This document shows, piece after piece, positions 1 through 39,920 of a stretch of 39,920 nt of DNA. The number at the start of each line of letters is the position of its first letter. The stretch's first letter is position 1. The notes under the pieces are model-generated. The model saw nothing but the letters and a program-made list of their open reading frames with translations, had not been told where the DNA came from and searched no databases. The DNA lies in contig PBSS01000047.1 in NCBI GenBank assembly GCA_002726315.1, positions 1-39,920 of the forward strand. The letters run 5' to 3'. Source of the stretch: Acidimicrobiaceae bacterium. Its GTDB lineage: Bacteria > Actinomycetota > Acidimicrobiia > Acidimicrobiales > MedAcidi-G1. The position numbers were made by a program, and so were the translations under genes.

Positions 1-156
1 CCGATGGCATTCCTTCGGCCACTCCTCGGGCGCCCCGAGAACGAGCGTCCCTTTGCCATGTTTCCTATTGGCTACCCACTGGAAGGCGTCAAGGTGCCCG
101 ACCTGAAGCGAAAATCACTCGATGAGATATTCGTGGAGGTGGGCCAGGAAGAATGA
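1..156 (+). CDS. Nitroreductase-family protein, C-terminal fragment (truncated by window start)
   Basis: Frame 1 is open from base 1 to TGA at 154-156: PMAFLRPLLGRPENERPFAMFPIGYPLEGVKVPDLKRKSLDEIFVEVGQEE. The FPIGYP-type motif and C-terminal tail resemble nitroreductase-fold proteins. Confidence 0.6.
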   Translation, partial: PMAFLRPLLGRPENERPFAMFPIGYPLEGVKVPDLKRKSLDEIFVEVGQEE

Positions 157-214
157 CCTACCGAACTGGTTGGTGGTTGAGGGACCTCGGGGGTCGTGGG
201 GTGGAGGCCGGCCG

Positions 215-1189
215 ATGACTCTGCCGCTGAGCGTCAACCTGATGCCCAAAGGTCCGGTAACTGAAGTGACCGACCTAGCTGTCTTGGCCGAACGGCTTGG
301 CTACCGCCGGTGCTGGGTCTACGACGAAGGACTAGTAACTCGCGATGTCTATGTGACCCTGACTGCCATCGCACTAGCCACCGAGCAGATCCTGCTCGGA
401 CCAGGAATCACTAACCCTTACGTGCGCCACCCTGGGGTGACAGCAGCGGCTGTGGCCACAATTGACGAACTGTCCGGCGGCCGAGCCTTCGTGGGGCTGG
501 GGGCTGGCGGTGGACTTACCCTCGACCCACTGGGTATTGACCGTCGTCGACCCGTGGTCACTGTTGGCCACATGGTTTCTACCTTGCACAACCTGTTCGC
601 TGGCGAGACCGTGGATTTTGATGGCGAGGTGTTTTCACTCAAGTCGGCATCACTGAACTTTGGCCGGTCGAACATTGCGGTGATTCTGGCCGGACGTGGC
701 CCACGTATGGTCGCCCTTGGCGGTGAGATTGCTGATGGATTCAACCTGAGTTATATCCACAAAGACTTGCTTGGTGAACACGTGTCGACTCTGCGTTCCG
801 CTGCACGACGTCACAACCGACAGTTCCTGATCACCTACTCAACAATGTTGGTGACCTCAGAGGAGGAGTTCCGAGAAGCTCGTGCCTCTTTGAGTTTCCG
901 GTTGGCCGATTCTCCGATCGCGGTCCAGGAACTAATTGGAATGACTGAAACCGAGGCCAATGAGATTCGGGAGGCCCTAGCTGAAGGAGGAACAGCCGCT
1001 GCGGCTCATCTAGTGCGTGAGGAGTGGGTAACCCAGTTCACGATTGTCGGTTCGCACAAAGAGACCGGTGCCGAACTCCGTGATCTACTCGCTCGACAAG
1101 GGATCGACGAGTTCCAACTCCCAGTGCAGAGATTAGAGGGGTCGGCCGCGCTCATCGAACGGACGGCAGGAATGGTGGCCAGTAGCTGA
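215..1189 (+). CDS. LLM-class (luciferase-like) F420-dependent oxidoreductase
   Basis: Mer/LLM pattern: LAERLGYRRCWVYDEGL, LGPGITNPYVRHPGVTAAAVATIDELSGGRAFVGLGAGG. Start placed at the internal ATG (MTLPLSV) rather than the ORF-track start at 122. Confidence 0.9.
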   Translation: MTLPLSVNLMPKGPVTEVTDLAVLAERLGYRRCWVYDEGLVTRDVYVTLTAIALATEQILLGPGITNPYVRHPGVTAAAVATIDELSGGRAFVGLGAGGGLTLDPLGIDRRRPVVTVGHMVSTLHNLFAGETVDFDGEVFSLKSASLNFGRSNIAVILAGRGPRMVALGGEIADGFNLSYIHKDLLGEHVSTLRSAARRHNRQFLITYSTMLVTSEEEFREARASLSFRLADSPIAVQELIGMTETEANEIREALAEGGTAAAAHLVREEWVTQFTIVGSHKETGAELRDLLARQGIDEFQLPVQRLEGSAALIERTAGMVASS

Positions 1190-1263
1190 AGGCCTCCTCA
1201 ATGGACGGGGCTCTCTTACCGCGGTTTGCTAACTGGATAGTACAGGTCGGTAGTTTCAGGTCG

Positions 1264-2172
1264 ATGACTGATTGGACGGCACTGGCGAGACGGGGTGGCT
1301 TGTCTTGCCATGATCTGGTCGGTTGGATCATGTGGGACCAACGGGCGATCACGGGCTACGAAGCGCTCGGCGTACCCAATGGCATGGGCTGGCTCGTGGC
1401 ATGGCGGCTCGCTTCTCTTGGCGATACAACATCGGCGACCGCAGCTGCAGCCACGTACTCAATCAACCCGTCGGTAATCGCCGCAGTGATGAACGCCTAT
1501 CAGGACAAGACCGACACTGAGTCCATCCTGGCTGTCCGTGATGCTGCCGTGGGGCCTGGGCTCGCCGAGATCGCACCAGGACTAGCGGATGAACTGGGCG
1601 GGTTCGCCAAGGCGTTGTGGCTAGGTGTGGATTCGGTGCACTTCGGTGCCCGACCGATGTTTGCTGCTCACCGGAGCCGGCCCCGATCCGTCAAAATCGA
1701 CTCTGTCCTGTCGGCGTGGCTCGCCGTGAACTGTCTACGTGAGCTCCGCGGTGACAACCACTGGGCACTTTGCGCGAGCGAGGATCTCGATGGTGTCGAG
1801 GTTGGGTTATTGCACTCGGCGCTGATTGATCTTGACGATTACGGAAGCGAAGAGTGGATTGCGCGTAGTCGCGGCAACGACGACGAAGCCATAGCGGCTG
1901 GATGGGCTCGGCTGGAGGCTAAGGGCCTGGCCTCCAATGGTGCGCTCACCGATGAAGGCCGTCGTTTCCGCTTTGATCTCGAGGCTCGTACCGATGCCCT
2001 CACTGCGCCGGCTTGGATGGCAGTGGGCAAAGAAGCAACAACAGGTTTCTGTGAGCTGGTCGAACCGCACCACAACACGTTCGTAGCCAGAATCGACGCG
2101 ACCGCCGGTCCTCGCTGGATGCCAGCGGTGCGTCAAGACGCTGCCTCTCGCTCCAGACGATTGACCCAGTGA
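1264..2172 (+). CDS. SCO6745-family protein (predicted helix-turn-helix fold)
   Basis: Resembles the SCO6745 family: conserved HWALCASEDLDGVEVGLLHSAL region and C-terminal LTDEGRRFRFDLEARTDALTAPAW. Start at 1264 or 1201 is unresolved. Confidence 0.62.
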   Translation: MTDWTALARRGGLSCHDLVGWIMWDQRAITGYEALGVPNGMGWLVAWRLASLGDTTSATAAAATYSINPSVIAAVMNAYQDKTDTESILAVRDAAVGPGLAEIAPGLADELGGFAKALWLGVDSVHFGARPMFAAHRSRPRSVKIDSVLSAWLAVNCLRELRGDNHWALCASEDLDGVEVGLLHSALIDLDDYGSEEWIARSRGNDDEAIAAGWARLEAKGLASNGALTDEGRRFRFDLEARTDALTAPAWMAVGKEATTGFCELVEPHHNTFVARIDATAGPRWMPAVRQDAASRSRRLTQ

Positions 2173-2333
2173 AAGTTGAAGGGCCTTCACGTTCGGCCCA
2201 TGCCTGGTACTCAGTCTTCTCAGTGCAAGGGCGAGCTTCCAGCCATAACGACTAGCCGTTGCAACGGCCCCGGCGTCCGACCGGTCTCAGATCAGCCAAG
2301 CTAGCAATCTCGTCTTAAGGTCGAACATCTAAC

Positions 2334-2357
2334 GAGAGGCACTGGAGTGCACCTCTC
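2334..2357 (-). terminator. Possible hairpin at the 3' end of the minus-strand LLM gene
   Basis: GAGAGG-CAC-TGGA-GTG-(CA)-CCTCTC stem-loop overlapping the stop codon; no clear U-tract. Confidence 0.3.
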
Positions 2358-3324
2358 ACTTCATCGTCGCTGCCAACGCGATTTCGCCAAGGAGGCCAAT
2401 CCGCTCCAGCTTGTGGCCGTTGGCGGCAAGGTTGATTGTCATCCCATCGATACCAGTGTCCATGCATGCCTGAAGCTTCTCTCCCACAGTGTCAGAGTCG
2501 CCAAAGATCAGGATCGTCTTGGCCATTTCTATGACCTCATCAGACCATCCCTTTGCCGCGGCTACCTCTCGCAGGTCTGATTCCGCCTCTTCCATAGTGG
2601 GAGCGACACAAACCATCTGCAACTTCGTTACCACGATCTCTGATCGGTCACGCCCCAGACGATCGCAATGTTCTTCAAGAACCTCCAGTTTTCTCGGGAT
2701 CTCAGCGATCGGGCCAGTCGCCAGATTGGACTCATCGGCATACTGAGCGACCATCCGCAAGGTCTTCTTCTCGCCACTACCGCCGATCATGATTGGGATG
2801 CGGGAGATTGGTAGCGGCGAGTTAATTGCGTCAAGGACCTGGTAGTGCTTACCGGCGAGGCTCACCTTCTCTCCACGAAGCATTGGGATCACAATCTTCA
2901 ATGCTTCTTCCAGCTTTTCGAATCGGTCGGTGAACGTGCCAAACTCATAGCCGAGGGAATCGTGTTCGAATTGAAACCAGCCCGCACCTATTCCCAAGGT
3001 CGCCCTACCCGACGAGACGTGATCGAGGGCAGTGACTGCCTTTGCCAAGAGGGTGGGATGACGGTACGTGTTACCGGTAACCAACGCAGCAAGGCCTACT
3101 TTTTCTGTGTGCTGGGCTAACGCCGAGAGGACTGAGTAGCACTCAAACATTGGCTCTTCTGGGGCTCCGAGTCCCGGCAGTTGGTAAAAGTGGTCCATTA
3201 CGAAGACCCTGTCAAAACCGGCGGCTTCTGCTGCTTTGGCTTGGGCGATGACGGAGTCGAAGATCGCTTCCTCAGTGGTGTTGGGGTAAGTGAAGTTTGG
3301 TATCTGATATCCGACCCGAGTCAT
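2356..3324 (-). CDS. LLM-class F420-dependent oxidoreductase
   Basis: MTRVGYQIPNFTYPNTTEEAIFDSVIAQAKAAEAAGFDRVFVMDHFYQLPGLG... TLGIGAGWFQFEHDSLGYEFGTFTDRFEKLEEAL is typical of LLM F420 oxidoreductases. Confidence 0.92.
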   Translation of the reverse strand: MTRVGYQIPNFTYPNTTEEAIFDSVIAQAKAAEAAGFDRVFVMDHFYQLPGLGAPEEPMFECYSVLSALAQHTEKVGLAALVTGNTYRHPTLLAKAVTALDHVSSGRATLGIGAGWFQFEHDSLGYEFGTFTDRFEKLEEALKIVIPMLRGEKVSLAGKHYQVLDAINSPLPISRIPIMIGGSGEKKTLRMVAQYADESNLATGPIAEIPRKLEVLEEHCDRLGRDRSEIVVTKLQMVCVAPTMEEAESDLREVAAAKGWSDEVIEMAKTILIFGDSDTVGEKLQACMDTGIDGMTINLAANGHKLERIGLLGEIALAATMK

Positions 3325-3649
3325 CTCATGGTCCTCCAAGTTTTTTAAGGGTTAGTTGGCTATGGCGTTCCAGAGCACATAAAAAGCCATTCCAATCGTC
3401 AGGATAGAAGTTCTTCGTACTCATCGACGGAGACGACGAGTGGGAATGTGTCGTCAACACCGACGACGACCACCAGCAATCCAAACGTAGAAAAGCCGAT
3501 ATGCAGCCGGGATGGCACTACCCCGATTGATTACCCCGAGCTACCAGGAGTGCATCAGCTAGCAACTAGGGCAAGACCAGCAGTAGGACTTCGGCGATAA
3601 GTGGATTCGGGAAGGGTGCGCGGTTACGGTCAAATCACCGAGAGAGAAA

Positions 3650-4507
3650 GTGACCAGTCATATGCAGTTCAGCGCCTGCTTCTTCCCCACGGCGTACGCC
3701 ATCAGTCCCCTCGAACTAGGACCAGCCCTTGAGGAACGAGGCTTTGAGTCGATCTGGCTGGCTGAGCACAGCCACATCCCGGCCTCTCGCACCTCAGATT
3801 GGCCAGGTGGAGCAGACCTACCGCAGATGTATTACGACACTCTCGATCCGTTCGTGACCCTGGGTGCCATGGCAGCGACCACCACTACCCTGAAATTGGG
3901 AACTGGCATCACCCTCATCATCCAACGGGACCCTATCCACACCGCCAAGGAGGTGGCCAGTCTCGACGTGCTGTCCGGCGGACGTGTCCTGTTCGGTGTC
4001 GGAGCCGGCTGGAACCTGGAGGAGATGGCCGACCACGGCACTAACCCCGATCGTCGGTTCGGCCTGATGCGAGAGAGGGTGGAAGCCATGAAGGCCGTCT
4101 GGTCCTCCGAAGTCGCTGAGTACCACGGCGAACAAGTCAACTTCGACCCGATGTACCAGAACCCCAAGCCGGTCCAGTCACCGCACCCGCCCGTGCACGT
4201 AGGTGGGGTGGCCCCTGGAGGGCTTCGTCGAGCCGTGGCCTACGGCGACGGATGGATCCCTATCGGCGGTCGCACCAAGGTCGATGGGGCTGAACTCTCC
4301 ACCCTTCGGGCCGAAGCCTGTGCGGTGGCAGGGCGCGATCCGGCCACCCTTGAGGTATCGATTTACTACGCGCCGCCCGATCCGGCCGTCCTGACGGACC
4401 TGGCTGAGCATGGCATCGACCGGGCGGCCTTCAATGTCCCGTCGGCTCCCCGAGACGAGGTACTGCCCGTACTTGACCATTACGCCGAGGTGATGTCCTC
4501 GCTGTGA
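3650..4507 (+). CDS. LLM-class F420-dependent oxidoreductase
   Basis: FESIWLAEHSHIPASRTSDWPGG... LGTGITLIIQRDPIHTAKEVASLDVLSGGRVLFGVGAGWNLEEMADHGT; LLM signature. Confidence 0.92.
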   Translation: MTSHMQFSACFFPTAYAISPLELGPALEERGFESIWLAEHSHIPASRTSDWPGGADLPQMYYDTLDPFVTLGAMAATTTTLKLGTGITLIIQRDPIHTAKEVASLDVLSGGRVLFGVGAGWNLEEMADHGTNPDRRFGLMRERVEAMKAVWSSEVAEYHGEQVNFDPMYQNPKPVQSPHPPVHVGGVAPGGLRRAVAYGDGWIPIGGRTKVDGAELSTLRAEACAVAGRDPATLEVSIYYAPPDPAVLTDLAEHGIDRAAFNVPSAPRDEVLPVLDHYAEVMSSL

Positions 4508-4569
4508 CGATGGGCTTCGAGATATAGGGAGACTGAGACCCGCTACATGCATGGCAGACTCAAACCACG

Positions 4570-5115
4570 ATGAGAGAGCACCCTGAAAGCCCAATCTTCG
4601 GCCCCGAAGACCCGCGTCTAGATCCTCCAAACCCTCCGGAAATTCGGCCAGCGCGCTCGATCGCCAAGGCGGTCTCTTGGCGAGTACTGGGAACACTTGA
4701 CACCCTGATTCTGTCTTTCATCATCCTAAGTTTTCTCGGCCCGTTCTTCGGTGTTGAGGCGACAAGTGGTGCCGACAAGATCCGGACCGCCGCTTTTATT
4801 GCTTTGACCGAAGTAGCAACCAAGATGACCCTCTACTACTTACATGAGCGACTCTGGTCGCGTTTGCAATGGGACCGGACCTTGGACGGTGAAGGTCACT
4901 ACCGGGAAGGTCGGCGGCGCTCGGCCACCAAGACGGCGACATGGCGGGTATTGGCAAGCGCTGACACCATGCTGCTTGGGTTTGTCTTCACCGGAAATTT
5001 GGCAACGGCAATTTCGATCGGTGGGTTCGAAGTCATTACAAAGTTGGTGCTTTATTTCTTCCACGAGCGCTACTGGGCGCGGGTTCGCTGGGGAATCATC
5101 CCGGGGAGTGCATGA
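4570..5115 (+). CDS. Membrane protein with two tandem DUF2061-like domains
   Basis: Two homologous halves: RSIAKAVSWRVLGTLDTLILSF...TEVATKMTLYYLHERLWSRLQW and RRSATKTATWRVLASADTMLLGF...FEVITKLVLYFFHERYWARVRWG. Confidence 0.85.
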   Translation: MREHPESPIFGPEDPRLDPPNPPEIRPARSIAKAVSWRVLGTLDTLILSFIILSFLGPFFGVEATSGADKIRTAAFIALTEVATKMTLYYLHERLWSRLQWDRTLDGEGHYREGRRRSATKTATWRVLASADTMLLGFVFTGNLATAISIGGFEVITKLVLYFFHERYWARVRWGIIPGSA

Positions 5116-5174
5116 GGTTCAAGCCAGACCACGTCAGTTCTGGTCGTTTCGCAACCAGCTAGGAACTCTGGCTG

Positions 5175-6299
5175 TCAGACGGTTTCTTCGATGAGGAAGT
5201 CAACTACCTCACGAAGCGCCTCGTCTGGTTCGGCACCATTTGCCAAGGCCGCAGCATGGATCGCCACTTGACGATGCGCGCTGGTCCCAGCCTCGAGGAT
5301 CTGGCGGATGGCGAAAAGTTCATCCGTGCAACCAAGCTCAGAAGCTGCCGGGGCCAGCAGTTCCAGGAGTTCCTCCGCCAGGTCTGTAAACGGCACCATT
5401 GTGCCAACACCAAAATCAATCATGCCACTGTCGATGCCATACCTCTGGGCTCGCCAGCGGTTCTCCTCAACCAGCATTTTCGAATAGCCCCGCCAGCGCT
5501 GGTTACTACGTTTCAGCTTGTAGAGCATCCACAGGACACACTGGTACATCGCTGCCACCGAGGCCCCGTGAGCCGCGTTCGTACACACGTCTGCGATTCG
5601 CATCTCAAGCGTCGGGTAGCGGGCCGAAGGGCGCAGATCCCACCACAGCTTGGTGGCATCCTCGATCACCCCAGCATCGACAAGGACCTCAACGTGGCGC
5701 CGGTAATCGCCCCACGACTCGAAAGACTCAGGGAGTCCTGTGCGAGGCATCCCATCAAAGATCGAAAGGCGAAAGCTGCGCAACCCGGTGTCCACGCCGT
5801 GCCAAAAAGGCGACGACGTCGAAAGCGCCAACAGGTGGGGTACGAAATAGGAGGCTTGGCGCATTAGGTCGATGCGCAGGTCGTCGTCGTCAAGGCCGAC
5901 GTGTACGTGCATCCCGCAGATGAGCATACGGCGGGCAATGACCTGATGATCTTGCTCCAACTTGTCGTATCGCTTGTCGCGCGTATGCGATTGTGACTCC
6001 CAGGTGCCAAACGGGTGGGTTGAGGACGCGATGATCGCGTAACCGAACTCTGTGACGATCTCAGAAAGCGTCGACCGGAGTTCCATGATTTCGGCTGCAG
6101 CCTCGGGCACGGAGATGCACTTGCGGGTACCTACCTCGAGCTGTGACTGGAGGAACTCTGTGGTCATTCGGCCATCGGTACGGTCAGCGCCTTGTTTCAA
6201 TAAGTCACTGGGCGGGTTGGCAACCAGGTCACGAGCCTCCCGATCCACAAGGAGATACTCCTCCTCGATACCGATCGTGAACGAAGGCTCATTCACCAC
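5175..6299 (-). CDS. ybdK: Carboxylate-amine ligase, YbdK/GCS2 family
   Basis: FTIGIEEEYLLVDREARDLV N-terminus, CGMHVHVGLDDDDLRIDLMRQ, RIADVCTNAAHGASVAAMYQ. GTG start at 6299 preferred over the TTG of the ORF track because AAGGAG lies upstream. Confidence 0.88.
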   Translation of the reverse strand: MVNEPSFTIGIEEEYLLVDREARDLVANPPSDLLKQGADRTDGRMTTEFLQSQLEVGTRKCISVPEAAAEIMELRSTLSEIVTEFGYAIIASSTHPFGTWESQSHTRDKRYDKLEQDHQVIARRMLICGMHVHVGLDDDDLRIDLMRQASYFVPHLLALSTSSPFWHGVDTGLRSFRLSIFDGMPRTGLPESFESWGDYRRHVEVLVDAGVIEDATKLWWDLRPSARYPTLEMRIADVCTNAAHGASVAAMYQCVLWMLYKLKRSNQRWRGYSKMLVEENRWRAQRYGIDSGMIDFGVGTMVPFTDLAEELLELLAPAASELGCTDELFAIRQILEAGTSAHRQVAIHAAALANGAEPDEALREVVDFLIEETV

Positions 6300-6321
6300 C
6301 TGACGTGCACCCCCTGTTCTC

Positions 6322-6336
6322 CTTGTTCTGAACAAG
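6322..6336. promoter_or_regulatory. Perfect palindrome CTTGTTC-T-GAACAAG upstream of ybdK; candidate operator
   Basis: 7-bp perfect inverted half-sites around a single T, about 23 bp upstream of the proposed ybdK GTG start. Confidence 0.35.
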
Positions 6337-6652
6337 ATTAGCTAGCAATCCCTACACGGCAAGGGTGGCCCCCGGAGCGCAAGGATGGCCTGTGCGATGG
6401 GGCCTAGGACAGCTTCAGCAATCGGTCCCACGAAACCCCTGTTTTGGGCTGCCACTTGGCTGATCAACAGGCCTTTGAAGATTGAATGCCGAGATAGCAA
6501 GCGCTTTGGACTAACTACACGAGCCTCTACCAGCACGGCATTGAGAGGCCATCTACAACATGTTCAATGCTTTGGGATCTCCGACGATCAAGGGGCTGTG
6601 TCTGCCTAAATGGCAGCCTCTTCTTCTCACCGCCCGCCAGTAGCATCCGAAC

Positions 6653-7828
6653 GTGGACTTTCGTCGTATCAACTCCCTCCCGCCCTACGTCTTCACCATC
6701 ATCGACAACCTTAAGGTCCAAGCCCGACAGAACGGGGAGGATGTGATCGACCTGGGTTTTGGCAACCCAGACCTTCCATCACCGGATATTGCTGTCGACA
6801 AGTTGGCTGAAGCGGTTCGAAACCCGCGCAACCACCGCTATTCGTCTAGCCGGGGAATCCCGAAGCTTCGGGAGGCAATGGCGGAACACTACTTTCAGCG
6901 ATTCGGCGTCTCGATTGATCCAGAGACACAGGTTCTCAACACAATCGGTGCAAAAGATGGGTTTGCTCACCTCATGTGGGTATTACTCCAACCTGGTGAT
7001 GCAGCACTCGTGCCGACGCCGTCGTACCCGATCCACCGGTACTCACCCTTGTTCGCCGGAGCCGACGTTAGAGAGATGCCAGTAGATCCAGGTGGCGACT
7101 TCATCGGGATGCTCCACGAGGGCTGGGAGTATTCCTGGCCCAAGCCCCGAGTCATCGTGTTGTCATTTCCACACAATCCCACGACGGTTTGTGTGGACTT
7201 GGAGTTCATGGAGGAGGTGGTTGCCTTCGCGAGGGAACGCGAGGTGATCGTGGTCCATGACTTCGCCTACGCCGATCTGGGTTTTGACGGCTATCGGCCA
7301 CCATCGATTCTTGAGGTACCCGGTGCCGATGAGGTGGCCGTCGAGTTGTATTCGATGACAAAGAGTTTCTCGATGGCTGGTTGGAGAGTGGCGTTTATGG
7401 TTGGTAACGCCGAAGTGGTCGCCGCTCTAACCAGACTCAAGTCCTACCTTGACTACGGCAGCTTCCAGCCGATCCAGATTGCAGCAACCGTTACTCTGCG
7501 TGAGGCCACTGAACGGCCGGCTGAGATCTGCTCGATTTACCAAGAACGTCGAGATGCCCTCTGTGAAGGTCTCGCCCGGATTGGCTGGGAAATCCAGCCA
7601 CCAAGAGGAACCATGTTTGTCTGGGCACCCATTCCCGAGCCTTACCGTGAGTTGGGATCAGTCGAATTCGCCAGCCGCTTGGTACGCGACGCGAAAGTAG
7701 CGGTTTCACCTGGTGCTGGATTTGGGCCCGGGGGAGAGGGAAATGTCCGCTTCGCCCTGATCGAAAATGAACAGCGAATAGGCCAAGCAGTAAGAAACAT
7801 CAGGGGCGCCTTGGAGCGGTTGGCCTGA
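6653..7828 (+). CDS. alaC: PLP-dependent aminotransferase, AlaC-like (glutamate-pyruvate aminotransferase family)
   Basis: Close to remembered E. coli AlaC along its length: INSLPPYVFTIIDNLK, IDLGFGNPDLPSPDI, YSSSRGIPKLREAMAEHY, TIGAKDGFAHLMW, SMTKSFSMAGWRVAFMVGN, KSYLDYGSFQPIQIAA, VSPGAGFGPGGEGNVRFALIEN. Confidence 0.88.
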   Translation: MDFRRINSLPPYVFTIIDNLKVQARQNGEDVIDLGFGNPDLPSPDIAVDKLAEAVRNPRNHRYSSSRGIPKLREAMAEHYFQRFGVSIDPETQVLNTIGAKDGFAHLMWVLLQPGDAALVPTPSYPIHRYSPLFAGADVREMPVDPGGDFIGMLHEGWEYSWPKPRVIVLSFPHNPTTVCVDLEFMEEVVAFAREREVIVVHDFAYADLGFDGYRPPSILEVPGADEVAVELYSMTKSFSMAGWRVAFMVGNAEVVAALTRLKSYLDYGSFQPIQIAATVTLREATERPAEICSIYQERRDALCEGLARIGWEIQPPRGTMFVWAPIPEPYRELGSVEFASRLVRDAKVAVSPGAGFGPGGEGNVRFALIENEQRIGQAVRNIRGALERLA

Positions 7829-7926
7829 CAGGTCCTACAACCCAAAATCCCTTAAGACGCTTTTCCAGTACCTGAAAACAATTAGATAAATAGACAGTGG
7901 ATTATTGCGAGGAAGCTTTGTTTCTA

Positions 7927-7951
7927 AAGGGCCTACTGCAGCTGGGCCCTT
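7927..7951. terminator. Possible terminator hairpin between convergent alaC and hemY
   Basis: AAGGGCC-tactgcagctg-GGCCCTT inverted repeat between convergent genes; no strong U-tract. Confidence 0.3.
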
Positions 7952-8010
7952 GACCTCCACTCTGAGGAAACGCATATCTGTGTTCAAGGCTTCCACGCAA
8001 CCGCTCACTC

Positions 8011-9336
8011 TCACGATGATGCCAACACCTTGTCTGCAAGTGCTGCGGCGTGCTGAGCCAACGATGTCACCCCCATTGCTCGGTATCCCCAGCCAGCTAG
8101 ATGAAGCCCAGGAAAGTCGGCAGAAATAAGGTCGAGTCGATCAAGCCACGCCAAATGTCCAACGTTGTACTGAGGAATTCCGGGAGTGTGCCTAATCACG
8201 CGAGTCCATGTTGGCTGAAACGGCATGCCGAGGATTTGGCCCGCTTCCTCGATGGCAAGTGCCACCAAGTCGTCGTCGCTAAGTGCAAGGACCGTCGGAT
8301 CGGCATCACCACCGTAGATACCTTTGAGTAGATGGTGGTGTGCTGGTGCTCGTCCTAGGGCGTAAGACGACTCGAACAACAATCCGAGGATGCGAAGGCC
8401 ACAATCGGGACCAGTGAGCACCCCAAATCCAGATAGCACCGGCAGGTCGGCCTCGTGCCCTCCAAGGCCCACGACGGCGACTGGTGCGGCATGGGCCTCG
8501 TTCAGCAACGGGGTGAATGCCTCAGGTACGACCTGTGCGGCTTTGGCGGGAGCAAGAGCGACGACGACCGAGGGGGCACGTTCCTCGCCACGACCAATGA
8601 TGACCCACTCGCCACCATCGCGCTGAACGGAGTTGACAGGCCAATCTGGTCGGAAGTTACCCCCCAGGGAAACGGCTAGCTCACTGGCAAGCTCATCCAT
8701 GCCATTCGGAGCTATGTGGACCTTTGCTCTCGGCGCATCTTTCGAACGGGCCCGACGGCGGGCGAGGAAACCCCTGGCCAGGCTGCCAGCAATGTCTTCA
8801 AGTGCGGTGATCGCCGGAAAGGCTGCTCTTACGGACAACTTGTTGGGATCCCCGGCAAACACACCATGGGCCATGAGGGTCGCTCCCATACGACCCACTT
8901 CAGGACCGAGACGACGCTCAAGGAAACTCCGAAGTGATTCATCGGTGTTCATTTTCTGGGTTTGCACCCACGGTTCGCGGAAAAGTTGGAGCTTGCCCCG
9001 GGTGGAAACAAGTCGGGTCGCGAGCGATGTTGGACCAGCAAACTCAAATAGTTCACCCCGGTCGTACACGTAGCGTCGATGGGCGACTGGCTCTGCTGGT
9101 ACGACGCCTGCTCCAACTGATTCGAGGATGGGTGTCAGGTAAGGATGCGGCAGCAAGAACGAGCCGGCCGCAGGTTCAAGTAGGTAGTTCTCATCGTGGA
9201 CGCTTGCAGCCACACCTCCCGAAACCGGGCCAGCCTCAAGCACGAGTGGATGACCACCGCGTCTGGCAACCTCGGCCGCGACGAGCAAACCTCCGAGACC
9301 GGCACCGACGACCACTACATCCGGATGCTCGCTCAC
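8011..9336 (-). CDS. hemY: FAD-dependent protoporphyrinogen/coproporphyrinogen oxidase
   Basis: FAD-binding VVVVGAGLGGLLVAAEVARRGGHPLVLEA; C-terminal LHLAGWGYRAMGVTSLAQHAAALADKVL; directly follows hemH and hemN on the same strand. Confidence 0.82.
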   Translation of the reverse strand: MSEHPDVVVVGAGLGGLLVAAEVARRGGHPLVLEAGPVSGGVAASVHDENYLLEPAAGSFLLPHPYLTPILESVGAGVVPAEPVAHRRYVYDRGELFEFAGPTSLATRLVSTRGKLQLFREPWVQTQKMNTDESLRSFLERRLGPEVGRMGATLMAHGVFAGDPNKLSVRAAFPAITALEDIAGSLARGFLARRRARSKDAPRAKVHIAPNGMDELASELAVSLGGNFRPDWPVNSVQRDGGEWVIIGRGEERAPSVVVALAPAKAAQVVPEAFTPLLNEAHAAPVAVVGLGGHEADLPVLSGFGVLTGPDCGLRILGLLFESSYALGRAPAHHHLLKGIYGGDADPTVLALSDDDLVALAIEEAGQILGMPFQPTWTRVIRHTPGIPQYNVGHLAWLDRLDLISADFPGLHLAGWGYRAMGVTSLAQHAAALADKVLASS

Positions 9337-10304
9337 AGTTGATCCTGAACGATGTCGGCAAGCATGGGACCCACGATCGGGTCGACGCCAAGAACACGGC
9401 TCCGGTGGAAGTCGCCGATACCAACGTCCGCTGAAAGGTCCTTCATCTCGATGTCAATCTCATAGAGGGTTTCGACATGGTCGGATACAAAAGAGATGGG
9501 AACGACACCAAGCCATTTCAGACGATCGGCAGCCGCCGTCGCGATCACCTCACGCACATCAGGGCCAATCCAGCGGATTGGTCCGGTCCGCGACTGATAC
9601 GCGATGACATGGTCGACCGACCGCTGGAGTCGACTCATGACCCCCGCTACGGTCGCTTCTACCTCTTCGGGATACAAATCCCCTTGGTCAACGACTCGCT
9701 GGGGCAGGCCGTGAGCAGAAAACACCAACAGTGCCGTGCTGAGGTTCTCATCGGGTACCTCGGCCAGCATTTCCTCAACCAGTTGTGTCTGCGCAGCCAG
9801 ATAGCTGGGATGCTGGCACCATGAGTGGATTACCGTCAACGGTAGATCGATGCCCCGCTCGCTGAGGGTCTGCCGCAGTTCGGCTTCCGAGGATCCAGTC
9901 GTACTGTCGGAGTGCTGGGGAAACAAGGGCAACATAACGATGTGGCCAACGCCCGCCGTGACCATCGCATCGACAGCCGCGCCCGTGTCGGGCCGACTGT
10001 GGCGATGAGCCACGACAACGACCGTATCGTGTCCACGGGCAGCGAGTTCCATGTCGAGAGCACTGGCCTGAAGTTGGGTAGTCGCCACGAGAGGTGAGCC
10101 ACCCCCGATGAGTTCATAATATGAGCGAACCCGTGGTGCCCGCACGTTTGCTACCAGGGTGCTGACAGCTGCTCGAGTCCGCGCTCCTCCAGGGAGTGGG
10201 ACCAGATGAGGGTCGGAAAAGATTGACCGGATGAACGGCTTGACTTCGGCGAGATTCGCAGGACCTCCGAGCTGAGCAACGACAACACCGGTGCGAGCTC
10301 CCAC
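9333..10304 (-). CDS. hemH: Ferrochelatase (protoporphyrin/coproporphyrin type)
   Basis: TGVVVAQLGGPANLAEVKPFIRSIFSDPHLVPLP, YELIGGGSPL, VVVVAHRHSRPDTG, LPLFPQHSDSTTGS, SFVSDHVETLYEIDIE. GTG start at 10304 lies just after the hemN stop. Confidence 0.93.
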   Translation of the reverse strand: MGARTGVVVAQLGGPANLAEVKPFIRSIFSDPHLVPLPGGARTRAAVSTLVANVRAPRVRSYYELIGGGSPLVATTQLQASALDMELAARGHDTVVVVAHRHSRPDTGAAVDAMVTAGVGHIVMLPLFPQHSDSTTGSSEAELRQTLSERGIDLPLTVIHSWCQHPSYLAAQTQLVEEMLAEVPDENLSTALLVFSAHGLPQRVVDQGDLYPEEVEATVAGVMSRLQRSVDHVIAYQSRTGPIRWIGPDVREVIATAAADRLKWLGVVPISFVSDHVETLYEIDIEMKDLSADVGIGDFHRSRVLGVDPIVGPMLADIVQDQL

Positions 10305-10305
10305 C

Positions 10306-11721
10306 TCAGACCGTCCGGGAAAACATCTGATCCTCAGTGGCCCTGGTACGGAGTCGGACGTCAAACACCATGGCCACATTGCGAATAAACATGCGCCCTA
10401 GGGGAGTTGCCTCGATGTCACGCCCGTCGGTCACAACGAATCCAGCTTCGACAAGGCCACCGGGCGCATGCAATTCGTCTAACTCGTCTGCGAAATATTC
10501 CTCCACGACGATCTCGAAACGATCATCCACTTCGTGGGCTAGGAGCCTGCCATTGCACATAAGTTCGGTTATCACATGGCGACGGATTCGGTCATCGCCG
10601 GTGAGCACTATGCCTCGTTCGGTCGGGAACTCGCCTGCGTCGACAGCCGTAATGTATGAGGCCATCCGACGATGACTTTGAGCGTAACTATCCCCGATGT
10701 CACTGATCGCCGACGTGCCCAGACCAACGATCTCGGTTCCCCGTTTCGTCGTGTACCCCATGAAGTTTCGCGACAGTGTTCGCTCACGGTGGGCCACAGC
10801 GAGTTCGTCACCACGCAAGGCGAAGTGGTCCATGCCAATTTGCTCGTAGCCGGCAGCCGTGAGCCGGTCGATGGCAAGCGAGAGTAGGCCGAACTTCACG
10901 TCGCGATCTGGCAACAGTCTGATGTCAACCCGCTTCTGGTGTGGGCGCATCCATGGCACGAGTGCGAACGAATACACAGCGAGGCGGTCAGGGCGCAAAC
11001 CTATTACCTGCTCGAGTGAGCGGGTGAATGTGTATTCGTTCTGGCCAGGCAGGCCGTAGATGAGATCAACGTTGATTGACTCGTAGCCAAGACCACGCGC
11101 CGCATCGTGTAGATCCGCCGTTTGCTCCCAGGTCTGATGGCGACCAATGAGGTCCTGCACCACCTCGTCAACATCCTGCACACCCATCGATAATCGGTTG
11201 AAACCCAAGGTCCGTAGCGTGGCGAGGTGTTCCTCGGTGGTAATCCGAGGATCCACCTCAATCGCCACCTCAGCACCTGACTCAAGTTCGAACACCGATA
11301 GCAGTTGTCCATGGAGGTCTACAAGCGCCTCTGGTGAGTGGAAGGTCGGTGTGCCGCCGCCCCAGTGATACTGCTGAAGAGTTCGTCTATCTCCGAGCTT
11401 CTCCACTGTCGTTCGGGCTTCGGCAATGAGGCGATCAAGGTATGTGCTGGCCAGGCTCTCGTTACGGGTCACCACGACATGACAAGCACAGAACGAGCAT
11501 CGGTTCTCGCAGAAGGGCAGATGGACGTACAACGAGAGTGGGTCGTGTGATCGAACGGCAGCTTCGACTAGGCAGTCGGCATATTCATCTGCTCCGAAGT
11601 CTTCGTGGAAATCGACAGCCGTCGGATACGAGGTGTAGCGGGGCCCGGGGCGGTCGTACTTAGCAAGAAGTTCAGCGGTGGATCCGTCCGCGTCGGGGAA
11701 AGCCGACTCCTTCCCAGTCAC
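10306..11721 (-). CDS. hemN: Oxygen-independent coproporphyrinogen III oxidase (radical SAM HemN)
   Basis: HLPFCENRCSFCACHVVVTR radical SAM motif, YHWGGGTPTF, FNRLSMGVQD, INVDLIYGLPGQ, IGMDHFA, NFMGYTT, LGTSAISDIGDSYAQ. These follow bona fide HemN. Start at GTG 11721 or TTG 11796 is unresolved. Confidence 0.93.
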   Translation of the reverse strand: MTGKESAFPDADGSTAELLAKYDRPGPRYTSYPTAVDFHEDFGADEYADCLVEAAVRSHDPLSLYVHLPFCENRCSFCACHVVVTRNESLASTYLDRLIAEARTTVEKLGDRRTLQQYHWGGGTPTFHSPEALVDLHGQLLSVFELESGAEVAIEVDPRITTEEHLATLRTLGFNRLSMGVQDVDEVVQDLIGRHQTWEQTADLHDAARGLGYESINVDLIYGLPGQNEYTFTRSLEQVIGLRPDRLAVYSFALVPWMRPHQKRVDIRLLPDRDVKFGLLSLAIDRLTAAGYEQIGMDHFALRGDELAVAHRERTLSRNFMGYTTKRGTEIVGLGTSAISDIGDSYAQSHRRMASYITAVDAGEFPTERGIVLTGDDRIRRHVITELMCNGRLLAHEVDDRFEIVVEEYFADELDELHAPGGLVEAGFVVTDGRDIEATPLGRMFIRNVAMVFDVRLRTRATEDQMFSRTV

Positions 11722-11768
11722 GAGGCCGGTGACCTCCGCTGATCGGCCCCAATCGCCAGAAATGTCAC
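11718..11768 (-). other. Candidate upstream leader ORF of hemN (16 aa, MTFLAIGADQRRSPAS)
   Basis: Minus strand: AAGGAGG-CCAAC-GTG ACA TTT CTG GCG ATT GGG GCC GAT CAG CGG AGG TCA CCG GCC TCG TGA. The stop overlaps the proposed hemN GTG as GTGA. Confidence 0.35.
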
Positions 11769-11860
11769 GTTGGCCTCCTTGTAGACATGCATGCAAGTGT
11801 CCTCAAGGCTAAGTGTTGTAGAACCACGGCTCATTAGGGATCAGCCGAATCCGACAATGG

Positions 11861-12613
11861 CTAACCTCGTCCAGTCACTTCGGCCCCGGTAACAGTACCC
11901 ATGGTTAGAAACCCTTCCTCGATTCTTAAAACTGTTGGGAACAGGGAGTTGTTCTCTTTGTGGATGTGCATCCGGGTATCAGCACTGAGTTCGGCAAGAC
12001 CTTGATAAAAGGCCTTATAGGAAGCACAACTGTCTGCTGGCGGTTGGAAGCCATCAGTCAGATCGACTAACTGATCCAACAGCCTTCCCGCCCCTTGGTG
12101 TTCAAATACCATCGCAGAAATCGGGTTGTTGATTGAGCCGCAGTGAAATGATGGCAAGCCCTCCGCTGCTGCTAGCTCGCGAACCATAGGGAACAGGACT
12201 CGTTCCTCTTTCATGAGGTGGGGCTCAAGATCAGCTCGCAAGGCACGAAACGTGTTGACCACATCTAAGAGCTCAGGATGGTTGGCACCATGTGTCGCTT
12301 CAACCTTGTCAGCCAAAGCCCCTAACCGAGGAAGCTCTTCATGCAAGTAGAGATGGTGGGTTGCCTCAAGGTGGTCAACTAGCTCCACTGGACCCATTTC
12401 CACCCAATAACCCTCCTCTTGCTCTGCAGCAAACTCCTCAGAGAGTTCCCTGGCCGTCTCCCCAGCGTCGAGCCCCAACGGCCTGCATGCCTCAGCAAGG
12501 GTGCGGTGGCCACCGCAACAGTAATCAAGACCGCGTCGCTCCAACCCTCTAGCTAGAGATGGGAACCTGTTGATCAGGTCAGCGAGCGTAACTGTTACTT
12601 CTATGGTTCGCAT
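11861..12613 (-). CDS. ric: RIC-type di-iron iron-sulfur cluster repair protein (YtfE/ScdA/NorA family)
   Basis: Short N-terminal domain LADLINRFPSLARGLERRGLDYCCGGHRTLAEAC, then hemerythrin-like LVDHLEATHHLYLHEELPRL, LEPHLMKEERVLFPMV, VFEHQGAGRLLDQL, MHIHKENNSLFPTVL. AAAGGA RBS before the ATG. Confidence 0.92.
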   Translation of the reverse strand: MRTIEVTVTLADLINRFPSLARGLERRGLDYCCGGHRTLAEACRPLGLDAGETARELSEEFAAEQEEGYWVEMGPVELVDHLEATHHLYLHEELPRLGALADKVEATHGANHPELLDVVNTFRALRADLEPHLMKEERVLFPMVRELAAAEGLPSFHCGSINNPISAMVFEHQGAGRLLDQLVDLTDGFQPPADSCASYKAFYQGLAELSADTRMHIHKENNSLFPTVLRIEEGFLTMGTVTGAEVTGRG

Positions 12614-12678
12614 TTCGTGTTCCTTTTCAGATGTTCGGCATTGGAAACGCGACCTTGGTGAATTGACTCCCTTTCCGC

Positions 12679-12696
12679 TAGGGACCAAATCCCCTA
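12679..12696. promoter_or_regulatory. Palindrome TAGGGACCAAATCCCCTA upstream of ric; candidate hypoxia/NO-type operator
   Basis: Minus strand TAGGGGATTTGGTCCCTA, 66-83 bp upstream of the ric ATG. 11 of 14 positions match the remembered DosR-box core GGGACTWWAGTCCC. Confidence 0.35.
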
Positions 12697-12783
12697 ATTC
12701 TGAGTAGTTGCAACTGGCAAATAACGACAGGCCACAGCAGACTCAAAAAGAACAATCCTGCCATTCTCCACCTGTAGCTCTAA

Positions 12784-14289
12784 TTAGGTTCCTGTCAACC
12801 GAGGATCCTTGAGGGTGATCATCCCGTGAGGAGTTGCCAACCGACGCGCCAACGTCTCATCATCACTACCCATACGCCAATCCAACAGCTGCGCCACGCA
12901 CCGAGCCATCTCCGGATGTGCATGGAGCGGGCGGGTTTCGTAGGGATCCGACTCCAAGTCGAAATAGATGGGTGGCATCCCCGCGAAATGGACATACTTA
13001 CTCGAACGGTCACGGTGGACGACCAAGTTGCACACATTCAGGGGAAGGCCAAACTCCTTGGCAAATACCCTGAAGTCAAACTCCCAGTGGGTCGACGTAC
13101 GCCAATCCTCGGCACCAACCCCTTCTAGAAAAGGCCGCAGAGAGCGCCCCTGACACTGGGCTGGGACCGCCAACCCAGCAAGGTCCAAAATCGTTGGCAT
13201 GATGTCGACATTCTCTGTGAAATCGTCGACGACCAAGCCCCTTGGCCCACCTAGGGCTGGATAGCGGACGATCAGGGGAATGTGGTATGCCTGATCATGA
13301 AAGCCCAGTTTGGACATCAGGCCGTGGTCACCCAGGAACTCTCCATGGTCCGAGGAGAAAACTACGATGGTGTCCTTATCAACCGACAAGCCCGCGAGGG
13401 TGTCCAGCAGGCGACCTACCTGGTAGTCCACCTCAGCAAGCATTCCGTAATAGGTGGCCCGAAGTTGCCGAAGGTCCACGGGGTCGATAGGTGGATCAGT
13501 GAGGGCCCAGGTGGCCAGCATCTTGAGGAACGGGTGGTCACTATCCGTATACGGGATTGGCTCGGGGACATCGACCAAGTCGAACATGTTGTTATAGGGC
13601 TCGGGGGCGGTGAACGGTGGATGGGGTCTATATAACGAGACGTGCAGGAACCAGGGATCGCCTCCTTTCACCAGTTGCTCAATGTGCTCTATAGCAGCAT
13701 CCACCACGAAGGCCGTCTCGGTCTCGTCAGCCGAGAAGGGAGGAGGGGCCCAAGAGGACCCTCTGCCGGGGGGTGTATCAACATCCTCCCTGGGTCTAAG
13801 AAACCTAGAGCGGTCCGAGATGTCATGTCCCCGGCCCTCCAACCACCTGTACCAGGCATCCCGGTGCTCAGGCAAGAGCAGGGTCTCCTCAAACCCCGGC
13901 AACAGCCCCTCGTAGTCGAGTAGCCGAGGATCGTCCTCGGTCGTGGTACGCGGGTCGACTGTGGTATCCGTGTAGCCGTAGAGGTGGGGCAGGTAACCAC
14001 CAGACCGGGCCTCCAAGGCCAGGTTGGTGAGGCGGGCGTCAAGAGGTGTCCCGTTGAACACCGATCGGTGGGTGTGCAGGTAGGTGCCGGTATGAATACT
14101 GGCCCGACTAGGTCCACATGGAGAGGCTTGGCCGTGGTGGAGCGGGAACCTGACACCTTCAGTTGCCAGCGAATCCAGTCTCGGTGTGTGCACCAGGGAA
14201 TGGCCTGCAGCACCAAGGCAGTCACCCCTCCATTGGTCTGCCACGATGAACAGGACGTTCGGACGACAGGATTCCGTGTCCGCCATCAC
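12784..14289 (-). CDS. Sulfatase-superfamily hydrolase, phosphonate monoester hydrolase/arylsulfatase-like
   Basis: NVLFIVADQWRGDCLG, formylglycine motif CGPSR in ASPCGPSRASIHTGTYLHTHRS, FSSDHGEFLGDHGLMSK, HWEFDFR, KYVHFAGMPPIYFDLESDPYE. Co-linear with remembered rhizobial/Burkholderia phosphonate monoester hydrolases. Confidence 0.9.
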   Translation of the reverse strand: MMADTESCRPNVLFIVADQWRGDCLGAAGHSLVHTPRLDSLATEGVRFPLHHGQASPCGPSRASIHTGTYLHTHRSVFNGTPLDARLTNLALEARSGGYLPHLYGYTDTTVDPRTTTEDDPRLLDYEGLLPGFEETLLLPEHRDAWYRWLEGRGHDISDRSRFLRPREDVDTPPGRGSSWAPPPFSADETETAFVVDAAIEHIEQLVKGGDPWFLHVSLYRPHPPFTAPEPYNNMFDLVDVPEPIPYTDSDHPFLKMLATWALTDPPIDPVDLRQLRATYYGMLAEVDYQVGRLLDTLAGLSVDKDTIVVFSSDHGEFLGDHGLMSKLGFHDQAYHIPLIVRYPALGGPRGLVVDDFTENVDIMPTILDLAGLAVPAQCQGRSLRPFLEGVGAEDWRTSTHWEFDFRVFAKEFGLPLNVCNLVVHRDRSSKYVHFAGMPPIYFDLESDPYETRPLHAHPEMARCVAQLLDWRMGSDDETLARRLATPHGMITLKDPRLTGT

Positions 14290-14358
14290 GGCATCATTGC
14301 AGACATGCCACCAAGACTTCGACTATCCGCGTCGGGCAACCAGAAGTAGTGTCATCCG

Positions 14359-15264
14359 GTGCTCAAGACTCTCCCATCGTTCGTTCCGAGATCTGGTCGA
14401 CAGCTGGGCCTGCTGCTAGCCGCAATCGGAATGTTCCTCGTTTCGACCGATTCCGTCTTTATACGACTCGCCGACGTGGATGGTGCAACCATCGCCTTCA
14501 TGAGCGGGCTCTGGTCAACACCGGTCATGTGGGTGGTAGCTACAAGGAGCTTGGGTCGGAACCTGAAAACTCAGCTCCGTGATTACCGGAACCCCCTGGT
14601 CCTGACCGGGATCATGGGTGCGATCAGCACCACGGCCTTCGTGACCGCTGTAACAAAGACCGAAATTGCCAACGTGGTGGCAATCATCGGTGCTGCGCCG
14701 ATTTTTGCCGCCGTCACTGCCAGGATCGCGCTGAAGGAGCACACCTCCAGACGGACCTGGCTGGCAATTGTCGGAGCCATCTCGGGGATCCTCGTAATCG
14801 TCAGCGGATCGATGGCTGCTGGCGGCACCACAGGAGACCTCCTGGCAGTAGGAGCAATTACGGCCTTTGGATTGAACTTGACCATCTGGCGCCGGCACCC
14901 TGATATGCCCCGGGCCCTGATAGTTGCCATGACCGCCACCTGCACCGTTGTACTGACGGGCATTTTGGCTAATCCCCTCAGTCTCGATCGCTCGGGCCTA
15001 CTGGCCACGCTGGCGATGGGTGCCGTGTTCGGGCCGACAGCCAGGTTCTGCATGACAACAGCAACCCGACATGCCTCAGCAGCCGAGGTCAGCCTCTTCA
15101 CACCAGTTGAAACCATCTCGGCGACTCTCTGGGCCTGGCTATGGTTCGATGAGGTACCCGCAACCCTTACCTTCGTCGGTGGCGTCGCAGTGCTACTCGC
15201 TGTCGCCTACGGAGTTACCGGCCCGGCCCGCGACACCACCCCGACACCTACCACCCACACCTGA
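14359..15264 (+). CDS. EamA/DMT-family transporter
   Basis: Roughly ten hydrophobic helices in two repeats; EamA-like motifs ALKEHTSRRTWLAIVGAISGILVI and TPVETISATLWAWLWFDEVPATLTFVGGVAVLLAV. Confidence 0.88.
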   Translation: MLKTLPSFVPRSGRQLGLLLAAIGMFLVSTDSVFIRLADVDGATIAFMSGLWSTPVMWVVATRSLGRNLKTQLRDYRNPLVLTGIMGAISTTAFVTAVTKTEIANVVAIIGAAPIFAAVTARIALKEHTSRRTWLAIVGAISGILVIVSGSMAAGGTTGDLLAVGAITAFGLNLTIWRRHPDMPRALIVAMTATCTVVLTGILANPLSLDRSGLLATLAMGAVFGPTARFCMTTATRHASAAEVSLFTPVETISATLWAWLWFDEVPATLTFVGGVAVLLAVAYGVTGPARDTTPTPTTHT

Positions 15265-15267
15265 GCA

Positions 15268-15765
15268 ATGGGCAACAGGGACGACCCGGTACTTGAACAT
15301 CTTGTCGCCCTTGGCGTCGAGCACGAAGTGATGGCCTGTGATCCTGACCTGGCTGACACGACACTCTTTTGCGATGCTTACGGCATTGATCCAGCTGACT
15401 CGGCCAATGCCATCCTCGTAGCTGGAAAGGCCGATCCACGCCCCTACGCGCTGTGCATCGTGCTCGCCACCTGCAAGCTGGACGTTAACGGTGTTGTCAG
15501 AAAACGTCTGGGAACCCGTAAGGCATCCTTCGCCGACAGCAGCGAGACTACTGAACTGACAGGAATGCTCATCGGCGGTGTCACTCCGTTCGGACTACCC
15601 ACCTCCGTATCCACCTGGGTTGACGCTCGGGTCATGGAACGAGCAAGCGTCGTAATCGGTGGAGGATCACGTGACCGAAAGATCCGCCTCCCACCAAGGG
15701 GTTTGTTGGCACTGCCGGGAGCCGAGGTAGTCATGGACCTTGCCAAAGCACCCATTGTCAGCTGA
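15268..15765 (+). CDS. YbaK/EbsC-family aminoacyl-tRNA deacylase
   Basis: NAILVAGKADPRPYALCIVLATCKLDVNGVVRKRLGTRKASFADSSETTELTGMLIGGVTPFGLP matches YbaK/ProX editing domains. Confidence 0.87.
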   Translation: MGNRDDPVLEHLVALGVEHEVMACDPDLADTTLFCDAYGIDPADSANAILVAGKADPRPYALCIVLATCKLDVNGVVRKRLGTRKASFADSSETTELTGMLIGGVTPFGLPTSVSTWVDARVMERASVVIGGGSRDRKIRLPPRGLLALPGAEVVMDLAKAPIVS

Positions 15766-15786
15766 GCCGAACTACCTGGAATCAGA

Positions 15787-16092
15787 TTAGGTGCTGCCGC
15801 TACCTGCCAGGTGGGCGGCCAAGGCATCCCGGGCTGAACTAGCCGGTGCCGCATCTACCATGTTGCGCAGTGAGTGTGACCTTCCCACAACCGACAGCAA
15901 GTCGGCTGCGACCGTGTCGGCAAGGCAAAGCAGGTCTATCCGGGAACCCTCCGTCAGTGGATCAGCCACCAGCCCGTCAATCACATGGCCACAAGCCAAC
16001 TCGGCTCGGACCAACTTGAGGGCCGCTTTCTCCAACTCATCAAGTGCGTCAAGTGCCCGCAGCAAGTTGGTCGCCTCCGCATCTGACAGCAT
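15787..16092 (-). CDS. Small alpha-helical protein of unknown function
   Basis: MLSDAEATNLLRALDALDELEKAALKLVRAELACGHVIDGLV... is more protein-like than the Ser/Ala-rich plus-strand ORF over the same bases; same strand as upstream asd. Confidence 0.45.
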   Translation of the reverse strand: MLSDAEATNLLRALDALDELEKAALKLVRAELACGHVIDGLVADPLTEGSRIDLLCLADTVAADLLSVVGRSHSLRNMVDAAPASSARDALAAHLAGSGST

Positions 16093-16170
16093 CACCCAAA
16101 GTTTGGGGCACGGCCATTGCGCCGACGGGGATACCACAGTCGTGAACCGCTAGGCCGTACGGTCAGCAAG

Positions 16171-16422
16171 GTGACGCTCGCTGAGTTGCAGGAGTTGGTC
16201 GAACGCCTCTACGGCGAAGGTGACCGGGAACGAGGCCTAGCCCCTACCGTTGCATGGCTCTGCGAGGAGATGGGCGAACTGGCTCAAGCTGTGCGAAAGG
16301 GCTCTCCCGATGAGCAACTGCACGAGTTTGGTGATGTACTGGCCTGGCTAGCCAGCCTCGCCAACCAAATGGGCCTGTCACTCGACGAGGCAATGCAGAG
16401 GTACGTAACCAATCCACCCTGA
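16171..16422 (+). CDS. MazG-like nucleotide pyrophosphohydrolase
   Basis: VTLAELQELVERLYGEGDRERGLAPTVAWLCEEMGELAQAVRKG...HEFGDVLAWLASLANQMGLSLDEAMQRY; EExxE and GDVL pattern of MazG domains. GTG start. Confidence 0.87.
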   Translation: MTLAELQELVERLYGEGDRERGLAPTVAWLCEEMGELAQAVRKGSPDEQLHEFGDVLAWLASLANQMGLSLDEAMQRYVTNPP

Positions 16423-16445
16423 TCGGCGGTGGCCTCGTTGCCGTT

Positions 16446-18208
<1,763 letters not shown>

Positions 18209-18233
18209 GAGCCAACCACCAGACCGACCATGC

Positions 18234-19292
18234 TCAAGTATCAAGGGGGCTGCCGATGGCACCAGCCATCAGATCGAATAGCACCGAACCGGGCTCCCCA
18301 CAACGAGCCGTGACGTACTCCCTAAGGCGTCCGGAGGCAGCATCTAAATCGGTGTCTTTGGCAGCGACCTCGGCTTGGACCCTTGCGGTAGCGGCAAGAA
18401 TCGCTGACAGTGCCTCTTCCTCGGTGGAAAGTTCATCAATCCCCACAAGCGTCTCGGCCATGATCTCGGCGATCTTGGTCGTTGCATCCCTCACTAGTAC
18501 GGCATCGGCCTTCTGGGCGGACGGAACCTCCTCTGCGAGCCAAATGAAGATCTCGTCTGACATCCCAAGGAGGTTCGCCAAGACAGAAGGGGCGGTGAAG
18601 TCGCCACCCGTTAGGTCGACCTCCATCACGGCTGCCATCATCATTGCCACCTGATCAGCCAGGCCATAGCAGAACTTCGGGAGGTCGGACTCGTCTCCAA
18701 CCACCATTGCCTCGAGCCGGCAACGCATCAGGTTCCCCATTATTGGAGTATTCGCCAACAGGACTGTCATCTCCCGGTCACTGAGATCAAGACCGAAGGG
18801 GTCCTCGAACTGCGTTTTCAACATGGGCTCCAGATCTTTGGATGTGACACCCTTCAATAGGCAACCGACGTCGAAAACAGGCTGGCCGGGAGCGTCTGCA
18901 AATGCTTCGGCCATTCCCTGACCGACCAGCGTCAGTACCAGGTCACATACAACGAGCGCTTCCACGGTCAAAGCAACCTGTTCGGGCATGGGGCCCAGAG
19001 CAGACAGGGCGAGCACTTCGTCTGGTCCAAAGGACTTGAGCAGCTGGTCTGCCACACAGCCGAGATCTGCATCGCGAAGACCGCCGAACACAGAGTCAGC
19101 GTCAGTTCCAACATCCATGAAGTGACCCAGAACATCGTTCGATGTCGCTGCCGGTGGGTCGTCCATGGACGGTAACGGACTGATATCGGCTGCAGAGGTT
19201 GTAGTCCCGGTAGCTGGGTCAGGCTGACTTGTTCCGCAGGCAGAGGCGAACCCAACAAGCCCCAGAAGAACTGCTACGGACCATCGACTCAT
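18234..19292 (-). CDS. Predicted lipoprotein with Cys-bounded helical repeats, unknown function
   Basis: MSRWSVAVLLGLVGFASACGTS lipobox; segments DLGC..VVC, DVGC..MRC and FCYGLA..TARCG. Confidence 0.78.
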   Translation of the reverse strand: MSRWSVAVLLGLVGFASACGTSQPDPATGTTTSAADISPLPSMDDPPAATSNDVLGHFMDVGTDADSVFGGLRDADLGCVADQLLKSFGPDEVLALSALGPMPEQVALTVEALVVCDLVLTLVGQGMAEAFADAPGQPVFDVGCLLKGVTSKDLEPMLKTQFEDPFGLDLSDREMTVLLANTPIMGNLMRCRLEAMVVGDESDLPKFCYGLADQVAMMMAAVMEVDLTGGDFTAPSVLANLLGMSDEIFIWLAEEVPSAQKADAVLVRDATTKIAEIMAETLVGIDELSTEEEALSAILAATARVQAEVAAKDTDLDAASGRLREYVTARCGEPGSVLFDLMAGAIGSPLDT

Positions 19293-19392
19293 TGCTCTAG
19301 GGAGACCCTCAGTGGACATTTTGGGCAGGGTACGGGTAATCAGTCACTGCTCGACAGCAGTTCTAATGGTTGTCAGGTGATGGGCCCAACTA

Positions 19393-20610
19393 TCAGTCGC
19401 CCGAGAGACCGAAGCTCTCGTGCAGTGCCGTGACAGCCTCTTCAGCCCTGTCCTCAGAAACCACGCAACTGACCCGGATGGCCGATGTGGAGATCATCTG
19501 GATATTTACCCCACAATCAGCCAGAGTCTCAAACATGGTTGCAGCCACGCCTGGGTTAGTCCTCATACCCGCACCGATCACACTGACCTTGGCAATGGCG
19601 TCGTCACTCACCACACCTGTCGCCCCGATCTCGGTTGAAAGGGAACCACCGGTCGACATGGCCCTGTCGAGGTACTCGTGGGGCACTGTGAATGAAATGT
19701 CAGTCACACCCTCGGTGGAGACATTCTGAACAATCATGTCCACGTTGATCCCGGCCTCAGCCAGCTCACGAAACACCCTGGCAGCAATACCTGGTTGATC
19801 CGGCACCCCACTGATCGTCATCTTGGCCTCGGACGTGTCGTGTGTGACCGCCGAGATGATTGCTTGCTCCATGTCGGGTTCCTCCTCATCGACCCACGTT
19901 CCCTCCTGCCAGGTGAATGCAGACCGGACGTGTAGGCGAACCCCGTGGGTCCGCGCATATTCGACCGATCTCATTGCCGGCTTAGGGCAACCTGTGGCCG
20001 TCATCTCCAATAATTCGTCGAAAGAAATTCTGTCTATCCGTTTGGCGGTCGGAACCACCCGGGGGTCGGTGGTGAACACGCCGGTGACGTCCGTGTAGAG
20101 CTCACAGGCATCGGCTCCCAGGGCATGTGCCAATGCCACAGCAGTGGTGTCAGACCCCCCTCGCCCTAGGAAGGTCACATTGTGGTCGGTCGAAACACCC
20201 TGAGATCCACCCACAACAGGAATACGCCCGGTGTCAAGTGCTGCCTGCACACGGTCAGGACGGACCTCAAGAATCCTGGCGTTCTGGTGCTCGCCATCGG
20301 TGACAAAGCCAGCCTGACTGCCAGTGAACGAGTCAGCAGGCAAATCTAGGTCATGGAGGGCCATGCACATAAGTGCCATGGCCTTGCGCTCGCCCGCGGT
20401 GATGAGCATGTCCATCTCACGACCGGGGCGGGTAGAGGAGACATCTTCTGCGAGGCGCAGAAGGCTGTCAGTCTCTTTGCCCATAGCGGAAACAACGAGC
20501 ACTACCTGGTTGCCGTGCCTGACGGTCCGAGAAACATGCTCTGCAACGGAACGAATGCGATCCGGGTCGCCGACCGCTGTACCGCCAAATTTCTGTACAA
20601 GTAGACCCAC
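19393..20610 (-). CDS. lysC: Aspartate kinase
   Basis: GTG start VGLLVQKFGGTAVGDPDRIRSVAEHV, VVLVVSAMGKETDSL, TAGERKAMALMCMAL, LGRGGSDTTAVALAHALGADACELYTDVTGVFTTDPRVVPTAKRI, C-terminal ACT domains. The ORF-track N-terminal extension is rejected. Confidence 0.96.
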   Translation of the reverse strand: MGLLVQKFGGTAVGDPDRIRSVAEHVSRTVRHGNQVVLVVSAMGKETDSLLRLAEDVSSTRPGREMDMLITAGERKAMALMCMALHDLDLPADSFTGSQAGFVTDGEHQNARILEVRPDRVQAALDTGRIPVVGGSQGVSTDHNVTFLGRGGSDTTAVALAHALGADACELYTDVTGVFTTDPRVVPTAKRIDRISFDELLEMTATGCPKPAMRSVEYARTHGVRLHVRSAFTWQEGTWVDEEEPDMEQAIISAVTHDTSEAKMTISGVPDQPGIAARVFRELAEAGINVDMIVQNVSTEGVTDISFTVPHEYLDRAMSTGGSLSTEIGATGVVSDDAIAKVSVIGAGMRTNPGVAATMFETLADCGVNIQMISTSAIRVSCVVSEDRAEEAVTALHESFGLSGD

Positions 20611-20725
20611 GACATTCAACGCTACCGGCGGTAACCCTTCTGATAGTGGGCCATTTGAACAGTAAGTAAGAATCTGAGTACTGAGACGACCCTGATGAGA
20701 GTGCCCGTTGTTAGGGTGCCGACCC

Positions 20726-21556
20726 ATGGCAAACAAGATCCGTCGCCCAGCCAGCCCATCAGCAGCTGAGCGTTTCTCAACACGAACCCGCTTACTTGCA
20801 GGCCTCCTGGCCTTTGTGATGTTGGGGAGCCTCGTGACAGTCACGGTCATGGGATTCACCGACAGCACCAACGACGACAACGGAACAGTGCCGGGCACGA
20901 GCCAGGTGAGCACTGCTACCACGAAGGTCGTACCCACCGACTGTCCGGCCCTCGACAAGTCCGACGGGCCACGCTTGTCCTTTTCCAGTCGTCCTGCCTG
21001 GTGCCTGGAGGACGGAGCCACCTACACGGCCGTGTTCGACACGACGGAAGGCGAGATCCGGGTAGTCCTAGACAGCAAGCGAACACCGGAAACGGTGAAC
21101 AACTTCGTCGTACTTGCCAACTACGGCTACTACGACGACACCCTTCTCTTTCGACTGGACCCGACGATCGCAATCATCCAGGGCGGCTCACCGCACACCA
21201 ACGACTGGTCTGACCGAGGTCCTGGCTACACGATCGCTGACGAAGGTGGCCTATTCAAACACGTAGGTGGCTCTCTGATCGGACCTTTCACATATGAGCC
21301 GGGGCAGTTGATTATGGCTCGATCTGTTGGCCCTAACAGTTCGGGTGCCCAGTTCTTCTTCTCCTCAGGTCCAGAGGTTGCCAGGCTCGACGGCCAGGGT
21401 AGTTACATAGTGTTCGGCGAAACTGATGCTGACGGTCTCGCCGTATTAGAGAACATGATGGGCCTCTACGAAGTGGATCCCAGTTCTCCCTACGGTGGGG
21501 GACCCAAGCACGAAATCACGGTCCGCTCCGTGACAATCACCTCAACCAAGGGGTAG
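20726..21556 (+). CDS. Membrane-anchored cyclophilin-type peptidyl-prolyl isomerase-like protein
   Basis: N-terminal TM segment LLAGLLAFVMLGSLVTVTVMG; cyclophilin motifs TEGEIRVVLDSKRTPETVNNFVVLA, IIQGGSP, SSGAQFFF, YIVFGE. Confidence 0.86.
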   Translation: MANKIRRPASPSAAERFSTRTRLLAGLLAFVMLGSLVTVTVMGFTDSTNDDNGTVPGTSQVSTATTKVVPTDCPALDKSDGPRLSFSSRPAWCLEDGATYTAVFDTTEGEIRVVLDSKRTPETVNNFVVLANYGYYDDTLLFRLDPTIAIIQGGSPHTNDWSDRGPGYTIADEGGLFKHVGGSLIGPFTYEPGQLIMARSVGPNSSGAQFFFSSGPEVARLDGQGSYIVFGETDADGLAVLENMMGLYEVDPSSPYGGGPKHEITVRSVTITSTKG

Positions 21557-22246
21557 TTGGCCCCATCCGATCCCATGCCCATTGAACCTCCAGCCAGCGC
21601 TTGGATGTTCCCACCGGTGCGCACGGCCGATGAACATGGCGTCGTCGGAGTTGGAGCCGACATCGACACGGGGACTGTGTTGGATGCGTACCGATCGGGA
21701 ATGTTCCCGATGCCACTTGAGCAGGAGGGGCCAATGGCGTGGTGGTCGCCTGACCCACGGGGCGTACTCCGCCCAGCTGAGTTGTCGGTGAGTAGGTCCC
21801 TGCGAACGTCGTGTAGACGCTACGAGATACGGATCGACACTGCATTTTCCAAGGTGATGGCCGGTTGCGCCGACCCTTCCAGAGACCGTGGCTGGATAGA
21901 CCACAGGATCATTGGGGCCTACCAGCAACTCCATGCCCTGGGGTGGGCCCACTCGGTTGAAGCATGGGATGAAGATGGTCTCGCCGGAGGCCTCTATGGT
22001 GTTGCGATCGGTGGATTATTCGCCGGCGAGTCGATGTTCCAGCAACGGACCGACGCTTCAAAGGCGGCACTGGTGGGACTCGTTGACATCCTCGGAGACA
22101 GCCCTGACAGGCTCATTGATGTTCAGTGGTGCACGGACCACCTTGCCAGCCTGGGCGCCATTGAGGTCACCAGAGATGATTACCTTTCGCGCCTGCCTCG
22201 ACTTCTGAGCGCAGAGGGGCCCACCTGGCCATCCCAGCGAGGCTGA
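21557..22246 (+). CDS. aat: Leucyl/phenylalanyl-tRNA-protein transferase
   Basis: VGVGADIDTGTVLDAYRSGMFPM, WWSPDPRGVL, FSKVMAGCAD, TWID-like RGWIDHRIIGAYQQLHALGWAHSVEAWDEDGLAGGLYGVAIGGLFAGESMF. TTG start at 21557 or ATG at 21575. Confidence 0.94.
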   Translation: MAPSDPMPIEPPASAWMFPPVRTADEHGVVGVGADIDTGTVLDAYRSGMFPMPLEQEGPMAWWSPDPRGVLRPAELSVSRSLRTSCRRYEIRIDTAFSKVMAGCADPSRDRGWIDHRIIGAYQQLHALGWAHSVEAWDEDGLAGGLYGVAIGGLFAGESMFQQRTDASKAALVGLVDILGDSPDRLIDVQWCTDHLASLGAIEVTRDDYLSRLPRLLSAEGPTWPSQRG

Positions 22247-22252
22247 GCACTG

Positions 22253-22456
22253 TCAGCGACTGGTTTGGCGAAGTGGTTCAGAGTCCCTGTCGAGCCACCA
22301 TCTTCCCGAGAACCGCCATACCGGAATGACCGTCTCCATGGGAGGGTGTGGATCCGGCCAAAGTGTCCCAAGAGCGATGCGGATGGCCTCCAACTCGGAC
22401 TCTGAGGCACCTGGTGCCACGACCCTAAATCTTTCGGGTGTGTGTTCCTTACCCAT
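22253..22456 (-). CDS. Acyl-CoA carboxylase epsilon-subunit-like small protein
   Basis: 67 aa, RFRVVAPGASESELEAIRIAL...PVWRFSGRWW; immediately downstream of the carboxyltransferase gene, as for known epsilon subunits. Confidence 0.5.
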   Translation of the reverse strand: MGKEHTPERFRVVAPGASESELEAIRIALGTLWPDPHPPMETVIPVWRFSGRWWLDRDSEPLRQTSR

Positions 22457-22458
22457 TC

Positions 22459-24024
22459 CTACAGAGGCACGTTTCCGTGCTTGCGTCTCGGGAGTTCCTC
22501 ACGCTTGGTGTTCAACATCTCAAGACCGGCGATCAGCCTTATCCGGGTATCTGCCGGATCAATCACATCGTCGACATAGCCGCGTTCGGCTGCCACATAT
22601 GGGTTGGTGAACTTATCCATGTACTCCTCGACGAGTTCTTCACGTCGGGCGGTTGCGTCAGAAGACTGCTCCAACTCCCGGCGATAGAGGATCTCAACAG
22701 CACCCTGTGGCCCCATTACGGCAAGCTCTGCTGACGGCCAAGCCAGTGACAGGTCTGAACCGACCGATTTGGAGTCCATCACCACGTAAGCACCTCCGTA
22801 GGCCTTACGGGTGATGACCTGAATGCGTGGAACGGTGGCTTCACAGTATGCGTAGAGCAACTTGGCGCCGTGGCGAATGATGCCACCGTGCTCCTGGTCG
22901 ACTCCGGGTAAGAAACCCGGTACATCCACAAACGTGATCAAGGGAATGTTGAAGGCATCACAAGTTCGCACGAACCGGGCAGCCTTCTCCGAAGCCTCGA
23001 TGTCGATGACTCCTGCGAAGCGCATGGGCTGGTTCCCCACGACACCAACGCTACGGCCGTTCAACCGACCAAATCCACAGACGATGTTGCGTGCCCACGA
23101 ATCGTGATACTCAAGAAATTCACCGTCATCGACGATGACCTCGATGACCTCACCCATGTCGTAGGGGATGTTCGGACTATCTGGCATCAGGTCGTTCAGT
23201 TCAGGACATAGCCGGTCTGGATCGTCCGCGGGAGTAACCACTGGTGCCGACTCCAGGTTGTTGGAGGGAAGGTAGGAGAGCAAAACCTTCACCTCGTCCA
23301 GAACCTGCTTCTCGTCGTCACACACGAAAGACGCAACCCCCGACTTCGTGGAATGGCTAACAGCTCCTCCCAGTTCCTCGAGCGTCACTTCTTCGCCGGT
23401 GACGGTTCTTACGACATCGGGGCCAGTGATGAACATGTGGGACTTCTGGTCAACCATAAAGATGAAGTCCGTCATGGCCGGGCTGTAGACGGCGCCACCA
23501 GCACACGGCCCGAGGATGATGCTGATCTGGGGGATCACCCCTGACGCTTGGACGTTACGCCAGAATATGCCGCCATAGCCGTCCAAGCTGACCACACCCT
23601 CTTGGATCCGTGCACCTGCACCGTCATTGAGGCCGATCATCGGTGCACCGACGGAAACGGCAAGATCCATCACCTTGTGGAGCTTCTCGGCGAACACCTC
23701 ACCGAGGGCTCCTCCAAAAACCGTGAAGTCCTGGGCGAAAACGAACACTTTGCGACTATCAACCGTTCCCCAGCCGGTGATCACACCATCGGTGTAAGGG
23801 CGCTCCTCGATACCGCTGTCATGGGCCCTGTGTCGCACGAGCATGTCCAGTTCGTGAAAGGAACCCTCGTCTAGGAAATAGTCGATGCGTTCGCGGGCGA
23901 GCATCTTGCCCTTGTCATGCTGTCGCTGGACCGCTCGTTCGGATCCTGCATGCAGTGCTGCTTCGCGACGCTCATTGAGGTCGTCGAGGCGTTCACTCAT
24001 TGTGTGCTCAGCCATAGTGGCCAC
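22459..24024 (-). CDS. pccB: Acyl-CoA (propionyl-CoA) carboxylase beta/carboxyltransferase subunit
   Basis: KMLARERIDYFLDEGSFHELD, GLNDGAGARIQEGVVSLDGYGGIFWRN, GPCAGGAVYSPAMTDFIFMV, FVDVPGFLPGVDQEHGGIIRHGAKLLYAY, KAYGGAYVVMDSK, EYMDKFTNPYVAAERGYVDDVIDPADTR. Confidence 0.96.
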   Translation of the reverse strand: MATMAEHTMSERLDDLNERREAALHAGSERAVQRQHDKGKMLARERIDYFLDEGSFHELDMLVRHRAHDSGIEERPYTDGVITGWGTVDSRKVFVFAQDFTVFGGALGEVFAEKLHKVMDLAVSVGAPMIGLNDGAGARIQEGVVSLDGYGGIFWRNVQASGVIPQISIILGPCAGGAVYSPAMTDFIFMVDQKSHMFITGPDVVRTVTGEEVTLEELGGAVSHSTKSGVASFVCDDEKQVLDEVKVLLSYLPSNNLESAPVVTPADDPDRLCPELNDLMPDSPNIPYDMGEVIEVIVDDGEFLEYHDSWARNIVCGFGRLNGRSVGVVGNQPMRFAGVIDIEASEKAARFVRTCDAFNIPLITFVDVPGFLPGVDQEHGGIIRHGAKLLYAYCEATVPRIQVITRKAYGGAYVVMDSKSVGSDLSLAWPSAELAVMGPQGAVEILYRRELEQSSDATARREELVEEYMDKFTNPYVAAERGYVDDVIDPADTRIRLIAGLEMLNTKREELPRRKHGNVPL

Positions 24025-24062
24025 AGGGTACCGAACAGATCCGGTGTCACCGAAACTGCGGA

Positions 24063-24944
24063 TCAGTTCCGGGTCTCAGCCAACTTTTCTAGCCGGCCTA
24101 CCAGGCGAGGTGCATCGAGGTGTTTACACATCGACACAAGGTGGACAAGTGGACCGGTCCAGCGCAGTTCCTCCACGTCGGCCATCACGGGAGCATTCAG
24201 GTCCAGTGTGGCAAGACGCCTGTAGAGGAGGGCGTCGTTGCGGCGTGTCGCAAGGGTCCCTGCTAGGCGTTCGGCACCTCTCACTTTGACATCCCAATCA
24301 TTGTGGCTTTCGGGTATCAGCTCGATATGTCCATATCTGGAGAGAACTTTTGCTGAGGAGCGGGGCCCCCACCCAGACAGCCCAGGTATTCCATCTGCCG
24401 AATCACCGACAAGGGCAAGCCAGTCAGGGATTGACGGTGGTGGAACACCGAACTTGTCAATAACGCCGTCCCAGTCATAGACAACCTCGCGCCGACGGTC
24501 AAACTGCACGATCCTTGAATCGGCTGACACACACTGGGAGAGGTCCTTGTCAGGTGTACAGATGAGGACACGCTGTACACGTTCGTCTGCAGCTGCCTTC
24601 ACTGCAGCTGCTCCCAAGGCGTCGTCGGCCTCGTGTTCAACCATGGGAAACACGGCTAATCCGGCTGCCTCCAAAAGTGCTTCGAACAATGCGAACTGGG
24701 TGAACAACTCGGGCGGGGTGGCCTCACCAGTCTTATAACCATCGAAGAGACGGTTGCGAAAAGACTCAACTACGTGGTCAGTAGCCACGCCAACATGGGT
24801 TGCACCGGCCTCAAGGAGGCGGACCATCGAACCTAAGGCGGCGCGGGCGGCGGCAACCTCAACACCCTCATCAGTCACATGGGAGGGAACTGCAAAGTGA
24901 TGGCGAAACAGTTCATAGGTTCCGTCTACGAGATAGACCTCCAT
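24063..24944 (-). CDS. Stand-alone 5'-3' exonuclease (PolA N-terminal-domain-like)
   Basis: MEVYLVDGTYELFRHHFA, EADDALGAAAVKA, LICTPDKDLSQCV, VPPPSIPDWLALVGDSADGIPGLSGWGPRSSAKVLSRYGH. Confidence 0.9.
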   Translation of the reverse strand: MEVYLVDGTYELFRHHFAVPSHVTDEGVEVAAARAALGSMVRLLEAGATHVGVATDHVVESFRNRLFDGYKTGEATPPELFTQFALFEALLEAAGLAVFPMVEHEADDALGAAAVKAAADERVQRVLICTPDKDLSQCVSADSRIVQFDRRREVVYDWDGVIDKFGVPPPSIPDWLALVGDSADGIPGLSGWGPRSSAKVLSRYGHIELIPESHNDWDVKVRGAERLAGTLATRRNDALLYRRLATLDLNAPVMADVEELRWTGPLVHLVSMCKHLDAPRLVGRLEKLAETRN

Positions 24945-24958
24945 CGGTGCTACCCCGC

Positions 24959-25366
24959 TCAGACGGGTTCCTCGACCAATTCGATCAGGGTTCCATACGA
25001 CCCCGTCGGGTGGACAAAGGCGATGATGGTCCCCCGGGATCCCGGCCGGGGTTGTTCGTCGATGGCCCGACCACCCGCTGCAACGACCGCCTTCAGGGCG
25101 CTGGCACAATCATCGACGCGGTAGCCGATGTGATGGAGACCCTCTCCACGCTTGTCTAGGAAGGTCGCTACTGGCGAATCAGGTCGAGTCGGCGTGGTCA
25201 ACTGGATAAACGAACCACCCACCTCCAACAGGGCCTCTTCCACGCCGTCACGGTCCACGATCTCACGGTGGCACACCTCAGCCCCGAATGCCCTCCGGTG
25301 GTAGTCGATGGCAGCGTCCAGGTCATGGACGGCAATGGCCACATGGTCTATTCGGGTCAGGAGCAA
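24959..25366 (-). CDS. mce: Methylmalonyl-CoA epimerase
   Basis: TRIDHVAIAVHDLDAAIDYHRRAFGAEVCHREIVDRDGVEEALLEVGGSFIQL...KRGEGLHHIGYRVDD...HPTGSYGTLIELVE. TTG start with AGGGAG upstream. Confidence 0.94.
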   Translation of the reverse strand: MLLTRIDHVAIAVHDLDAAIDYHRRAFGAEVCHREIVDRDGVEEALLEVGGSFIQLTTPTRPDSPVATFLDKRGEGLHHIGYRVDDCASALKAVVAAGGRAIDEQPRPGSRGTIIAFVHPTGSYGTLIELVEEPV

Positions 25367-25406
25367 GCCTCACGCTCCCTGCAGGCAATTTCTATTTGTA
25401 TCCGAC

Positions 25407-25435
25407 TTGTCACAACTTTGTTACTGTTGTAATGT
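25407..25435 (+). promoter_or_regulatory. Sigma70-like promoter TTGTCA-N17-TAATGT
   Basis: TTGTCA at 25407-25412 and TAATGT at 25430-25435 with a 17-nt spacer, in a noncoding gap, facing the plus strand. Confidence 0.4.
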
Positions 25436-25441
25436 AATCGC

Positions 25442-25530
25442 AACAAGTTGGGATATCCCCTCCACCCAACCCGAAAGCGCTCCCTGACAAGGCTGCTGTC
25501 GCCCGCAACAGTCCGGGGGGCGTTTTCGCG
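25442..25530 (+). ncRNA. Candidate ~90-nt two-hairpin small RNA (C-rich loops), novel or 6C-like
   Basis: Hairpin 1: GTTGGG (25447-25452)/CCCAAC (25465-25470), loop ATATCCCCTCCA. Hairpin 2: CGAAAGCGCTCCCT (25472-25485) pairs with GGGGGGCGTTTTCG (25515-25528), with an inner GG..GCTGT/ACAGTCC stem and loop CGCCCGCA. Confidence 0.38.
25472..25528. terminator. Long stem resembling an intrinsic (possibly bidirectional) terminator
   Basis: AAA-GCGCTCCC...GGGGGGCG-TTTT: GC-rich stem flanked by A and T runs, between recR and mce. Confidence 0.5.
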
Positions 25531-25565
25531 TCTACTGCTAGTCAGAGTTACCCACAGACCAGTCA

Positions 25566-26189
25566 TCAGTGGCCATTCCCCGCATCTAGTCCACTAGCAA
25601 CGTGCCTTCTACCCTCAAGGGCCCTCCCCAGAGTCAGTTCGTCGGCATACTCAAGGTCCCCGCCAACTGGAAGGCCACTGGCGATCCTGGTCACCTCCAC
25701 ACCAAGTGGTCCGAGCAGACGAGCTAGGTACATAGCCGTCGCCTCCCCTTCGATATTCGGGTTGGTCGCCAGAATCACCTCGGTAACCGACTCCTGTTCC
25801 AAGCGACCCAGTAACTCGACAATCTTCAACTGATCGGGACCAACCCCGTCAATCGGACTGATGGCACCACCAAGTACGTGGTACCTGCCATGAAACCCAC
25901 CTGTACGTTCTAGAGCCACGATGTCGCGTGGCTCCTCGACCACGCAAAGCACGCCAGGCTCACGGCGATCGTCAGAACAGATCAAACACATCGGTTCTTC
26001 ACTGATATTGAAGCACCTTTCACAGAAGCGAATACGATCCTTCATCTCGCTGATCGCATCAGTCAGTCGCGTAGCGTCCTCTGCAGGAGACTTGAGTATG
26101 TGAAACGCCAACCTCTGGGCTGACTTGGGACCGATCCCGGGGAGCCGACCGAGTTCATCAATCACCTTCTGGACGGCATCGGCGTACAC
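25566..26189 (-). CDS. recR: Recombination mediator RecR
   Basis: [27 protein letters not shown], zinc motif [101 protein letters not shown]. Confidence 0.97.
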
Positions 26190-26235
26190 GGCCCTCAGCC
26201 CTCTGTCCTAGATCTGGAACTGGTCATGACGTAAC

Positions 26236-27972
26236 TCACGTCGGATCTACCAGGGAGGCCCCCGGAAATGCCTGGGTCAACTTCTCCACCGCTGACCCAT
26301 CGGAGGCATCGGCATCGACGAGTTGGTCAGGATCAACTACCTCATAGTCGACATCGGCAGCACCGCCAGAAACTGGCTTCGCCGGGGACATTTTCTTTCC
26401 AGAAGAACCCTGAGTGTCGTCGACGGTCAGAACTACCGGCACGGGAACTCCAAATCTGGTTGCAAGCGCCGACTCGACATCGCCAACAAGTTCCACACAG
26501 CGGCGCCGATGCGCCTCGTTGGGCAGGGCCATCACAGCAGACCCATCCTGGACGGCCACGAACCGTGCAGCCGAAAATCTGGCACGAGCCTTTTTCGGTA
26601 GCATGTCGATGAGATCATCACCCCAGGCCAGAACCAGATCATCGCGGTTGGGGAGGTCTCCGGGTGGTACTGACTCATGATCTTGCACAGAGGTCGACTC
26701 CCGATCCGAGGATGTGCCTGCCGGTTCCGGAACCGGAACGGGTGGTGGGGTTGCAGCCTTACCTGCGAGCGTGGCTCGCGCCCTCGCCGCCGGACCCGAA
26801 GCAGATGGTGCAGGTGGATGAGGAGGTGGAACGGAAGATGTCGCCTTCGGCGGCCCGGCCTCTGCGAGGGCCTTCTCCAACTTTTCGATCCTCCGCGTCA
26901 GGGCCTCTATGGCCGCCAAGTCACCACCACCGGACGAGCCAGATGAAGTCAACCTGACCAATGCAACTTCTAGGTCAACACGCGGATCGGGAGCACGGCG
27001 CATAGCCACCAAAGCCAAACCGAGGGTCTCGAGGGCACCAGTGATTGTCGCCGGACCTACTCGGTCAGCAAAGGCCTTGGCACGATCCCGGTCAGCATCG
27101 GCCAACTGGCTGGGTGGAACACCCATTGCGACCAAGAAGGCCTCACGCAGGGCTCCCAACAGCGCCTCGCCAATAACTCGCGGCTCACGCCCCCGACCAA
27201 TACCAGCAGCGAGAGCACCAAGAGCTGCTCCGGAATCGCCTTCAGCAAGGGCAGTTAGGAGGTCAGCAACGGTTGTCTCGTCAGTGGTCACCCCACCGGC
27301 GAGGACCCTGTCCAGTGCAGAAAGCGCATCGCGTGCTGAGCCACGAGCAGCCCTAACGGCATGGGCCATTCCTTCCTCATCAACCTCCAAACAGGCTTCG
27401 GCCACCACGTCGGCCACCAGCGAACCGAGGGTCTCAGCCGAAAGGAGACTTAACTCCAGGTGTTGGGTCCGACTCCGGATTGTCTCCACCACCTTGTGGG
27501 GTTCCGTCGTAGCCAAGACAAAGACAACGTGTTCAGGTGGTTCTTCGAGAGTCTTGAGTAGGGCGTTCTCGGCACCAGATGTAAGCATGTGCACCTCGTC
27601 GAGTAAGTACACCTTGGTACGGCCCGGCGTTCCGAGGGCTACCTTGCCCAACAGGTCACGCATATCGTCAACCTTGTTGTTAGAGGCCGCATCCAGTTCA
27701 TGCAAATCAAATGAGGTTCCAGTCTCAACCGCCAGACAAGGCTCGCATTGACAACAAGGTTCACCATCCACCGGAGCGACACAGTTAAGGGCCTTGGCGA
27801 GAATGCGAGCAGCAGTCGTCTTACCGGTACCACGGGGGCCACTGAGGAGGTAGGCATGTTGCACCCGTCCTTCACGTACTGCGTTGCATAGAGCAGCAAC
27901 GACATGTTCCTGGCCTCTGATCTCGGCGAAGCGCTGAGGGCGGAAACGACGGTAGAGCGACGTGTACTCCAT
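26236..27972 (-). CDS. dnaX: DNA polymerase III subunit gamma/tau
   Basis: MEYTSLYRRFRPQRFAEIRGQEHVVAALCNAV, Walker A LLSGPRGTGKTTAARILAKALNC, KVYLLDEVHMLTSGAENALLKTLEEPPEHVVFVLATTEPHKV; Pro/Ala-rich linker then tau tail. Confidence 0.97.
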   Translation of the reverse strand: MEYTSLYRRFRPQRFAEIRGQEHVVAALCNAVREGRVQHAYLLSGPRGTGKTTAARILAKALNCVAPVDGEPCCQCEPCLAVETGTSFDLHELDAASNNKVDDMRDLLGKVALGTPGRTKVYLLDEVHMLTSGAENALLKTLEEPPEHVVFVLATTEPHKVVETIRSRTQHLELSLLSAETLGSLVADVVAEACLEVDEEGMAHAVRAARGSARDALSALDRVLAGGVTTDETTVADLLTALAEGDSGAALGALAAGIGRGREPRVIGEALLGALREAFLVAMGVPPSQLADADRDRAKAFADRVGPATITGALETLGLALVAMRRAPDPRVDLEVALVRLTSSGSSGGGDLAAIEALTRRIEKLEKALAEAGPPKATSSVPPPHPPAPSASGPAARARATLAGKAATPPPVPVPEPAGTSSDRESTSVQDHESVPPGDLPNRDDLVLAWGDDLIDMLPKKARARFSAARFVAVQDGSAVMALPNEAHRRRCVELVGDVESALATRFGVPVPVVLTVDDTQGSSGKKMSPAKPVSGGAADVDYEVVDPDQLVDADASDGSAVEKLTQAFPGASLVDPT

Positions 27973-28021
27973 ACCTGACCGAGCCTACAGCCGTACCACA
28001 ACACGGTCAGTTGGCGATCAG

Positions 28022-28108
28022 CGGAGGGAGTGGGATTCGAACCCACGGTGACTGTGAGGCCACACACGCGTTCCAGGCGTGCCGAATCGTCCGCTCTCGC
28101 ATCCCTCC
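28022..28108 (-). tRNA. tRNA-Ser (anticodon GGA)
   Basis: Minus-strand GGAGGGATGCGAGAGCGGACGATTCGGCACGCCTGGAACGCGTG...GTGGGTTCGAATCCCACTCCCTCCG; anticodon arm CACGC-CTGGAAC-GCGTG, long variable arm, discriminator G, no encoded CCA. Confidence 0.95.
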
Positions 28109-28168
28109 CGGATCCCGCCCATGGGCTGGATCCGGGCGACAAGGGTATCGTTACCTCACACCCGTTCT

Positions 28169-28283
28169 GGAGTGTGGCGGTCGGGTCCTGTGCGACCGGG
28201 ACCCGTGAACCGGGTCAGGGCCGGAAGGCAGCAGCCCTCAGCGGAAACCCCGGAGTGCCGCAGACCACCTGGCCGCCACTCTC
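28169..28283 (+). ncRNA. ffs: Bacterial signal recognition particle RNA (4.5S, small type)
   Basis: Diagnostic apical motif GGGTCAGGGCCGGAAGGCAGCAGCCCTCAGCGG; ends pair AGTGTGGCGGTC with GGCCGCCACT. Pairing ACACCCG/CGGGTGT may extend it to about 28157-28296. Confidence 0.92.
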
Positions 28284-28326
28284 GAGGGCGGGTGTTACCC
28301 ATGCTTGGGGGCCTATCGTCAACAAG

Positions 28327-28806
28327 ATGGACCTAGTACCAGACGAGCCGACAATGCCATCAGACGACGACCTGATGGAATCAGCCCTTGTCGAGGCCCG
28401 AAGAGCCAGCAAGCTCGGGGAGGTACCGGTCGGAGCGGTAGTCGTAGCAGGTGGGCAGATCGTGGCCAGGCGCCACAACGAACGTGAAGCCACCATAGAT
28501 CCAACGGCACATGCCGAGGTACTCGCGCTACGAGATGCCGCAGCCAAGTTGGGGTCATGGCGTCTCGAAGATGCAACCCTCGTTGTGACCCTTGAGCCTT
28601 GCCCGCTCTGTGCTGGAGCCGCCTGGGCATCTCGCATAAGTCGAGTCGTGTGGGGAGCCCCCAACCCAGAGGCGGGTGCGCTGGGATCGCTGTACCACCT
28701 GGGGTCTGATCCCAGACTGAACCACGAATTTCGCGTCACCGCAGGTATCCGTGAAGACGAATGCGTGGCCGTGCTGAAGGAGTTCTTCGACCAACGACGA
28801 AACTGA
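28327..28806 (+). CDS. tadA: tRNA adenosine(34) deaminase
   Basis: LMESALVEARRASKLGEVPVGAVVVAGGQIVARRHNERE, HAEVLALRDAA, LEPCPLCAGAAWASRISRVVWGAPNPEAGALGSLYHL. Confidence 0.95.
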   Translation: MDLVPDEPTMPSDDDLMESALVEARRASKLGEVPVGAVVVAGGQIVARRHNEREATIDPTAHAEVLALRDAAAKLGSWRLEDATLVVTLEPCPLCAGAAWASRISRVVWGAPNPEAGALGSLYHLGSDPRLNHEFRVTAGIREDECVAVLKEFFDQRRN

Positions 28807-28856
28807 CCTCAAACTACCGGTTGGCCCCCTTCTGGGCCCTCGTTAGCCTCGCAAGT

Positions 28857-28946
28857 GGAAGGTTGCCAGAGCGGACGAATGGGGCGGCCTCGAAAGCCGT
28901 TGTGGCCTCCGGGTCACCGTGGGTTCGAATCCCACACCTTCCGCCA
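28857..28946 (+). tRNA. tRNA-Ser (anticodon CGA), CCA encoded
   Basis: GGAAGGTTGCCAGAGCGGACGAATGGGGCGGCCTCGAAAGCCG...GTGGGTTCGAATCCCACACCTTCCGCCA; acceptor GGAAGGT/ACCTTCC and anticodon CGA. Confidence 0.95.
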
Positions 28947-28957
28947 TCCTCTCACGG

Positions 28958-31780
28958 CTAGTCGTCGTCCAGGGCTTCGCCATTGTGGCGATATGCGGTC
29001 GCGCGAGGCTTCACCGGACGTGCGAACCAGAGGGGCCTACGCAAGCCGTCAGGACCAGGGCCCGGACGGGTATTGGCCATCCACTCCTCAAACACGGCAT
29101 GTGAAGCGTTTGTGTCAACCACGACATCGCCGTATGCATCACCGTCCTCCGCAGGCCCCACTGTCACCCGCTGCAGCCAGCAATGCATACCACTGACCGG
29201 ATCCGGTTGGACCGGGAATGTCAGATTCTGATGAACGCCAGTGTCTGACCACCAGATGCGTCCGGTGTCAGGGTCGTCGCTCTCGTAGGGCTCATGACCG
29301 TGGTCGCGTCGGAGGCGCCACCTACCATCCTCATCAAAGTCGATCGATGCCTTACCGGCGCCCCAGGACCGAGCTTTGTCCTCATCGAGGTGCCACCTCC
29401 CCATATGGTGACTCGCTGCAACTACCCCAGGACGGATTCCCTCAGTCTTCCAAGTTCCGATAACAAAGTGTCCGATCCGTGTGGTGATGCGGGCCAAGCC
29501 GTTGTCAGCAATACCCAGTTTTTCGGCATCCTCCGGGTGTACCCAGAGTGGGTGACGATGACTGATCTCATTTAGCCACTTGCTGTTAGCTGACCTAGTG
29601 TGGATCAGAGTCGGGATCCGGAAGGTTGGTACCAAGATGCGTTCACCGGCAACAAAGTTCAGGTCCTCCCAGTGCACCTGGCTCTTGATGAAAGTCGGCA
29701 TCGAGTACTCGGGCCAACCCCAATCTTTCATGGTCTCGGAGTAGAACTCCAGCTTCTTGGAGGGTGTAGGAAATCCAAACCTGGCCTTTCCATCAATGTC
29801 AACTGCCGTTGAACCATCACCAATGAATGGCATGTGCCCGGTGATGTCTTCGAGGGATCCGTACATGCCGGCTGTTCCAGGTCGACGGTAAACGCCTGCT
29901 TCATCAAGGGTGGTTCCCACCAGATCAGCATCAGCGATCAATCTTTCGTGAACCTCGTACTGATCACCAGAGATGGCAAATGCACCTTTTCGACGCATGT
30001 ACTCGAGGGCACTCATTTCCTCATCGTTAGCCGCCTCGGGCAGCCCGGGGACAGAGTTTTCAAAAAGCAGCCTGTAGTACTCGTCAATCGGGAGAGGTTT
30101 TCCCGGCTCCTCCCTGCTCTCGAACTGGCTGCGGATCCCCAATGAACCATCGGGGTCGATTCGCCATGAGAGGTCAATCCAGAACTCCTGTTCCTCCCAC
30201 ACCTCGCCAGGGTTGGTCTCATAGGTCCGATCAACGCTCTGACCTTCCATCTCGGCGTGGCGGCGCAGCACAGGCTGGCGGAACCCGACCCACCGACCGG
30301 AATGGGTCTCGAAACTCGCCACGTCATGGCGTTCCGATGAGACACCCATGGGAAGCACATAGTCGGCGAACCACGCCGACTCATTCCATGTCGGGGTGAG
30401 GGCGACATGACAGCCGACCTTGCTGGGGTCCTGGAGAACCTCAAGCCAAGTAAACCCGTCGGGGTTGGTCCAGAGAGGGTTGTACACACGCGTGAAGTAG
30501 GTGTCGATATAGCCGCGCCCCGACTTTAGGAAGTGGGGCAGTAGGATCGACATCTCATGGTGAGCCAAGGGGAACTCGTCAGGCCATGACATCTCGTTCC
30601 AACGCCCCTGGGGCTCGGGATGGATCGGAGTTACAGGTATAAACTTGTTCCAGCCGTTGGCGTTGGTTCCGCCCACGGTTCCGACGCTGCCAGTCAGCAC
30701 GTTGAGGAACTGGAGACACCTTGACACTTGCCATCCACCCAAGTTTCCAGCTGATGCTGCCCGCCAGGTGTGGGAAGCAAACCTCCCGAGACCTTCACCA
30801 ATGATGCTGGCAACCTCTCGAATGACGAGCTCATCTATGCCACAGACGCGTGCTGCCTCTTTCGGTGTGTAATCGGCGTACTGGTCGAGTAAGGCAACCT
30901 CGACGTTGTCGAACACGGGTTCCAAGTCAGGGCGAGTAGCCGTCAAAAAGGTCTCCCAGTTGACCCAACGCTGGAAGAAATCTCGATCCCAGGTACCAAC
31001 CTCAACAAGCAGTCGGGCGATTGATAGGAGCAGGAACGCCTCGGTGCCAGGCCATGCCGATAGCCAATGGTCGGCCTGTGACGCCGTGTTGGAGAGGCGC
31101 GGATCGATACAGATTATCTTCGCCCCGGCTTCACGACCCTCCATGATCCGCTGGGCGTGAGGGTTGAAATAGTGGCCGGCCTCCAAGTGGGAGGAGATGA
31201 GGAAGATGACCTTGGCATTGGCGAAGTCGGCTGACGGTCGATCGAGGCCCATCCAGGTGGCGTAGCCCACTCGGGCCCCACTTGAACAGATGTTTGTGTG
31301 ACTGTTGTGGCCATCGATCCCCCACGAATGTAGGACTCTCTCCATGTAGGAGTCATCTCCCGTCCGACCCACGTGGTACATCACCTCGTCGTGTCGGTCC
31401 TGGCGGAAGGCGTCTCCGATCCGGTTGCCGATCTCATCAAGGGCCTGATCCCAGGAAATGCGTTCCCAGAGCCCATCACCACGGCCACCTATCCGCTTCA
31501 TCGGATGGAGGATCCGTTCGGGATCATCAACCTGATTGATGGTGGCCGGCCCTTTGGCGCAGTTGCGGCCCCGACTGGCAGGATGCACGGGGTTACCTTC
31601 GAACTTGGCGACCTTTCCTGTGTCCTTATCGACATATGCCAGCAGGCCACAGTTGGCTTCACAGTTAAAACAGGTTGTGGGTACTAGACGAAACCTGCGT
31701 CTTACCCTGTCGGGCCATGCCTGTGCATCGAGAGCATTGTGATCATCCCAGTGCCCTTCGGGTGGGTAGGCCGTCAGCAT
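28958..31780 (-). CDS. Molybdopterin oxidoreductase (DMSO reductase superfamily) catalytic subunit, SoeA-like candidate, no Tat signal
   Basis: 4Fe4S motif CFNCEANCGLLAYVDKDTGKVAKFEGNPVHPASRGRNCAKGPATINQVDDPERILHPMKR; GWQVSRCLQFLNVLTGSVGTVGGTNANGWNKF; C-terminal HPEDAEKLGIADNGLARITTRIGHFVIGTWKTEGIRPGVVAASHHMGRW. Start ATG at 31780. Confidence 0.93.
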   Translation of the reverse strand: MLTAYPPEGHWDDHNALDAQAWPDRVRRRFRLVPTTCFNCEANCGLLAYVDKDTGKVAKFEGNPVHPASRGRNCAKGPATINQVDDPERILHPMKRIGGRGDGLWERISWDQALDEIGNRIGDAFRQDRHDEVMYHVGRTGDDSYMERVLHSWGIDGHNSHTNICSSGARVGYATWMGLDRPSADFANAKVIFLISSHLEAGHYFNPHAQRIMEGREAGAKIICIDPRLSNTASQADHWLSAWPGTEAFLLLSIARLLVEVGTWDRDFFQRWVNWETFLTATRPDLEPVFDNVEVALLDQYADYTPKEAARVCGIDELVIREVASIIGEGLGRFASHTWRAASAGNLGGWQVSRCLQFLNVLTGSVGTVGGTNANGWNKFIPVTPIHPEPQGRWNEMSWPDEFPLAHHEMSILLPHFLKSGRGYIDTYFTRVYNPLWTNPDGFTWLEVLQDPSKVGCHVALTPTWNESAWFADYVLPMGVSSERHDVASFETHSGRWVGFRQPVLRRHAEMEGQSVDRTYETNPGEVWEEQEFWIDLSWRIDPDGSLGIRSQFESREEPGKPLPIDEYYRLLFENSVPGLPEAANDEEMSALEYMRRKGAFAISGDQYEVHERLIADADLVGTTLDEAGVYRRPGTAGMYGSLEDITGHMPFIGDGSTAVDIDGKARFGFPTPSKKLEFYSETMKDWGWPEYSMPTFIKSQVHWEDLNFVAGERILVPTFRIPTLIHTRSANSKWLNEISHRHPLWVHPEDAEKLGIADNGLARITTRIGHFVIGTWKTEGIRPGVVAASHHMGRWHLDEDKARSWGAGKASIDFDEDGRWRLRRDHGHEPYESDDPDTGRIWWSDTGVHQNLTFPVQPDPVSGMHCWLQRVTVGPAEDGDAYGDVVVDTNASHAVFEEWMANTRPGPGPDGLRRPLWFARPVKPRATAYRHNGEALDDD

Positions 31781-31799
31781 GTTCGCCCTCTGGACTCGT

Positions 31800-33401
31800 T
31801 CATGACAACGGCACCGACTGACCGGCACGGACGTAGGCATCCTCATAAGCGAACATACCCACCATGGCAGAGAGCCCGGCTAAGGCAGCAATGACGGTGC
31901 TGGAATCGGTGAACTGGGCAACGATCAGGAGTAAACAAGGGAGTACTAGGCCGGCTACCAACCAGGTCTGGAACCTATGTCTCTGGTCTCCATGGGTCAG
32001 CTCAGCGAGTGCCATCGTCACATGCCGCGAGTGGTGGCCATGCAAATCGACTGCAATCAGGATTCCGTTGAGCACGAGCGCCGTTAAGAACACCCGCAGG
32101 ACCAAACTGGCCTCGGGAACCTCCATGAACAGGCCCAGTACCGAATAGGTTGCCCCGCCAGCCACAACTGCTTGGGCCAGCAGAACTGGGAGTAGCAGGG
32201 ATTCTTGCCAAAGGTCGCGACCTTCGCACTGCCCGAACAGGAAGGCCGTGTATCCGGCCGTACTCAAGGCCAAGATGACCGTCGGTACGGCCAAGAAAGG
32301 AAACACGCCACTAACACCGATGAGACCCACCACCCACCATGCAACGAGGGAGACAGCGAAGCCCGTCAGGATGTATGCACCCTTGACTAGCCACGACGAC
32401 CAGTTACCTCTGGTAACTAGGTAGTGGAAGCGGCTCGGTTGCTTCAGGTCATCAACTAAGAGAATGCCCGTGGCCAGAAGGAATGCCCCAGCAACCATCG
32501 GTGAGACCATGCCCACCACTGCCTGTTCTCCACCATGACCCATGAGGACCAGTAGGACTGCCATGAGCATCACACCAGCTGCAGCAGCCTTGGTGACCAG
32601 GTAGCCCGACACCATCGAGCCCCAGGTGGCCGGGTGCCTGGTCGTGTAAACGGTCCGGCCCATTTCTTGACCATCAGACCGGTCCGGTGCTGCACCCAAT
32701 GAGACCGGGGAAGGTGATGGATGGGAGTCCATCGTGTCGGACCAGATCATGCCGTCTGAACCGATCATTGACCCCAGTGGATCTAGCAATGTCGGGTCGG
32801 CACTCTTATAAATGAGCCCGGGGTTGGTGTTCTGCTCGGGCGACCGGACCGATCCGTTACCAGATGAGTGCAGGAATGAAATCTCAGATTCAGGGTCGTC
32901 AAGGTTGCTCACCCTGATGGCCCGTGTGGGACACACGATCACGCATGCTGGCTCAAGGCCTTCGGTTACTCGGTGGTTGCAGAAATTGCACTTGTGCGCA
33001 GTCGAGGTAGCTGGGTTGATGTAGATGGCGTCGTAAGGACACGCTTGCATACACCCCTTGCAGCCGATGCAGTTGGCGTCGTTGAAGTCAACCACGCCGT
33101 TATCGGCCCGGAAGAGAGCAGAAGTGGGACAGATCTCCATGCACGGTGCGCTCTGGCAGTGGTTGCAACGCATCACCAAGAAGGATCGGTTCGTGTTGGG
33201 AAACACACCGGTCTCTACGTACTTGAGCCAGGTCCGGTTGACCCCGAGGGGTACGTCGTGCTCGCTCTTGCATGCCACTGTGCAGGCATGGCAGCCGATG
33301 CAGGTACCTGAGTCCAGCACGAATCCCAGTCGTGTCAACGTGCTCGCCTGGTCTTTGTCTCTCAGACCCTGGTGCTGCACAGAGCATGGATGCCAGCGCA
33401 C
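31800..33401 (-). CDS. Fused [4Fe-4S] ferredoxin (DmsB/PsrB-like) and NrfD-like membrane anchor
   Basis: N-terminus CIGCHACTVACKSEHDVPLGVNRTWLKY, CNHCQSAPCMEICPTSAL, CIGCKGCMQACPYDAI, CNFCNHRVTEGLEPACVIVCPTRAI; C-terminal half has multiple TM helices with NrfD-like LLVDDLKQPSRFHYLVTRGNWSSWLVKGAYILTGF. Confidence 0.92.
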   Translation of the reverse strand: MRWHPCSVQHQGLRDKDQASTLTRLGFVLDSGTCIGCHACTVACKSEHDVPLGVNRTWLKYVETGVFPNTNRSFLVMRCNHCQSAPCMEICPTSALFRADNGVVDFNDANCIGCKGCMQACPYDAIYINPATSTAHKCNFCNHRVTEGLEPACVIVCPTRAIRVSNLDDPESEISFLHSSGNGSVRSPEQNTNPGLIYKSADPTLLDPLGSMIGSDGMIWSDTMDSHPSPSPVSLGAAPDRSDGQEMGRTVYTTRHPATWGSMVSGYLVTKAAAAGVMLMAVLLVLMGHGGEQAVVGMVSPMVAGAFLLATGILLVDDLKQPSRFHYLVTRGNWSSWLVKGAYILTGFAVSLVAWWVVGLIGVSGVFPFLAVPTVILALSTAGYTAFLFGQCEGRDLWQESLLLPVLLAQAVVAGGATYSVLGLFMEVPEASLVLRVFLTALVLNGILIAVDLHGHHSRHVTMALAELTHGDQRHRFQTWLVAGLVLPCLLLIVAQFTDSSTVIAALAGLSAMVGMFAYEDAYVRAGQSVPLS

Positions 33402-33937
33402 AAGAGGTCGAGCAGGTGCTCAAAGGTGTCTTCGGGGTCGAGGGAGTGCGGGTGGCCGTCTCCAGATTCAAGGTGGGCGAAGCCGTGAAAAGCACTCCGT
33501 AGGGAGCGGGCAACGTGCACCTTCTCTTCATCATTGAGGCCGTAGGCCGCAAGGGCTTGTGCCAAGACTTGCACTACTCGTTCCACGGCAGCCTCTAGCT
33601 CTGGATCACCAGCGCATGGGTACCTGTCGGTTGCTGTGTATTGGCCGGGGTGGTCTCTCACCACACCGCGCCAGGCAGCACCCATGGCACGTACGGCGTC
33701 ATCACCCGCAAGGCCGACAGCAGCATCTACGAGACGGCCAGCGATGATCTCGCGACCCCTCAGACCAAGGGCCCTAACCAGCGCTTGGTAGCCGTCCACG
33801 TGGCGGTAGAGCGCAGGTTGGCACACGCCCAACTCTGCGGCGACTCTTGTGAGGGTGAGTGCCTCAAAGCCCTCGGTGTCGACTAGCTGGGCAGCACAAT
33901 CAACAACTTGCACCGTGTCCAGAGTCTGGCCTCTCAC
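33362..33937 (-). CDS. TetR-family transcriptional regulator (WHG-type C-terminal domain)
   Basis: HTH LTLTRVAAELGVCQPALYRHVDGYQALVRAL; C-terminal AWRGVVRDHPGQYTAT and RSLRSAFHGFAHLE. Overlaps the start of the FeS-NrfD gene. Confidence 0.9.
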   Translation of the reverse strand: MRGQTLDTVQVVDCAAQLVDTEGFEALTLTRVAAELGVCQPALYRHVDGYQALVRALGLRGREIIAGRLVDAAVGLAGDDAVRAMGAAWRGVVRDHPGQYTATDRYPCAGDPELEAAVERVVQVLAQALAAYGLNDEEKVHVARSLRSAFHGFAHLESGDGHPHSLDPEDTFEHLLDLLCAGIHALCSTRV

Positions 33938-33962
33938 AGGTTCACACTAGCGTTAGGCTCAC

Positions 33963-33995
33963 TCACGTTTAAGTTATGGTAGACAACTTTTCGTG
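33963..33995. promoter_or_regulatory. Imperfect inverted repeat upstream of tetR; candidate operator
   Basis: TCACGTTTAAGTT-atggtagac-AACTTTTCGTGA, 26-58 bp upstream of the TetR start. Confidence 0.4.
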
Positions 33996-34034
33996 AATGC
34001 ACACTGACTGATCCTCTTCTAATGGATCCGACTC

Positions 34035-34919
34035 TCAACCCAGTGCCTGGATCCCCGCGATCACTGCAACATCGACGATTTCGCTTGCTGTACAACCGCG
34101 GGATAGATCGTGTAGGACCCCGTCCAGCCCCTGCAGCAGGGGGCCAATCGCCCTAGCACCACCCAACCGCTCGGCAACCTTGTACCCGATGTTTCCTGAG
34201 TCCAGGTCCGGAAACACAAACACGTTTGCTCGGCCCGCAACTACTGAATCCGGAGCCTTGGCTGCAGCAACTTCAGGTGCCCAGGCAGCATCAAACTGCA
34301 GTTCTCCATCAACGGCAATACCGGGTGCCAGCACTTCAACCAGCTGGGTTGCCTCCCTGACCTTGTCGACACGTGCGCCTTCGGCACTGCCCATCGTTGA
34401 GTAGGAAAGCATCGCCACACGTGGCTGTTCCCCTGTCAACTGTTCGAAAACTTGGGCGCTTGAAACTGCGATCGATGCCATCTGTGCGGCGTCCGGGTCC
34501 GGGACTACCCCACAGTCTGCAAACACGACTGCCTGCCCGTCTGGTAACAACATCAGCATGCTGCTGCTCACAAGCGACATCCCGGGGGCAACGCCGATCA
34601 CCCTAAGACCCGCACGTAAGACGTCACCCGTTGGTCTGGTTGCACCGGCTACGGCCGCATCAGCATGGCCTGTCCTGACGAGGATGGCAGCAGCCACAAC
34701 CGGGTCCTCTGGGTCCAAGCCAGCAATGCGGACAGCGTCGACAACCGCACCGATCGCCGGATCATCGTCACCAACGACGGGTTCGACTATGAACGACAAA
34801 CCCTCGTCAGTCAGACGAGCGGCGGCCTCATCGGCTCGAGGATCACCCAAGTCGGCAAGGACCACACGCGCCGGCCCCTTTGCCGCCCGTGTGTACCAGA
34901 AGTCCAGCAGGTCCGTCAT
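34035..34919 (-). CDS. pta: Phosphate acetyltransferase (short form)
   Basis: ADAAVAGATRPTGDVLRAGLRVIGVAPGMSLVSSSMLMLLPDGQAVVFADCGVVPDPDAAQMASIAVSSAQVFEQLTGEQPRVAMLSYSTMGSA...VDGELQFDAAWAPEVAAAKAPDSVVAGRANVFVFPDLDSGNIGYKVAERLGGARAIGPLLQGL. Confidence 0.94.
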   Translation of the reverse strand: MTDLLDFWYTRAAKGPARVVLADLGDPRADEAAARLTDEGLSFIVEPVVGDDDPAIGAVVDAVRIAGLDPEDPVVAAAILVRTGHADAAVAGATRPTGDVLRAGLRVIGVAPGMSLVSSSMLMLLPDGQAVVFADCGVVPDPDAAQMASIAVSSAQVFEQLTGEQPRVAMLSYSTMGSAEGARVDKVREATQLVEVLAPGIAVDGELQFDAAWAPEVAAAKAPDSVVAGRANVFVFPDLDSGNIGYKVAERLGGARAIGPLLQGLDGVLHDLSRGCTASEIVDVAVIAGIQALG

Positions 34920-35222
34920 GGAACGAGTTGTAGCAGGAGATTCACCCCCTACCCCTCCACGGAATCAACTTCGCCTCGGACAACGCTCTACCAAGTCCAT
35001 TGCGACAGCGCTTTGTGACTCATTTCCTCTCCTCTCAGCCTCTTTCTTGCCGATCGACACGGGCCTAGACTCCTACGACCAGAAAGACTCCGCTACCAAC
35101 TCCCTAGGGGCAGGTGCCGGTGTCACTGGAATTACAGTCAGTAACGCAGTCGCTAAGTTACCTAACCACAAGGAATCCTTACCCCACTCCGCTCCCACCC
35201 GAAGAGACGAAAGCGGGCCCCG

Positions 35223-37670
35223 ATGACGAAGGCCATTCCCTCACGTGCACAGGTGGTAGTGATCGGAGGTGGAATTGTCGGCACAAGTGTCGCTTACCAC
35301 CTGACCGAACTGGGCTGGACGGACGTCTTGCTACTGGAACGACACACCCTCACCAGTGGTACTACGTGGCATGCAGCGGGCTTGGTGGGTCGGCTACGCG
35401 CAACTCACAACATGACTCGGCTAGCTGCCTACACCGCAGACCTCTACGACCGGCTCGAAAACGAGATGGGCCATCCCACTGGTTTCCGACCAGTCGGTTC
35501 CGTGAGCTTGGCAGACAACCCCGGTCGCATGGAGGAACTGGTGCGAGGTGCAGGCATGGCGAAGAGTTTTGGGGTCGACGTGGAGGTGATGGACGTCGAC
35601 CAGCTCGTCAAACGCTGGCCACTCATGAACCCCGCTGGGGTGCTGGGCGGGGTCTGGATACCGGGAGACGCACAGGCCTCACCGGTCGATACGACCATGG
35701 CACTTGCAACCGTGGCAAAAGAGAGGGGGGCGAAGGTTATTGAAGGTGTCTCGGTGGAGGCAATTCGAAAACACCACGGCAAGGTGATCGGCGTAGACAC
35801 CGATCAGGGATCAGTCGACGCCGAGTACGTGGTGACCTGCGCTGGGATGTGGTCGCACGAGTTGGGCAGACAAGCAGGAGTAAACATTCCCCTCCACGCC
35901 TGTGAGCACTTCTACCTGGTGACTGAGCCAGTTCCAGACCTCCCGTCCGACCTCCCCACACTCCGCGACACTGACAACTGCATATACGTCAAGGAGGATG
36001 CAGGTCGCCTCCTCGTCGGGGCCTTTGAACCGATAGCCAAACCGTTCGGGGCAGGCGGTCCACCGACAGACAGACCGTTCATGCAGTTGGATGAGGACTG
36101 GGACCACTTGGCGCCTGTCTACGAACGCGCATGCCAGCGCGTACCAGTCCTAGGTGAGATCGGTATCCGCCTCTTCTTCAACGGTCCTGAGGCGTTCACT
36201 CCTGATGACAGATACCTGCTCGGGGAGACACCAGAACTGTCAAACCATTTCGTCGCCGCAGGTTTCAACTCCATTGGAATCCAATCCGCCGGTGGCGCCG
36301 GCAAAGTTCTCGCCGACTGGATCGTCAATGGCCATCCGCCGATGGACCTCTGGGATGTTGACATTCGACGCATGCAACACTTCCAGACCAACCGCCGCTA
36401 TCTCCATGACCGATCTGTAGAATCCCTCGGACTCCTTTACGCCATGCACTGGCCATTCAGGCAGGTCGAGACCGCCCGCGGAGTAAGGCGATCAGCGTTC
36501 CACGACCGGCTCACTGGACTAGGTGCCTGTCACGGTGAGGCAGGCGGCTGGGAACGACCCAACTGGTTCGCACCCGACGGGATTGAGCCCGTATACGAGT
36601 ACTCATACGGCCGACAGAACTGGTTCGAATACTCGGCTGCAGAACACCTCGCTTGCAGGGAACGGGTTGCCATGTTCGACCAGTCATCTCTCGCAAAGTT
36701 GCTCGTGCAGGGCCCCGATGCTGCATCAGTGCTGAACCGCATTTCCTCTGCCGACATCGATGTGGAACCGGGTACGTCGGTCTACACCACATGGCTGAAC
36801 GAACGCGGGGGCATTGAAGCCGACCTTACGGTTAACCGCCTGGACGACGAGAGGTTCCTCGTTGTGACTGCCTTTTCCACACAGGTCCGTGATGCCAACT
36901 GGATCAGCCAAAACACACCCGATGGCGCCAGGCTCAACATTACCGATATGACATCGGGGTACTCAGTGCTTGGAATCTTCGGTCCTAACACTCGCGACGT
37001 GCTGAGCCCCCTCACGGACACCGATCTCAGCAATGACTCGTTCCCCTTCGGGACACTCCAAGAAATCGACCTCGTCTACGCACGGGTCATCGCAGTTCGA
37101 CGAACCTACATGGGGGAACTCGGATGGGAGCTCTACATCCCCACCGAGTTCTCACCAGGGGTGTTCGATCAGGTCTGGGCAACAGGACAACCTGTCGGAC
37201 TTGTGCCGGCAGGAATGCATGCCATGAACTCTCTAAGGATGGAAAAGGCCTACCGGCACTGGGGTGATGACATCACTGACGAGGACACACCACTTGAGGC
37301 CGGCCTCTCGTGGGGTGTCGACTGGGATAAGGAAGGTGGTTTCATAGGCCGCGAGGCTCTACTGGCCAAAAAGGAGATGGGTCCTACAAGACGCCTCGTG
37401 CAGTTCAGGCTGGATGACCCCGAACCACTCCTGTACCACGATGAGCCGATTCTGTGTGATGGAGTGTTAGTAGGACAGATCACGTCCGGGATGTACGGAC
37501 ACACAGTCGGTGCCGCCCTGGGTATGGGCTACGTGGCCCACGACCAAGGAGCAACACGCGACGAGGTCATCGCTGGCTGTTTCGAAATCGACGTCAATGG
37601 CACCACCGTGCCGGCCACACCGTCGTACCGGCCGTTTTACGATCCGTCCAGCGCCAGAGTCAGGGGCTAA
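35223..37670 (+). CDS. FAD-dependent dimethylglycine/sarcosine dehydrogenase-like protein with GcvT-type folate domain
   Basis: VVVIGGGIVGTSVAYHLTELGWTDVLLLERHTLTSGTTWHAAGLVGRLR; C-terminal aminomethyltransferase-like region (MFDQSSLAKLLVQGPDAASVLNRISSADIDVEPGTSVYTTWLNERGGIEADLTV; RRTYMGELGWELYIP; ALGMGYVAHDQG). Confidence 0.93.
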   Translation: MTKAIPSRAQVVVIGGGIVGTSVAYHLTELGWTDVLLLERHTLTSGTTWHAAGLVGRLRATHNMTRLAAYTADLYDRLENEMGHPTGFRPVGSVSLADNPGRMEELVRGAGMAKSFGVDVEVMDVDQLVKRWPLMNPAGVLGGVWIPGDAQASPVDTTMALATVAKERGAKVIEGVSVEAIRKHHGKVIGVDTDQGSVDAEYVVTCAGMWSHELGRQAGVNIPLHACEHFYLVTEPVPDLPSDLPTLRDTDNCIYVKEDAGRLLVGAFEPIAKPFGAGGPPTDRPFMQLDEDWDHLAPVYERACQRVPVLGEIGIRLFFNGPEAFTPDDRYLLGETPELSNHFVAAGFNSIGIQSAGGAGKVLADWIVNGHPPMDLWDVDIRRMQHFQTNRRYLHDRSVESLGLLYAMHWPFRQVETARGVRRSAFHDRLTGLGACHGEAGGWERPNWFAPDGIEPVYEYSYGRQNWFEYSAAEHLACRERVAMFDQSSLAKLLVQGPDAASVLNRISSADIDVEPGTSVYTTWLNERGGIEADLTVNRLDDERFLVVTAFSTQVRDANWISQNTPDGARLNITDMTSGYSVLGIFGPNTRDVLSPLTDTDLSNDSFPFGTLQEIDLVYARVIAVRRTYMGELGWELYIPTEFSPGVFDQVWATGQPVGLVPAGMHAMNSLRMEKAYRHWGDDITDEDTPLEAGLSWGVDWDKEGGFIGREALLAKKEMGPTRRLVQFRLDDPEPLLYHDEPILCDGVLVGQITSGMYGHTVGAALGMGYVAHDQGATRDEVIAGCFEIDVNGTTVPATPSYRPFYDPSSARVRG

Positions 37671-37682
37671 AGGACAGCTGGC

Positions 37683-38195
37683 CTACCGTTCGCGTTCTGT
37701 CGCCTGGAGAGGCGTCACCAGGACACGTTCAAGCATCTCGGTGAGAAGCTTCACATCGCCATCATCAAGTGAGCTGAAAAGCACCTCCTCTTGCGCGTGC
37801 TGATCTGTGTAAGCGCGACGGACCAACTCGGATCCATCACCTGTCAGCGACACGGTTACTAGGCGCCGGTCAGCACTCTCACGGGATCGGGACACCATGC
37901 CGTCTCGTTCAAGGGTGTTGACCGCACTTGAAACTGAAGCCCTAGAAAGCCCCGAGAGCTGAGCGATCCGATGTGATTCGAGGCTCCCGCAGACCCAAAC
38001 AGTGAACAGCACACGAAATCCGGCCCAGGTCAGTCCGATCGGCCGGTGTGCGGAAGACTCAACGTGTCGTACGAACCTGGTTGCAGTCCTGGAAAGTGCA
38101 AAGGAGAGACGAAATAGATCTAGGTCAGCACCGCGGACTTCAGTGCCGACCCGCTCAGCTGCCATTGCACCGAAACGGTCGACTTCAGTTTCCAT
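37683..38195 (-). CDS. MarR-family transcriptional regulator
   Basis: LTWAGFRVLFTVWVCGSLESHRIAQLSGLSRASVSSAVNTLERDGMVSRSRESADRRLVTVSLTGDGSELVRRAY winged-helix pattern. Confidence 0.93.
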   Translation of the reverse strand: METEVDRFGAMAAERVGTEVRGADLDLFRLSFALSRTATRFVRHVESSAHRPIGLTWAGFRVLFTVWVCGSLESHRIAQLSGLSRASVSSAVNTLERDGMVSRSRESADRRLVTVSLTGDGSELVRRAYTDQHAQEEVLFSSLDDGDVKLLTEMLERVLVTPLQATERER

Positions 38196-38206
38196 AGAAC
38201 CGTTGG

Positions 38207-39013
38207 TCAGTCGGTAGCGGCAGCTAAACCAGCCTCATCGCCCAAATATGCGGCGATCACGGCTGGATTCTGCTGAACCTCAGAGGGATTACCCGCTGCA
38301 ATCATCTCTCCGAAATCAAGAACTAGGACCCGATCAGCGATGTCCATGACGAGACCCATGTCGTGTTCGACAAGGATTATAGAAATACCAAGTTCCTGGC
38401 GAATGTCGAGGATAAACCGGGCCATGTCCTCGGTCTCCTCCAAGTTCATACCGGCCACTGGCTCGTCTAGAAGCAGGAGTTCCGGTTGCATCGCAAGTGC
38501 TCTCCCCAGTTCGACACGCTTTTGATATCCATACGGCAGAAGAGCCACTGGATGCTTTCTCCACTCTTCGATCTCGAGGAAGTCGATGATGTCCTCCACC
38601 GCTAGACGGTGCTCCATTTCCTCGCGTCGGGCAGAACCGAACCACATTGAGCCAGCCAACCATGATCTTTCCATTCGGACATGTCGCCCCAGGAGGATGT
38701 TTTCCAACACCGTCATGTACGGAAAAAGTTCAATGTTCTGGAACGTTCGTGCAACACCCAACTCAGCCATCCGATCAGGGCGGGAGCCCATGATGCTCTC
38801 ACCCTTCCAACAGATATCACCCTCCTGAGGGCGATACACCTGGCTAATCGAGTTGAAGATCGAGGTCTTGCCTGCCCCGTTCGGCCCGATGATTGCAAAC
38901 AGTTCACCGTCAGCCACGTCAAAGGAGACGTCAACGATGGCCTTTACACCCTTGAACGAAAGGCTGATGTCATCGACCTGCAAGATAGGTGCCGCCGCAT
39001 TCACGACAACCAC
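38207..39013 (-). CDS. livG: Branched-chain amino acid-type ABC transporter ATP-binding protein (LivG-like)
   Basis: Walker A IGPNGAGKTSIFNSISQVYRPQEGDI, VARTFQNIELFPYMTVLENILLGRH, LLLLDEPVAGMNLEETEDMARFI, VEHDMGLVMDIADRVLVLDFGEMIAAG. Confidence 0.94.
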   Translation of the reverse strand: MVVVNAAAPILQVDDISLSFKGVKAIVDVSFDVADGELFAIIGPNGAGKTSIFNSISQVYRPQEGDICWKGESIMGSRPDRMAELGVARTFQNIELFPYMTVLENILLGRHVRMERSWLAGSMWFGSARREEMEHRLAVEDIIDFLEIEEWRKHPVALLPYGYQKRVELGRALAMQPELLLLDEPVAGMNLEETEDMARFILDIRQELGISIILVEHDMGLVMDIADRVLVLDFGEMIAAGNPSEVQQNPAVIAAYLGDEAGLAAATD

Positions 39014-39795
39014 CGCTTACGTCGCTTGTAGTGCTTGACCTCACGGAAGGACTTGCGCTCGCCTTCATCACCGTGGAGGCCGAGGTAGAACTCCTGGACG
39101 TCCTCGTCGCCCAACAACTTGGCAGCGGGTCCGTCCATCACTACCTTCCCAGTTTCCATGATGTAGCCATAGTCCGCAATCGATAATGCCATCACGGCAT
39201 TCTGTTCGATCAGGAGGACACTTGTTCCGGCCTTGTTGATGTCGACAATTATGTCCCGGATTTGAGCCACCAACTTGGGGGCCAACCCCAGAGATGGCTC
39301 ATCCAGAATCAACAACTTGGGGTTAACCATCAGGGCTCGACCTATGGCGAGCATCTGCTGTTCACCTCCAGACAGATAGCCAGCTATTGCCCTCCTCCGC
39401 TCGGCTAGAACCGGGAACAAGGTCATCACCCGGTCATGGGCTTCAGCGATCGAAGCCCTGTCAGTGTTCGTGATGCCACCGGTTACAAGGTTCTCGTCGA
39501 CCGTCAGTTCAGCGAATACTCGTCTGCCCTCAAGCACCTGAGTTAGCCCAGACCGCACGATCGCGGACGGCTCTTTTCCGTCGATGCGCTCGCCATCAAA
39601 GCTGATCGAACCCTTGGTGATATCTCCATCGTGAACATCCAACAGACCAGAGATAGCCCGGGTAGTAGTGGTCTTACCGGCACCGTTGGCGCCCAGAAGA
39701 GCCACTATCTGACCGCCACCCACCTCGATGGACAGTCCGCGAAGGACCAGAACAACCTCGTTATACACAACCTCGAGATTTGCTACTTCGAGCAT
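39001..39795 (-). CDS. livF: Branched-chain amino acid-type ABC transporter ATP-binding protein (LivF-like)
   Basis: MLEVANLEVVYNEVVLVLRGLSIEVGGGQIVALLGANGAGKTTTTRAISGLL, GRRVFAELTVDENLVTGG, YLSGGEQQMLAIGRALMVNPKLLILDEPSLGLAPKLVAQI, LLIEQNAVMALSIADYGYIMETGKVVMDG. Overlaps livG by 13 bp. Confidence 0.94.
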   Translation of the reverse strand: MLEVANLEVVYNEVVLVLRGLSIEVGGGQIVALLGANGAGKTTTTRAISGLLDVHDGDITKGSISFDGERIDGKEPSAIVRSGLTQVLEGRRVFAELTVDENLVTGGITNTDRASIAEAHDRVMTLFPVLAERRRAIAGYLSGGEQQMLAIGRALMVNPKLLILDEPSLGLAPKLVAQIRDIIVDINKAGTSVLLIEQNAVMALSIADYGYIMETGKVVMDGPAAKLLGDEDVQEFYLGLHGDEGERKSFREVKHYKRRKRWLS

Positions 39796-39828
39796 TAAAT
39801 CGTTTCTGGTTAGTGAGTCGGTCAGGTC

Positions 39829-39872
39829 GATGGTCCAGGGGGGTGGCCTCTCAGCCACCCCCTCGGACCATC
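39829..39872 (-). promoter_or_regulatory. Very strong intercistronic hairpin upstream of livF
   Basis: GATGGTCC-AG-GGGGGTGGC / CTCTCA / GCCACCCCC-TC-GGACCATC: two arms of 9 and 8 bp separated by a 2x2 near-mismatch; no adjacent U-tract on the minus strand. Confidence 0.7.
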
Positions 39873-39896
39873 AAATAAATGGTTGTGGTCAGGGGG

Positions 39897-39920
39897 TCAT
39901 CCGCCGACGAAGCAGGCGCC
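39897..39920 (-). CDS. Possible 3' end of an upstream gene, truncated by window end
   Basis: Minus strand reads GGC GCC TGC TTC GTC GGC GGA TGA (GACFVGG*), upstream of the hairpin and livF. Far too short to identify. Confidence 0.25.
   Translation of the reverse strand, partial: GACFVGG

Follow-up and report, generated by a model that had tools for sequence, protein, structure and literature searches.

The window analysed here (the whole stretch of 39,920 nucleotides of contig PBSS01000047.1, from an Acidimicrobiaceae bacterium of the MedAcidi-G1 lineage) carries two minus-strand ORFs, mce (24959-25366; methylmalonyl-CoA epimerase-like, a name taken from the earlier annotation only) and recR (25566-26189), and the question raised by this locus is what occupies the gap between them. 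The first-pass annotation had read there, on the strand opposite to both genes, a promoter followed by two hairpins with C-rich loops, and had proposed an autonomous small RNA, either a divergent 6C RNA or something new. Does the gap hold such a gene, and what would its RNA do?

Promoter, hairpins and distribution of the module

The putative promoter (25407-25435, plus strand) consists of a -35 hexamer TTGTCA (25407-25412) and a -10 hexamer TAATGT (25430-25435), and both its coordinates and its spacer of exactly 17 nt proved correct, as did the placing of mce and recR on the minus strand. The spacing was expected to be conserved in relatives, and it is indeed fixed at 17 nt in the 39 sequences compared, in which information rises sharply at the -35 and most bases of ACTTGTMA and GTAAYRT (TTGTAAYRT) are invariant. 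A scan with the sigma-70 consensus does not list this promoter because its match falls below the scan threshold; its support comes from conservation. The predicted RNA itself (about 89 nt; 25442-25530, plus strand), with its start placed 7 nt past the -10, would be divergent from mce and convergent with recR, the 3' end of which faces the RNA terminator. The fold of 25442-25530 has an energy of -39.5 kcal/mol (z -3.9), and none of 200 shuffles was as good. The opposite strand folds too (z -2.2), which palindromic stems would lead one to expect, and therefore folding alone gives no direction.

Hairpin 1 (25447-25470, plus strand) reads GTTGGG[ATATCCCCTCCA]CCCAAC in the DNA, as first described, with GUUGGG/CCCAAC as stem and AUAUCCCCUCCA as loop. 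Judged by its sequence, the CCCUCC of this loop is an anti-Shine-Dalgarno (anti-SD) motif and the predicted seed of the RNA; the fold leaves this motif unpaired. Both C-C-C-U-C-C and CCCAAC are invariant in 27 aligned sequences and are the same in 38 family contigs of GTDB r220, the cells scored as "other" stemming from genus g5, in which the hairpin 1 stem lies one alignment column off. As hairpin 1 does not vary, covariation is uninformative there, and the case for it is the invariance of stem and loop.

Hairpin 2 (25472-25528, plus strand), the predicted intrinsic terminator, has the announced outer stem CGAAAGCGCUCCCU/GGGGGGCGUUUUCG of 14 pairs, three of them G-U, plus an inner stem. Compensatory changes had been suggested as a check for both stems; hairpin 1, with its fixed sequence, offers none, and in the terminator stem both partners change in 12 of the 14 pairs (0/500 shuffles). 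The cells counted there number 47, as compared with 11 for shuffled alignments, and sliding the partners lowers the count greatly. The U run is weak in the genome studied and in some genera and clear in relatives, AT-rich genera having textbook terminators (e.g. ...GCAGGCGTTTATTTTT). The loop of hairpin 2, CGCCCGCA, recurs in genera g1, g4 and g6 and is absent from g2, g3 and g5. Of the two C-rich loops first described, that of hairpin 1 is thus upheld by its invariant CCCUCC and that of hairpin 2 is not conserved between genera.

A DNA search of relatives recovered the module in almost every genome of the same family, a marine Acidimicrobiales family of MedAcidi-G1 type, from which 30 loci in about six genera (at least five) were kept. 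Outside the genus the identities are down to 72-84%, and other families of the order gave no convincing match. All 30 loci have the promoter and both hairpins in the same recR-mce gap, and wherever a family locus is of sufficient length recR and mce flank the RNA, both on the opposite strand. Across 84,980 GTDB species, the exact pattern of -10 plus hairpin 1 matched 38 contigs of marine Acidimicrobiia, titled among others as MedAcidi-G1, as Candidatus Microthrix sp. UBA bins or as Acidimicrobiales MAGs. It also matched three Calothrix contigs, which we take as chance matches, as they have another context and no common neighbours and resemble a dispersed cyanobacterial hairpin repeat. The exact hairpin 1 pattern was likewise confined to one family among 395 genomes of the class. 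A covariance model (R1), which gives 25442-25530 a score of 100.4 bits with this very sequence in its training set, was run on 298 genomes drawn across the order and found the RNA in 11/11 of those from the family; the best score among the 287 others was 22.6 bits (E 0.04), which is at noise level. A weak outside match (L082) was rejected, being without hairpin 1. In these searches the predicted RNA is specific to this one family, and it is single copy, further copies being absent.

The features expected of an independent small RNA gene can therefore be read from the sequence, namely a conserved promoter of its own (the activity of which is predicted) and a covarying intrinsic terminator. The original proposal of an autonomous RNA is borne out by conserved hexamers and spacing, terminator compensation, fixed strand and synteny over 39 sequences, and we regard such a gene as highly probable. 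A small ORF or leader peptide was rejected, since the length of the module varies across these sequences, is not a multiple of three in 32/39, and so is out of frame and not coding.

Solute-binding protein genes as predicted targets

The loop of hairpin 1 would expose CCCCUCC(A) as a seed for pairing with G-rich SD sequences (GGAGGGG), and such pairing would block ribosome binding. The main targets would be mRNAs of solute-binding lipoproteins (SBPs) of ABC transporters, above all an amino-acid-binding protein (SBP_bac_3) and a Bmp-SBP_bac_3 fusion.

About 94% of the assembly of the genome studied was rebuilt and 1264 genes were predicted with a simple home-made coding-plus-SD gene finder, which is crude and gives credit for SD-like motifs to targets and background equally; these genes were ranked by the duplex energy of their start region with the 12-nt loop. 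A search for targets with the exact 8-mer TGGAGGGG gave barely more than its reversed control, most matches not being real gene starts, and tests based on gene starts were therefore used instead. First of the 1264 comes an SBP_bac_3 lipoprotein gene on contig C29 (-17.8 kcal/mol; start region ATATCGGAGGGGA; ATATCGGAGGGGAAAATTATG being the sequence given for the 5' region of the gene), its product of basic amino acid type by an NCBIfam match below cut-off, and sixth comes a Bmp-SBP_bac_3 lipoprotein (start region ATATCGGAGGGGT). Rank 50 is taken by an SBP of NMT1 type and rank 83 by another Bmp; of the six SBPs, two are unremarkable. GAGGGG occurs in 1.7% of the gene starts of this genome and GGAGGGG in 9/1264, two of the latter being the first- and sixth-ranked SBP genes. 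A general lipoprotein effect was rejected, as all lipoproteins of this genome taken together are not enriched (p 0.16) and enrichment is seen in SBPs only. The genes of this genome have no general preference for GGAGGG over GGAGGT/A/C.

Lipoproteins that join several different ABC solute-binding domains (Bmp, SBP_bac_3 and OpuAC by Pfam) in one chain, an unusual architecture for transporter binding proteins, lie at L336:1321-3906 (plus strand), on contig C39 of the genome studied and at L341, and loci of this kind have long open frames in several genomes. Two SBP genes stop at the edges of contigs C39 and C49 with an identical peptide, VAYDFGVTEDVVRIGAIADLSGPFAPLVIQI, which probably belongs to a repeated domain at which the assembly is interrupted.

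Hand counts in 16 family genomes found GAGGGG in 15/15 starts of the SBP_bac_3 ortholog and GAGGG in 9/9 starts of the Bmp-SBP_bac_3 fusion. The two groups together have a GAGGG SD in 24/24 starts from five genera, against about 6% of genes (background in the five genera being 4-8% for GAGGG and 1-4% for GAGGGG), and 17 of 32 lipoproteins at Bmp/SBP_bac_3 loci have GAGGGG. Out-of-sample SBPs of another type (PF13458) carry GAGGG in 12/17 starts and GAGGGG in 9/17 (hand count), and SBP_bac_3 lipoproteins of other families, which lack the RNA, carry them in 2/25 and 0/25 (hand count). The base after GAGG is G in 21/24 family SBPs versus about a quarter of background starts. The usual complement of the 16S tail is GGAGGU; the additional G extends pairing to the loop but not to the usual 16S tail. 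When 13 homologous clusters were given one vote each, AGGGG and GAGGG still led all 5-mers of the SBP start regions, with a modest enrichment (1.5e-5 and 8e-4, before correction for 1024 5-mers) that is smaller than without collapsing. Some SBPs are without the motif, and loop and SD do not co-change cleanly between genera (g3 has CUCCCUCC versus GGAGGGG; targets in g1 vary past the G run). These counts are evidence for an SD signature shared among the SBPs of the family, with the RNA, we infer, as its cause.

The explanation that we consider best, and toward which we lean slightly, is a trans-acting RNA of about 89 nt that would repress SBP translation through its anti-SD loop in the manner of AbcR and would thus tune nutrient import, probably by turning it down. 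Our main reservation is that the RNA may be real and autonomous and yet act otherwise, as a broad anti-SD or translation modulator or as a protein-binding RNA, the SBP genes not being special targets, and we give this possibility substantial though lesser weight. All the evidence at the level of the gene stands without the target claim; the seed is short, a generic SD complement with which many mRNAs could pair, and other strong predicted partners in this genome look, by eye, like unrelated genes such as homologs of PlsY, RsmH and CysN. The 6C-like RNAs of sister genomes described below could be further readers of G-rich SDs, which we count against SBP genes as the particular targets. However, the start regions of SBP genes have precisely the extra G residues that take the motif past what the ribosome itself would pair with. 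Several SBP families that are not related to one another have this extension, and it is rare in relatives without the RNA. Repression of SBP translation as by AbcR in Alphaproteobacteria is predicted here with roughly even confidence, and the target class makes a good, testable prediction.

Alternative natures of the module

The first-pass annotation had itself offered a cautious alternative, in which the gap holds a bidirectional recR terminator beside a minus-strand mce promoter and no small RNA. Hairpin 2 is near-symmetric and could terminate minus-strand transcription from recR too, and its U run is weak in this genome. On the other hand, the conserved promoter reads plus, pointing away from mce, and the conservation of hairpin 1, with its invariant loop, is left unexplained. 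T residues after the stem are more frequent on the plus than on the minus strand in 25/39 sequences, the minus strand being favoured in 3/39, and the module itself is intact throughout, at distances from mce that vary between 80 and about 290 nt. We consider this alternative improbable.

Could this gene be a divergent but true 6C RNA, relocated to the recR-mce gap? 6C is an actinobacterial RNA, and like 6C/B11 (RF01066) the RNA studied here has two hairpins, a similar size and a C-rich loop that could pair with G-rich sequence; action independent of a chaperone is plausible for both. Nevertheless, the proposed 6C membership did not survive: no family of Rfam 15 matches 25200-25800 at E <= 10, no Rfam match was found in 14 homologous loci at E <= 5, and the 6C model has no match over the genome studied (an 88% complete assembly). 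Six-C runs in both loops were not found, as the conserved C-rich loop is that of hairpin 1 only (CCCCUCC, with CCCUCC rather than C6) and the second loop is unconserved between genera and not C-rich in several; the locus differs as well. Moreover, sister genomes have, at other places, distinct full-length 6C-like RNAs in which both loops are six-C runs (CCCCCC); these score 46.2 bits in G007, 39.8 in G012 and 36.3 in G003, all below the RF01066 gathering score of 47, so that carriers of the RNA can have a 6C-like RNA besides. A relocated 6C therefore seems very unlikely; the RNA is, on this comparison, of a different family, alike in general idea. It is the other option, something new, that holds, and a new, previously unnamed family of autonomous small RNA genes is strongly supported.

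The 6C-like RNAs at L061 (1501-1586, minus strand), L063 (1501-1585, plus strand) and L064 (1501-1582, plus strand), below the Rfam gathering score, are apparently missed RF01066 members in marine Acidimicrobiales. Elsewhere in the window, a small SRP RNA gene (28179-28277, plus strand; 70 bits) is overlapped by the upstream part of a tadA-like ORF (28030-28806), and the real start of the tadA-like gene should be downstream of the listed one.

Finally, that the block is a conserved DNA element (a protein binding site or a replication-related repeat) and not an RNA, as might be suggested by the TYGTMA direct repeats at 11 and 9 bp within the promoter in the 39 sequences, is scarcely credible, since the compensatory changes in the terminator stem and the lack of further copies both fit an RNA gene.

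Candidate regulation and likeness to AbcR

A direct repeat, GTCAC-N6-GTTAC (25409-25424, plus strand), overlaps the -35 and the spacer and is a candidate regulator site, its pair of GTMA 11 bp apart being kept in nearly all of the 39 sequences. It matches the published GTnAC-n6-GTnAC consensus of the GlnR box, bound also by MtrA in Streptomyces (PMC10704036). Two other perfect intergenic copies of this box were found in the genome studied, and one of these precedes a putative gene of contig C8 by 19 nt. The same genome encodes, on contig C37, an MtrA-like protein (best NCBIfam match, below cut-off with 263.6 vs 300 bits). An OmpR-type regulator such as MtrA or GlnR might thus control the small RNA through this repeat, and repression would be expected of a regulator sitting over the -35; control of this type, with the binding protein proposed from the box, is speculative. 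The promoter motif as an element shared by a regulon was rejected, as this genome has no second full match.

Pairing of the loop with SDs would probably proceed without Hfq, as for the C-rich loops of mycobacterial 6C, which are reported, in work cited in PMC8628891, to bind mRNA without a chaperone. A close parallel is with AbcR1 and AbcR2 of Alphaproteobacteria, where the loop anti-SD UCCUCCC of AbcR1 forms eight base pairs at the ribosome binding site of livK and so represses it (PMC3712013). Both systems have an anti-SD in the loop of a 5' hairpin (UCCUCCC there, CCCCUCC here), a 3' intrinsic terminator and, as targets, SBPs of amino-acid ABC transporters, shown there and predicted here. 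They differ in that there is no sequence relation (no Rfam family, hence no AbcR, matches the region at E <= 10), no tandem pair and no A/U-rich Hfq site here, and two hairpins rather than three. The CcsR / ar14 / anti-hemB type CCUCCUCCC sRNAs also have loops complementary to SD sequences, but again without an Rfam match at E <= 10, and they belong to another phylum and have another layout.

To our knowledge, no Hfq homolog and no general RNA chaperone are established in the actinobacterial phylum, and we know of few sRNAs with known targets in actinobacteria. In its widest form, our proposal is tentative and perhaps doubtful: a new Hfq-independent sRNA family whose single anti-SD loop would repress a whole set of lipoproteins that bind nutrients, a regulator of MtrA/GlnR type being in control. 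If true, an uncultured ocean lineage would have evolved, by convergence, its own counterpart of AbcR/GcvB. What these open-ocean actinobacteria offer is a well conserved single-copy RNA whose anti-SD seed does not vary and whose predicted target class stands out statistically. Should the predicted role be true, sRNA control of uptake by ABC transporters would have arisen independently outside Proteobacteria, and there is now a defined RNA family to seek in marine metatranscriptomes.
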